A DNA stretch of 64,000 nucleotides, from contig VCJN01001053.1 in the NCBI GenBank assembly GCA_006384855.1, positions 1 to 64,000 on the forward strand, in the 5' to 3' direction. The translations under genes were made by a program, and so were the position numbers. Shown here piece by piece: positions 1 to 64,000 of this stretch (positions are counted from its first letter, which is position 1; each line of letters starts with the position of its first letter). The notes beneath the pieces were generated by a model. That model worked only from the letters and a program-made list of their open reading frames with translations. It searched no databases and was not told the origin of the DNA. The stretch comes from Tetraselmis striata. Its lineage: Eukaryota; Chlorophyta; Chlorodendrophyceae; Chlorodendrales; Chlorodendraceae.

Positions 1-748
1 AACATTCACGGGACCATGCCTCGTCTCTCAGGAAGGCCATAGGGCGACATGACTCATGATAGCAGTCCGTAAATGCGCCTACGCTAGCACGGCGGCGCTT
101 CGTATCCCGGCCCACCTACCTTACCATGTACGTCCTCGTCCTTCGCCTAACCGCGCCAAAAACAACCGGACTACATACTTGACGGGACTACCTCCCGCAG
201 CTCCGCACGACGTGCCCGAGAAATCCAAGTATGACGAAGTAATCCGCTGCATCGTCTCCACCAACGAGACTGCCACGAAGGCCGGCTCCCCGCACGTCAT
301 AGGAGGTCATAGGATCACAGCCACGCACCCAAACAAAACGCACATACATCCATGGCGGACGCCGGCATGACGCAATGGCACCACGAAGTGCCCACGTTCA
401 TTCCAGCGAACACGCCCATCGACCATTGGCTCATTGGGGGCGCGTCCCCACCCCCATCCGCCTCACAGCGCAAACCTTTGAATCAGATAGACTTCTGCTG
501 CGACCACAAAGGCCTGACGATCAGGCCCCCTAGCGCCCTTCGCCATCTTGAGCCGCCGCGGGACATACCACGCGCAAATATCATTTTTTCGCTCCCGATG
601 ACCACCCCCCCCCCCCCCCCCCCCCCCCCCCGAGGCAGCGGCGGCGTACCAAGATGGCACTGCTGCCGAAACCGAACAACTTGCCCATCAATTCACACAA
701 TATTGTTCGGGGGCCTCCACAAAATACACCATACTAGATATCGATGAT
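1..748. other. Unassigned sequence with poly-C tract
   Basis: No coding region that I recognise. Open frames exist on both strands but lack known motifs. A 27-nt C run lies at 605-631. The plus strand could be an even more decayed upstream part of the LINE that becomes recognisable after about 749. Confidence 0.4.
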
Positions 749-2046
749 ATGGCGGCCGACCTCATGGCCGCCCTCCTCAACCTACTCCTCGACCACACGG
801 CAACAATATGGCCTACAAAGCCAATGCCGGACCCCTCCGCCACCCCTAAAATGCACCTCCCCAGTGGAAACCTCCCCATCTATCTCCCCATCAAGCACAA
901 ACGCGTCATCCGGCGCCTGCTCCGCAGACTCACCCGAGACGCGCGACGCCTCACGGCTCCGAAACCAGGCACCCCGGACGCCGTGATCAACGCCAGCTGG
1001 GCTTCGGCGCGCGACATAGCCCGGGGCATTCTAAAGCCCGACAACGGATACACACCCCTCACGCCGGACGCCATACCTACCGAATGTCGCAAACGCACGA
1101 ACCACGAGATAAAAATCACCACAAGAACATACGACGCGTACCGCAAAAACAAAAGCAACACATTATACGACGCTAACCCCGTATAATGTTACACAGCCTC
1201 CTCAAAGCACGAGCCCAAGGACAGAAGAGCACAACCCCCCGGATGACAGCATGACGAATATAGACAACGCCACATCCAAAGGCCTCACAGCCGACCCGGC
1301 GAGGACTGCCATACAAAGCCACTACGCCGCACAACTCAGCAAAGCCACCGCCGACTCCCTAGGGACACCCCTTTGGGAACTTCCGAGCAATCCCGGCCCA
1401 TTTAAGATAATCGAACCTAAGGGCGACCCCAACGTCCGTCTCTCCTGCCAATACTCCCGCAACCTTATGCACGAGACCAAACGCTTCCTCATTACCGGAT
1501 TTCACCACTCCCGGGCTCGTTCAATCTCGAACGAAATCCTGAAGTGCGTGCCGGAAAGCACCACCTCAGCCCTCCATGTCCTCTTCCAACATATATATGG
1601 CTAACCACGTGCACAACCCCTCAACCTAGTGCACGAGCGTCACATATCTGCTATGCAACCGGGGCTCCCCGGCCGAATGCGGCAACTATCGACCCATTGC
1701 CTTCATGAACCGAGTGTTGAAGCTGTGGACAGCGTGCCTACACAAGATCGGGGCTGCGTACGCCGGGGAACATGGCATTCGATGCGGCACAAATGATGGC
1801 TTCGTCCAAAGCGCAATGCAGCTACACGATGGACTGACCAAAATCATGACCGCATATGCTGACGCAAAGAACACCACAAGGACTATACACGGTTTATGTT
1901 GACTTCAAGGGCGCCTTCGACTCCACCGACCACGAGATACTTTTCACAACCATGACGAACATGGTCATGCCCACGGAGTACATCGCTGTGTGCATGGACA
2001 TATATTCCAAATTGACCACCTCATATCACATCCCTTGGGGGGGAAC
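749..2046 (+). pseudogene. Decayed non-LTR retrotransposon (LINE) polymerase: pre-RT and N-terminal RT
   Basis: Consecutive plus-strand frames read as one broken LINE polymerase. The segment 749-1186 is basic and resembles the linker upstream of RT. The segment 1251-1604 carries the pre-RT signature, ending in SNEILKCVPE, which corresponds to the 'PDGIPNEILK' type motif of LINE RTs. From about 1650 a frame gives NYRPIAFMNRVLKLW, the RT motif following the conserved NYRPI block. After another frameshift near 1880, YVDFKGAFDSTDHE is RT motif A with the first catalytic Asp. The match stops abruptly near 2046, before motif C (the F/YADD box), where sequence of a different element begins. Stop codons and at least two frameshifts make it inactive. 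The assignment to LINE RT is firm, but the clade cannot be set. Confidence 0.75.
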
Positions 2047-2096
2047 ATAACATCTGGGCGGTCACAAACATCTGGTCAGTCATAGCTTCTGTTGCC

Positions 2097-2555
2097 TTGG
2101 CTGAAACCAACATCTGGGCGGTCATCCCAATCGAGCAGTCAAAAGTTTGGATCGCCGCTACAATGTTGGACAGGCTGTCTACATCCATTCGTCTTCTCGG
2201 TGCTGCCCCTCCCGCCGGCACATCCTGGACCTCACACAGCCTTCGCAAGGGAGTAGCGTCTGCCGCTGACGCCATCGGAGCTCCATTGTCCCACATTTGC
2301 TACCAAGGCGGCTTGGCCACTAACTCCGATGTCGTTCTGGACTACATCGACCCCAACGTTCTTCCTTCACCTAGTGCGTGGTTCTTCTTTGGCCACATCG
2401 CGCCCCTCCGCCACTTCCAAGTCCAACAGGACTCCGCAGCGGTGGCCTTCCCGGTGCCTCCTTCATGCCCTGGCGCTACCCCTTCTCCGTCAATCCACCG
2501 CTCTCTCCGTTCGCCCAGGACTGGCAAAACCATACTCAACTTTGAACTGATCTAA
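2097..2555 (+). pseudogene. C-terminal part of a DIRS-like tyrosine recombinase
   Basis: The frame carries the catalytic end of a eukaryotic tyrosine recombinase of the DIRS/PAT type: TSHSLRKG (the H-x-L-R box), then a degenerate H-x-x-G-G-W box read as CYQGGLA, then LDYIDP with the likely nucleophilic Tyr. The first catalytic Arg region and the N-terminal domain are missing. A closely related minus-strand copy at 7490-8594 has the same boxes, which supports the family call. It follows directly on the broken LINE at 2046, so one element landed in or recombined with the other. The His-to-Cys change in the second box suggests an inactive copy. A 'catctgggcggtcac' duplication sits at its left end. 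Confidence 0.65.
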
Positions 2556-2830
2556 ACTAGTTTATGGGGTTTCCTCCCTTGACCTAACCGCTTTTCAACT
2601 ACAAGTGCTGCTCAGTGGTACAGGAACTAGGCACCTGTCGTTGCGCCCCTTTTGGGTGCAGCACGAGTAGACATAAAGCAGCCATAACAGCTGAGCCCGC
2701 CTCCCTAACTCCGCTTTCCCTCCACGCTTTTCACTTTACCTTTTGGCCGATTTCGGCTCTTGATGGTGTAAAACAGCCTGCGCTACTTTTTGGCAAAACC
2801 AGACTCAACTTTGAAACAGCGCTTATCCGG
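2515..2830 (+). repeat. Repeat block flanked by two copies of a TTGGCAAAACCAGACTC motif (first locus)
   Basis: The motif ctggcaaaaccatactcaa at about 2521 recurs as ttggcaaaaccagactcaa at about 2793. The same paired arrangement occurs at 23600 and 23945, each time followed by similar text (tttatggggtttcc after the first copy). The block lies immediately 3' of the tyrosine-recombinase ORF. Split direct repeats are known from PAT-type DIRS elements, so I infer these are that element's 3' repeats. Confidence 0.45.
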
Positions 2831-2990
2831 TTGATGCATTAGCCCTTCGGGGTTTGCGGTTTGAATGCGCAATGGTCTACGGGCTATGCCAGACCTACGA
2901 CCGCATCAGTTTGCGCAAGAGGTCAAGTCGGGGCAGGGGCTGCTTCGGCCGATGTCCTGGGGCGAACTTTACTTTTTACCAATCCTTATT
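2826..2990 (+). repeat. Short dispersed repeat, SINE-like, copy 1
   Basis: The copy starts at ggttgatgcattagccc, passes a GGGTTYGAAT-like stretch and ends at cgaactttacttttt. Related copies lie at 62797-62947 (+) and 41800-41950 (minus). Length is about 150 nt with no ORF. The B-box-like stretch and terminal T-run recall Pol III-transcribed SINEs, but a convincing A box is not visible. Confidence 0.5.
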
Positions 2991-4010
2991 AGAATCCTAT
3001 CATTGCTAGCGACTATTATGTAGTAAAAATCATATCCGTGTAATTTACATTGCGGATCCCATAAATTACGCAACCTGACGAACCGTTACTTAAGCACATA
3101 CATCGCCATAGCAACAGAACTTGCAGTACCGGCGGGAGAGCTGGAGAGCAGTATACCTGCGCTATCCGTAATTTTGGTGGTGCGGATAATTACCTGGGAT
3201 TACACCTCTTCACAAAAGTATTGATGCAAGTTTGCTGTACTTACCAGCGCCATTTGGCGCGTATGCGCAATTGTACCAACAGTGGTGGCAGAGCACACAC
3301 GTGGCTGTCAATGCGGGCGTGACTATTTAGGAGAAAACCCTGGGGTTGCAGCATGCCCCGACACACCACGTCGCAATCATCATGCTCCGCACTAAAAGCC
3401 ATTAGTAGGAAATGGTAAGCTGCGAAGACGATGGTGCAGATGGCACCAAGGCACAGCAGCAAGTGAAGCCATCAGAAGCCATCTGTAGCATCAGCATGTC
3501 CTGGTCCGCATACGATCAGCAGTGACTATCGGCCATAGGAGTCCCGCCGCAGCCCACTCACAGCAACCTGTGAACATCCCGCTTTCTTCCACCTCAGCCT
3601 TGAGGTCCCACAACTCTGCGACACCCTGCACCGCCCCCCCCCCCCCCTTTTGCAGAATTCTCATGCCTTGGCGATGCTGTTGTGATTATCGGCCCGCTTG
3701 CTAGCATGTCGTCCCCAGCAGAACCACCGCATACAAGCACGCAAATTGAGATAAATCGCGCTCCTGGTAAGCGCGCCGGACATTTCGGGAGAGCATGCGC
3801 CGCGTGGCTGGCGGGGTGGACATTTCATGAAAGCAGCAGCGCCCGCTCTGTCGTGGCCCCTGTTCTATAATGCTTGAATCCATAGCAATGCAATGTCCTG
3901 GTTGCTTGCCGGGGCGTGCGAGGGGGTGCCCTTCCTCTCGGGGCTCTGCGTCCAGACAGCAGATGGGACAGCCGATGGGGAGAGGCAACCCAGCACGGTG
4001 CTCCCCTCCC
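2991..4010. other. Intergenic sequence, probably including the 3' UTR of the ABC transporter gene
   Basis: No coding region recognised. It lies downstream of the minus-strand ABC transporter stop. A TGTAA motif, the usual green-algal poly(A) signal, occurs on the minus strand near 3200 and 3047, which would give a long 3' UTR. A 14-nt C run is at 3634-3647. Confidence 0.35.
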
Positions 4011-5391
4011 TCAAACGCTTGCGCCTGCAGCTCGCAGGTGATCGATGACCTTGCGCGGCGACCCCGACACCTTCACAACGCCATCCTGCATGTAGCTAAT
4101 GCAGCCCCGGGAGGGGGAGGGGGGGGGGGGGGGGTGAATAGGAGCCCACCAGCATTCAGCCCCTCCCCCCCTTTGGGTTGGCGCCCAGCACGCACGTGCC
4201 TCATGCTGCTACTCCCACCCAGCACACTGTGCCACCCGCCCGGCCCCGGCGCACCTGGCAGCGTCTGCATAGCGTAGCTCCTCCAGACGGTGTGTGACCC
4301 ACAGCGCCGTCACCCCACGAGGCCCCTTCACCACGCGCGCCACCGCCTCCAGCACCGCGCGCTGGTCCTCCTCGTCCAGGTACGTGGTCAGCTCGTCCAG
4401 CAGCAGCACCTGGAGGCAGCACCCCAGCGGAAGGTGATATTGTGTGCATGTAGTGATGAGATAAAGAGGGACTGGGGCCAAGGCAGGAGGAGGGGGGGGG
4501 GGGTCACCTGCGGCCGGTCGACCAGCGCACTGGCAATGGCAACGCGCTGCTTCTGACCACCTGACAGGTTACGGGTGGGACTATCGGCAAATTCTCCCAG
4601 GTTTACTGCCTCCAGCGCCTTCTTCACCTTGGCGTGCACCTCGTGCTGCGGCATGTTAGGGTACCTGCATTGCAATGAGGCCGCAGGATGGAAGCCGGGC
4701 GGCAGGTGGAAGGAGGCAGAGGGGTTGAGCTACCGAAGGAGGGGGTGGGGGTGGGGGGGGGGGGGGGGGGGGGGGCTGAGCTGCTGGCATGAATATGATT
4801 CCTCATGCAGGAGGCGGCGGCATGCAGCCCAGCATGCAGCTCACCAAGGGTGAAGCTAGGGTGCGAGGCAACAGTGTTGTGCAGCTAGGGAGCTCATCCC
4901 AGGCACAAGTTATTGCCCCCCCCCCCCCCCCCACACACACACATACACATACAAACACCACGCCACCATTCGTTCAGACCATGGGAGTCCTCCAGGTCGC
5001 ACCTGCCGAGGCCAAACGCTACGTCAGCTCTGACAGTGGGCATGATGACCTGGTGGTCCGGGTTCTGGAACACGAACGCCATGGGCTGTGCCACGCTGAG
5101 GGTGCCCGACTCGGCCTCGATGAGGCCGCCCAGCGTGCGCAGTAGCGTGGACTTGCCGCAGCCGTTGGGTCCCAGGAGCATATGGAAGCTGCCACGGCCC
5201 GCGACCAGGTCGACGCCCTTAAGCACGGTGCGCCGCCGATGCGGCGGGCCCAGGGCCACGCGTAGATCGCGAGCCTCGAGGGCCGTGCCCAGCGATGCGC
5301 GGGCGATACAGCGCCTGCCGCAACGGGGAGGTGGGGGGCTGCGAGGCTTCGTCAGCGGCGAGGTCGGCGTCGCGGCGATAAGGCCCACCAT
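4011..5391 (-). CDS. ABCI10-like: ABC transporter ATP-binding subunit, ABCI10/CbiO-like, predicted plastid, four exons
   Basis: Coding exons, in gene order: 5391-5003, 4664-4508, 4409-4255, 4095-4011 (786 nt, 261 aa plus TGA). All three introns are GT-AG and phases join cleanly. In order the protein has an N-terminal stretch rich in Arg, Ser, Pro and Ala (about 35 residues, a plausible transit peptide), Walker [11 protein letters not shown]-loop FQNPDHQV, signature [12 protein letters not shown], Walker B VLLLDE and H-loop WVTHR, so every nucleotide-binding element is intact. The region around FGLGR-YPNMP and DELTTYLDE resembles plant ABCI10 and bacterial ECF/cobalt-type EcfA/CbiO subunits, which energise a membrane T component in the plastid envelope. 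The start is the first ATG of the open frame, and no better upstream one is seen. Every intron contains a G/C homopolymer on the genomic plus strand. The family call is strong; substrate and plastid targeting are inferred. Confidence 0.9.
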
Positions 5392-5999
5392 GCCGCGCGA
5401 GTTTGGGCAACCGGACAGCGGCCAGCGGAGGGCACGATGTGCACCACGTCGCTACTGCTGCCGTCGTCTCTCTACCCCTGTCGCAACCACGTGATGCGGG
5501 AGCGACTGCAATATACAGCGTTAGGGGGGGGGGGGGCGGGTGGGGGGCTGGCTAACGCGAGGACGACGTGCGCGCGAGATGCCCACTCTGTGCTGCTCGT
5601 CGAGTTACTGCTGCGAGCAGGCTGCTGTTGTGCAGTCGGAGAAGTTGCTTTCACCCGACTCTACCCCGCGGAACGACACCCATCATCAGTCTAGGAGGTC
5701 ATCATCGCCTTCGGCGGGGCAACTACCGCCCGCCTGCGACTTTACTACCCATACAATACCCGTGCAATACCTGTACCCGGCGGCCGGCTTTCCACGACTG
5801 GATATTTGCCTAGATGGCCGTCGTAGAGACGCCGAAAGGGTTTCGTCACTGTTGCAGGTCCGCCGCCTGTCCCGGCGGGGGCGGGGTGAAAAACTATACA
5901 CCTGTACATGCTGGCACTGGTATTCCTGGTACCAGGTTTAGTGGGGCACCAGGGGTCACCCCTAATGCCCCGCGAACTCACGCGGCAACGCCGGTTTCG
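5392..5999. other. Upstream region of the ABC gene and unclassified repeats
   Basis: No recognisable gene. It holds a 13-nt G run at 5524-5536. A block near 5815-5890 (gagacgccgaaagggtttc to cctgtcccggcggg) resembles 25237-25315. A short hairpin-like stretch lies at 5943-5971. The first part probably contains the ABC transporter promoter, but no motif decides its position. Confidence 0.3.
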
Positions 6000-6610
6000 G
6001 AGCATCGCCATGCGGGTCGTCCCCGGAGAGCGTGTAAACCAGCAGTGCCGGTATATGAGGAATTTTTGGGCACGGTGTTATCCGCGGGAACACGGTTGCT
6101 ATCGATACCACCATTGCCTCTATCCTCGGCGTGTCAAGCTCGAATCCAACGACTTCATTGCGGGCAGCAAAGCGCCACAAAATCCAGAAGTGTGATGAGG
6201 GTGTCCGAAACGCCGCGGCCGGCATGATTCGCTTTGTTCCCTTCGCCGTCTCTGACCACGGCTCCCTGGCTAGGCACGCTGAGGCTTTCTTGGTGGAGCT
6301 GGCGAAAGCTAGCCACACGCACACTGGCCAGAAAATCGGCCAGCTCTTGTCTGCGTGGCGCCGCCGTTTCTCCTTGCTCATCAACATGGCGCATTCGGAC
6401 AACGTCTTGGCGGGGTCGCGGGGGCGCGTGCGGCACGTGATGGTGCTCCCGCGCCTGCGTCGCGTCGCTCGTTAGCATGTGTTGCTATGACCCGGGTCAT
6501 CGGTTGAAAGCGCACTCGCCGCGGCTGATGGCCCACCTCTGGGCGGTGGTCCACGTTGGTTTCATGTTTCCCTTTCGGTATTTTCTTATCGTTCCGTGGC
6601 TTTGAAGTAG
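6000..6610 (+). mobile_element. LINE family A, 5'-truncated copy 1 (endonuclease end)
   Basis: Matches the C-terminal, restriction-like endonuclease part of LINE family A (see 26270-31500). The frame around 6185-6470 gives NAAAGMIRFVPFAVSDHGSL and the downstream GQKIGQLLSAW block. Frameshifts and substitutions are more numerous than in the copy at 44635. The 3' untranslated part breaks off near 6610, before the tail sequence seen in other copies, where a GTACC minisatellite begins. Confidence 0.7.
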
Positions 6611-6624
6611 AGTTTTTCTTTTCC

Positions 6625-6765
6625 ATTATCAGCAGCGAGTAGCGAGTACCAATACCCGTATCAGCAGTTCTGGGGAACTGCCTTTTTTGTAATTCACACC
6701 AGTACCAGCTGACCAGCAGTACCAGCAGCGAGTAGCGAGTACCAATACCAGCAGCGAGCTGGAGA
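6625..6765 (+). repeat. Minisatellite of GTACCAGCAGCGAGTAGCGA-type units
   Basis: Imperfect repeats of 'agtaccaatacc' and 'agcagcgagtagcgag'. It includes ttctggggaactgcc followed by ttttttgtaattcac, the same string found (reverse complemented) at both ends of LINE family B near 51436 and 55644. It directly precedes a family B fragment, so it is probably that element's 5' end followed by an internal deletion. Confidence 0.5.
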
Positions 6766-7330
6766 CCCTCACTGGCGTGTACAGCACGACGCTATCGCAG
6801 ATGCCTTCCGCGATCACTGTGTTCACGACCTAGGTATTGCGGTACGGCGGGAGGTGGATGACTTGTTCCAGCAGGCAGTGCCTCTCGGCAACACCGTACC
6901 CAAGGATGAACTCAAGGACCTAGTGCCGGACGCATAGCTCTCCCTTCCGGCGTTCAACGTCGTGACCGGGAGTTGTGATCCCCGGAGCTTGAAGTCCACG
7001 CTGCTGGAGTTCAAGACCATGCGGTACGGGGTCAAGTACACTCCAGTGCCCCGGGCCACAGCTGTGGATCGGTTTGAGCGCTCCTTTGTTGGGCGACATA
7101 CAACGGGAGTTGGCTATTCGAGATGCGGCGTGGCACAACACGGAGCCCGGACAGAAGGGTCCTCTTCGAGACATCTTGGATATGTCGGAGTACACGCATA
7201 TCGGTTGGTGCGGGGTCGCCATGTAGACGATCCCGCAACACGTCACTCACGCGTGGCCGTGGCGGTCGCGACCCGGCCTCCATCGCCGCAGAAAGAGGTA
7301 TAGCTGGAGCTACGGGCGGTCGCGGTATCG
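6745..7330 (+). pseudogene. LINE family B, C-terminal fragment
   Basis: The plus-strand translation matches the end of the intact 1208-aa ORF at 51489-55115 almost residue for residue: VREVDDLFQQ-like text, then FNVVTGS, LLEFKTMRYGVKYT and ATAVDRFERS. An in-frame TAG near 6936 replaces the Glu of PDAEL, and a frameshift near 7090 breaks the rest. The element's RT is absent. It lies between a family A LINE fragment and a minus-strand DIRS-like element. Confidence 0.8.
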
Positions 7331-7489
7331 GGGATTGACAGTCGTGGCGTGGCTAGGGGCTAGAGCATGGGCAATGGCCCGTGCGATATGTGCGCGTTGC
7401 ACTACCGCAAGTTCACATTGACCAACATCGCGAACAATATTTCGCTATAACAATTCGGGAAGTTTTCGCAATGTTGTACGAGTTACCGT

Positions 7490-8594
7490 GGGTACGGGTT
7501 ACATCGGAAAAATGATGTGTATGGTTGCCCACCCGCCTTGGTGGCGGATGTGGAACAACGGGACTCCAATGGAGATCGCAGCAAAGGTTGCATCTTTTCG
7601 AAGGCTGTGAGAGGTCCACGTAGTGCCGGCAGGAGGAGCAGCACCGACAAGACGAATGGCCGTAGAGAGCAAGTCCGTCATTGTAGCGGCAGTCCACGAC
7701 TTGGAGTGATCGCTAGGAGTGACCGCCCAAAAGTAAGTCTCGGCCAAGGTAACAAAAGCCAAGGGGGGGGGGGGGGGGCGGCGATTGGACGTTGTCGATG
7801 TAGTGGTGCGTGTTGACACGGGCGACGCGATGGTGCTCGTTCACGGGAAGAGGAGCAGACGCAAGTCGTCGGGACCGCGCCGACCGGCGTGGCCCTTCTC
7901 GCGGTACACATGTAGGGTAATGATGCACGAGTCGACGTGCACGCCCCGCCCTCGGCAGAACACGCCAGTAAGCCCCCGGACAAAAAGAATGAAGGTGACA
8001 ACCGAGGCTATGAGGGGCCGGAAGTCGTACTGGTACTCATCGGGGCGGGAGGAGCTGTAAAAATTAGCTCGGCACGTTCGACGAAGGAGTAAGCTACATC
8101 AGCATGCAATGTGACTCGCAAAGCGACCGCGTCCAAGCGGCGTTGCCTGAGCAAGAGGCCACGACATGCGGCGGTGAGGTGCATGCCGTCCCTAGCGATG
8201 GAATCGATGTAATGAAGTTTGAAGAACGTGTTGATGGCCGATAGATAGGGGTGCAGCGACCTATCTAGTCCCAATGTGGCCCCGCTCACTTATCCAGGCG
8301 ACGAACCGAACTACGGTGGCAGTAGTCGCCTCCAACGGGCTCATGTTATCCGAGTCGTGGCAGGGCTCGGCGAGCTGAGACAGCTTACCGGGTGGAGTAG
8401 CTCCGTATAGTCTGGCCAGTGAGGGAGCTTGAGAGGAGGTAGAGTGCGCGCCGTCCCAGCTCGTTCGAGCCGAACGCCTCCTCGAGAGGAGCCCGAAGGG
8501 AACCTGCCCATGGGGCGAAAGCCGCGGGCTCGTCAATCACGTAAGTGCCTCGTTTGACCGACGCGGTAACAAGGGGTCGGGCCATCCCGGCCAA
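7490..8594 (-). pseudogene. DIRS-like tyrosine recombinase, frameshifted
   Basis: Read from 8594 downwards, the N-terminal part has SLTGQTIRSYSTR, then a helical SAM-like domain (FVAWISERGHIG, LHPYLSAINTFFKLHY) typical of tyrosine recombinases. The C-terminal frame (7499-7819) gives TSHSLRK and IRHQGGWAT, the H-x-x-R and H-x-x-G-G-W catalytic boxes. The nucleophilic Tyr segment is lost where the frame ends. At least two frameshifts separate the parts. A 16-nt G run at 7763-7778 interrupts the gene. It is closely related to the plus-strand fragment at 2097-2555. The family is clear from the combination of boxes. Confidence 0.65.
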
Positions 8595-9204
8595 ATATAT
8601 ATATGTCGGCGTTTGTCAAGTTGCCGGTAGCGCGGAGCGGTAACTGATGGACGGGTTAGACTAGGCACCATTACGGGTTTCTGGGGCAAGGTTCAGGTAC
8701 TAGGATCGCCCCGCGCGCCCGCCACGCTCGTAACGCGCGTCTCGGGCGTAACGTACACGCGCGAATGAAGGTCGTTGCGAACCAATTGTAACCTGTATAA
8801 TAGCAACCGACGGATGTAGTGAAGAAATATGGTACGGGCGACGGGTTGTTGAACCGCCACGTGCATGCGTGAGGATGGTTGCGCCGCACTCGGTTGTTGT
8901 TGTAACGAGCACCGTATGGAGGAAAGTCTAAATGAACCTGTAGGATTGGGAATTCCGGTCCGGTCGACCCGGGGCGCTCATTCCATCATTGAGCTGCAAG
9001 TAAGGGATCGCCGTGCGGCGGTCACCGAAAGATTGCCTCGCAAATCGTAAGCAGCTCCGACGGAAGTCGCCCCATGCCATCACTCATGCTCACCTTCGTC
9101 GCGACCTGGCCCACAACCGCCATCACGCCCACGTCCACACCCGCGAACTGCGAGTGGTGCTTGCACGCGAGAAGTAGCGGCGACTTTGGCGCTGCTGGCG
9201 ACCG

Positions 9205-10324
9205 TTGCCTCGAAAACCCGGCGCTCGTAGTTACGCATTAAGTTCGAAGACGCTTGAAGATCGCAAAGCCAAAATGCTCCGCTGCGGGCTGAGAATGTTG
9301 AGCCCGCAACACGCCCAACACCCCTTGGTCACTACCGTGCATACACTTGGTCTCATTCAGCCTCCGCAAGAAGGCCATGCGAAAACGGAATGCCTTGCCG
9401 ATGGCCTCAGCGTTCTTGCGAGCATGCCCGAGACAAGGGTTGAAGTCTTGATCAATAGCCGGAACGTAGGGTAGGAGCTCGTCGAGAGCCACGAAGAGAG
9501 CGGCAGTGTGGGCCCCAAAACACGTCATCTAAATGTACACCTCCTGGGCCGCCAAGCGCCGGTAATCTTGCTTGAGGTAGTCGTTCGCGAGGTCGGTACG
9601 CGCAGCGGGAAGAGCCCAGGCACCCTGCAAACCGGTCGAACGCTCCGCTCTCTGCTGTATTTTTGGCACCACGAGGTAGTCGTCGTCCTCTCCACTCGCG
9701 GATTTTGAGCCGACACGGCCGCTATGTAGTTTGAACCGACACGTCGCTAGCATTTTAGCAAGTTGGGGCGTTCTACATCTTCCCTGCAGCCTGTCGGCCG
9801 CTCCGTGCCGCGGTGCCCGGACCCAGAGCCATGTGCTCTGTCTCCACCAACATCGCGTCCATGAGGCGCCCGCCGTATGGTAGCGGCCCACCAAGAGCGG
9901 AGGATCGTCGGTGCAACATGCCCGGCGGCACCACCCCCAGCCAATTGTGGGCGCTAGTAATAACCCTAACCCCTGAGACCGGTGCCCGGCTTAGTGGGCC
10001 AGGGGAGCGAGCCGGGTGGCCGGTTGTGCCGGATCCTACGACGACCGGGGAGTCATATTGGGGGCTTTTCAAAAACAAGTCGTAGTCCCGGTAGCGCATG
10101 CAGTCGCCGCGTGGAGCTACTGAAAATAATTCCCGTAAGACCTCGGCCTTGCGTCGGCCTCCCTGAGATCCGCCTACGGGTGGCGAGGGGGGTGTGTACG
10201 ACTCGGACGGGGGCAGCGTACTCGCGAGGGCTCTTCGAAGTGAAATCATGTTCTCGTACCTCGGTACCACCCGCGACCAAACTTCATTTGATCGGGCGTA
10301 CCCAACCTCCCGTATGCGTTCCAC
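9205..10324 (-). pseudogene. Possible gag-like ORF of the DIRS-like element
   Basis: Two overlapping minus-strand frames join near 9530. The upstream one (about 10324-9529) contains DYDLFLKSP, and a linked frame has LANDYLKQDYRRLAAQE. The downstream one (9528-9238) reads TAALFVALDELLPYVPAID and GKAFRFRMAFLRRLNE. This helical, motif-poor composition and its position 5' of a tyrosine recombinase on the same strand fit the gag of a DIRS-like element. Only about 600 nt separate it from the recombinase, too little for an RT-RNase H, so the element would be internally deleted. No family motif proves the call. Confidence 0.35.
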
Positions 10325-11085
10325 CTATGAATCACTCGAATCCACGCCTAGAACAACGGAGTGCACGGTGGCACCCTGCGCCCGACCCGTTCGAAACACC
10401 CGGGAAGCCCTCAGCCGTCCCGTGAGAACGGGCGAAGGGCGGCGAGCGCGAGGAGACGGAAGCCCGGCACTTGAAGGCGGGGGGGGGGGGGGGGGGGGTG
10501 GGGGGTTCGGGCCGGGACGGAGAGGCTGGGCCTAGCGGCGACAAAAGTTGGGGGGTTAGGGGATTAGATGAGGGGGATGGAGCTGGAGTGCTGCCCTGAG
10601 GGAGTTGCGACCAGGCATCGGGAGGAGTGAGCTAGCGGTCAACCCATTACATGACCCCGGACAAAGCGGCTACATCGACATGGCGCGCTGCGGCGGAGAG
10701 CGGCGACCAGAGCGGCGTGGGCATGCCGGCCACGGAGCAATGAGACGCGGACAAAGGGGGGGGGTGGGGGGTTGCCCGCCTGTCCCCCTCCGCCCCCCCT
10801 CGGGGACCCTACTGCGAGGAGCTCGGGCGGGCGCGATGGCGGAGCGGCGGCGGATTGGCGGTCCGCGATCGGCGGACCGCGGCCGAGGCTAGCGGACCGC
10901 CACAATCGGCGCGGCGAGGCGATCATAGCTGCAACCTGCGGGATATTTTCAGCGATGGCGGCAAGTGGAGCAATTACGCAACACGGCGACCGAAAAATTC
11001 GCGGTGCCGGTGCATAACCAATTAACAAGAAAACCTTTTCGAGGGCGGAGCGAGTAGTGCATTCGTAATCCGCCCCAAACTGCCA
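10325..11085. other. GC-rich unassigned sequence
   Basis: No recognisable gene. It contains a 20-nt G run at 10479-10498 and a second G/C-rich stretch near 10757. It is possibly the 5' end of the minus-strand DIRS-like element. Confidence 0.3.
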
Positions 11086-11345
11086 ATTAGGGGTAGTCGC
11101 ACGTACTGGCGACTACCCGTAGCTATCCGGAAACTAACACAACTACTGATCATGTGACGGAAGGACGTGGGGATTGGAAACGAAAGAGGATGGCCGGAAG
11201 CTTGAGCTGTAATTACACTAAATTTGTCCCTTGCTATGGTTAGAGATGGCATGCCCTTAGAACAACCCAATCTGAGCGGTGGGAAACAACAGGCTAGCAC
11301 GTCGTTATCAATTTCAATTTCAATTTCAATTTCGCGCCTAATACG
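11085..11345 (+). repeat. Dispersed repeat R1, copy 1
   Basis: The text gaggatggccggaagcttga, followed by cttgctatggttagagatgg and caatttcaatttc, recurs in altered form at 49975-50100 (+) and reverse complemented at 39600-39760. A (GAAATT)n microsatellite at about 11309-11332 is shared with the copy near 39605. No protein function is seen; it may be an LTR or a non-autonomous element end. Confidence 0.5.
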
Positions 11346-11500
11346 CATCGTCAGTTGGGCCAACGACGATGTGAGCTCTCGCAGCAAAGTATACTGCGCA
11401 TGCATGTCTGCTTGAAGCGATTCGAGCGTCGGCTCGGCGACGGGTTCGTTCTTCTCCATCTGGCATAGTGACGCACGGACGTACGGGTGAGCCGGGTGTG
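11346..11500 (-). other. Short coiled-coil-like ORF, possible gag N-terminus
   Basis: A minus-strand frame starting MEKNEPVAEPTLESL continues with a heptad-like stretch (LLRELTSSLAQL) into the GAAATT-derived EIEIEI run. It resembles the N-terminal helix at 32063-32160 (ALKLQFDSLSTRLEM). A retrotransposon gag N-terminus is a guess. Confidence 0.25.
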
Positions 11501-14230
11501 ATCCAAAACACACGGCGGTGACCTTGCCCGCAATAGGTTACGGGACTGTTAATCGTTCTGTGTACTACACAACGTATGGAAATCGGAAGATGGCATGGTT
11601 AGTTGTTGCCGCTGCTTTCATGTCAGCATGTTGCTCATGCTCCACACGAAGGAAAAAAACCGACATTCCATCGATCAAGACAATGACTGACCGACCCTTT
11701 CCATGTATCTCACTATGTCGAGCGGCACCAACACCGACACAAACAATACTTCCGGCGGCCGATGGGAGTTCTATCATGCATGTATCAGTGTTTTCTAACT
11801 ATTGAGTCGCATCGCCCTTATTCGTGGTCCCCACCCACGATGACGCAGTACTCCAGAGGTGGCGGGAGCCATCTCAATAACATAATCCCGGGATTTAGCC
11901 GGCGGGGAGGGGGGGGGGGGGGGCTTATAATCCCTTCGCATCTGCCGCCTTTGGGAGAGACAAGAGGGGGCTATACTTGCTAGCGGATGACCCTATGGGG
12001 TCCGGCACATTCTGAGGGCGGCGGGAAACATGTCCGGGATGTGGATATGGCCCAAAGGCATCGAAATCCGCCAGAAAATAGTCGTTGTAGTGCCTTGCCC
12101 TGAGGGGTCCCGAGGGCCAAAAAAATTGAGTTCCATCCGGGTTTCCTTCATGAAATTGGGTACTATCCGTGACAATTTCTGGGTCTATCTGTACCCGCTT
12201 TTGCAACTTTTTGAAGCGGTTCACGCCGGCAAGCAACGCAAGACGACGGCGTCCCGCATTGCCTTCCAGCGGCGAGCAACATACCGGTTGTCGCTGAATC
12301 GCCACTTTTCTGACCAATAATAACCGCCGTGACCCCGCATTCGCAATAGTCGTCACGCGATGTAGGGCCGTCCCAGGATCCGCGCCAGCGGCCATGTCCT
12401 AGGCTAAGGCACCTCAGCCCAAGCCAACGGCGGCAGCCCCGATGCCGGTGTGGGCGACACATAATGCATAATGCGGAAGCCCGGTATGAGGATAGTGCAC
12501 ATGCACATAATCAGCACATGCACGCATAGGATGCATCCAGCAAGCATCCGCATTGTAATTTCAGGCCTTGCATGGACATGTGATGTTATTGTGAGACGTA
12601 TGCCCCCGGTCTCAGCCTGCCTCAGTATATTACACAGTACCGTAGGCGCCCTTCCCGCGCTTGGGGGGTGTCAGGGGCTGGCAAAAGAATACCCCATAGG
12701 GTCTATAGCCTTTCTTATTTTTTCACTGCCTTCTGGGAGAGATTAAATAAAAAGGTAAAACTGGCGCACACGTAATCCCGAGGAACCCAGACAAGGCGCG
12801 CCGCCGCTGGCAATGGCAGAGGCCGATGCAACAGAACCACCTCCTTAGTTGCCTGGCCGGACTATCAAACGATGACAGCAATAAGAAAAACCCAATCATC
12901 ATCCATATTCAAGCAGCGAGGACAATCCAGACATACAACTAGGAAGCAGACTCACGTGATGAGTGGATACCCTACCTCAAAATGTCACTAATATTACCCG
13001 GGTACGTACGTGCCGCTATGCGCCGGGTACCCTGCTCAGAAACCATCAGGCCGTGCTCCGAAACTATATAAAAACTCAATAGTGTAGAAAGCTCCTTATA
13101 TTAGTCTGAGTGGGAGGGGTGCTTGTGCTTAACATCCATTGATCGCTACAATGTCCCATGACAATCACATTATATTCGATCAATGCTTTGTTAAAGCCTC
13201 AGATGATTGGCCCGTCCTTATCATCAGGGCATGTACCACTGCCAATACGCCATTTAACAGTACCAATTCAAATATAGTCATACCCTTGCATGCAGCCATA
13301 TTTAATAGCTGGTCATCCGCACAGCGGCATCGCAGGGGTGGGTATTCCTGGTGACTTATTTATTGATATATCGGTAACACCACCGCCACTTTCAGCAGTA
13401 AACAACGGCAAAGTAGCCGCAGCGCCCAGATTAATTACGGACCTTACATGATGACCAATCCATGCTGAGCTCTCGATGCACTCCGCTGTGCGGCGACCCA
13501 TACAATCGTGGATTATAGGATACGCACTGCTGTTTTGATCGCTGCAGCCTGCAGCCCCTTGCTGAGGTCGTGCTCCGTGTTTCAGCACGGCCAATAACGG
13601 AGTTGTCTATCACTATACTTATGCTTTAGACTCTCTAACATGTTTATCCTTGCAGCTCTGCACAGCAGCGATTGTGCGCGTCAACACCAACAGCCCAGGG
13701 AACCACCCACCTCCCTGCGCCCCGCTTCTGCACTACTCACTATATGGCTTGCGATTTAGCCCTGCACCATGACTGCTCCGGACTGACTTGGTTCCAAGTC
13801 TCTATGAAGCCATGTGGTGGCACTGCTCTCTATACATATTGTAGAGCCCCATTAAGCAGGCGCGCCGCGCGTGAGCAACACCCCATTGCTCATCATCCCA
13901 CGATTGAAGTGTTTTGGCAGGGTAAATTCATATGCCATCATCCGATCGCCCTACACAGGTCGACTGTTTGTGCAAGCAGATACGGCCCGCTCACAGGTGC
14001 ATTTATCAATCCGCTGCGTGATGCATTTGTATCTCTGTTTCCTCCGTTCTTCTTTTTAAGCAAGGCTCACGCACATGCAGGCAATCTGCTTGGCATTCAA
14101 ACAAATGCGGTACCCGCAACTCACAATGATTCCCAGTGTCAATTGCTGTTCTCTACCACATAGGGTTCAATTGTCAATGTGTTTGGCTTTGCGGCAGCAG
14201 TTCGCTTCCAATGTACAGGCGCAGCCGCCA
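11501..14230. other. Unassigned intergenic sequence
   Basis: No recognisable protein family in any frame. A 156-codon minus-strand ORF (11925-12395) and a 163-codon plus-strand ORF (13672-14163) have no motif I know. A 15-nt G run is at 11909-11923. The right end is probably the 3' untranslated region of the zinc-finger gene that follows on the minus strand; a minus-strand TGTAA signal lies at 14246-14250. Confidence 0.3.
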
Positions 14231-14622
14231 TTGCAATGATGTCATCGGTTACATATGAGATAATGCCGAGGCATCATTTGCCGCTCTTTCCACTCACTAT
14301 AGATCAAGCTCACCATGGCCGGATTACGGTAGGGTTGCGAAGTGCATCCACCGCCGTCTGTCGCGCCACCTCACTCGGTCAGCTTGCCCCTCTTGGCAAG
14401 TTTCTCTGAAAAACAGCAGCAGAGGCAGCGCCCACTCAGAAACTTCCACCCCCAGCCGGCAGTGTGGATCTGCAGTCAAATAGTGGAAGCGGCCAGAGCG
14501 GGTAGAGGTTGAATTTGGGCAATGCTGATCCAGTTAAATAACAGCGCACGGAGGTATTCACGCAGGTCTATGTGCCTGATTTCTGCATTTCGGTTGCAGC
14601 ATGGACGGGAGGATGCCGTTGT

Positions 14623-17187
14623 TTATACAATCAAGAATATTTCACGCGAGGCAGAAAGGGTGCGAGATAGAGTGAGAAAGAGAGGGAGGGAAGGAGCAGA
14701 GAGTTGGTCTTGCCACCATCGCATCCATGTGCATTTCCAGAGCTGCTGCATGCTCAGAGCAAGGCCACGGTCTGCACCTTTCGTCACCAGAGTCGCTCCC
14801 TTCCCTTTCCTCTGCTTCGCGGCGCCGTCCTTCTTCACTGCTGCCGACGCCCCATTTGCCTTGCTAGCCTCAGGCTTGCCACTCTGCGGGCGCTTGCGGG
14901 GAGCCGCCCCCGCGTCCTGCTCGGCCTCAGCAGGCGGCTCCTTGCGTGACGGCTTTGGCGCCTTTTTCCCTGCGTCTGTCCCAGCTTCACTCCTACCCGC
15001 CTTCAGTGCCGCCCGCTGCCGCTTGCCCAGCTTCTTGCCCTTGCGCTTACGCTTGTCAGCACCTAACGGCCCACGCCGGAAACACAATCTGGTGCTTAAC
15101 CCCGGCCACGCACCCTCATGAAGGCCGGCAAAAGACTGTCCATGTGGACGGGCAGGGAAGCTCGATTGCTAGCCTACCTTCCGGCATCGCCTTTTTGGCC
15201 GCCGAGGTGACGCGGCTGAAGCGCTCAGCATGTGTTTCCGCTTGCTCTGCCTCCGGGCGCACCCGCTCCGCAAAGCGAAAGTGCGCCGGTGCGTCAGCCG
15301 GCAGCCCGCCGTGATCCGGTAGCTGAGCCTGCACCAGCTTCACGTGGCGCTTGGAGGCCACATGGCTATCCGTGCTCAATGGAGAGGGATACAAACGAGG
15401 GGGTACGCCGTCAGAGGTGAGCAGCCGAAGGCCACTGTATGGATGGCTCGCTTTCCTGCCCTAATACAGGCTTGCACCCGTCTGCCCCTCTGCCTGTAAA
15501 TGATCTATGAGAAAGGGCCGTGGGAACAGGAGGGAACCGCGCAGAATTAGGCATGGGGGCGTGTGTGTGGTGATAACGCGGCAAGCACCTCTTCAGGTTG
15601 CCCTCATTAAGCAGGAGCGGCAGGCTCGGACACGCGATGCATCGTAGCGGGCGGCCGCCGCTGGGGGGCTTATCGCCCAGCCAGTCCGCCAGCTGAGCTG
15701 CGAGCTCCGCGCCATCCTCATCCTCCGCCTCCTCCTCGCTACCCCCATCTGCATCTCAGTTGTAACGAGCGCCGTTAGATTTTGCATCACACAATTTTAT
15801 ATCTCCCATGTAAGGGAATCCCGGCCATCTTTGGGGAACTGAGCGGCTGATCACGAAAGACAAATCACTTTGCATACACGGTTTGCATTCTCAGTCGGCC
15901 GCTGAGCACACCCTACGCCCATCTCATTCAAATCCGCTCACTGCAAGGAGAGCGGCCTCCTTTCAAGGCGTTCCTGGCGCCTGACCCCACTTCGCAGCCA
16001 AGAATGCCCTTAGCACCGCAGCAAGGGCATGTGCATTAACATGCCCGGCCCACAACAGGGAGGGCGCGGAAGTATGGAAGTTGCAGATCCCTAGCAGGAC
16101 AAGGAGTGTGCGTGTGTGAGTGCGTGTTGTGGCGGGGGGGGGGGGGGGGGGGGGGAGCATGTTTATACGCAAGGGGAATCCCGTAAACTTTGCAGATAGC
16201 AGTGTACTTGTATGGCACATGCATCTGCCTGAGTGCACAGCTATGTGAGCGCATCAGAAGGGCTGGCTCACCCTAAGCAGGCAGCACCACAGCCTGCCCT
16301 ACCATGGCACTTGCAGATGCTGGTGCTGAGCACGCAGGCCACGATGAAGGGCGCGGGCAAGTCACCATCAAAGTCGTCCTCGGATATGTCCTCCATCCGT
16401 CCTGTGGGGATGCTGCCATCCAAGCCCTCCACATTGCCATCAGTGTTGATGTCCCGCTCTGTGGATAATCAGTGGAATGTAAGGGTGCCTATGGGATCTA
16501 ATCGCGGTGTGACCTCTCCCCCTCCCCCATTCCTGCCCCTCACTGGCCCGTAAAGAGCACACCCGCTTGCAATAGACCACAGGTGTCTCACCGCTTACAT
16601 CCCCTGAGCCGCCCTCGGAGCCGCTCTCGCTGTCGCTGCCCTCCTGATCGAACTCGCTGTCGCTGTCGCTCTCACTAGTGTCGCCGCCATCCGGGCCGTG
16701 CAGCAGCAACCAGTCACGCCGTTTGTACATCTTGTTGCAGCTGGAGTACAAGGGTGCTTCGCCTGCCCAACAGATGCTGGGGGAGCTGGGCGCTGACGCG
16801 GGTTTGTCGGGCCAAGGTAACTCCCGGGGCTGCTCACGATAGGGTGACGGCGCTGACGGGGAAGATGAGTAGGCCAGATGCTACTTGTATCTACCTACTC
16901 AGACGCGCGGTCGTTTGGTGTTCTCGCACTCGTAGCTTGCGGGTAGTGCCGTGGAGGTGCGCGGCGCAGCGCGACAGCATGTCCTGGTGGGCAACGTCGC
17001 GAATTTGTCGGCGGCAGCCGCCGATGGAGGCACGCGCAGCAGCAGCGCGCGCCGCCGGGGGGCTCGCGAGTCCCCGCGCGCGCGCCGCAATGACATGTGT
17101 TGGACCCAGGGTACCCGGGTACCCTGAATCCGCTTTTTCTCTCTGTGAAATCCGCATTTTTCCAGTGAACAGCTGGCTGCCGTACAT
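14623..17187 (-). CDS. C2H2 zinc-finger protein with acidic centre and basic tail, six exons (unrecognised)
   Basis: Exons, in gene order: 17187-16895, 16740-16592, 16458-16303, 15748-15589, 15365-15178, 15062-14623. All introns are GT-AG and the phases agree, which is the main evidence that this is one real gene. Zinc-finger-like segments are CRRQIRDVAHQDMLSRC in exon 1, CNKMYKRRDWLLLH in exon 2 and a clear C-x2-C...H-x5-H finger (CIAC ... HVASKRH) spanning the exon 4/5 junction. Between them lies a Ser/Asp/Glu-rich stretch (SESDSDSEFDQEG). After the finger come a charged helix (RPEAEQAETHAERF) and a Lys/Arg/Ala-rich tail (DKRKRKGKKLGKRQRAA), suggesting a nuclear or nucleolar protein. I cannot name the family. 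The first ATG and the last 25 residues are uncertain, because an extra exon is possible at either end. A copia element begins just upstream. Confidence 0.7.
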
Positions 17188-17797
17188 GTCCCTAATTTAG
17201 ACCGTATGGCAGAAGTACGGCACCCAGTTGTTACCAAAGCGTGGCACCTAGGCATCTTTGCGATTGGCCTTCTTAGACGGAGAGGTGTCCGTCCTAATTG
17301 ACACCTAGCCGGCTGGTATATATTGTCAGCCTTGGCTCCTTGTAATTCAGTCAACTGCTTTTCCAGAAATATTCCGACTCACCCTTTCTCTCTCGTGACA
17401 GTGCCACTCAACCATCACCACGGCGACAGCGACTACCTTTCGTCCATCGCCCACGGCTCATCATAGCAGCCCTTTGCCTTCCCAGTTTTCATCTCGCTTG
17501 CTGGCACTCGACGTGATTCGACGCATACACGCCGACTCTCGCCGACTCTCTTTCCATCAGTGACAGTGCCACTCAGCCATCACTTCGACAATCTCCCTCC
17601 GACAGGTTTTTGGGCCCTCTCCTTTGGTTCGACGTCTTGCCCCGTGCTCGACGCCTGCCAGAGGCTTCAACCTGCGTGTATCTCGACCCTCTACAGCTTT
17701 CGACGATCGACGGCGACGTGCGACGAGACTTTTCTTCCCACCCGCCCACCCCTACAATTATATACATCTTCCAGGATAAGTGCGCCATCCTTCCACC

Positions 17798-18760
17798 ATG
17801 TCTACCAGCATCACCACCGGCATGATGAGCACCCCTCTGCCTAATCTAGCTGGGAGGAGTGCGGTCAAGAAGGACCCTGGCAGCGACCCACCGCCGCCTG
17901 ACTTTAGTGACAGTGATACCAGTTCTGAAGGCGCTTTCAGCCCACACGGTGCGTCAGACAGTGACTCCAGTGACATCCAGTGGATCAAGCCGTCTGCAGT
18001 GAAGCCGACACTCGACCTCGCGACGGTCCCCGTGAGGGACCAGAACATCTCTACGCGTGATAATGCTCAGGTCATCAAGATCCCCCTCGGCAGCGCCGGC
18101 TACCTGGACACCACCAAGGGCAAAGGCACCCACCATGAGCATCTCACTCTTTTGGCAGCCCTGCGCCACGTGACAGCGAATTATCCCATGGCACTGGCCA
18201 TCGTCGACAGCATCAACATGGACTCCAGGGAGTGTGGATATGCGGCCTGGACGGCCCTATTTACTGAACTCCAGGGGTCTGCCATAGAGGAGCGCATGCG
18301 CTTGGAGGAAGAAATCACAGCAGGCCAGCTCCCGAATGAGCCGGTCCAGGTGTACGTTCGCCGCTGCCGGAACCTCTGGCATTTGTTGCGCAAGGCACAT
18401 GGTCAGTGGACATTCGAGTATGTGGCCATCAACTACCTCATCCCATGACTTCACCCAGCATACGATCACATTGTCGACGCCACCATCTCGGCAACCAATG
18501 TCAACAAAAGGTTGGCAACCATCATAAGTGCCGGACAGAACATGGAGGCGCGCACGCGTCAGCGTCAGCAGCGCGCCCGTTCCCGCACGCCAACCCTCAA
18601 TTCCTGTGACCCAAGGGACCAACTATATGCCACCAGGCCCAACATTGTCTGCATCAGGTGTGACCGTCCATGCCATGCTCAGCAGCAGTGTTTGGCCAGG
18701 CGCCATGCCAACGGCCTGCGTCTCCTGGGTGACACCGCCCCACCCAGCACCATGAACAAC
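17798..18760 (+). pseudogene. Copia gag with CCHC zinc knuckle
   Basis: The frame opens at MSTSITTGMM (17798; an ATG six codons upstream is also in frame). Residues 1-80 are Asp/Ser/Pro-rich. The central part is helical, with GYAAWTALFTELQG and VQVYVRRCRNLWHLL, matching the UBN2-type gag of copia elements (a Trp..LF..Y..L pattern). A TGA at 18446-18448 interrupts the frame, yet the same frame continues with HPAYDHIVDATISATNVNKR. The nucleic-acid-binding knuckle C-x2-C-x4-H-x4-C lies at about 18650-18691 (CIRCDRPCHAQQQC). The stop is a single point change, so this copy was lost recently relative to the heavily frameshifted elements nearby. Confidence 0.75.
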
Positions 18761-19420
18761 CCTATCTATGGTAATTGTAAGCGCGCGCCTGCGGAGCGTC
18801 ACGTCAACAACAACTACACCCACAACCTGCGCAACGACTACAACCATCCAAACATGCCCCAGCGGCTGCAATATTGGTCCACCCAGAGCGACAACGACGA
18901 CCTGCATCGCCATCACCAGCCATTCGGCTTCGTCTCCCCGGCCGGACATCACCACCACGGACATCACCCGGCCAACAACGACTCCGACCAGCAGCCGACA
19001 GGAGGCCAGGAGGCCTACCCTGTAAGGAGTGTGTCCTCGTTGGCACCACACCACAGCGGCCTGCCCGTCATGCTCACCTGCACCACCACCGGCCCAGGAG
19101 GGGCAGCCACCGGAGCGAAGGAGGGGGAGAGCGAGGACGACGAAGACGATGAATTACATGAATCCGGGCACGTCCCCTACTCCAACTCTGATGACAACTT
19201 CCAGTTCCCGTTCTCACACCCATCGCGTGCCCGCCACTTCCGCTCTCAACCCATTCCCACCCCAATTCAACCTCTCTTCCTCGCTTCACCCGCATTCCCA
19301 ACCTCAGCGGCACAGGCGGTCCACGACGTTCATACGGGGCAGGGCGCCCTACGTGGAGACCTGCCACCGCCGCTCCCGATACTCGCCGCTGCCCCATTCC
19401 TCCATATGCCAAGCTCTTCT
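18760..19420 (+). other. Low-complexity linker of the copia polyprotein
   Basis: The gag frame stays open. It encodes His/Asn/Asp/Gln-rich and then acidic (ESEDDEDDELHE) and Pro-rich sequence, with no protease or integrase signature. In a normal copia element this interval holds protease and integrase, so their place is taken by unrelated linker and the methyltransferase. Confidence 0.6.
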
Positions 19421-20090
19421 TTGGTAATCGAGCATCTCTTCTCGCCCTGCCATGGCCCACCGGCATTTGAGGCGGAGACTGTGGTGGAATACGGCTTCTC
19501 CATCCACGCGTTCATCGGCGCCGACCCATCAGGCTCGCACTATGTGGCCACATCACGTACATGTCATCAACAGCGAATACCCGGGCCGCCTACCTCCATC
19601 AGCATTTCAGGATTGTCATGACGGGACCCCCATGAACATCAACGACATCACCATCACGGAGCTGGAGCGGCTGCGCCCGTTCACCCTCGTCATGTCAAGC
19701 ACACAGTGTCAACCATGGTCACGCACGGGCTCACGCCTTGACTGGCAGGACCATCGCTCTCGTGCCTTCTCCTCCATCATCAATTTCATCCGCTTCTACC
19801 TGTCTTCTCAGCCCACACCAGTGCGCTATATTGTGCAGACTTTTCCAGACGCGCTGGCCTTACCTGAAGTACTCTCCGCATTTGGCGCATGCAACATCGT
19901 GCGCGCGGCGTCCTGCGACTCGGCGACTCACCGCGACACCCTTCTGTGGACCATTATCACTCAACCGCAGGACATCCGGAACTGCGTCAACAACGTCGCC
20001 GCCATCAAGCTCGCCGACCCAGGCCCCTTCAGTGGCTACAACATCTACAACCCGGTTGCCGGGCGCACGACCTCGCCTCTCCCTATGCCT
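19420..20090 (+). pseudogene. C5 cytosine DNA methyltransferase domain inside the copia polyprotein
   Basis: In the gag frame up to about 19556, IEHLFSPCHGPPAFE and then GFSIHAFIGADPSG correspond to C5-methyltransferase motif I (the LFSGxGG cofactor loop and following strand) and motif II (the acidic ADP end). After a one-step frameshift near 19556 the next frame gives INSEYPGRL, then LRPFTLVMSSTQCQPWSR, which is motif IV with the catalytic Cys in QCQ (normally PCQ), and GSRLDWQDHRSRAF, the usual downstream D-x-R-S. YIVQTFPDA occupies the ENV motif VI position, with Glu-Asn changed. SATHRDTLLWT resembles motif VIII with its R-(x)-R/L-F/W end. Motifs IX-X are not clear, and the frame decays near 20090. 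The known reaction is methyl transfer from S-adenosylmethionine to cytosine C5. The element would have captured it from a host or virus; this copy is probably dead. Confidence 0.7.
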
Positions 20091-20339
20091 TTCAGTTCTC
20101 CAACGCTGACTACATGATGGACGAATTTCAACCCTCGGGCCAGCAGGACGGGCCCCACGCACCGCCACCCATGCTGCCATCGGCGGCGCTTGCTTCGGCG
20201 CAGGAGGGGCCCCCACCTCCACATCACAACAAGCAGCATCCTCCGCGCCATCAGGGGGGGGGGATGCCACGGCACTGTCGGCTCCTCACACCAGCAAATA
20301 GGCGCAACTACCTTCCCACTATGTCGACCTCAGCGACTA

Positions 20340-21060
20340 CCACCCAACATTGGTGGCCTCCGCGATCGCGGCGGTTGTGCGCCCCCACTCAGCGCGGCTG
20401 ACAGCCCTCGCCTTACCGGCACCCACTGTCCGCGTGTCCACGGCGCCGCGCACCTATCAGGAGGACATCTGCAACACTCGCCCCGATGACTGGAAGACGT
20501 CCATGAACCACAAGATCAACTCTATCACCATGATGGCACTTTTCGTCTGGGTCAACGTCCCTGAGTTTCGACGCAACAACGAGTCCGCGGTCATCCAACA
20601 GATGGCGTGGGCCTTCACGGCGCAGCACAAAGATGGCAACACCATCAGGCGCGAGGCCGGCGTGATCGTCCGCGGCAATATACTCACCACCGGCGAGACC
20701 TATAATGACGCCAAGACCTATGCCCCAGTCGTTCACTTCGTCGCCTTGCGCACCACCATTGCTATCACGGTTCAACTCACCTCGGAGCTCTACCAGTTCG
20801 ACGTCCGATGTGTTTTCCTCAACGCCGACCGAAATAATGCAGATACTATGACTACATCTCCCCCGGCTGTCGCCATAAGGACCGGGCTTGGAACCCCGTT
20901 GAGGCACTCTACGATCTGCCGCAGGCACCCAAGGCATGGTTTCTGTGCTTTTCTTCCTTTCTACGTGACTTCGACTTCATCGGCTCCGCACCGGACGGCG
21001 TGATCCATCTTCATCGGGAAACCTGCATCATTGACATTCTGACTACCTTTCACATGACCG
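20340..21060 (+). pseudogene. Copia reverse transcriptase, N-terminal half
   Basis: The frame from 20341 reads HYVDLSDYHPTLVAS and then the copia RT entry: DDWKTSMNHKI (the equivalent of W..A...E), KDGNTIRREAGVIVRGN, TYNDAKTYAPVVHFVALRT (matching copia 'TFAPVV...R'), and ELYQFDVRCVFLNAD, which is RT motif A with the first catalytic Asp. After 20830 the frame degrades; ETCIIDILTTFHMTESKPRR at about 21018 is the downstream copia segment before RNase H. The YVDD motif C falls in the missing interval, so several hundred bases are deleted. The copia identity is firm. Confidence 0.8.
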
Positions 21061-21126
21061 AGAGCAAGCCTCGCCGTTTGCCTTGCACGCTGAATACCAA
21101 CTTTCATAACACTGCAGTCACCTACC

Positions 21127-21640
21127 GTGCGCACGTTCGGAGGCAGCGTGGCCATGTTTACTGCCGCATCGGAGTTCGTGGCGCTTTGCGGGGTCTGCAC
21201 ATGTCTGGCGGTTATTCACGTTCTTCTGCGCCAAGCTCAGCCACCCCACTGCTGCCCCGGTGCAAGTATGCGGGGACAACCGCGCATGCATCGTTCAGGT
21301 GCAACATGGCATAATTACATGCGCGGAACGCCACATTGACCTCCAGTTTCAGTATGCGGTCCAACTCTACCAAGACGGCATCGTCAACATGCACTACACG
21401 CCTACCCCGGCCCACCTGGCCGACTTCTTCGCTAAAGCGCTGCCGCTGACTACCTTTCTTCATTTCCGCGCTTTCCTGATGGGGTCATCCGGGAGCCTTG
21501 CGTTGCGCCTCTGCCGCCATCAGTCCTGCGTCCGCGGTACTCCACAGGACTGTACGAGGTACTGTCCCAACACCCCTCCCGGTTTCGAAGAGAGGGAGGA
21601 CATGGAAGTCTGGATAGAGATCCTAGGACCTGAGCCATAG
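21127..21640 (+). pseudogene. Copia RNase H domain
   Basis: A frame starting near 21140 gives FTAASEFVALCGV, the S/T-x-E-(A/F)-E-(Y/F)-x-A-L block of copia RNase H, with the middle Glu as a catalytic residue. After a frameshift, QVCGDNRACIVQVQH is the D-N-x-x (C/S) strand. AERHIDLQFQYAVQLY and TPAHLADFFAKALP match the terminal 'KHIDIRYHFIRE ... ADIFTKAL' block. The reading frame then runs on to a stop at 21638-21640 through sequence of no known function. Confidence 0.8.
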
Positions 21641-21970
21641 AATCCGGAAACATCCGCGCTTGAGCCTTGATGCAGGAGAATTTCTGGGATTTGATGATCG
21701 CGTCACCGGAAGCTGCGAATCGGTCTTACACCGAATATAGCGGAAGAAGGGGAACCCATGAAATCTTGAAATGCTTCAAGCGGGAGTCGAACCCGGGTCT
21801 GTTGTCATACATGCTCGCCACCTAAGCTCCGAAACCATATTGAGATATCAAGCTCGAAAAGGGTGCCGATCGGACTTGGATGTCATCATCCGATATTGTA
21901 GAGCTTGAATACCCGTCTGAACCGGGCCGAGGACCACACCACAGGACTGTACGAGGTACTGTCCCAACAA
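21538..21970 (+). repeat. 30-bp direct repeat pair downstream of the copia RNase H
   Basis: ccacaggactgtacgaggta followed by ctgtcccaaca occurs at about 21540 and again at about 21939, 399 bp apart. It may mark a terminal repeat of the element or a later duplication. No counterpart is seen at the element's 5' end. Confidence 0.5.
21770..21845 (-). other. tRNA-derived fragment
   Basis: On the minus strand, cccgggttcgactcccgc forms a 4-of-5-paired T-arm with a TTCGACT loop. An upstream gcttaggtgg segment pairs partly with ttgaagc to give an acceptor-like stem. Only about 55 nt separate the ends, so the D or anticodon arm is missing. It is a pseudo-tRNA or the head of a SINE, not a functional tRNA. 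Confidence 0.35.
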
Positions 21971-23590
21971 CATGAATAGGAGGGGTACGGAAGAATGGAT
22001 CCAAGCAGGGAGGGGCCGCATAATTTGCCAATGAAGCGACTCGCTGCTTACATTTTGGTAGGAAAATGTGCCAACGGGGCCATGCAATCCGCAATGAGAT
22101 AAACGGAGGGTGGGAGGGCGTGCAAGGTGTCAAGCTGGCGCAAAGGAGAAGGTGCACTCCCGTCGCTGCTCCGGTGCGCACCGCCGCCTCGCCAGAGCTC
22201 CACGGCTTTGTGGGCCTGCTGAAGCAAGATCAAAAGAAGGCGGGTGGGATCGTCACGCACAACACCAACGCGGTCAAGAATAACATGGCCGCCACGCAAG
22301 CCTTCCCCTGCGGCCCCGGTCGGGGTGCTACTTATTAGGACTACAACCACCAACAGTTCGCCTACCATCTTCAAACTCGCTGCCTTCGGCAGCAGCTTCG
22401 CGTGCTTGTGCGCGTGAGGGTCGCAGAGGTTGATAAAGTCCGCATATAGGTTCCTTTTCCCGGTAGTGAGTCGTCGTGCCCCGCACATGCGTCACATCAT
22501 CAGCATCGATAGACAACCCCTCGGTAATGTGGTTTTCCCAACTCGTGCGCCCGAAGTCGTTTTTCGTTACTATTGCCATGGATTTGCAGCTGGGACGTTT
22601 TTGGGTGGCGATGCGCACGGTAAGGAATTAAAGCTAGGGGGTCCCCGTTAGGGGGGCTAACACCTCATCCCCCGAAGCCGAGTCGCATTACATGCCTTCG
22701 TGGGGCCCGGAGTGGAGCACCCTCTTGCAGTGTTCAACTCTTGAGGTTATTAGGTGAGGTGGACGCGCTCGGCACCATGCATGGCGGTTGCTCGCCACAT
22801 TTGTCCACGACGACAACTACGCGTACCGCAACAAATCGGTGCGGACTGCGGAGGAGGACGTCCGTGTCGTCGGGACGGCTGCTAGCCGTCCTGCAAGACA
22901 CTTCAACCCGGCCCTTGTGTCCTCGCAGCAGGGCGTCGTGCCATCGACGGTCGTTACACGTTGTGGTCTTCCGTAACTACCCGCGTAATTGGTCCGGTAT
23001 GGGGATGGCGCGCCGCTCATGCGCCTGTGTTTTGAGAGGGCTCGTTGCCCTCGCCCTAACCGTGCCGCAGCAACGTCTGCTCTGGTCGCAGTGGGAGGCG
23101 TCTACGCGGCTCGTTCCGGCGCGTCTCCGACGCATCTTACTGTAGCGTCGTCGTGCGTCACAAGGACCACAACAACCCGCAGCTACCCGCCATGGGCGGG
23201 GCAGCTCTAGCACCTTGGCTCTTACTGCCAACTCGTACTCGCCCTATTTGTGCCGCTGTGCTGGGCACTCGTCGCCAACCTGCCCGCTCATGCTGCTGGC
23301 TTACAATTCCAATTCATGCCGTGCGCCGTTGCAATTCATGTGCGCGTGGCAATTGCATGGCATGCATGGCGCCGTTGAGGAACGGCGCTTTGGTTTCGCG
23401 ACACGTCCGGCCTATTTCAGGCCAACGTTTACGCCGTCCACATCGCCCATCTACGTCCGTTTGTCTGCGTTTGCGCCTTGATCGAGGTTCTTAGACCTCT
23501 CGGCGCGAGACCCTTCTACCTCTCAAGACATCTTCCGCTTTCGTTTGGTCGGCGCGCCTTCCGATTGCCCACGCTCGTAGTCGCAAACAA
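21971..23590. other. Unassigned sequence, probably decayed elements
   Basis: Open minus-strand frames at 22048-22488 and 22328-22618 (with DADDVTHVRG, faintly like an RT ADD box) and plus-strand frames at 22741-23494 carry no motif I can defend. Because the 3' flank at 23600-23975 matches the repeat downstream of the tyrosine recombinase at 2097-2555, this may be the body of another DIRS-like element. Confidence 0.3.
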
Positions 23591-23594
23591 ACCG

Positions 23595-23975
23595 TGTGCA
23601 ACTGGCAAAACCAGACTGGATTGTATCTTTGAAGTGATCTAAACTTGTTTATGGGGTTTCCCAACAATTTAACTGTCCTAGTGCAACCTGTACGATACGG
23701 TCTAGTGGTGCGTTTAACCGGTACCATCAGGTTTCGTCACGGGCTCCCCCATCGCCCGCGAGCCCTGCGCTCCCAAACAGCCATCAGTAGCTCGCCTGCC
23801 ATCATCCAGCTCGTTGCCTCGCAGCACCGCTCTCCCGTTTTTCGTTTCCGCCATGCAGGCTCCTCCTCCGACCCCCCCCCCCCCCCCCCCCCCCCCGGGG
23901 TGAATCTTCCTTGCAATAAAATGACGCTCCTTCAGCACATTTTTTGGCAAAACCAGACTCGATTGCATGTAGTTT
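23595..23975 (+). repeat. Repeat block flanked by two TTGGCAAAACCAGACT motifs (second locus)
   Basis: actggcaaaaccagactgga at about 23602 and ttggcaaaaccagactcga at about 23945 flank about 340 bp that includes tttatggggtttccc and a 25-nt C run (23872-23896). The organisation parallels 2515-2830. Confidence 0.5.
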
Positions 23976-25732
23976 GAAATGCCCCTTTTCGCGCCGTGTC
24001 AGCAACATCGTGATGATACACGTCATGCTTTTCTTCGGCCCATTTGGGGTACAAACCGTACCAGTGCCGAGCGACGACCGTGTCTCGTATACGGTTTATC
24101 TACCCTTACTCGCGCGCTGCTTCACTGTTGGCGAGTCTGCTACTGCTCTGCTGCTCCATCTAATCTTACGGTTACTGCTCAATTGCTGTACGCGAGCGTC
24201 AGGAATTGAGCAGCAGCGACTAGTACGGGTATGGGTACCGTCGGCGACGTTTCGGAGCTGGCGATTGTCGCTGGTGGGATAGGGTACCTGTACCGTCGTC
24301 CGTGTTTCAGTAAAATATTTAGTGGCGCCGATTAAGAGCGCGAGGACGAGAGGCGGGCTATTCGATTGCCCGTACGGGTGTACTAAAAAGACCGCCAGCA
24401 AAGGGTTTTTCTATAGCAAGTGCCACGTTGTCAGTCCTGTCCCCGGGCGGAAATGAAAAACCGATACACGACGGATTATTTCCTCGAGAGCCCCGGCGGT
24501 AGCGACTAAACACAACCGCCGGCGCGAATACACGATATGTTGTCCTTACACGATGTTAATAGAAGATTAATAGAAGATTCGAGCAGCAGATACGATTTGT
24601 GGTGAGGATTACGGGTACCTGTGCTCGTTCGAGCTTACATCAGCGCGCGCGCCGTTCGCGCCGGGTAGGGAGCATTGCTCCTTATACAGGAGCAATTTTG
24701 CGTCAGCGACTACTATTCTAGCTAGGCGACTTTTCGGACTTGCGTAACCACTGGTACCTTCAGTGATCAGAACCCCGACCGGAAAATCGGAAAGAAAGAT
24801 CCCATATCCCTACAGCTACCAGTACCTTTGATGCTGTGTATGACGGCGGGGCCATGGGGGCGGGGGGGCGTCCGCATTCGTTGTGGATAAGATACGGTAC
24901 CCTTACATGCCCTTCACTGAGTAGAAATAATAGTAGATAGAAAAAAGTGGAAAGCTGAGCGTGTTACCTGGTACGAGAGCGCGTTCTGGGGGTCTGGCGC
25001 GGGTCCTTTGTTCATACTTGTACCAGCTGACGCTGCGAAGGTTATTTGTATCATTTACTACATGAGCTACGGGTAGCTGCAAAAGGCGATCAGGAAACCA
25101 AGGGTAATTTCAATTGTGACAGTACAATTGTGTCCTGTCGTCCCGGGTCCGTTGGAAAAACAGCTACCCTGTAGTAATCCTTACATGGGCTTTCCGTAAC
25201 TATATCGCTATAGGTGCTGCTTAAACGGCCGTCATCGTGGAGACGCTGCAAGGGTTTCACCAGGGGTTGGTTACCCTGGTTTCACTGCCAGTCCTGTCCC
25301 GGGGGGCGGGAAAAATTATATTCTGTTACCTCTACAGGCGAGGCACTACTGTACAAGGATTGCGCAGAGTTGTAGTACCAGTATTTGCCTTGCCGGTGCA
25401 TCAGAGTCCAGCCATGAGCTTTTTCTTTCCGCCCCCCGGGACAGGCATGAGCTATCCCTTCCGCGTTCTGAGTTCGTTTCGGCAGAGCAGCTTCAGGATT
25501 ACGTGGGGGTAATAACACGCTTGCAGCAGGAACATTCCGGCGCTCCGCGCACGTTTCATTCGGTCAGTCCACAATCTCGACCGCGAGTCCTCATTCAGTC
25601 ATCAATACATCGCTAATCTCATCGCCTCGTCAGTCCATCGTCACACGGAGTACTCGTCCGACGCTATGGATACGGAGCACATCGCGGTATTTCCAAATGC
25701 TTGTAAACCGGATACAGGTACAGGTACTGTAC
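23976..25732. other. Non-coding, rich in GGTAC/GTACC simple sequence
   Basis: No gene recognised. Many short 'gtacc' and 'cgacta' strings recur. An inverted repeat lies at 25292-25446. One copy of the short AGCTnnnnGCAAAAGGCGAT repeat lies at 25061-25100. Confidence 0.35.
25292..25446. repeat. Inverted repeat with G/C-rich arms
   Basis: The left arm cctgtcccggggggcggga (about 25293) pairs with ttccgccccccgggacagg (about 25428-25446), about 19 bp, with roughly 115 nt between arms. A related single arm occurs near 24437 and 5866, so the arm belongs to a dispersed family, possibly MITE termini. Confidence 0.5.
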
Positions 25733-25849
25733 CTGTGAGGATATATCCTATACCCTCACTAACCCTAATCATCATAGCACATTAGGCGCGCGCAGCCTAA
25801 TGTGCTATGATGATTAGGGTTAGTGAGGGTATAGGATATATCCTCACAG
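25733..25849. repeat. Perfect 55-bp inverted repeat with 7-nt loop
   Basis: Arms 25733-25787 and 25795-25849 are exact reverse complements over 55 bp; the loop is gcgcgca. The arm contains cactaaccctaatc, a telomere-like heptad. Transcribed, it would form a long unbroken hairpin. Flanking sequence outside the arms is only partly symmetrical (ggtac strings). Possible meanings are a small-RNA precursor, a fold-back element, or an artefact of cloning or assembly. Confidence 0.9.
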
Positions 25850-26269
25850 TACCGCCTGTCCCCGACGCGTACATTTAGTCGCTACTCGTCGTACATTGTC
25901 GTCGTCGTACCTGTACATTTACAGGCGGAGTACAATTCAAACCAATACGGGTACGGGCAGGATGGAGTAGTCTGCTTATCGTCCACGAGCGACCTGCTGC
26001 TGCTATCAATATAATTACGTGAGCTACGGGTAGCTGCAGAAGGCGATAGTCGCTATCAGAAAATCACCAGAAAAGGACAATCGGAAAGGTCCTCTACAGA
26101 AACTCCGCGCTGGAACTGCTACTGCTATCAATCCTCGTTGCTGCTGGTAGTATGTAGTATGTACATACACGTACGGGATGTGATAAGTGCCAGTACCTAC
26201 TGGATTATCATATCATGCATGATATTTCCTGATCGCCTTTTGCAGCTAGCTCATGTATCTAGTAAGAAA
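25850..26269. other. Non-coding spacer with two copies of a short dispersed repeat
   Basis: No ORF of note. gagctacgggtagctgcaga at 26020 and its inverted relative at 26224-26256 belong to the AGCTnnnnGCAAAAGGCGAT family described in the findings. The LINE family A 3' end follows at once. Confidence 0.4.
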
Positions 26270-26629
26270 GGATTTTTTACATCAGGGCGTTAACATATGC
26301 GCACTACAACCAGAACTATAAGCAACTATGAAAGGTTGCCAGCAAAAGAGAGACAGAAGCCTAAAACCAAGGTCGAGCAGGAGGCCAGGGAGCCAAGAAC
26401 CAAGGAAGAGCCAAGGGAACCACGAAATTGCCAAGATGCCAGGAACCAAAGGGTTAAGGGAAGCATTGAAGCCAAGGAACGACCAGAAAGACCGAAAGGG
26501 GAACACGAAACCAATGGGGACCACCGCCCCGGGGTAGGCCATCAGCCGCGGCAAGTACGCTTGCAGCCAATGACCCGGGTCATAGCAACACAGGCCGACG
26601 AGCGACACGACGCCGGCGCAGGACCATCA

Positions 26630-28037
26630 CGTGCCGCGCGCGCCGCCGCGACCCCGCCAAGCAAGAACGTTGTCTGCATGTGCCATGTTGATGAGCAAGG
26701 AGAAACTGCGGTGCCACGCAGACAAGAGCTGGCCGATTTTTTGGCCAGTGTGTGGGTGGCTAGCTTTCGCGAGCTCCACCAAGAAGGCCTCAGCGTGCGG
26801 GACCATCAAGCCCAACTCGGAAGCGGGGAAAACGAACAAAGCGAAGCATGCCGGCGGCGTTTCGGACACCTTTGCCATACTTTTGGATTTTGTGGCGCTC
26901 TGCAGCCCGCAATGCAGTCGTTGGATCCGAGCTTGACACGCCGAGGATAGGGGCAATGGTGGTATCGACAGCAACCGTGTTCTCGCAGATATCACCATAC
27001 CCAAAACGCCCAACATCGGCCGGCCGGCCGTCGCTGCCCTTCGGAAGAGAAACAAGCACCGACGGGTCCGTGAGGATATGGACACCCACGTCCAGGGCGG
27101 ACTTCACGTCGTGGCAAACGTCGGAAAGGCCATGTGCCGTTCACTCGTGTGCGGCGTGACTGGAGTCGCCCACAGAGCAACGTGCCCCGTGATCAGCGTA
27201 CGCGACCGCCAAAGCTGAAGGAGTGAATTCTACGCCAACTTCCTCAAAACGGGCCAGCCTGCATTGTACCGAGAAGGAGCAAAAACCACAAGGGCAGGGC
27301 TCGCCAAGGGAGAGGACATGAGCCGCCGGAAGGCCAAATGGGCGGCAAGCGGCAACGCGGAACATGGAATTGTAGTGTTCAGGGGAACGCTCACGGACTT
27401 CGCCAAAGCGACCCTCACTTGGAGGATCAGTCACCAGGAACGCTGTCGCAGCGCGTAAGAGGCGGCCCCGGAAGCGGTTACTGTCAGAGCCGCTTGTAGG
27501 CATACGCGCAGCAAGCTTTGCGAAGCGGACCGTGTGGATGCGGTGGCTCAGGGTTTCCTGGACTTTCCGCATGGAGTGCAAGGGGGAGTCCGAGTAATGC
27601 GGGATAGTTTGGAGGTCGGCCGCCGAGCGCATCGCAGACGACGGCTCAGCTCCAGCGGCCGAGCAGCCGGCACGGGCAACGTGAGAGCGCTTGGAGGGGA
27701 GCAACTTTAGGGCAGCGGCCAACGGCCCCGCTAGATCCTCGAGCACCTCGTCTCCACACTCGTCATCGACACGGGTATGAGCAGCGCGAAGCTCGACAGC
27801 CCACATCGGCGCCGACACGTTGGCGCCGGCATCGGGGGCCAATGCTGGGGTGGCCAAAGCCTGGTGAATCGAGGACGCCCCAACAAGGTAGAGGCTATGA
27901 GGGATGGATACGCCTGACGGCTCGGAAAGGAACGCGCCGTCGTCGCTCAGGGTGGCGTGTTGAGCACGGAGGAAAGTCACAGCTTGGCCAACCACAAGGG
28001 CGGCAGCGCCGATGTGGGAGGCATCTGCGATAACCAC
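26630..28037 (-). pseudogene. LINE family A post-RT region and restriction-like endonuclease
   Basis: The frame from 28037 contains NSMFRVAACRPFGLPAAHVL, then CPCGFCSFSV with a downstream H, the Cys-rich motif that precedes RLE domains. A frameshift near 27140 leads into RPADVGRFGYGD, VDTTIAPILGVSSSDPTTAL and RHKIQKYGKGVRNAAGM, which fit the RLE core P-D/A-D ... D ... K-x-x-K-Y with the catalytic PAD, Asp and Lys. The remainder (FLVELAKASH, GQKIGQLLSAWHRSFSLLIN) is conserved in all copies. Compare the open copy at 44635-45317, where the same residues are uninterrupted. Confidence 0.75.
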
Positions 28038-28197
28038 ATTATCGCCGATGCCGAGGCCCCCAAATTGGACCGGGAGGGAGAGCTGCGTGCGCAGGAAGGG
28101 TGTATCCGAGAGGTCGGGGCTAACACCCGAAATGCCGGCGAGCGTTGAAAACGCGGCGGCGTCTGTATCTTCAAGAAGGACGTATTAGTGTCGCCAT

Positions 28198-30033
28198 ACC
28201 CCTCAGAGCGACACAAGCCCTGAGGCGTGGAGCGGAGGTGGTGGCCGAAACGACGGCCGCAAACTTACAGCAAACGAGTAGCAATGTGGGAGTGGAAATG
28301 GTCGGCCAAACCGATAAGCCGGGAGCCAAATTGGTGAAAATTTTCAACATTTTTGTCCAACTGGTCCAGGGCGAAAGTGGCCGAGTCCACAGGAACACCA
28401 AGCACCTTGATTCCGGACGAGGAGGCTGCAACACCATGCAAGAAATGCCCAAAAGGAAGGGCGCCGAACGGGGATGAAGAGTCAAGCTGACAATACGCCT
28501 GTCGTTTGCGAATGTTGACGCTTAACCGAACGGCGGCAAAAGCGGACGGGGCCACCCACGTAGCAAGCACAAGTCCGTCACAAGTGCCGACGAGGTTGGC
28601 GTCGTCAGAGAAGGCTGCCAACACTGAGTGACTGGGGGCAGCCGCGGCGATGCGAGCATACGCTCGGGCAGCGACGGCTGCGAACATGATGGAGCCGAGG
28701 ACGCAACCCTGGCGGACCCCTCGACGGCTTGGAATCCGGAGAGAGAAACCGAGTTGGGAGCCGTCGAAAACGTACAGATTGGACTCTTGACCATAACGCA
28801 TGATCGCCGATCGCAATAGACTGTCAAACAGGGGCCTCGAGTAGTGTGCGGAACATTTCGGAACGGTAGAAAGAATTGGACGCGTTTTTGGCGTCAGGCT
28901 GCACCAAGACGAGGGATGGATCCGAGTCAAAGAGAGATTGCACAAGGAATTGAACTAATTCCACGCCACCCTTAACGCCAAAACCGAATTGGCCGCGGGC
29001 GGCAAGCCAGTGGGCGATGGGCTCGCCATGAGCGCGCAAGAGGACGCGCATAGCCTACCGGACGAGCACGGCGCCGATGCCAATGGGCCGAACGGACCCC
29101 TTCATGTCTCCAGCACCCCTCAGAGCGACACAAGCCCTGAGGCGTGGAGCGGAGGTGGTGGCCGAAACGACGGCCGCAAACTTGCAGCAAACGAGTAGCA
29201 ATGTGGGAGTGGAAATGGTCGGCCAAACCGATAAGCCGGGAGCCAAATTGGTGAAAATTTTCAACCTTTTTGTCCAACAGGTCCAGGGCGAAAGTGGCCG
29301 AGTCCACAGGAACACCAAGCACCTTGATTCCGGACGAGGAGGCTGCAACACCATGCAAGAAATGCCCAAAAGGAAGGGCGCCGAACGGGGATGAAGAGTC
29401 AAGCTGACAATACGCCTGTCGTTTGCGAATGTTGACGCTTAACCAAACGGCGGCAAAAGCGGACGGGGCCACCCACGTAGCAAGCACAAGTCCGTCACAA
29501 GTGCCGACGAGGTTGGCGTCGTCAGAGAAGGCTGCCAACACTGAGTGACTGGGGGCAGCCGCGGCGATGCGAGCATACACTCGGGCAGCGACGGCCGCGA
29601 ACATGATGGAGCCGAGGACGCAACCCTGGCGGACCCCTCGACGGCTTGGAATCCGGAGAGAGAAACCGAGTTGGGAGCCGTCGAAAACGTACAGATTGGA
29701 CTCTTGACCATAACGCATGATCGCCGATCGCAATAGACTGTCAAACAGGGGCCTCGAGTAGTGTGCGGAACATTTCGGAACGGTAGAAAGAATTGGACGC
29801 GTTTTTGGCGTCAGGCTGCACCAAGACGAGGGATGGATCCGAGTCAAAGAGAGATTGCACAAGGAATTGAACTAATTCCACGCCACCCTTAACGCCAAAA
29901 CCGAATTGGCCGCGGGCGGCAAGCCATTGGGCGATGGGCTCGCCATGAGCGCGCAAGAGGACGCGCATAGCCTACCGGACGAGCACGGCGCCGATGCCAA
30001 TGGGCCGAACGGCCCCCTTCATGTCTCCAGCAC
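28198..30033. repeat. 917-bp tandem duplication within LINE family A
   Basis: 28198-29114 and 29115-30031 are near-identical direct repeats with an offset of exactly 917 bp. The duplicated segment spans RT motifs from GIGAVLVR through motif C (FSDDANLV) to HSHIATRLL. Both junctions show only a few bases of shared sequence (cac). Scattered single-base differences exist (for example cttaca against cttgca near 28265/29182), so the duplication is recent but not brand new, or it is partly an assembly effect. Confidence 0.9.
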
Positions 30034-30707
30034 TAAGTTCCAACGCATTGCGCTCCGCCGGCGTGAGCTTATCTAGGGGAACCAAGGTAGCAGAGGAAAG
30101 GAAATGGGCGACGCCAGAAGGGACCTCCGAATTCGCGATGGCCTCAGCTATGCCACGGAGGTGGGAGCGCGAGCAGAGGGTACGGAGAGCCTCAAAGCGG
30201 ATGCCATCGAGGAATGGGGCAGAACCATTGGGGCTGCTGGACAACACCTCGCAAACGTCCACCGAAGTCTCGAGGAAAGTGAGGCGGTACAACATGAACG
30301 GATCCGGGCGGGAGCGCGCAAGGAACATGGTCCGGGGTCTGGGGATGCAACCGGAGGAGCTCGTCGTGAAGCCGCGGGCCAGCGGGCGCGAGCGGGACTG
30401 AGTGAAGGGCGGTAGCTGCGCGGCTGTACTCGCCCACCGCAGCCAAGGCCGAGGCCCGAGCAGCTTGGCGTTTGGTAACCGGCGGTGGGTCCCCACTATT
30501 GGCCGACGCCGGAGCCACGGAATCATGAGGAGTAGCCCGAACATATGCATGCGTACGCGCGAGAGCGAACAACGTGTCTAGGTCACCACGCTCCCAATGC
30601 GACAGACGGTTTTCGCGGTAGTCCGCCACCGGGCCGCCGGGGGGTAAAGACTTCGGCGGGGAGTCAGCCATGGGCCGCAATATCAACCTGAAGAACCGGC
30701 ACTCCAC
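28265..30707 (-). pseudogene. LINE family A reverse transcriptase, duplicated
   Basis: From 30707 the translation runs through ENRLSHWERGDLDTLFALA, then (frame-shifted, 30550-29972) PFLDGIRFEALRTLCSRSHL and LVPLDKLTPAERNAL, the RT entry 'VPL.K'. An in-frame TAG at 29972 follows AVLVR. Then come GQFGFGVKGGVELVQFLVQ, VQPDAKNASNSFYRSE (motif A, catalytic Asp), SRRGVRQGCVLGS (motif B) and AAFSDDANLVG (motif C, S-D-D instead of A-D-D). Because of the 917-bp duplication, motifs A to C occur twice (copies near 29700 and 28800). The F-S-D-D variant may be natural to the family, as both copies have it. Confidence 0.8.
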
Positions 30708-31500
30708 GCAGCATGGGCAGCCTCATATTGGCTCGCGCGGCCCTTGAACGAGAGAGCGTAGGTAAGGGCGGCGTCGTGGTGGGGTTTGACCAGGGCAACC
30801 ACGGACTTAGGGCATCCATTAGCGCAAGTAGCTGACCGGAAGGACAGGAGAGTCGACTCAAAGAAATCAAGTTGCGAGGCGCCGCCGCGGGCACCACGAT
30901 CAAAACACCAGCGAGCAGCCGGGGGCATATCGCCTAAACCCGCCGCGGTATGTGGCCCACCCCCGGAGCGAGGGAGAAGGACGGAAGCCGGCTGGGCCGC
31001 GCCCACCGCACATGACCGAAGGTGCCGACAAAGACCGAAAGCATGGAACCACGAGCTGCAACGCTGGCACGCCGACATCAAATGCCGATCTGCGTCACGA
31101 ACTGGACATCCGTCGGCCGGCCGGGCGGCTAAACATGCCGGCGAGGAGGTCATATGGGCCCGCAAATCATTCACGCGTGGATAGGGTTGAGCACACCCGA
31201 CGCAATGGAGGGTCGCAGGCTGGCTCGGCCCAGCACCCGGTGATAGCGGCACCGGGGCTGGCGGGGTCTCGGGAGGAGGGCTCGCGGGCAATGGGGGCAT
31301 CGGAGTGACGACCAAGGGCCGGTGGTGAGCAATGGTTGGCAACGCTCGCTGGCTGTGACCTGCCGACTCGGAGGGGGTGGAGACCGCGGGGGAACGCCCA
31401 GAGTTGCTGCCACCGGAACAAGAAACCAAGCGAGCGCCGTCTGGTGTACGGGTACCAGCACCAAAAGTATCATCGGCAGTAGGGGTACCGGTATAAGGGC
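30683..31500 (-). pseudogene. LINE family A N-terminal zinc-finger region
   Basis: The frame begins with Pro/Ser-rich sequence. A C2HC/C2H2 finger CVGCAQPYPRVNDLRAHM (followed by a Cys six residues on) comes next, then CQRCSSWFHAFGLCRHLRSC as a second. Such fingers bind target DNA in R2-type elements. Downstream, ARWCFDRGARGGASQ and SYALSFKGRASQY-like text leads toward the RT. The frame is open past 31600, but upstream of about 31500 it runs into GTACC-type simple sequence, so the true start is uncertain. Confidence 0.65.
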
Positions 31501-32040
31501 GAGTACTGGTACTCAAATATATCATGCACATACGAGCATACATGCTGTGTATATGAGTCTGAACGGGCGTGGGTATGTATGATGTCGACCCTAGGGACAT
31601 ATAAACCCTAAACACCGGTACCTACAGCGTATATAGATATGGGGTGTACTTAAAGATGTGTACATGTAGTACCGATATACAACGAGTACCGCCATTGTAT
31701 GGTCATATTGGTAATATAGAGGTTGAGATACGTACACCGCGGGCAAACGGCAGTTTCGTATTCCGCTAGCAACGCCGCTATATATGTCTAGGCAACGCCG
31801 ACGACCAGCGGCGCATGCGCTAGCCTCAGTCAGCCCTGCTATATGACGCACCGGAGCAGCGACGGGAGTCCAGCCACCTTCTGTCTTTGCGCCAGCTTGG
31901 AAGCTTGCGCGGCAGCATCGCCTCTCTCGTAGCATGGGCGCACGGTGTGAGTGTACATTAGTGACCGACTCACCCACTCCCTACACCGCCCAACTACGTT
32001 GGCGGGCGGGAGAAGGCGGGCGGTTCCTCGAACGACCAGT
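31500..32040. other. Non-coding, simple-sequence rich
   Basis: It holds GTACC-type strings and short TATATA stretches. Nothing coding is recognised. Confidence 0.35.
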
Positions 32041-32062
32041 TCACATAGAAATCCCCTGACAA

Positions 32063-32680
32063 GATGCCGGAGCCGGTGGAGCAGACGACAACGGAGGCGG
32101 CGCTTACGATTTTGCAAGCGCTAAAGCTGCAGTTCGACAGCCTATCCACCCGCCTAGAAATGTAGGAGTCAAAGAGCAGCGTGTCAATCCTGCCACCAAC
32201 GACGCCGAGGACGAGGTTGGTAGCGACCCGGTGCACGACGCCCGGGCAATAGCTGCGACGGAGGACGATGGCGGCGACGACTGCGGCGAATTCATCGAAC
32301 CCCCCCCCCCCCCCCCCCCCCCAAGGATGGGTAGACGACCTACCCCGCGCGTACTACGACATCTCCCCCTTTGGACGTGCGACGCCCAGCCTCTTAGGGC
32401 CTGGCGTGACGAGGCGGACCTCTACTTCACGGAGGCGAAAATGACGGCATTATTCGGGGACGCGTACCGACACGTCCTACTATATATATGCAATGGCCTT
32501 TTTCACGACGCCGCGGAGTCGGTGGCAACAACGGCTGCTACATGGCAACGCTTTGAGCGCCCAACGCCACCACCGCCCGCACCAAGGACGCTCTTGACTT
32601 ACTCGACGCCGCGCTACGCACGTTTCCTAAGGCATTTCCTAGTGCATTTTGGTGAATTCATGATCGCCTTTTGCAGCTAA
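32063..32680 (+). pseudogene. Gag-like fragment of an LTR retrotransposon
   Basis: An initial frame MPEPVEQTTTEAALTILQAL gives a helical N-terminus up to a TAG near 32162. The later frame (32231-32680) contains a Pro run generated by a 23-nt C tract (32300-32322), then LPLWTCDAQPLRAWRDEADL and YFTEAKMTALFGDAYRHVLL, resembling the 'F....W....E.YF' start of Ty3/gypsy gag proteins. No zinc knuckle or protease follows; the frame ends at 32680 inside a dispersed repeat (GATCGCCTTTTGCAGCTA). The gag identity is likely but not proven. Confidence 0.4.
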
Positions 32681-33820
32681 CCCATGTATATATAGCGAGT
32701 ATAAGGCCGCTTACGCAATGAAAGAGTATTTAGGTGTTTTAGTATTTTGTGATCAAAGTACTCCAATACGTACCGCCGCGGCGCCCCCGACGCAATCCTT
32801 CTTTTCTAGTATTTGATAGTACTTGCTTACGTAGTCTCGGGTAATCTTTTGATGAAAATACTCTCTCGGCGCACAAAAAAGTTTTTTGAGCATAGTAATA
32901 ACGATTGTATTACTGGTTCGGACTCCCAATTGCCGGACTGCGGGGCGGGTGCGGTGCTTGCTGATGAATCACAAACCCGTCGGGCTGCGGTTGCTGCGTG
33001 ATATCCTGTTAAGACGTCAACATATCGCCTTCTATTCCGGCCCTCTCCAACCCTCGTTGGTCAACGTACTCGTGGCGAGCATGAGTGCGTCCCCGCCCGT
33101 GGCATACATGCAGCGGACGGAGATGGCATTGGCATACAACATAGCGCCCGCTACGGGCGCGGCTGACGAAACGCCATTTGACAAGAACGTCGGCCCCGTC
33201 TCGCCTGCTGAGGCGCATGTTGTTGACCCTAGGAATGATCTCGAGGATGACAGCCACTGCAAGGGAGGCGGCGTTCGCGGCCGCGGGCGGGAGATGACGA
33301 CGTTGGAGGCGATCTTGTATGCCCGGGCCGAAACGAAGTCTACCAGCGAGGCGCGACCCGCGACGAGGGAAAAGAGTCGCTCATGATCGCCATGTACAAG
33401 AAAGAAGCTGAGGAGATGGAGGTCGTAGCCTTACTGCTGGCGCCGGCGCCGGCTGCCACAGGGCAGCGAGCGGTCACTCTAGATTAATTCAAACTCATTT
33501 CAAATCCGGCAGAAAATATCAAAATGCCGTGGCTCGGATTCCGTTAGGCGGTACGAGTATTTCAGTACATTTAGGTATTTGTTGGGCTCCCGAGGCAATG
33601 TTGAAATACTGAAATACTGAAATACTAGAGCCGATTGCGTAAGTGGCCTAAGGTATTAAGTAACAGTAACTATTATTACATGTGCTGGCTACAACATTCA
33701 AGAATTCTACACAGAGATCCAGAAGAAAATTCAGCTACTGGCCACCAAGGGCGGGAACCGCCATGGCAGCCACCGACCATGCATCGCCACCCGCCACCCG
33801 CCGCTCCACGCAGTAGGGAA
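32681..33820. other. Unassigned sequence
   Basis: AT-richer than its surroundings at 32690-32900. A 166-codon plus-strand ORF (32886-33386) shows no motif I know. Repeated 'gaaatactgaaatac' lies near 33600. Confidence 0.3.
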
Positions 33821-34135
33821 GCTCCCCCCAACACACAATCCCGGGGCACTCAAATAGCGGCACTAGGCCGAATGTGAGCTTGACGCGCCGAGGGGAAAGG
33901 AGCTTCGAGGAGGTCTTGCAGCAAGGAGTCAGCGGAAGTGGGGGGGGGGGGGGTTCAACCAAGAACGGGGCGCCACGGGCGGGTAACCGACGCGGACCTC
34001 CCACCCCCAAATTCGCCGCCTGCTCAATCGCGTCCCCGTCCGCCGAACCGGTTCCTTGGCCAAGAGCTCCCTCCCTAGCACAGCATCCCGGGCCACTCCA
34101 GTAGCGGCAATATGCCGAATGTGGGGTGGAAGCGC
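33820..34135 (+). repeat. Pair of diverged direct repeats around a G tract
   Basis: agctccccccaacacacaat with gcactcaaatagcggcacta (33822-33870) corresponds to agctccctccctagcacagc with ccactccagtagcggcaata (34063-34110), about 242 bp apart. A 14-nt G run (33940-33953) lies between them. No coding content is recognised. Confidence 0.4.
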
Positions 34136-37018
34136 CTACATGATTGGAAGGGAGAGGGTGCTCAATGAACTGCGAACGGGGAGTTGACATGGCTAGCAAC
34201 GACACAAGACGCCGGTGTCCGGCTCGCATTGCTCCCCCGCGGCAGTGGCAGCACAGGCGGCGCCAAGGCTACCAAGGTGCCACCCGTGCACGAGCCCCGC
34301 CCCCAACCCCAGCCGAGAGTGGAGGGGGAGGGAGGGTTCGCGATTCAAAGGGCCGAGGACGGTCGTCGGGTCCACCCAGGCAGTGGATTGATGGGGGGAT
34401 TGGGAGTGGGGGATTGGATGGGTGGGCGTTTCGGTATTTAGGTATTAAGGAATCGTTACTACACCCCTGCACATAAGTTTGGGGTCCCTTTTCGGCAGTC
34501 TCAAGACTTCAGAAGTTTAGGGTACCTGAACGTAGGGTATATGAGATGAAACCCTGGAATCTCAGAAGGTTTTATAAGACATGCATGACGAGAGGCTCAA
34601 ACCGAAGCGTAAAGACATTTGACTAGAGTGTCACGCTGCACTTGGTGCGTGGATGGGCGTCGCCTGCAACTGCACCAAAACCAGGGCCGGTATCACGCAC
34701 ACGCCGACGCGCGTGAATGGACAACCAAACGGCGGGATGATCATGAACGCGTGAGGAAATACATTGGCGAGGGACTCGGGTGCATTTGGTTGGGGTGCAG
34801 CCGTGTGGGCGGCGGCTAGTACATGTGTTGCGATACTGACATGGCATCAGTGTTGGCCACGCTCAGCAACACCCCCTTGGCTTTAAAACGCCATAACTTC
34901 TCAGGGGTTGCTCAGAAAATGTTTTAAAACTACCACGCAATTCCTCGTTCAAATCTGCATCGAAAGCAACCTTTCAAAATAAAAAAACGGATTTTTTGGG
35001 GCCCCGGAAAAATCCCCGAAGATGATCATCCAAGTTGCCCCTCACTGCCTCATGTCCCCACCCATGTCGGGCGCGTGGCTTTGCGCCAAGTGCGTGTCTA
35101 AGCCCCATACTCGGTTGCGCGAGATTGTTATGTGTGTGGATGACCACGGACCACCAACAATTGGCATGTGCCGCCTCCTAGCGATACACACATCTACCAG
35201 CCAATACAAAATGCCATTTTCCACAGCATTTTTCAAGGAATTTCATATTAATTAAAGTCCACGCCCCTACCGCGCCACCCCGCCCACGAAACGGTGCAAC
35301 TGGCATTCCACCACGCGCCCCCATAGTAGAGCATTGCCCTACGCCAAGGGGGGCATCGAGCGCCTCTCCTACGTGCGTTCGCCACAGAAACAACAGCATT
35401 TTCACCCCATAACCGCTCGCCATAGTGGCCAACTTGTCGTTGGGGTAGGTGTCATGTCGTGCCTATAGCGGCATGCTTTCAGTGGCCTACACGCACGATG
35501 TGTGCAACTTATGTCAAGGGCCGTATTCACCGAGTTTGGTGCGACGAGTGCCGCTATTTCCATCGGTTTTGGACCCTTGGCGCAACCCACAATTTTCTAG
35601 CGCCAACGCATCATGCACTGATTTCGCGTTTTTTTAAGGGCGCGCACAAATGGTCGTCTTGTCGCGCGGGTGGGTATATATAAAGCGCAGAATAGGCGTT
35701 TGCCCGAACTATTCCCACTGTAGTTAGCATGTATGCACATGCAGCCGGCGTTATCCTCGCCCATGCATGCGCTTTGCGATCGAAAATGGAAAACCCGGAC
35801 TTATGTGGAGGGGTGTATAAGAATAATGAAATTCGCTGAGCGGAGCTCCACAATCTCAGCATTCCGTAGTAGTGCTTATGAAACTCCCTGCTGAATTTTT
35901 GTTTTTACATCCGGGCTTAATCCTGTTAAAACATATATGAAACTCCCTTCTGAATCGTTACGGTACTCGCGATCACAGCCGTTTGACGCACTCGCAACAG
36001 GATCTGACGTCCGATCTCGTTAAAATATTGTCAGCAGTGGGTAGTGGCAGTCGTAAGCCGGAAGAGGCATATGATGTTATTTTTAAATAATAACGCCGCT
36101 GCTCCGATGCAAAGTCTATTACGACGACGACGTACCGCCCGTGCGGCCGCGCTACATGTCGATACTACATGGAGCCACTGTATATTATTATATGATATTC
36201 TTATTTCGCGCTTTTAATAATATAATACGGCGGGCTTTACGTTTTTTGTTATTTTCAGTAAGGATGGATGGACAGGGTACAGATTCACTACACATAGTCG
36301 CTAGTCGCTTTTATTTTGGTGATTTCCGATATCGCCTTCTGCTGCTAGCTCATGTAATTATTGTAGTCGCTAGTATACACCCAGCATAACGCAGTAAAGG
36401 GTGTACTCTCGTCGCTATACAATACAGTCAGTACTGTGCATGTACCAGTACCTGTACCTGTAAGGGCGAGTCCCAGTACTGGCGGTAGTACGTGACGAGG
36501 GGGGCGGCATGGCGCGCGCATCACCGTCAGCATGGCAGCGCGACGACCTAGTCGCTGTATATCGCCGATGTCCCAGGGCGAGCTTTTAGCGCCGACCGTC
36601 GCCCGCGGCCGCTATTAATTATAGTACTGGTACCCGTACGATGACCCAATATTATAGTAGCGACATGATACTGCTGCTCGCATAGGCAATTTACGGCGGT
36701 GCAAGTACTGGACTACTGGTACGAGTACGCTAAGCGCCTGCAGCGCCGCCCGCCGCCCATCAGGCGCCACGCTGCGGGTAGCAGCGTTTACCTGTAAGAG
36801 CGGGAAAAGACGGAAACGGTCGGAAGTGGAACACACCATTCCCACTCGCTTAGCCAGTTCGCGCTCGACAGCAACCCGCATCTACTACCTTGATCAACAG
36901 ACTGTGTACACGAACTTCCCTCCACTGCTATCTATAGTCTGCTTCCTACTCTGGTATAAACAAGGCTCTTCAAGCACCGTCGCACGCGGGGTGTACAACC
37001 TGAGGAGCTCTGCCAAGG
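34136..37018. other. Unassigned intergenic DNA
   Basis: No coding family recognised on either strand. One copy of the short GGCGATATCGGAAAT-type repeat is at 36319-36357. Composition shifts repeatedly between GC-rich and AT-rich. Confidence 0.3.
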
Positions 37019-37093
37019 TTGCCATTTGTCTCACGAGCGCGCCCTGCGCTGCGCCTTATAAGCTTCCAGCAGTGCGGACCTTCACTGATAGCC

Positions 37094-37531
37094 ATGGGCA
37101 GGCCAAGCCTTGAGCAGCACGCTGAGCGTCGAAAATCGATCCACGGCGAGAAAGTGTCTGGGAGCTTTGAGCCAAGCCGAGGCCAAGACAGCGCGATGTC
37201 TGCGGGCTTCTCGCAGTTAGACACTGGTACCTGTAGCGACCGCCGACGGAGCTGCTCCAACTACAGCGACGAGGGCCGTGCATCGCTACACAGATACGCA
37301 AGCCGGCGATCTCAAGAGATCGAGGAGATAAACCAGGCTGTCTACAAACCTGCATCTTCGACTCCCGTGACCTCGTCAGAGGCTCTTGTCCATCGGTTCC
37401 GAGCACAAACTGATGCCCAGTTCCTCACCTGTCGGAACCTGGAGTCGTTCCTCGATGCCCCACCCACGCTGACGCAGAAGGCGGCGCCACTACCCTGGAC
37501 ATTTTTCGACACAGGGCGAAGAGGTGTTTGA
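37094..37531 (+). CDS. Candidate protein-coding exon, unrecognised (145 codons)
   Basis: An uninterrupted frame from ATG at 37094 to TGA at 37529-37531; the frame is open upstream to 37019. Composition is Ser/Arg-rich with YSDEGRASLHRYASRRSQEI and IEEINQAVYKP. The end ..LPWTFFDTGRRGV matches no family I know. A TGTAA poly(A)-type signal lies about 85 bp after the stop, as is usual for green-algal genes, and an AG acceptor-like site (cttccag at about 37066) precedes it. It could be a terminal exon of a host gene or a transposon accessory ORF. A chance ORF cannot be excluded. Confidence 0.3.
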   Translation: MGRPSLEQHAERRKSIHGEKVSGSFEPSRGQDSAMSAGFSQLDTGTCSDRRRSCSNYSDEGRASLHRYASRRSQEIEEINQAVYKPASSTPVTSSEALVHRFRAQTDAQFLTCRNLESFLDAPPTLTQKAAPLPWTFFDTGRRGV

Positions 37532-38149
37532 GAGACTTCTAGCTCAAGCGGCGATGCTGTATAAACGCTTGGGGTACACTGATTGGTGCTCCCTTAGGCA
37601 CAATTGTGGTGTTGGGTTGTAAGATTGTTCGTTGGAATATCAGAATACCTGCTGCTCACAGTCTTCGTGCATACAACTGCGAACTCGTAGACGCTGCTTC
37701 CCCTACTTCCCGTGCTGCTGCTGCTGCTGCTGCAATGCCAGGCGCTGGATTCGTGCGTCACTGAGTCTGAGCTATGCAACTCGTATCGGCACCGCACCAT
37801 CTAGCTGTCTCAACTCCGTAACGTCAGGCTGCTCATCAGTTTCCTCTGCTGGACAGCCGACAGCACTGGGACGACGGGCAGCCTTTTTATTCGTGCTGAA
37901 AGACTTGCGTAACGGGCGGCACGTAATCCTTAGTGCCGGCGGGTACTGGTAGTCGCCACAGGCGGCTATGTGACAGTATAGATGCTACATGTAACTGATG
38001 CTGAGATTAAGAGCGATTGAGAGCAACTGGCGATTAAGAGCACGACAAAATTAAACAGCAGCACGACTGCCGTGCTGGAGATCCAATTTTTGCGGCTACT
38101 AATTTGTTATTGTTTTACATGAGTGCTTTAATATATACCCACTAAAAAT
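37532..38149. other. Unassigned sequence with (CTG) trinucleotide run
   Basis: A gctgctgctgctgctgctgc run at about 37713-37733. No recognised gene. Confidence 0.3.
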
Positions 38150-39268
38150 GTAGCTAAAAGAAGTTGTGAAAGGTTGCCAGCAAAAGAGAGAGACATAAGC
38201 ATGAAACCAAGGGTTAAGCAGGCCAGGGAGCCTAGAACCAAGGAAGAGCCATGAGAACCAGGAGGTCACCAAGTCACCAAGGCACCAAAGGGTCCAGGGA
38301 AACACTAAAAGCCAAGGAACGAGCAGGGAAAAATCCGTAAGGGGAACATGAAACCAATGGGGACCACCGCCTAGGGGTGGGCCATCAGCCGCGGCGAGCG
38401 GTGCGCTTCCAACCGATGACCCGGATCATAGCAACACAGGCTGACGAGCGACGCGACGCAGGTACATGCGCAGGAGCACCATCACGTGCCGCGCGCGCCG
38501 CCGCGACCCTACCAAGAACGTTGTCTGCATGCGCCATGTCGATGAGAAAGGAGAAACGGCGGCGTCATGCAGACACATAGACGGAATCGGCCGATTTCCT
38601 GGCCCGTGTGCGTGTGGCTAGCTTTTTGCGAGCTCCACCAAGAAGGCCTCAGCGTGCGGGGCCAGCGAGCCGAACTCGGAGACGGCGGAAGGAACAACGC
38701 AAAGCATGCCGGCGGCGTTTCGGACACCCTCGTCATACTTTTGGATTTTGTGGCGCTTTGCGGCCCGCAATGCAGTCGTTGGATCCGAGCTTGGCACGCC
38801 GAGGATAGGGGCAATGTTGGCATCGACTACATAAAGCAATGGTGTTCCAGCCGCGGATACCACCATACCCAAAAAGCCCAACATCGGCATGCCGGCCGTC
38901 GCTGCCCTTCGGAAGAGAAACAAGCACCGGCGGGTCCGTGAGGATCTAGACATCCACGCATGGGGCGGACTTAACGTCGTGGCAAACGTCGGAAAGGCCA
39001 AGTGCCGCCCACTCGGGTGCGGCGTGATTGGAGTCGCCCAAGAGCAGCGTGCCACGTGACCATCGTACGCGACCGCCCACGCCGAAGGAGTGAACTTCAC
39101 GCCGGCAGCCTCAAAACGGGCCAGCATGCCTTGTACCGAGAAGGAGCAAAAAGCACAAGGGTAGGGCTCGCCGACGGAGAGGACAGGAGCCGCCAGAAGG
39201 CCGAATGGGCGGCAAGCGGCACCGCGGAACATGGAATCGTAGTAGTACTTGGGGGAACGCTCACGGAC
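38150..39268 (-). mobile_element. LINE family A, 5'-truncated copy 3
   Basis: Minus strand. From 39232 the frame reads FRGAACRPFGLLAAPVLSVG and the Cys-rich CAFCSFSVQGML, then the endonuclease block (PTTALRAAKRHKIQKYDEGV) near 38780. The 3' UTR ends at about 38130-38150 with a diverged ctcatgtaaaaca tail. Similarity to the long copy stops sharply at 39268 (cacggact followed by unrelated text), the 5' truncation point. Frameshifts separate the blocks. Confidence 0.8.
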
Positions 39269-39599
39269 TACTAATCCGACTACTAATCTTTATACAAATA
39301 GAGACAATATTATGTATGTATATACTCGCATACGTATTGGTTTGGATTACGAAAGCGTAAATAACAATAAACTACCGATAAGTACAACATTGCGGGCAAC
39401 GTAAATAAAGATGCTTCCTAAAGCGCACTACTACAAGTACGCAAGAATGCGCACCGCCTCCATCATGTCTCGAATCTCGCGGAGTTGGTGGCGGTGCAAC
39501 TCATACCACTGCGGGCGGCGCGCATGAGGAATCACCACCGTTAAGTGCTTGGGCCATGATATTGATAGGAGTGGGAGTTCCGTCTACTAGGTTGACGAA
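39269..39599. other. AT-rich unassigned sequence
   Basis: No coding region. It has lower GC than its neighbours. Confidence 0.3.
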
Positions 39600-39760
39600 A
39601 TTCCGAAATTGAAATTGAAGTTGTTTACAACGCCTAGTCTGCTGCATCCACCCGCTCAGACTGAGTCGTTCTTAGGACCTGCTATCTCTAACCACAGTGG
39701 GAAACACTAAGTGTTATCACAGCTCAAGCTATCGGCCATCCTCCTTTATTTCCTAGCCCC
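39600..39760 (-). repeat. Dispersed repeat R1, copy 2
   Basis: The reverse complement of the R1 text: tatctctaaccacagtggga, ctcaagctatcggccatcct and gaaattgaaattgaag. Same order, opposite strand, relative to 11085-11345. Confidence 0.45.
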
Positions 39761-39939
39761 TCCTCCTCCAGTGGGCTATAGCTAAGACAGCAGCGCCCCC
39801 TGCTGACCCTACCTAAGTCAGACCCATCCCATCCAGTGAGAGCTCAGCAGGCACGCTAAGGCAGCCGGAGGCGTCCCGCTTGCTGCTACTGAGGTGTGAT
39901 GGGGGAGGGGAGCTAACCGGGATAGCTGCATGGTGCTCA

Positions 39940-41280
39940 GTATTTATGTACCGCTGAGCCGGCTAGCTTGGTGGGTTGGGGGGCTACAATGCCCTCCATC
40001 TCTAATATTTTTGGCACAGTATCCTGCGTTTAATGGCATGATGCTTCGTCTCGTGCGGGTACCAAGCCCGTGGGTCGGGCGATACACCGTCTGTAATACT
40101 TTCGGGGAAAGTGCTGGTAAATTCGAAACCATGCATCCGGGTGTATCGGCTAAAAACTTCCGTAGTTCTTGTGTTGAGGCTCTGATAGTCGTGGGCGTGC
40201 GTCCGGCTTGGGGTTGGGTGCCTTGGCGGCGGAGAGCATCCGCCGACGGCCCACCTGCAGTTGCAAGGGGTTCGTCCGGCGCGGGGGGCAACGGGGGCGG
40301 TGAGCCTCTGCCGCGAGCTGGGCCATGCGGGACGCCTTGGCTGGTGTCCTGGCTGTGAAGGATTTCTCAAGGGGGGGCGGTGGCCTCCGAGGCATCTCCT
40401 GTCGCGGTGGGGGCTTGGGCTGCGGCCGGTGGAGCCGGCTCGGGGTGCGGGGCTGGATCGACGCTTGTCGCCGGCTGATCGACTTCCGGTGGCGAGTCGT
40501 CGCCGGCCATCTCCGTGTCTTGAGGGGCTGCCGCGGCCGGGTTGTGGGCCGCTTGTCGCTGGCTAGTTGGTGGTGGCGAGAGCTCCCGGGGGAGCTGACC
40601 GTGGTGCATCGCCGACTGGGCGGTTGTAGTCGGCGCCGGTTGGTGAACAATCGCCATCCTCTGCCACCCATACATGTAGGTGCATGGTACTGGCTGCGAC
40701 GAGTTTCGCGTCAGATCCCGTGTTAGTGGCGAGGCCAGCTCTGCTCACCCCTGCCGGAGCGGCGGCAGCCGGCATATGGGCGTGTCGGGTAACCGCCCGG
40801 ACGTCGTGAGTTGATGTGTATACCCCAAGCTTGGGGCCGAGGGTACGGATCGGGTTCAGAAACATACGGCTGCGGCGCAGGTCGACCCCCGTCGCACGGT
40901 TGCGGGTCGCCAGATCGTTGAATAGCATGGCGACTTGTGTGGCACAGTCGCTACCAAGGGGAAGATCGATTGGGGGCTGGCGGGACTGGCGGCTCAAAAC
41001 GCGGAGGAGACGGCGGACAGTACATGGGAGTCGGGTGCCTGTGATTTTTTCGCGGCAATGTTTGTTGGGATCTTGGGGGGTTGGCCTCTGCCGCTGCGCG
41101 GCGCATCGATAGTGGCGCCGACCGCAGCCTCCTATTTCTCCTCGGGTCTGCTGATGTCCATGTTGGTTGTAGTGATAGTCTCATGTGGAGCCTGCTCTTC
41201 ACGCCTCTGTGGGCGTTGGCCGGCAGTTGGCCTGGTGGTGGGTCGTCCGGTCGTCGGGTTGTCCACCGTTTCACAGGAGT
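39940..41280 (-). pseudogene. Degenerate minus-strand ORF, unrecognised
   Basis: Overlapping minus-strand frames (41274-40951, 40997-40563, 40675-40150, 40291-39944) could form one broken protein: a Pro/Arg-rich start, then VAMLFNDLATRNRATGVDLR and LNPIRTLGPKLGVY, then a Pro/Ala-rich tract (AAAPQDTEMAGDDSPPEVDQ), a basic stretch and STQELRKFLADTPG. The mix recalls ORF1/gag-like proteins of retroelements, but no diagnostic motif is present. Confidence 0.25.
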
Positions 41281-41799
41281 ACACTATCATCACCAATAGA
41301 GCCGCGCCGGCTCGCCCGGATTTAGTACATACGCAGTACTTCGCCCGATGTTAAGGGCCGCCTGGAAAGTGAGAAGTAATCCCGAATAACTTGCGCACTT
41401 CGTAGCAGTGTCAATGGGCCCTGAAACACCGCGGCACTACAAGTACTCTACGTAGAGTCCACGCACGCGCTACGATTGCTTGCTGCGCTGCTGCGCTGCT
41501 GCGCTGCTGCGCTACTGCGCTACTAGTACATGTACTCATGCCGCAGTGAGCGCGGGGCAGCGGACGGTAGCTCGCGGGCCTCAGTCGTCGCATCAGTAGA
41601 ATTAGCAACAGTGAGCGCGCGCGATGGGCATTGGCCGGGCCGCCGAGAGCGGATTGCTGCTCACGGGGGTGGCGGCGGCCAGCTCAATTCTACCACATAC
41701 ATCTCAGCGGTGCATGCGCCGCGGCACGACTACGCGGCAGCACTCGCGTCGTGCGCAGTAGGACATGAAAGTAAATAGGGAAAACAGTGTACAAGAAAG
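41281..41799. other. Unassigned sequence with (GCTGCGCT) repeat
   Basis: ctgcgctgctgcgctgctgc repeats at about 41483-41525. No gene recognised. Confidence 0.3.
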
Positions 41800-41950
41800 A
41801 AAAAGTAAGTAAAGTTCGCCCCGGGATATCGGCCGAAGCCACCAAAGCACTTGACCTCTTGCGCCAACTGCAGTCGTAGGTCTGGCATAGCCCCTTCGAC
41901 CATTGCGTCATTCGATCCCCGCAGGGCTAATGCATCAACCAGGTAAACCC
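41800..41950 (-). repeat. Short dispersed repeat, SINE-like, copy 2
   Basis: The reverse complement of the repeat at 62797-62947: aaagttcgccccgggatatc, gcgccaactgcagtcgtagg, ggcatagccccttcgaccat, agggctaatgcatcaacc. A tRNA-like ggaatcgaacccgcccggg stretch follows at 41990. Confidence 0.5.
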
Positions 41951-42660
41951 GGGAGAGGCCGGGCCGATATTGCCGAAATACATTGACCAGGAATCGAACC
42001 CGCCCGGGACCTCTCGAACACAATTCTGACTTTATTAGTAGAACACGGTCAAACTTGAATTTTACAAAATATGATGCAATCTTGAGCAGTGGCAGATTGC
42101 AAAACAGGGCGTAATCGCAAAACATGGTGCAAATTGGGATATAGCAAATTGCATAACATGGTTTAGACGGCCGGTGGAATAGCCCGTTCCTATATAAGCG
42201 GCGCTCCGTCGTCGCATCATCCGGTGGGGCGACGACATGGCCACAAACCAACGCGCCGCCAAGATGCGTGACAGGCGATGACAGCATGGCGAGGATCCGG
42301 CAGGCTGCACCAAGCAACACGGACGCCCATAGTAACCGCCGCAAATGCGCGTGGTGCGGCGGATCGGCGCAATGGGGCGCCAATGTAAGCCGTACTGCCG
42401 ATACGGCACGCGCGAAGGGGCGCCTACTGTCTCATATCGCCGCTTCGGCTCGCCCGCGGCGAACAGCAAGCACATCGAGCATCGGTTGGCGGCAGCAATT
42501 GTGGGCGGGTGCACCGACGACCCGCCTTACCGCACGATGTTCCAGTGAGTCGCATGCCGGAATCCTTGCACTGCCTGGGGGCGCCGGGAGGGGGTCCCCA
42601 ATTGCGGCCGGGGCACGGGCCGGCTATTGCACCATGTTTTGCAAAAATCCGGCGGGTTTG
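41951..42660. other. Unassigned sequence with recurring 'TTGCACCATGTTTTGCA' motif
   Basis: The motif occurs inverted near 42107-42130 and forward near 42635; a related form is at 43384. No coding region is recognised. Confidence 0.3.
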
Positions 42661-42665
42661 ACCAT

Positions 42666-42694
42666 GAATTCACACACGATTGGTGTGTGAATTC
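42666..42694. repeat. 12-bp perfect inverted repeat with 5-nt loop
   Basis: Arms gaattcacacac (42666-42677) and gtgtgtgaattc (42683-42694), loop gattg. A 21-nt G run follows at 42711-42731. It is too short to assign a role; no T-run terminator follows. Confidence 0.8.
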
Positions 42695-42710
42695 GAAGAA
42701 GGGCAGATTT

Positions 42711-44389
42711 GGGGGGGGGGGGGGGGGGGGGTATTTGTAGTCCCACACGGCGATGCCGTTCATGGAGGCCGGCGCGGATCACGTGAGCATCTGCGAGACG
42801 CACGGGGCGGCGAAGCGGCCTCAGGGGGCGGAGTTAACATATATACGTGGGACGCAGGAAGCAATTGATGCGTGTACAACGCCGCCAGGCTGACCCCTAG
42901 CGGAAGGGAAGGCGCACCATGGAGTTTATGCCGCCCGAGAACGAGTGCTACCTCACGGTACCCCCCCCCCCCCCTCCCGGTTGATGTGCCAGCATCCCGA
43001 TTACTTGGCGCTGCAAGAATGCCGCGTTACTCATGTCCCTGGCCCATTGGTGCATATTTAGTGGTACGCCGCTAAGCATGGGCTGGCCTCGCGCCTAGAG
43101 GGCATCACCAGCTTCACGCTCAACAGCGTGCGCATCTCACTATGATACGGGACACAACGCCTCTTCATGTCTGAGCATCGCGCCGGCGCATGGCGGCGTG
43201 ACGGGAAGCAGTTATTGGATGTGGACGGGTGCAGGGAACGACCGGCCCCCGGTCCCGGTGATGAGAGGCCTTCCCTTTGGAGAGGAGTTAAGGTTGGGGG
43301 TGGGGGGGGGGGGGGGAGGGGAGGCAAATCCGGCCCCACCTCAGCCACAGGAGGGAGACTGGACGGCGAATAAAGTTATACTTGTACCATGTTTTGCAAT
43401 TGTCCCAAGTAAGTATAAAATGTCGGCGGCTACTGAAGCGGCTAGCATTTGAAATTTGAAATTTCCTACAGCTTTGTTCCCGCGTAGTCGCTGGTGCTAC
43501 ATGGGCCAGCCGACTTATGGCCCGACCACACGAACTCGCATATAGGGTATGTTGCATGTTGTCGTTGCACATAGCGTGAGGCCTTTTGAAGGCCATGTCC
43601 CGAATCTAACATGCGGAACCCGCCTCCTTTTTGTTTCTTTTATATTTTTGTAATCCCCCTCCTAGACCCTACCCAAATCCTTCTTCTCTCTGGCGGACGT
43701 TCCTCGTGCTTGTTAGGGCCCCATACATACAAACCCGCCAATCTCACGCATACTGATAACCGCCGCCTGCTATCCCGGAAGGTGCAGGTAGGACGCCCCC
43801 ACGGACGCTCATTCCCCTTCCGGCCCTTCCCCAGTAGCAGAGCTGCGACGCTCCGGCTGAGGCAGCCGAGGCGTCCCGCCGGCAGCTCCGCAAGTGCTGG
43901 GCTCGGGGGTGGTCGGGGTAGCTGCGTGGCTGGCCTACCCCAACACGATGTTGGCCTCCGCCGGGGAGAGGCGGGGGCTGTTGTGAGGCGCGTCGCGAGT
44001 TGCGCCCGTGAACCGAGATACCGCTCCCTCAAAGATGACGGCCAACCGCTGCACCGAAGTGCATGCCGCCCCGCCGTCGCCCATGGCGCGCCGCTCCGGC
44101 AGCGCGCCGCCCCGCTCTAGGCGGAGGATCAATCCGCATGGCAGCCGGGCTCGCCGCTATTTCCGGCGCCCGTTCAGTAGACGACGCCGCCCCCCTCACG
44201 ACGCATCACTATAAAACGGGCGTCTTCCGACGAATATCGCCGCCACAACGGGTGATGCAGTGATATCAACGGCCTTTTATACTGCAAGTGTGTACCGCTC
44301 GATGCATCGTGTAAATCCGCTAAGTGGCCAAAACGCAACATCACAGATGCGGCCGCGTGGCGGAGTATCGAAGTATGGAGTCGTACATG
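42711..44389. other. Unassigned sequence with several G/C runs
   Basis: G or C runs at 42711-42731, 42961-42974 and 43302-43316. A stretch at 43855-43940 (gcagccgaggcgtcccgcc, ggtagctgcgtggc) resembles 39858-39930. No recognisable gene. Confidence 0.3.
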
Positions 44390-44634
44390 TATGGACGCAT
44401 ATGGACGCGTTACGACGCGATAGGATACCATGCATCCAGACCCCGCACATTAGCGATGATGGCGACTGCGGATTATACATGTAAAAGTAGAAGGTACATA
44501 GCTTTAGCGACTAAAGATCAGTCGCAACTCGACTCGTACGACAGAGGGGATCGCGCGGCGCGAAGACGCGAGCCTTGGCTAGTCTACGGCGCTACTTGTT
44601 ATACTCATGCTCATATCCACTAGTATCTCGTCAC
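44390..44634 (+). repeat. Direct repeat R2, copy 1 (left of LINE insertion)
   Basis: About 245 bp from tggacgcatatggacgcg to ctagtatctcgtcactg. It matches 45600-45856, including cgcacattagcgatgatggc and gcgcggcgcgaagacgcgag. Non-coding. Confidence 0.65.
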
Positions 44635-45527
44635 TGTCTCCTTCAACTTGGGCGGTCGCATACGCTGATCACGTGGCACGTTGCTGTGGGGGCGACTCCA
44701 ATCACGCCGCACACGAGTGGGCGGCACATGGCCTTTCCGACATTTGCCACGACGTGAAGTCCGCGATGGACGCGGGTGTCCAGATCCTCACGGACCCGTC
44801 GGTGCTTGTTTCTCTCCCGAAGGACAGCGACGGGCGGCCGGCCGATGTTGGGCCTTTTGGGTATGGCGGTATCCGCGGAAACACGATTGTTGTCGATACC
44901 ACCATTGCCCCTATCCTCGGCGTGTCAACCTCGGATCCAACGACTGCTTTGCGGGCTGCAGAGCGCCACAAAATCCATAAGTATGACGAGGGTGTCCGAA
45001 ACGCTGCCGGCATGCTTCGCTTTGTTCCTTTCGCCGTTTCCGAGTTTGGCTCGCTTGCCCCGCACGCTGAGGCTTTCTTGGTGGAGCTCGCGAAAGCTAG
45101 CCACGCACACACTGGCCAAAAAATCGGCCAGCTCTTGTCTGCGTGGCACCGCAGTTTCTCCTTGCTGATCAACATGGCACATGCAGACAACGTTCTTGGC
45201 GGGGTCGCGGCCGCGCGTGCGGCACGTGATGGTGCTCCTGCGCCTGCGTCGCGTCGCTCGTCGGCATGTGTTGCCATGACCCATGTCATTGGCTGCAAGC
45301 GTCCTCGCCGCGCCTGATAGCCTACCCCGGGGCGGGGGTTCCTTTAGTTCCTGGCAGCTAAGTGACTTCGTGGTTCCCTTAGCTCCTTCTTGGTTCTTGG
45401 CTCCCTGTCCTCCTGCTCGACCTTGGTTTCAGGCTTATGTCTCTCTTTTGCTGGCAACCTTTCATAGTTGCTGTTAGTTATGTTTGTAGTGCGCTTTTGT
45501 GAAAGCCCTGATGTAATTTATATTATC
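44635..45527 (+). mobile_element. LINE family A, 5'-truncated copy with intact endonuclease frame
   Basis: One uninterrupted frame (to the stop at 45315-45317) carries the complete C-terminal part of family A: STWAVAYADHVARCCGGD, then DGRPADVGPFGYGG, VDTTIAPILGVSTSDPTTAL, RHKIHKYDEGVRNAAGML, FAVSEFGSLAPHAEAFLVEL and GQKIGQLLSAWHRSFSLLIN. P-A-D, D and K-Y positions of the restriction-like endonuclease are all kept. A 3' UTR follows, ending gccctgatgtaatttat. It seems flanked by a short target-site duplication (gtcactg before 44635 and again after about 45530). As there is no start or RT, it is a truncated insertion, but the youngest of the six by frame integrity. Confidence 0.85.
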
Positions 45528-45599
45528 TAGTCACTGGTTATACCATGAATCGACTATATAGCGCTACTGTTACTTCGAGAATATGATACATATCATCCT

Positions 45600-45856
45600 C
45601 GCAATATGGACGCATTAGGACGCGTTCCGATACTACGTACGTCAAAAGTAGTAGGCGTCCAGTCTCCGCACACTAGCGATGATGGCGACTAAGGATTACA
45701 TAGGTTGAAGAACATTCGATATACTTGACCCCGTACATGGCATAACGACGGAGGGGGATGCGCGGCGCAAAGGCACGAGCCTCGGCTCGTCTTGTTATGG
45801 CGCGAGTTGCTATACTTTTACTCATATACACTAGGAACCCGTCACTGGTTGTTAAT
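45600..45856 (+). repeat. Direct repeat R2, copy 2 (right of LINE insertion)
   Basis: Diverged copy of 44390-44634: tggacgcattaggacgcg, cgcacactagcgatgatggc, atgcgcggcgcaaaggcacg, ending cccgtcactgg. The LINE copy lies between the two. Confidence 0.65.
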
Positions 45857-46287
45857 ATTAATAAAAATTATGGCGCTATAACAAAAATTTGAAGATATAA
45901 TCCTTACACAGCATGTCCTCAAAAGGCGCAAATGCACGTGGTGAGGACAACCCGTACCATGTCCGGGCGGGCGGCGCGCGCGGTGCGGAGGCGGCGCGTG
46001 GGCGCGGGCATGCATACATCCTTTCGTCCTATATGTATTTATCCGTTGCGGTTAGGACATCCCTCATCCTTCAGCATGGTATTGCATCTTCCTCATGTAA
46101 GATTCCTCCTCTTGCAGCGGGCGGTGCATTACACACCCTGCAACAACATGACTACATTATGTAAAGTTACAGCATTTATATATAAAATGATAATACTCTT
46201 AAGTGTCAATGCTGTCCCGCTTAACGGCTAGGGAGGGCGGGATAATCCGCCACACTACTCTAAAATATGTGTTAGAGTCATTTATGC
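45857..46287. other. Unassigned AT-rich sequence
   Basis: No gene recognised. Confidence 0.3.
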
Positions 46288-46350
46288 ATTAAACGACAAT
46301 TTCCAACAAGTGGACAACGTCATGGTACATGCGGTGAATATTTGTGGGAC
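46288..46350 (+). repeat. Left flank repeat of the satellite array
   Basis: aaacgacaatttccaacaag through gtgaatatttgtgggacag corresponds to 48185-48262 (aaactacaatttccaagaag, gtgaagatttgtgggacag). The 188-bp array lies between these two direct repeats. Confidence 0.6.
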
Positions 46351-46499
46351 AGCCCGGTACGGTAATGGCCGCAGTAATAAGTACATGTAGTTTCAGCAAC
46401 AAATGGCCGTAGTAATAAGTACATGCCCCAAGTGTGCCCGTTTCGCGGATTTTTTATAATTGCGGAAATTCGGTGCATATAGCCCTCAGCATGGTAAAG

Positions 46500-48190
46500 C
46501 ATCATGCTGACTTTTTGGAAAAGTGTATCGGAGCCGTCACGAAGTGCGGCAAGGAATGCGCATGCGGGCAAACGTAAGTTGCACGAAGCGGGCAGGCTCC
46601 GACATACCTCGGCTCGTCCGGATGGCCGTTTTATTGCCGTGCCGCGGTGTGGCGCCGCAAACCGCATGGCGCCAATACATGTAGATGCGCCTCAGGCACG
46701 GCACGCGCTATACCGGAGACGTCAAAAAGCGCGGCAAGCAAAAGTGCATATGGGCAACTATGAGTGCACAAAGCTAACGCGACCCGACAAGCCGCGGCAC
46801 GTGCGGGTGTCCGCTTGGTATCGTTCTGCGATGTGGCGCCGGAAACCGCATGGCGCCCATATCGCAGAAACAATTCGCCCCAAGCACGGCTCGCAATATA
46901 GCAGAGCCGTCACAAAGCGCGGCAAGGGAATGCACATACGGGCAACCATGAGCTGCATGAAGCGGGCACGGTCCGACATGCCGCGGCTCGTGCGAGTGAC
47001 CGCTTGGTACCGTTCCGCGGTGTGTCGCCGTGTAGCCGTAAATCGCATTGCGCCCATAAATATACATGCACCTCAAGCACGGCACGCGCTATACCGGAGC
47101 CGTCAAGAAGCGCGCAGAGGGGCGCGCACATGGGCAAGCATCTAATGGACGAGGTAAAAACGCTCTAACATGCCGCAGCTCGTCCGGATGGCCGCACGGT
47201 GCCTCGGAGTGGCGCCATACTTCGCACGCCCCCCGTGCATGCGTTTTTTGGAAGAGTGTATTTTCAATAACGGAACGCGCTATACCGGAGCCGTCACGAA
47301 GCGCGGCAAGGAATGCGCATGCGAGCAAACAACAGTTGCACGAAGCGGACAGGCTCCGACATGTCGCATCTTGTTCGGATTACCCTTTGGTACCGTGTCG
47401 CGGTTTGGCGCCGGAAACCGCATGGCGCTAATACCGACATATGCGCCTCCAGCACGGCTCGCGCTATTGATACCGGAGCCGTCCCAAAGCGCGGCACGGG
47501 AACGCGCATACACGCAACCATGAGCTGCACGAAGCGGAGACGGTCCGGCATGCCGCGGCTCGTGCGGGTGACCGCTTGGTACCGCTCCGCGGTGAGGCGC
47601 CGAAATTCGCATTGCGCCCCTACATGTACATGCACCTCAAGCACGGCACGCGCCATACCGGAGCCGTCAAGAAACGCGCAGAGGGGCGCGCATATGGGCA
47701 AGCATTTAATGGACGAGGCAAACACGCTCTAACATGCCGCGGCTCGTCCGGATGGCCGCATGGTGCCGCGGAGTGGCGCCATAAACCGCACGGCGCCCAT
47801 GCATATGTTTTTGGAAGAGTGTATTCAATAACGGAACGCGCCATACCGGAGCCGTTACGAAGCGCGGTAAGGGAACGCGCATGCGAGCAAACATCGGTTG
47901 CGCGAAGCGGACAAGCTCCGACATGCCGCACCTCGTGCGGATATGGCCGTTTGGTGCCGTGCCGCGGTTTGGCGCCGCAAACCGCATTGCGTCATTAATG
48001 CTATAAGCGCCTCTAGCATGCGGCACGCGCTATACCGGAGCCATCACACAGCGCGGCAAAGGGAACTAACACGCATATGGGCAACCATGAGTTCCACAAA
48101 GCGGATGCGACCCGACAAGCCGCGGCACGTGCGGTTGACCGCTTGGTATCGTTCCGCGGTGTGGCGCCGTCATTCAGGCATTGAAAACTA
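46500..48190 (+). repeat. About 188-bp satellite array, nine units, trimeric higher-order pattern
   Basis: A core such as acgaagcgcggcaagg followed by gcgcatgcgagcaa recurs at about 46540, 46727, 46912, 47105, 47296, 47485, 47669, 47857 and 48045, giving spacings of 184-193 bp. Each unit also carries ctataccggagccgtca, ccgacatgccgcggctcgtg, accgcttggtaccgttccgc and aaaccgcatggcgccca. Units 4, 5 and 6 match 7, 8 and 9 best (the aagaa-gcgcgcagaggggcgcgc variant occurs only in 4 and 7), so a higher-order unit of about 562 bp exists. The spacing is close to a nucleosome repeat. Open frames across it are by-products of GC content, as unit lengths are not multiples of three. Confidence 0.9.
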
Positions 48191-48339
48191 CAATTTCCAA
48201 GAAGGCGGGAACGATAATGTTATGTCACAAGCGGTGAAGATTTGTGGGACAGTCTGCTACGGTAAATGCAGCAACATACTGACCGTAACAACATGTGTAA
48301 TAACATGCGTAATAACTCATTACCCCCATACGGACGGCT

Positions 48340-48990
48340 AAATCAAACGCACACTATACCGCGCATTGTCAAACAAATCCTTCGCCCCTTCGTACACCAA
48401 AACCATGACGAATGTATCAATACTGTATTTCGCCGAATTTAGCTACAACAATGCCTGCCATTCCGCAATATTACGCACCCCATTCGAGGCCCGCTACGGC
48501 ATAAACCCGCTTACACCCGCAAACTTATTGTTCAAACATGTTGACCCCGCCGACCGCATCGACATAGTGAAAAAATGAAGGACACCCACGCCCTAGTATC
48601 GGAAGAGTGAAAACTCGCCGACGCTTATCAAAGCTTCCGCAAATCGTAGAAGATGTCCCGATGATTTTCACGAAGGCGATAGGGTGTGGCTGTCCACACA
48701 ACACCTCATTCACCGCAATGAACCCGTTCGAAAACTTCATCAACGCTACATCGGCCCATACACCATCGTCCGCAAACTTTCCTCAGTCACGGACCTACCA
48801 TGTCCGCCTGCCCCCCGCTATATATGTACTGCCAGGCAGTCCGTGTTCCACATCTCTTGCTCTCTCCGCTGTGAATCCTCGGGCACCCCCGCCCATACCG
48901 CGCGCTCCCGGCAGAGTCGAGCCCCCAAAGGACAAATTCATCGTCGATGCCCTTCCGAACATCGCATAGACCAACAATCAATGCATCATG
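48340..48990 (+). pseudogene. Ty3/gypsy integrase C-terminal fragment
   Basis: ILYFAEFSYNNACHSAILRT followed by PFEARYGINPLTP (about 48421-48510) is the conserved integrase segment 'AEFAYN...H.S...PF...YG..P' of gypsy elements. After frameshifts near 48575 and 48650, the frame gives GDRVWLSTQHL-like and KLHQRYIGPYTIVRKLSSVT, the GPY/F module, then LPPAIYVLP with VFHIS. The integrase DDE core, RT and protease are absent, so only the 3' end of the pol gene remains. The satellite array ends just upstream. Confidence 0.75.
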
Positions 48991-49110
48991 CATGCGACCC
49001 TGCCTTAGTCGTTTAAGTACACTGGGCCGCCTACGACGACTGCCACGACTCCATCCTAGAAACCGCACGCTAATCTAAAACATCATGTCGACATGCCACA
49101 CGATTTCGCC
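48991..49110 (+). pseudogene. Chromodomain-like C-terminus of the gypsy element
   Basis: Behind the GPY/F module, frames give AAYDDCHDS and NLKHHVDMPHDFARN, which match the end of a chromodomain ('W..Y....sWEp..nL'). Frameshifts break it. Chromodomains at this position are the hallmark of chromovirus-type Ty3/gypsy elements and steer integration to methylated histones. Confidence 0.45.
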
Positions 49111-49974
49111 CGTAACACCCCTTCCCTCCGGAAAATGGTTACAAAAACCGATTATCGTGCCATGTCCGCAAAGTATACCGCCCGCTTCACTATGCGTATC
49201 CCGTAGGTCTACTTTTTGGGGCCCGGGCTGGATGAAAGGGTTACCACTATAACCCTACCGGCATACTCATACTCATCATACGCGTACCGATACATACTCA
49301 AACACCTACATATATATACATACATATATATATATATATACATACTCATACCCGTGCTGCTCAGCGGCTCACTGCCCGCACGCCACCAGTACATGCTGCA
49401 CGTCTTACCGACGTACAGCCATATTACGCCCGCGTGCCTCTGCCATCAATGCCCGAGGCTGTCCGCAACAATCCCTGATGGCTTCAAGACTATATTGCAT
49501 CTCCAATCCTAAGCGCATGCCTGCAATCGGCTCCCCAGCCAATAGTTGTATAAAGCCGTGTACGCCCCGGTACACTGCGACAATTACCTTTGTTGCAAAT
49601 AGTTTCCTTGTCTTCGCTAAAGCCTCATGCCAAGAGCTTACAACGAGGCTGAAGAGCTATCTTATTGGACAATGTGGAATAATTGATGGTGTCGTGTACA
49701 AATATACCCATACACGTGTCGCTATAGTGATGACTATGTCATGACTGAGCGTCAATGACTCGTTCACTACGTGCATGGTCTACTAAGAGTTTAATTTGGT
49801 ACTCGTACCGATATTGCGTGCACCTTACTGTGATTATGAGTATCTATGTTGCCATTGCTATGCCACACACCGATACCAACACAACGATACAGCCCGACCG
49901 TTATTTGAGACGCCGGTTTCATAGGTCAAATCCGGTGTCTTGGGGCTTCGCCCCCATAAAGTAGGGCTAGGACG
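49111..49974. other. Unassigned, with (TA)n tract
   Basis: A catatatatatatatatata stretch at about 49322-49342. No recognised gene; probably the rest of the gypsy 3' end. Confidence 0.3.
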
Positions 49975-50100
49975 CACATGAGGATGGCCGGTAGCTTGAG
50001 TTGTGATCACACTTTGTGTTCCCACTGTGGTTAGTAGTACTATGTCCTAAGAGCAACCTAGTATGCGACTAGCACGTTGTAATCAATTTTATTCTCGCCC
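49975..50100 (+). repeat. Dispersed repeat R1, copy 3
   Basis: gaggatggccggtagcttga, ccactgtggttagtagtact, gcgactagcacgttgtaatc, in the same order as at 11085-11345. Confidence 0.5.
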
Positions 50101-51430
50101 TCAGACCCCCATTGCCGGGGGCCAGAACCCCCATCCTCGTTGACCGGAGTTCGCGTGGGGGTGTTGACCGTTGACCACAATCGAGATGGGAACCCTATTT
50201 CCGTCAGAGTGCCGCACCCATCAGATACCCATTTTAAATCTTCTGGCTTAGTAGTGTGTTTCGGCCCAACAAACATTGGTGGGGGGGGGTGGGGGGGGGG
50301 GGGAGGGGGGGAGGGGAGGGGGGAGATTTATTTTACCACCGATGAGCATGAGCCCGCCGCGCCCGCTAAGCATAAGCCCGCCATAGCGGCTGTCGAGCAG
50401 AAGCCAGCTGCACCCGCCGCACGCGTTGGAAGGGGCTAAGCGCGACATAGTATATTAGACAATAGATGGTAGGTCACGAGGCCGGGAGGGTCACGGGCGT
50501 CGCCACAACAACCTCTAATATTTATGGTTATACACAAAGTCATACAATGTTTTGCTCTCTATACATGTCATGCGGCCACTGTCTTGCACCATGATGGGGT
50601 TAGTTACACGGGGAATAGCCGTATGAAGGCAATTGTTTTGCACTCTCTTAGTATGTAACCTGCATGGTTGCACATGAGGTAGTAGCAACACAACTACATG
50701 CACTGCGGGCAGTGAAACATACCTATCGCAGAACTTTACACAGTGCTCGAGATGTCTGACAAACAAAGTGCGGAAGCTGAGAAATGGTTGGTGGGGGGGG
50801 GGGGGGGGGGGGGGGGGGGAGGGTCCTGACCAAGAAGATTAATTCGGTCCGACCTTACCTATCAGACCACGTTGAGTTCTAAACATTATCGCGGTTGGAC
50901 TTACTGTTAAAGAAGCACCGCACACCAAGGTTGGTGAGGCGCTTATTTATCCGACAATAAGGAAGTAGAGTTTAGCATTTAGGGTTTTTAGGGTTCACTC
51001 ATGCTATAAGTCCGGGTGACATGGTGGGTGCTCCGATATAAATAAGCGCAAAAGGTTTTAAAGAAGTGCAATAGCGACTAGTATAAGTCAAATTTGAACG
51101 CTATGAGGCCCACCGTTTGCAAAAGAGCGCGAGTCTCTGCCCGCATGGCCCATGTCCCGCCCCTCTCTGAAGGCCAGCAACACCCGCAACGTACCTGGGC
51201 CTTGGGGATATTTGGCCAGTCCAAGGGCGATGGAAAGTGCTTGGTCATATGAGAAGACATGGCGGCCGTCGTAGAATCTGCCCGTGCGCTGAAGGTCGAA
51301 GAGCCGTACGACGGCCGTCCTTCGCAACTTGTTCCACCGCTCATGCAAGTCGTACACGTTTCCTAGCCCCAGTTTGCCTACATCCCAGTGCTCCCCGCTG
51401 CGGCCCAGGGACTACCGGAGGTCAAGATGA
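50101..51430. other. Unassigned, G-rich tracts
   Basis: An interrupted G tract at 50281-50325 and a 27-nt G run at 50793-50819. No coding family recognised. Confidence 0.35.
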
Positions 51431-51435
51431 GAGGC

Positions 51436-51466
51436 AATTACAAAAAAGGGCAGTTCCCCAGAATTA
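51436..51466. repeat. Terminal direct repeat of LINE family B, left copy
   Basis: attacaaaaaagggcagttc followed by cccagaatt. The same orientation and nearly the same text occur at 55644-55673, at the other end of the element. It is either part of the element or a long target-site duplication. Confidence 0.6.
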
Positions 51467-51488
51467 GAAAATCAACACAGCAAGCCGC

Positions 51489-54400
51489 CTAAAAGCGGCC
51501 CGCATCCCGCATAAGGCGGGATGGATGAGTGATGCGCACACGGTTCAGAGTCCGGGCCACGCGAGCACGTGTGTGTGTAGGTGATCCTCGGACGTGCTGT
51601 GCAGCTTCAGCAACGGGATGGGAGACGAATCTGCGCCGTCTGATGAGGCAGCGAGCACGCTCTCGAGCGGCCACCAAGCTCAGGACCCCGAGGAAATCTC
51701 TTGCGAGCAAGGCCTCCTGGTGAGCCCGGGTGATGCACCGAGTGCCCCGCGATGAGAGGGCACCCCGGTCCGCAGCCAAGCATGCGATACCACGCACTGT
51801 GCGGTGCACCCCCTTGCTCACCTCACCCAGTGTACCGAAGACCATGCCCGTGTACTCCGACATATCCAGGATGTCTCGAAGAGGACCTTTCTGTCCGGGC
51901 TCTGTGTTGTGCCACGCCGCGTCCCGCGCAGCCAACCCCCGATGTATGTCGCCCAACAGGGAGCGCTCAAACCGATCCACAGCTGTGGCCCGGGGCACTG
52001 AAGTGTACTTGACCCCGTACCGCATAGTCTTGAACTCTAGCAGCGTGGACTTCAAGCTCCGGGGATCATAGCTCCCGGTCACGACGTTGAACGCCGGAAG
52101 GGAGAGCTCTGCGTCCGGCACTAGGTCCTTGAGTTCATCCCGGGGTACGGTGTTGCCGAGAGGCACTGCCTGCTGGAACAAGTCATCCACCTCCCGCCGT
52201 ACCGCGATACCTAGGTCGTGAACACAGTGATCGCGGAAGGCATCTGCGATAGCGTCGTGCTGTACACGCCAGTGAGCGTCTCCAGGCGCCGGGAGGTTCA
52301 TGAGCGCGTCGCCGTATAGATCAACAATGACGGGGTTGTGCTCCGTCGAGGGCAGAATAATCTGGCACCCAACCACCGGGGCCAAGCACGGGCTAGGCAG
52401 AAAGAAGTACCCGGCAGCGACCTCCCGCAGCTCATGCGGAGTCATGGTTGTCCGCGCGGTGGGGATGGCCACTGTCCACATGCCTGACGCCGCGTCGAGC
52501 TGGTTGAACAAGATCCGTTCCCTACATGTGGCAGGGAGACCGCACACCTCATTTCGAAGCCGAGAGCTGTTGGCCTGGTCTAGAAATGCCGTCAGCTCCT
52601 TTTGCGAGCCCGACGCAGCCTCCACTTCCCGCTCCATCTGCCGTGCATCTGCGTCGCCGAGATGGCCAGCAGTAGCCGCTTGGAGGCGGCCCCACGCCTC
52701 GCGCATCTCCGCGGCGTAGCTGTCCGACCCATGAGCATCGTTGAGGAAGTGGTCATACTGGCGGGCGGAAGAATTTGCGTTGAAGCTGCCTCGGCCAAGT
52801 ACGGACCCGAGCTGTGGGTCGGAGAAACCAGGGGTGGGGGTGTTGGTGCCGGAGTTCCTAGTCATGAACCTTGGGAGGATGGCGTTCATGCAGCCGATGA
52901 AGGCGGCATCACGAACAGTAGCCATGCGGCGGATGCCGGCTCCCTTCAATCGAGTGGGGAGGTGAAGCCTGCTGCGCGCCCTGGCCACTGCATCCTCGCT
53001 CAAGGTTGCCACCTCCGCTGCCATGGGGTCGGGGTCGTGCAAAAGCTCCGCCAAGAAATCGGTGACCACCGGATTGGTGTCGGTGCCATACGTGGAGGGA
53101 TCAAAAGAGACCCCTAGCACCCGTTCGACCGCCGCGAGGATGGTGGCATCCACCGCCTCCGCAAAGGCCTCCACCTCGGACGGAAGACAATTGCGGAGCC
53201 AATACCCCGCCTTGTGTTGCATGCAATGCTTGAGCAGGGCCCATGCGTGGTGATGCAAGGCGTGGGTGTACCGACGGCTGGGCTTGGCAGACAGAAGCTT
53301 GCTCAGGCTAGTGTCCACCTCCTCTCGTAGCTCCTCCGCCTTGCCGCGCATGTACGCCTGCACATACTCTGGCGATCCGAGCGGCACGTTGAGGACCGCG
53401 ATGCCGTGATGGCCATCTAGCTCTGGCCACTCGATGTCGGCCGGAGCCTCACGCCGCGCTGCCTCCATGTCTGCGCTGTACGCCTGCATCTTGTCGAAGC
53501 GCACCTCAAGCCCCACGGACGCCTTGATGGACGTGCGGAAGGCGTGAAGAGCCGGCCAAACGTGCTCCGGAAGGCCCACCAAAATTCCATCGTCGGCGTT
53601 GAAGCGCGCCGCCCCGTCATTGACCTCCAACGTGGTATCACACTGCTGCACCTCGGGGTGAATCGCGACGCAAAAGGAAGTCGTGGCCAAAGGTGCGCCA
53701 TGTTGCACGCCGTCCTCCGACCGCAGAGGGGCGGACCGGTCGTCCACGACCAGATACGAATCCGTGGAGAGGGAGGCTAGGAGCGCAGGGATGACAGGGT
53801 GTAGTGGAGAGCAATCGATGTGGCGCTGGATGATGGTGCGGCGCCATGCTTCGTTGTAAGCGTTGCGAAGGTCTGTGTGGACGATGACGGCAAGTGGGCC
53901 AAGCTTCTCGGCGATGAGCCGGACGCCGTGGATGAGCACAGAGTCGCCCGCGGGAATGCCAACGCCGAGCTGAGATGGAGCGAGCACCGACACGTATGCC
54001 TCCTTCATGTTGTCAACCACTGCCCGCTCCGCTGCGCGCCGCTCCGCCTCCCCGACTGCCACAGGCCGCACGTCCGGGGCCCTCCCCTCGCCTAGCTTCT
54101 TGACAGGTGCCACGAGCCTAGCATAGGCGAAGAGCCGGTTGAACCACCCGGGCAGGCGACCTTGAAGGTACATGGAGGCAACCTCCGACATGGCGCGGAC
54201 TGCCGCGGGCCCGGACGCCGGGGCGTATTCGCCCACCAAGCAGCGGAGATACTCGTTGCGCATGCCTGAGGGCCCCGCCGCCACGTGCTGCTTGAGTTGC
54301 TGGTACGGCACGCGCATGTCCACCGTCAGGGCGGCCTCGTCCACCGGAATGTCATACGCGGCGTATGGGATCGGGTGGCTACGGGACGGGTGCTTGTCGC

Positions 54401-55115
54401 GCAGCTGGGCGAGGATAGCAGGATCGGACAAGTCGCCCATACCCTTAGAAGATAGTCGGCCCGCCGCTCGGGAGAGCTCTCCGTCCTCCACCAACGCCAC
54501 AACGGTGTCCGCGGTGCCCACGAGCAGCGCCGCAAAGAGATCGGCGTCCGTCCGACGCTGGCGGGCATGTCCGGCGTAGAACGCCTCAGTGCGCGCGTCG
54601 TCCCATGAGCGCACGAGTTCGGTCATGCGCCTCTCCGCGAAAGCGCGGAAGCGCCACGCCAAGGCTTGTAGCCGCCGCCGTCCGCCTCGGCTCGGGGCCC
54701 TAAGCAACAATTGCGGCAGCAGGTACTTCCACTGAAGCGCCCTATCCAACACCACGGGGTCATTGGCCTCCATCGCCGCCACCACCCGCTCATTCACGCA
54801 GCGTTGTGCCTCTGCCCACGCTTCTTGAAAGTCAATCGGCACCGCCGTCTCCATGGACATCTCCGCCGGCATGTGCGCCATGTCCACGTGGGAGAGGTGG
54901 TCCACCGCGCCCCACCCCACCCCGTCGCCGGCTGGAGATGGGCGAGTAGGGGGGGGGCGGATACCGAGCCCGTGAGGCCTGGCTACCGGGGTGGCCGGCC
55001 GGTGCACCCACCTCTGGCGGCGTGGGGGCAACAACCAGGGGCGCTGCGACGCCCCGGAACGCAGCGACGGACGGCAGTGCGGGCGACGGCAGCACCGACG
55101 ATTGTCCAGCTCCAC
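51489..55115 (-). CDS. Intact LINE reverse transcriptase ORF, family B (1208 aa)
   Basis: A single frame of 1208 codons on the minus strand, the longest in the window. The first ATG is at 55115; MPAEMSMETAVPIDF about 80 codons later is an alternative. Residues 100-270 are helical with no known domain. RT spans roughly 270-580: HVAAGPSGMRNEYLRCL (the 'GPDGI..E' entry), VIVHTDLRNAYNEA (motif A), SEDGVQHGAPLATTSF (motif B) and FNADDGILVG (motif C, A-D-D retained). After a long thumb/linker, the C-terminus has LLEFKTMRYGVKYT (about residue 1010), whose E-x-K could belong to a PD-(D/E)xK nuclease; no GIY-YIG, AP-endonuclease or RNase H motif is seen. The C-terminal fragment at 6745-7330 shows that it is repetitive. 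The open frame suggests recent activity. The clade is unknown to me. Confidence 0.85.
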   Translation of the reverse strand: MELDNRRCCRRPHCRPSLRSGASQRPWLLPPRRQRWVHRPATPVARPHGLGIRPPPTRPSPAGDGVGWGAVDHLSHVDMAHMPAEMSMETAVPIDFQEAWAEAQRCVNERVVAAMEANDPVVLDRALQWKYLLPQLLLRAPSRGGRRRLQALAWRFRAFAERRMTELVRSWDDARTEAFYAGHARQRRTDADLFAALLVGTADTVVALVEDGELSRAAGRLSSKGMGDLSDPAILAQLRDKHPSRSHPIPYAAYDIPVDEAALTVDMRVPYQQLKQHVAAGPSGMRNEYLRCLVGEYAPASGPAAVRAMSEVASMYLQGRLPGWFNRLFAYARLVAPVKKLGEGRAPDVRPVAVGEAERRAAERAVVDNMKEAYVSVLAPSQLGVGIPAGDSVLIHGVRLIAEKLGPLAVIVHTDLRNAYNEAWRRTIIQRHIDCSPLHPVIPALLASLSTDSYLVVDDRSAPLRSEDGVQHGAPLATTSFCVAIHPEVQQCDTTLEVNDGAARFNADDGILVGLPEHVWPALHAFRTSIKASVGLEVRFDKMQAYSADMEAARREAPADIEWPELDGHHGIAVLNVPLGSPEYVQAYMRGKAEELREEVDTSLSKLLSAKPSRRYTHALHHHAWALLKHCMQHKAGYWLRNCLPSEVEAFAEAVDATILAAVERVLGVSFDPSTYGTDTNPVVTDFLAELLHDPDPMAAEVATLSEDAVARARSRLHLPTRLKGAGIRRMATVRDAAFIGCMNAILPRFMTRNSGTNTPTPGFSDPQLGSVLGRGSFNANSSARQYDHFLNDAHGSDSYAAEMREAWGRLQAATAGHLGDADARQMEREVEAASGSQKELTAFLDQANSSRLRNEVCGLPATCRERILFNQLDAASGMWTVAIPTARTTMTPHELREVAAGYFFLPSPCLAPVVGCQIILPSTEHNPVIVDLYGDALMNLPAPGDAHWRVQHDAIADAFRDHCVHDLGIAVRREVDDLFQQAVPLGNTVPRDELKDLVPDAELSLPAFNVVTGSYDPRSLKSTLLEFKTMRYGVKYTSVPRATAVDRFERSLLGDIHRGLAARDAAWHNTEPGQKGPLRDILDMSEYTGMVFGTLGEVSKGVHRTVRGIACLAADRGALSSRGTRCITRAHQEALLARDFLGVLSLVAARERARCLIRRRRFVSHPVAEAAQHVRGSPTHTRARVARTLNRVRITHPSRLMRDAGRF

Positions 55116-55199
55116 CGGCGCGGCGCGCCCCCCGACGGCGGTGCCGCTCGGCCAACACGGCGCGCGCCTTGGCTAGCCACGCGGCGGCGACCTCGGTGA

Positions 55200-55500
55200 A
55201 AGCCAACTAATCGGCCGGGTGGTGCCTGACGCGGGCGGGCTGGAGCGACCTGGCTGCGGCGTCAATCCTCGGCGCCCACGCGGCGCCCGCGGCGACGCCA
55301 GCGACTGAAAGCGCGTCGGCGACTGTCCAAGCCGCTGCCGGTGCTACGCCCCGCCGCGCCGGCCCGCTGTCGTGTAGCCTGGAATGCAGGCGGGCGAGAG
55401 CATCGAGGCCGGTGAGCGCTATGCCGCGGTTGCCGCCGCGCGGCCGCGGCTGGGGCCGCTCGGAGACTTCCTGGCCGGTCGGAGCGCCATCGTGATCGCG
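55200..55500 (-). other. GC-rich 5' leader region of LINE family B
   Basis: The sequence upstream of the 1208-codon ORF is very GC-rich and lacks a start-codon-led frame of note; it presumably is the element's 5' UTR. Confidence 0.35.
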
Positions 55501-55800
55501 CTGTGACGGGAGGTACTGGTACTGGTGCTCGCTACTCGCTGCTGGTAATGGAAAAAAAACTCTGGTAGCGACTAATTCAAAGCGTACTGGTACCCGTACT
55601 AGCTAGCGACTACTCGCTGCTGGTATTGCTGGTACTGGTGTGAATTACAAAAAGGGCAGTTCCCTAGAACTGCTGGTACTGGTACTGGTACTCGCTACTC
55701 GCTGCTGGTATTAATGGAAAAAAACTCTGGTACTTCAAAGCGCTGGCAATGCAAACGCCCGCTGCTGGTACTTCAAAGCGCTGGCAATGCAATTCATGGA
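55500..55800 (-). repeat. Minisatellite of GTACCAGCAGCGAGTAGCGAG-type units at the 5' end of LINE family B
   Basis: Repeats of ctggtactggtactcgctac and ctcgctgctggtat, including gaattacaaaaagggcagtt at 55644. Two near-identical ctggtacttcaaagcgctgg-type blocks lie at 55730-55795. The same material precedes the truncated copy at 6745. Confidence 0.6.
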
Positions 55801-57274
55801 ACTGTAGGCCAGTGATATAGAACCCGTTCTTTTAAAATGTTCTCAAAAATCGACGCATCGCTGATTCAGCTGTCAAGTTACTTCATACTCTATATAATAA
55901 TATAATAATATACGCCTGCCCACAAAAATCTTGCCCCCTTGTCAAGCATCAATTTTAGATTGGCCCATTGTAAGCCCTCACCTTCGTTTCCGGCCGCGCC
56001 CTTCCATGTGCCATACGTGAACATGACATCATTCGTGTAGACAGCCCTAAACGGCGTTTGTTGTGCTCTCGTTGTAAAAGCCATACGTGTGCGTGTCATT
56101 GTTAAGTTTTAGTAATGAATTTGATAACCCAATGTCACGAGAGCACGAGGTTTTATATCGCACATATATGCGCTTTATGTGTACGGGTGCACGCCAAGAG
56201 TTAGCTCTACCATCGTATAACACATTCACAAAGGCGCGCTCTCCCCGCCGTTGGCATGCAAGCAAGTGAGCAGTTCCCGCAAAACGGCCAATACTGCAAT
56301 TAAGGCTTGCTCCAAAACCAGCCCTCCTACCGTATTGTTGCTGTCTGCATTGAATGCGCCCTTAGTAGAGACGGGCTTCAGCCCAGACTGCGCAGGGGTG
56401 TAGCCCCCGAGTCAGCGGGTGGGTCCATATGGTCACCTGCTAGGGCATCTTCCAGGGTATGTGGTAGGGCTGGCCATCAATACGCGCCCATATTCAGCTA
56501 TTGGGCTGCGCCTAGCGGGCCCCTACGCGGTGAAAATCCGCCCGCACGGGACGAATACATCGCCTTTTTATCGGGATGCGGGTCGCGCGGTAAGCCACAG
56601 TACTAGGGTTTGTAGGAGAACCTAAAAATATTCGCATCGCACCCCCACCCCCCCTCCCCTACCCCCCTCGGTTATATTTCCACCGAGGGGCCCGGCAGGA
56701 TTCGAACCAGCGCAAAATAAGCCGAATCACGAGCGTAACCTGCACCCCACTTTCGCCACCTATCACATCTCAAGCCCCAGTCTAAGTGGAAGCTGAATCT
56801 GGTTCCCAGGACGCGGATATGTTTATTCTCATCAAGGCCTAACCACGCAGCTATGTCAGAATTTATTATAATGCCAGCCTTATATTCGATTTAAAAGTGT
56901 GGCAAATACCTATATGCCTTACGGGTAGCCTTACGGGTAGCCAGAGCGGCGAACCAAGCGTGGCAGCCATGGCCATTCTGGTTACCCCGCAGAGCTTGAC
57001 TGGGACCATGCCGCCTAGGCCTCCTCTGGCCAACACCATCCAGCGCCCGTGGGAGGATACACATGCACAAGTATACATTGGCAACTGCCTGTTTGTAAAC
57101 GGACTTTGGGAGCGGACTAAGCACTGCACAACACAAATACGTCTTCGCACATGCTGCTACACTCGCTCCTCTCTGCTGACAACGGAATCGTCATCCAGTC
57201 CCTCAACCTTTCTGATTAAGCCAGCGCAGTGCCGTACTGCTGCCACCCGCTTTAAAACCGCTGGGCTACTAGCA
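55801..57274. other. Intergenic sequence, including a tRNA-like stretch
   Basis: No coding gene recognised. On the minus strand at about 56694-56770, gctggttcgaatcctgc forms a T-arm-like hairpin and aaagtggggtgcaggttacg is A-box-like, but acceptor ends do not pair, so I call it a tRNA relic. The 3' UTR of IFT27 probably occupies the right end. Confidence 0.35.
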
Positions 57275-57436
57275 TCAGTTTGCGAAACCGCGCTTCATCT
57301 CCTTCATCTGCTGCTCATAGAAGGCAGCATACTTTTCCGCGATGCACAGGAATCCCGTGTCGTAGTCCTTCGCCGTTGGCGGCATCTGTGCAGCGCGGCC
57401 ACCAAAGTCAGGCCTCTCTCCAACGGACACCCGCGG

Positions 57437-57486
<50 letters not shown>

Positions 57487-57825
57487 ATAACTGTGGGTAT
57501 CCGAAGTGGCGCTGACAGACAAGGTGACAAGGTGGCAAAGGCGCACCACGGTATCCGCAATTGAATGTGATGCTATAGACCCTTGCAGAAGTATAGGCAC
57601 ACACGCAGAAATAATAAAGCTGCCAATAAGACCGTGCCGCGGCGCCTGTCAGAGGTCAGCCGCAGATGGATATGCGGCGGAGGCGACCTCACTTTGAGGC
57701 TTTGATTACAGATTCTGAAACTACCATTGGCATGCACATATACAGGCTGCGTCAACATGCACGTACATGTACATGTGTGCGCGCGCGCGTGTGTGTGTGT
57801 GTGTGTGTGTCTCTCTGTGTGTGTC

Positions 57826-57856
<31 letters not shown>

Positions 57857-58269
57857 CTCTGGGTGTCTGTGTCTGCGAAAGAGCTCTGCCATACTGTGTA
57901 TGATATAGCATGTATGTATATATGTATATAGATATACATATATAATCTAGAAGCAAACCAGTATATCCCGGGCTCTGCATTTCAGCTTCAAGTGGAGCTG
58001 CCACCTGTCACGAGATATATAGCCGTTGTATGGCTGTGATAGATACGCCAGCTCTCGTAAAGATGTGCAACCAACTCCGTGTGTCCGTACAGTGTTCACA
58101 AATCAATCCGCAGCGGTTTATGAATGATATTGTACATACCAGCTCTGCATCGGTAACATTCTGGTCAATTGATTACTGAGGTACGGTATGATACAATCTG
58201 CTATCTTGTGCTTTACGCGAGCAACTTCCGCCTCGCGTATGCAGGATCCACAATGTATTACACACACGC

Positions 58270-58311
<42 letters not shown>

Positions 58312-59733
58312 ACACATCAAGATATAGAACATGAAGTGCTAGAGCTACAGTAGCGCACAGCACAAGGCCGAGATATAGGGCGTGTAGGTCCATATGTGGG
58401 GTTGACGTGCGGCGGGCTCACCGCGGAGACCTCCACGAAGTCGAGGCCCTGGCCCCGCGCCCAGTCCTCTCCCTGGGTGGTGGACACCTGCCGGCGGATG
58501 TCGAGGTCTTTCTTGTTGCCCACCACCACACCCACCAGCGGGCGGTCCTTGTCGGGCCTGTGGAGGCATGCGGCAGACGGCGTTGAGGTTGCTTCTAAAG
58601 AACGCCTTATTCACAAGCTACACCGGGGAACACCGCCTTCCACGAATATGCAGGGCGTTGACAGGCTCAGCCAGCAGAAGACAGGTTAAAGGTAGAGGAA
58701 AGGGGGGTGATGGGGAAGGGGAGGTGGGGAGGGGCGGGGGGGGGGGGGGGGGGGGGTGGATGCTCGCCTCTGCGCCTTGACAAGCTCCAGCCACTGCCCG
58801 AGCGCCGAAAACGTCTCTTGCCGCGTGATGTCGTACACCAGCATTACTATGGAGATATCGCTCCAGTACTTGGCGGCCCAGTCGTTGAAGATGGCCTGCC
58901 CGCCGGTGTCGTGCAGGTACTGTTCTACCACTGTGGTGCTGCCGGGCACGGTGATGCTGCCGGTGATGAGGTCCACGCCTGCGGTCTGCGCAACATGCAG
59001 CCTGAAGCGCTTAGGGGCCCCATCCCACACCTGCTCTGCATATGCTGCCCTCTTCCATACGCGGCTGACGGAAGCCCGGCCCAGCGGATAGCATGCACGT
59101 TCAGTGGGGTGGCACGTGGGGAGTAATAAGAGGCGGAAGAGGGGGAAGGGAGAAGGGGGGGGGGGGGGTGGGGGGCGGGCAGTCCGATGGCGCACCAGCT
59201 TGTAGTTTTTCGGGAACAGGGTGCCGTTGCTCTGGAACATCTGGCACAGCGCGGTCTTTCCTACAGCGGCCTCCCCTGTGGCACCACAGCACCGTAGAGC
59301 CTCAGCCACCTCGTGCTCACACACAACATTCAGCCACCCCAGTAGTGGTTTACCAAAAAGACCCCCCGCCACTCCCTTTCCCACTGCCTGGCCCAGTCCG
59401 GCCTGTAGCGTGGCGCCCCTGTGCGCCGGAATTCCAGCCGCACTGCTTTCCTATCTTAACATGGACCCAGCCAGCGCACGGACCAGACACTCGCAGACTG
59501 TGCCAGGCCTCCCCTCGCCCAGACGCGAGGGCCACTGACGGCGCACTTGATGGTTTGACGAGCGCCAGGGCCCCCCTCCTCCCCGAGCCCCCTTTTGCCA
59601 CAGCCTCCTCGCACTCCGCGATATCCCCGTTACGCTGGTAGCCTGCACCTCCAGGGCTCCTACCTACGACGGCAACTTTGCAGCGCAGCGTCACGCTGTG
59701 CTCCGTCGCCTTCCCCAGCGTCGTCTTCACCAT
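57275..59733 (-). CDS. IFT27: Intraflagellar transport GTPase IFT27 (RABL4), five exons
   Basis: Exons, in gene order: 59733-59664, 59275-59196, 58985-58768, 58557-58422, 57385-57275 (615 nt, 204 aa plus TGA). The predicted length equals that of the Chlamydomonas protein. The protein starts MVKTTLGKATEHSVTLRCKV and has G1 GEAAVGKT split over exons 1/2, switch I region NYKLTAGVDL, G3 LHDTGGQ, G4 VVGNKKDLD and a G5-like VEVSAMPP. It ends in a charged helix (CIAEKYAAFYEQQMKEMKR). IFT27 is a Rab-like GTPase that pairs with IFT25 in the IFT-B complex of cilia and flagella and controls BBSome/cargo exit. Introns 1, 2 and 4 are GT-AG. Intron 3 appears to start with GC (AG/GCGAGC), and the reading frame supports only this site. 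Introns 2 and 3 contain G runs, and intron 4 (1036 nt) holds GA, GT and CA microsatellites. All GTPase motifs are intact. Confidence 0.95.
57439..57482. repeat. (GA)n microsatellite in IFT27 intron 4
   Basis: About 22 GA units, starting 54 nt inside the intron from exon 5. Confidence 0.95.
57781..57860. repeat. (GT)n microsatellite in IFT27 intron 4
   Basis: GC, GT and CT-interrupted GT repeats, about 80 nt. Confidence 0.95.
58259..58317. repeat. (CA)n microsatellite in IFT27 intron 4
   Basis: CA repeats with two early CG interruptions, about 58 nt. It is complementary in composition to the GT tract at 57781-57860, so the intron transcript could fold on itself. Confidence 0.95.
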
Positions 59734-60177
59734 CGCGCCGCTCCGCGCCAGCCGCGACGGCCGAGCTGGAAGTGTTCGGGGCGGATGGGGTCGGTGCAAA
59801 GTAGGTGTGTGACCGCGGGGATTGCAGGGGCGTCACAATCGGGATCGAAGTCGATGTTAGGCGGCTAAGCTAGTGCGGCGACGGCTGGAGGTAGTCGTCG
59901 GGCAGAGCCCTGAGCTGGGCGGTTGGGTGAGTTCAGTGCCATGCCGCCCCGCCCGCGGCCCGAGAGCGACGGTCGACAATTCGTGCGCGCGGTGCATACA
60001 CAGGTACGGGTGATAGTACGTATTCAATGAAATAGTTACAGCATGAGCTAGCTAGGAGCCGCAAAAGGCGATAATGAGGAAATCATCCGAAAAGGCAGTA
60101 CGAAACATCCACTACGTTGTACAGCAATAGGTCTCAATAATTTTATGGTTGGATACAGGGACAGGGATAGCGTGTAG
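59734..60177. other. IFT27 upstream region and dispersed repeat
   Basis: Presumed IFT27 5' UTR and promoter; no clear TATA box. A copy of the short repeat gcatgagctagctaggagcc with gcaaaaggcgata lies at 60041-60075, next to the LINE 3' end that follows. Confidence 0.4.
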
Positions 60178-60871
60178 AGATTTTTTTTTACATCGGTGCT
60201 TTAACATATGAGCACTACAAACAGAACTATTAGCAACTAAGAAAGGTTGCCAGTAAAAGAGAGACATAAGCCTGAAACCAAGGTCATGGAGGAGGCCAGG
60301 GAGCCAAGAACTAAGGAAGAGCCAAGGGAACCACGAAATCGCCAAGCTGCCAAGGAACCAAAGGGTCCAGGGAAGCTATGAAGCCAAGGAACGACCAGAA
60401 AAACCGAAAGGGAAACATGAAACCAATGGAGACCGCCGCCCCAGGGTAGGCCATCAACCGCGGGGAGTACGCTTGCAACCGATGACTTGGGTCGTAGCAA
60501 CACATGCCGACGAGCGACGCGACGCAGGCGCAGGAGCACCATCACGTGCCGCGCGCACCGCCGCGACCCCCGCCAAGAACGTTGTCTGCATTTGTCATGT
60601 TGATGAGCAAGGAGAAACCGCGGCGGCGCCACCCATGCAAGAGCTGGCCGATATTCTGGCCAGTGTGCGTGTGGCTAGCTTTCGAGAGCTCCGCCAAGAA
60701 GGCCTCAGCGTGTGGGGCCAGCGAGCCGAACTCGGAGACGGCGAAAGGAACAAAGCGGAGCATGCCGGCGGCGTTTCGGACACCCTCGTCATACTTTTGG
60801 ATTTTGTGGCGCTTTGCGACCCGCAATGCAGTCGTTGGATCCGAGCTTGACACGCCGAGGACAGGGGCAAT
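60178..60871 (-). mobile_element. LINE family A, 5'-truncated copy 5
   Basis: Minus strand, from the truncation point at about 60871 (cacgccgaggacaggggcaa) through SSDPTTALRVAKRHKIQKYD, FAVSEFGSLAPHAEAFLAEL and GQNIGQLLHGW, to the 3' UTR ending caccgatgtaaaaaaaaa at about 60180. The frame 60853-60542 is open for 103 codons. A 3-nt-scale insertion (HGWRRRG) is shared with the copy at 63087. Confidence 0.85.
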
Positions 60872-61400
60872 GGATAACGTCTAGAGAATGCACGGAATAG
60901 GGAAGGAAAAAGCCTAGCGAGAAGATGCCCTGAGTTTCAACACGCCCTAAGGCTCAACACGCTCACTACGCTAGTATTCTCCGCATATCCTTGCCTCCTA
61001 ACATCTGGTGAGGGGGTTTTATGGCACATTTTGCTCGTCTAATCAGATGCTATCCGGAGAATATCGGCAACCGTACCCGGGATCATGTCGATAGCGAAGT
61101 AGCGAGCGATTGGCGACGGGCAACACCGATCGCCCCGCACCCGACCAGCAACAGCACGTAACAACTCATAGAGGTAGTTATGCTATATGACGATATATAA
61201 TGGGGGCTCTTGGTGGCCGCAGCAAGTCAGTATGTAGGGTAGGTGCGAGTCCCAAAGCAAGGATGGGCGCTACTGCCCGTGTTGAAACCTATGCGGGCAC
61301 CCGCTATGTAGTTGACCACCCACTTTCACCGCCCCCACCACTGAGCCGATCCACATGACCCGCTTAATGACCGCGGCCATTGAACCCGCAACGCTGGCCA
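60872..61400. other. Unassigned sequence
   Basis: No gene or repeat recognised. Confidence 0.3.
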
Positions 61401-61403
61401 CGC

Positions 61404-62340
61404 CTAGATATGGTCCATGCCCAGGGTTAGTGGATCCCATGTCCTTACCATGTCCTTAGTACTTAGATCCACGAGTCCTCGGGCCGCAGCGGGCTGTTGC
61501 CGAGGGCGGCGATGCCGCAGCACTTGCTCAACGCGACGCGGTACGGTTCGGGTTCCGCAGCGTAGGCTGCGGGAGTGTCGGAGGTTGGGTATGCGACGCT
61601 CCCGTGGCCAGACTGCAATAGTATATGTGTGCGCTTCGGGCAGTGTGGCGGCTTTATACATGTCGAATAAAGCGCGCCACTTACGCGTGTGCGATAGAAT
61701 CGCGGCGACCTTCCGGAGGCCTTTATAGTTTAGTCGATATCAGAGTTCAAGGAGGACAGCTCGCCTATGGTGAGCCTGGGGGGCAAATCGAGCTTTCCGG
61801 TGGTGGTGTCGCCGGCTCTGTCGACCGACATGCGGACTGGCGCCACGGTAGAGGTCACGTCGGTTTCCCACGGCTGGAAAGAGTGTTCTCTGTCCTCGTT
61901 GGCATGCCACGCCCGGCGTATTGCGGCGGCCCATGGGAGGGGAGACGTCTCCGGGTTGGCAAGCTGCCGGATCAGACGGGGCGCTAGGAGTCCGGGTATC
62001 TTCCGTAGGCGCTCAACCAGGGGTCCGGTGAGAGCTTAAAAGGCCCCAAGGTGTTGTTCGTGCGACTCGTGAACTAGCGAGTCGACGGCAACACCGCCGA
62101 GCATTGTAGATATGCCGGTGCGCATCAGACATAGGCTAGCCGAGGTCTCGTCGTCAGTGAGGTCCATGATGCGCGCAAGCATGATGGAGTGTACCGCGGC
62201 GTCCCTATCGTACATAAACTCGGCAAGCGACTCGGACGGTAAACCTCGCAGCAGGTGTGCAAAGCGCTTGACGCCGTAAAATTGTACGAGGCGCAACGAC
62301 GCGTGGATGTGGCCCGGCGTCAACTATCTCGCGCGCCATG
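61404..62340 (-). pseudogene. LINE post-RT fragment
   Basis: The frame 62323-62036 reads KRFAHLLRGLPSESLAEFMY and ARIMDLTDDETSASLCLMRT, matching the 'H.LRGLP.......D......RI..........R...GGLG' segment that follows RT in many LINEs (MLGGVAVDSL). Downstream, frames around 61980-61740 give PETSPLPWAAAIRRAWHANE and LPPRLTIGELSSL, in keeping with the same protein after frameshifts. The RT itself is absent upstream. It is neither family A nor family B. Confidence 0.5.
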
Positions 62341-62796
62341 CGTAGGATGGCGTCTTACCGTGCGGCCGGCCGCCGGAGTGCGTCGCGCACGAAGGTGGGG
62401 TCAAGCGGGCGGGGGGGGGGGGGGGGGTAGGACAGCACGGTCCCCGGCGCTCGAAAGGACGGCAAGAAGGATTGCACGCTACGCACTATTCAATTACTGG
62501 ACTCTATGCGGTTTCGTGCCGCGGGGGCATAAGACAGATGGCCCGTCTAGCATCAAAGACTAACCGTACGCAAGAACAAAGTTGTAAGGAATTCCAAATA
62601 TCAAATTTGGCTGGTCGTCCCAGCTCGCCTGGGCCGTCTGTCCGGATTACGGGTACCCGTTCCAATAATGCCGGCAATCCTTTATACATGCCTTTTTGTA
62701 TGTCCGCTCGCGGTCTCCTACTCCTGAGGTACCCCGGATCGATACCCGGCTCCGTCTTCCATGGCAATATCGTCCGGGCCCGTGTCTCGGGTTTAC
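62341..62796. other. Unassigned with G run
   Basis: A 17-nt G run at 62411-62427. No gene recognised. Confidence 0.3.
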
Positions 62797-62947
62797 CCGG
62801 TTGATGCATTAGCCCTCCGGGGTTCGAATGATGCAACGGTCTAATGGCTATGCCACTACACCTACACTACGATTGCAGTTGGCGCACGATGTCAAGTGGT
62901 GAAGCGGCTTCAGCCGATGATCCGGAACGAACTTTACTTTTACGTCA
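62797..62947 (+). repeat. Short dispersed repeat, SINE-like, copy 3
   Basis: The best preserved copy: cccggttgatgcattagccc, ccggggttcgaatgatgcaa, cgaactttacttttacg. It contains a B-box-like GGTTCGAAT. Confidence 0.55.
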
Positions 62948-63086
62948 TCATGAAATAAACGTGTGGGACGGTTCGATACACATATGGCGACCATACATGA
63001 GGATTTTATATACAGGTACCAGCGGGGGAGCGAACTCTCGGATGGCACAGTCGATCTCTAGCGACTATTTCATGCGGATAATCACG

Positions 63087-63722
63087 CCCCTATCCTCGGC
63101 GTGTCAAGCTCGGATCCAACGACTGCATTGCAGGTTGCAGAGCGCCACAAAATCCAAAAGTATGACGAGGGTGTCAGAAACGCCGCCGGCATGCTTCGCT
63201 TTGTTCCTTTCGCCGTCTCCGAGTTCGGCTCGCTGGCCCTGCACGCTGAGGCCTTCTTCATTGGCGGAGCTCGCGAAAGCTAGCCACACACACACTGGCG
63301 AAAAAATCGGCCAGCTCTTGCATGGGTGGCGCCGCCTTGGAATCGACGCAGCCGCCGTTTCTCCTTGCTCATCAACATGGCACATGCATACAACGTTCTT
63401 GGCAGGGTCGCGGCGGCGCGCGCGGCACGTGATGATGCTCATGCGCCTGCGTCGCGTCGCTCGGCGGGATGTGTTGCTATGACCCGTGTCGTTGGCTGCA
63501 AGCGTACTCGCCGCGGCTGATAGCCTACCCCGGGACGGTGGTCCCTTTGGTTCCTGGCAGCTTGGCGACTTCGTGGTTCCCTTGGTTCCTCCTTGGTTCT
63601 TGCCTCCCTGGCCTCCTGCTCGACCTTGGTTTCAAGCTTATGACTCTCTTTTGCTGGCAACCTTCATAGTTGCTGTTAGTTCTGTTTGTAGTGCGCATTT
63701 GTTAAAGCCCTGATGCAATAAA
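63087..63722 (+). mobile_element. LINE family A, 5'-truncated copy 6
   Basis: It starts at gcccctatcctcggcgtg and reads SSDPTTALQVAERHKIQKYD, NAAGMLRFVPFAVSEFGSL. A small insertion near 63260 shifts the frame before GEKIGQLLHGWRR. The 3' UTR ends at about 63722 (gccctgatgcaataaaata). It shares its truncation point and the HGW insertion with the copy at 60178-60871. Confidence 0.85.
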
Positions 63723-63839
63723 ATATTCGCCGCCTCGCGCACGTGCATTGCGGCGGGCGGCTATCTATTCAAAAAAAGTCGCTACAAGTAGTAGCGACGA
63801 ATATAAGCAGGATTGCACATTGTGGCTGGGTTGCACATT

Positions 63840-64000
63840 ATGATACAATTACGCACTCGAGTATTTCCCACTGCCCGCCGATTGGCCCGGATTCATGCCA
63901 TGCCCGAGCGGTTTCTTGAACGTTGCCCTGCATGTGGCGGAGGTGAATCTGAGACTATCGAACATATGTTGGTGGAGTGCCCGCAGTGGGGGTATCACCG
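63840..64000 (+). pseudogene. LINE C-terminal zinc-binding segment (zf-RVT type), cut by window edge
   Basis: The frame from 63840 reads TRVFPTARRLARIHAMPERF and then CPACGGGESETIEHMLVECP, a C-x2-C-x9-H-x5-C zinc-binding motif typical of the end of plant and algal LINE RTs (zf-RVT). It continues beyond the window, so start, end and integrity are unknown. Confidence 0.6.

Follow-up and report, generated by a model that had tools for sequence, protein, structure and literature searches.

Retrotransposons that encode a cytosine-5 DNA methyltransferase (DNMT) pose a puzzle, as a genomic parasite then bears a type of enzyme that hosts use against parasites. Published cases are LINE and DIRS elements in Symbiodinium and a Gypsy element in Klebsormidium, and the Copia elements of Symbiodinium are described, in the available parts of the same study, as lacking any DNMT domain (PMC5890265). 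Another paper mentions, in the text accessible to us, some DNMT3 sequences in 'LTR Copia and DIRS' elements, credited to that study, whose LTR element is Gypsy (PMC12344493); we take 'Copia' there, with some hesitation, as a slip for Gypsy. No report of a chlorophyte copia element with a DNMT was found in the open-licence PMC literature. The question is raised by a locus in the chlorophyte alga Tetraselmis striata, within the first 64,000 nucleotides of contig VCJN01001053.1 (assembly GCA_006384855.1), the whole stretch of DNA analysed here and referred to as the window. A sequence-only reading of the window had claimed a DNMT domain inside a Ty1/copia polyprotein. We asked whether the domain belongs to the element, where it came from and what it might do there.

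A decayed copia element with a truncated DNMT

The window contains one decayed Ty1/copia LTR element at 17097-21559, in which a truncated C5-DNMT lies between gag and the reverse transcriptase (RT). Its anatomy was read with a full-length relative, P0048, as tblastn query (Table 1). The motifs LFSPCHG, QCQPWSR and HRDTLLWT are present where the sequence-only reading had placed them, and they are spread, as it had noted, over two frames (2 and 3), with the change of frame near 19521-19535. The Pfam search that it had proposed recovered the RT (RVT_2, E 4e-8) and was less decisive elsewhere: DNA_methylase (PF00145) matches the frame-3 ORF with an E-value of 4e-4, but its 20.3 bits stay just below the Pfam cut-off of 22, and the CCHC knuckle is weak (E 0.016).

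The DNMT of the window copy ends after motif VIII, with the catalytic Cys present and the motif VI Glu gone. The gag remnant has one internal stop (18446-18448). Residues 910-1496 of P0048, comprising the DNMT end, protease and integrase core, find no significant tblastn match in the window, and the YVDD stretch (residues 1804-1864) is likewise absent from the window RT. No 3' LTR follows the internal part, so that a single LTR remains in the window. Judged by its own features, with one LTR and with protease and integrase absent, the copy is a defective Ty1/copia member. The gag stop, the frame change in the DNMT and further ones in the RT, together with the missing protease, integrase core and YVDD counterparts, mark it as dead: it is a relic, shortened by an internal deletion, of a Ty1/copia family with a DNMT.

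Table 1. Features of the copia element in the window.
Feature	Position	Strand	Basis or remark
5' LTR, TG...CA	17097..17604	+	88-95% to both LTRs of other copies where whole; ends identical
gag remnant, frame 2	17798..19430	+	tblastn of P0048, 63% over 17597-19531
CCHC knuckle	18650-18691	+	zf-CCHC_5, weak, under its cut-off
Truncated C5-DNMT	19427..20027	+	PF00145 on frame-3 ORF; tblastn of P0048, 64% over 19521-20027
Motif I, LFSPCHG	19436-19456	+	frame 2
Motif IV with Cys, QCQPWSR	19704-19724	+	frame 3
Motif VI position, Glu missing	19833-19856	+	VQTFP; ENVP in full-length relatives
Motif VIII, HRDTLLWT	19929-19952	+	frame 3
Deletion junction	20016..20066	+	DNMT ...DPGP, then directly the SH3-like stretch FSGYNIYNPVAGR (SH3 read by eye)
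Linker and RT remnant, several frames	20087..21110	+	RVT_2, E 4e-8 and 0.007 on two ORFs; tblastn pieces
RNase H remnant	21145..21490	+	tblastn of P0048, 61-74%, two pieces
Last internal stretch common to other copies	21491..21559	+	blastn matches to most copies stop at 21549-21559, where the LTR then begins

Two further observations concern the surroundings of the element. A copy on another contig (L009, C292) is 97% alike to window 17160-23595, over 6.4 kb and thus beyond the element end, and stems from a duplication of the stretch or from the other haplotype of the locus. Window 22306-23213 is 78% alike to a stretch adjoining copy L015 and is a second repeat.

Full-length relatives encode the DNMT within one polyprotein

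Taken alone, a domain that is split over two frames and falls below the Pfam cut-off could be a chance neighbour, a nested insertion or an assembly artefact. The sequence-only reading had pointed to volvocine genomes as the place to look for intact relatives; T. striata is not volvocine but a chlorodendrophyte among the core chlorophytes, and full-length relatives were found in its own genome (224.1 Mb in 2903 contigs). They have the order gag, CCHC, DNMT, protease, integrase, RT and RNase H in one frame, and the DNMT is carried by five copia families (F1-F5).

The F1 element (L029) has 481-bp LTRs without a single difference that run TG...CA, a target site duplication (TSD) ATGTC and a single frame of 2162 aa. 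In F2 (L030) the LTRs, which begin TG and end TAGA, are 99.4% alike over 470 columns, GGATG is seen by eye on both flanks, and the single frame measures 2299 aa. Pfam places zf-CCHC (in F2; by eye in F1), DNA_methylase, Pol_BBD (in F2), gag_pre-integrs, rve, SH3_retrovirus and RVT_2 in this order, and DNA_methylase scores above its cut-off in two full-length relatives (3.9e-9 and 7e-12) with integrase and RVT_2 in the same frame. F4 (L050), with an open frame of 2147 aa common to seven places, repeats the order from DNA_methylase (E 0.0012, below cut-off) to RVT_2. In F3 (L038 with L052) the domains run from DNA_methylase through SH3, where the copy read stops, and in F5 (L051) Pfam finds DNA_methylase, Pol_BBD, pre-integrase and SH3, with the integrase and the RT start recognised by eye. 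The gag part was examined in F1, F2 and F4, and the copia pol order of protease, integrase, RT (RVT_2) and RNase H is present in P0048, P0049 and F4 (protease and RNase H by eye). An exact TSD flanks 8 of the 12 elements in which two LTRs were detected (L029 and copies of the short subfamily described below). Some insertions of the full-length relatives are recent.

The arrangement also occurs in an ENA protein of 2106 aa (P0045), which has gag, CCHC, DNMT, Pol_BBD, pre-integrase, rve, SH3 and RVT_2 in order. As its best DNMT match in the T. striata genome is 37%, we take it as a copia element from another organism. Many copies of the same order, single frames that span DNMT, integrase and RT, whole elements with exact TSDs and a foreign copia element built alike thus all argue against an accidental association; the full-length single frames rule out a chance neighbour or nested insertion, and to this whole class of explanations, assembly artefact included, we assign virtually no chance. 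The claim of a C5-DNMT inside a Ty1/copia polyprotein of a chlorophyte is thereby upheld.

The sequence-only reading had named related copies with gag and RT contiguous and no DNMT as the sign of a chance neighbour. None was seen in the window family. A copia element without DNMT does exist in the genome (L049, ORF of 1561 aa), where gag and protease have no DNMT between them; it is 40% alike in the integrase and is a different family, found, among the matches listed, in at least 42 places at 39-40%, one of which was read. In integrase and RT trees, 30% of the bootstrap replicates have a branch that separates elements with the DNMT from those without; L049 may fall inside or outside the DNMT group, and copia elements may have captured the enzyme once or more often. 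L049 (G000:C1190:3000-8600) has the protease motif KNSGA in place of DSGA, yet its family occupies those many places.

A short subfamily formed by internal deletion

The 671-bp region of the window that holds the DNMT recurs in at least 39 other places of the genome, at 91-97% and over practically its whole length (40 of 132 candidates scored). A search with the DNMT region of L010, a sister copy, gives 37 matches, which reach 88% and are all T. striata gene models (Tetstr1). The full-length DNMT of L029, used as query, has at least 128 matches (125 of 522 candidates scored); among those listed, 21 span the domain at a level of at least 96%, and 19 of these are free of stops. A group of 41 of the 128, the window copy included, stops at query residue 207-209 with 59-72% identity; a further match with the same endpoint (C291, 95%) is omitted from this count, its second half being listed apart. 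The common endpoint points to a single deletion, which takes out the protease, the integrase core and, from the DNMT, the target-recognition part together with motifs IX-X. The window copy belongs to the non-autonomous subfamily made by this deletion, a state that the sequence-only reading had not remarked upon, as it had not the full-length families or the LINE described below.

Twenty copies of the short subfamily were fetched with their flanks. Seven have a single open frame of 1203-1237 aa, and in all six open-frame copies compared the motif IV Cys is replaced by Leu. A script detected two LTRs in 11 of the 20, differing at between 0 of 481 and 26 of 503 positions, and an exact 5-bp TSD flanks seven of these 11. 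Near-identical LTRs and exact TSDs show that the shortened copies, which lack the DNMT end, the protease and an integrase of their own, inserted recently too.

Selection was compared among six short copies (L022 not included). The dN/dS ratios are 0.66 for gag, 0.43 for the DNMT remnant and 0.93 for the rest, and against L029 they are 0.42, 0.52 and 0.56, respectively. Among these six copies, relaxed constraint on the DNMT remnant was not apparent, 0.43 being not clearly above the 0.66 of gag. One gene model (P0021, Tetstr1) appears chimeric, with the DNMT start of the short subfamily joined to a protease and integrase of the full-length type, which suggests either recombination or joined gene models.

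Motifs and selection in the retroelement DNMT

An alignment of six retroelement DNMTs (F1, F2, F3, P0045 and two from LINEs) has 38 invariant columns, amongst them PPCQP, ENV, GS...R....W.N and, near the end, MG and D.N, and the conserved columns run from motif IV to motif X. Motif IV reads PPCAP in F4 and PCCEP in F5, both of which have ENV. For every one of F1-F5, the copy read thus keeps the putative catalytic residues, the motif IV Cys and the ENV Glu, and the Cys and the motif VI Glu are found also in P0045 and the LINE DNMT. Searched with a profile of the retroelement DNMTs, the best solved protein is DNMT3A (2.8e-10; 49 distinct sequences matched), followed by DNMT2 (3.1e-9), HaeIII (1.3e-8) and then HhaI; the DNMT3A match depends on motifs IV-VIII, with motif I and the C-terminal pieces weak alone. 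Pfam detected no PWWP or ADD domain in the elements examined.

All nine pairs between F2 and F2b have a dN/dS of 0.17-0.22 in the DNMT domain (Nei-Gojobori; the pairs are not independent), and over all pairs with a defined ratio (35 of 36) the values range from 0.17 to 1.11, the higher ones at small divergence. In F2, the sole family tested, these substitution ratios show a DNMT under purifying selection.

The domain might nevertheless bind nucleic acids or play a structural role in the polyprotein and no longer methylate DNA, which would agree with the variable motif IV in F4 and F5 and with the open frame that recently inserted short copies keep through their Cys-less remnant. We consider this quite unlikely, since Cys and ENV Glu are retained in the one copy read per family and in the LINE, and since the dN/dS ratio in F2 is about 0.2.

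The T. striata genome contains at least 123 scored PF00145 matches, a large share of them inside long retroelement frames. A free-standing C5-methyltransferase-like gene of about 325 aa, with EQS in place of ENV (L043, L044, L046; G000:C1993, C1230, C493), is a repeat with several near-identical copies, of which C1230 has three.

A related DNMT in a LINE

The genome also has a LINE that encodes a DNMT, located after the RT in the same frame (L047, L037, L048; G000:C2687:15850-27600). The open frame on C2687 (2448 aa read of 3505 listed) matches RVT_1 (7e-26), PCIF1_WW (3.8e-15), DNA_methylase (7.2e-10) and RNase_H (5.6e-9). PCIF1-type domains belong to an mRNA cap adenosine methyltransferase family. 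The PCIF1 match lies just before the DNMT match on the same strand in four places (C596, C653, C2172, C2687), and two long proteins, P0046 and P0047, are similar to the DNMT-bearing LINE. As far as the matches listed and the accessible text of the literature on PCIF1 and retrotransposons go, no retroelement carrying PCIF1 is described.

In a DNMT tree of 33 rows, including 16 bacterial, viral and genomic non-retroelement rows and one DNMT3A row, the eight copia and eight LINE-type rows form one clade (99/99, stem 1.18), within which the copia rows (95/82) and the LINE-type rows (96/94) each form a clade in turn. Five of the eight LINE-type rows are short proteins assigned by likeness (P0050-P0054), and one of the eight copia rows is partial (P0055). 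The DNMT3A row, built from three fragments, is sister to the joint clade at 80/28, which is weak. One DNMT3-like lineage could have moved, as a mobile epigenetic module, between LINE and Ty1/copia elements and between distant hosts. In such a history, selection would maintain the enzyme in the copia families for the methylation of their own cDNA, and non-autonomous relatives would have shed it while living off them; we offer this as a tentative reading, somewhat short of probable. A DNMT clade common to LINE and copia elements would be new in principle.

Alternatively, copia and LINE elements captured the enzyme independently from an unsampled host gene family, with no transfer between retroelements. 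The tree leaves room for this, as it has a single DNMT3 row and was built without ChloroDNMT, DNMT1/2/5/6 or the published dinoflagellate and charophyte retroelement DNMTs, and T. striata may have more intron-bearing DNMT genes than a six-frame search reveals. The joint clade at 99/99, with its stem of 1.18 and its two internal clades, speaks for common descent within retroelements instead, and independent capture is in our view conceivable without being the probable course. The chlorophyte copia DNMT may be a capture separate from the dinoflagellate and charophyte ones, as the sequence-only reading had supposed, or may share a source with them. Scans of viral and prokaryote contigs for a donor gave mostly short matches around motif IV, and by pattern search none of 131 loci (80 of 124 confirmed viral ones, 51 of 51 prokaryote ones) combined motif IV with a DNMT3-like motif VIII in one forward frame; the donor may belong to a viral lineage outside the contigs scanned.

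Possible role of the DNMT

The DNMT is positioned between the nucleocapsid part of Gag and the protease; it would therefore be made within the Gag-Pol polyprotein and could be packaged. Freed by the element's own protease and carried in the virus-like particle, it would methylate cytosines in the fresh cDNA or at the insertion site, no later than integration, and the new copy would thereby be marked or quietened; the short subfamily would use the proteins of its full-length relatives. As the cDNA is made in the same particle by reverse transcription, self-methylation is the simplest reading, and we infer it from domain order. A study of other retroelement DNMTs reportedly proposed self-methylation as well. 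As a whole, the account of a relic of a DNMT-bearing family, whose Gag-Pol enzyme methylates new cDNA or insertion sites and whose proteins serve the short subfamily, appears to us reasonably probable. The recent insertion of the short subfamily, presumably with its relatives' proteins, implies that transposition does not require the DNMT in cis, and the subfamily's spread with Leu in place of the motif IV Cys in all six copies compared suggests that the DNMT may be dispensable.

Decay of CpG sites, as methylated copies might show, was not detected: transitions affect 40 of 557 CpG and 94 of 1566 other C/G sites (p 0.36, without L018, L025 and L028), and 37 of 423 versus 111 of 1239 when L018 alone is left out (p 1.0), its 3' part not being the element. 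Methylation that is low, very recent or outside CpG would escape this test. The elements have a CpG observed/expected ratio of 0.81-0.93, the window one of 1.00.

The enzyme could instead act on the host genome, altering its methylation and so allowing the element to evade or misdirect silencing. It has been kept in five families of one genome, the CpG test gives no hint of marked copies, and retroelement DNMTs are tied to unusual dinoflagellate methylomes in the available text of PMC5890265. Synthesis inside Gag-Pol, in contrast, favours packaging over nuclear action, and we regard host-directed methylation as unlikely. A single genome, that of T. striata, combines a family with both full-length and DNMT-dead subfamilies, a copia element that lacks the DNMT and a LINE whose DNMT belongs to the same clade.

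Comparison with known systems

BARE2 and TR-GAG are non-autonomous LTR derivatives that keep gag and have lost pol. The short subfamily resembles them in its internal deletion, its retained LTRs and gag and its recent spread without an integrase of its own, and differs in the DNMT fragment that it retains. DNMT3A, besides being the best profile match of the retroelement DNMTs, shares with them the motif VIII pattern R...W.N but is distant in that its motif IV Cys stands in a GSPCN setting.

Copia is a further superfamily with DNMT capture, represented by very young copies, and no report was found for this algal class in the open-licence literature. The closest parallel is KnitGypsy-Dnmt3 of Klebsormidium nitens, likewise an LTR element of a green-lineage alga with the DNMT in its polyprotein (in Pol) and, according to the parts of the source at hand, with purifying selection on the DNMT as in family F2 of T. 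striata (PMC5890265). It differs in being a Gypsy element from a streptophyte rather than a copia element from a chlorophyte, and its repeats are described there as DIRS-like. SymbioLINE-Dnmt and SymbioDIRS-Dnmt3 are, in the same accessible description, multi-copy retroelements with a DNMT as in T. striata, and they include a LINE (PMC5890265); the SymbioLINE DNMT is encoded in an ORF upstream of the RT, whereas that of the T. striata LINE follows the RT in the same frame and is accompanied by a PCIF1-type domain. Compared by description, SymbioLINE, SymbioDIRS and KnitGypsy thus differ in superfamily and architecture from the T. striata copia elements, in which the DNMT lies between the CCHC knuckle and the protease.
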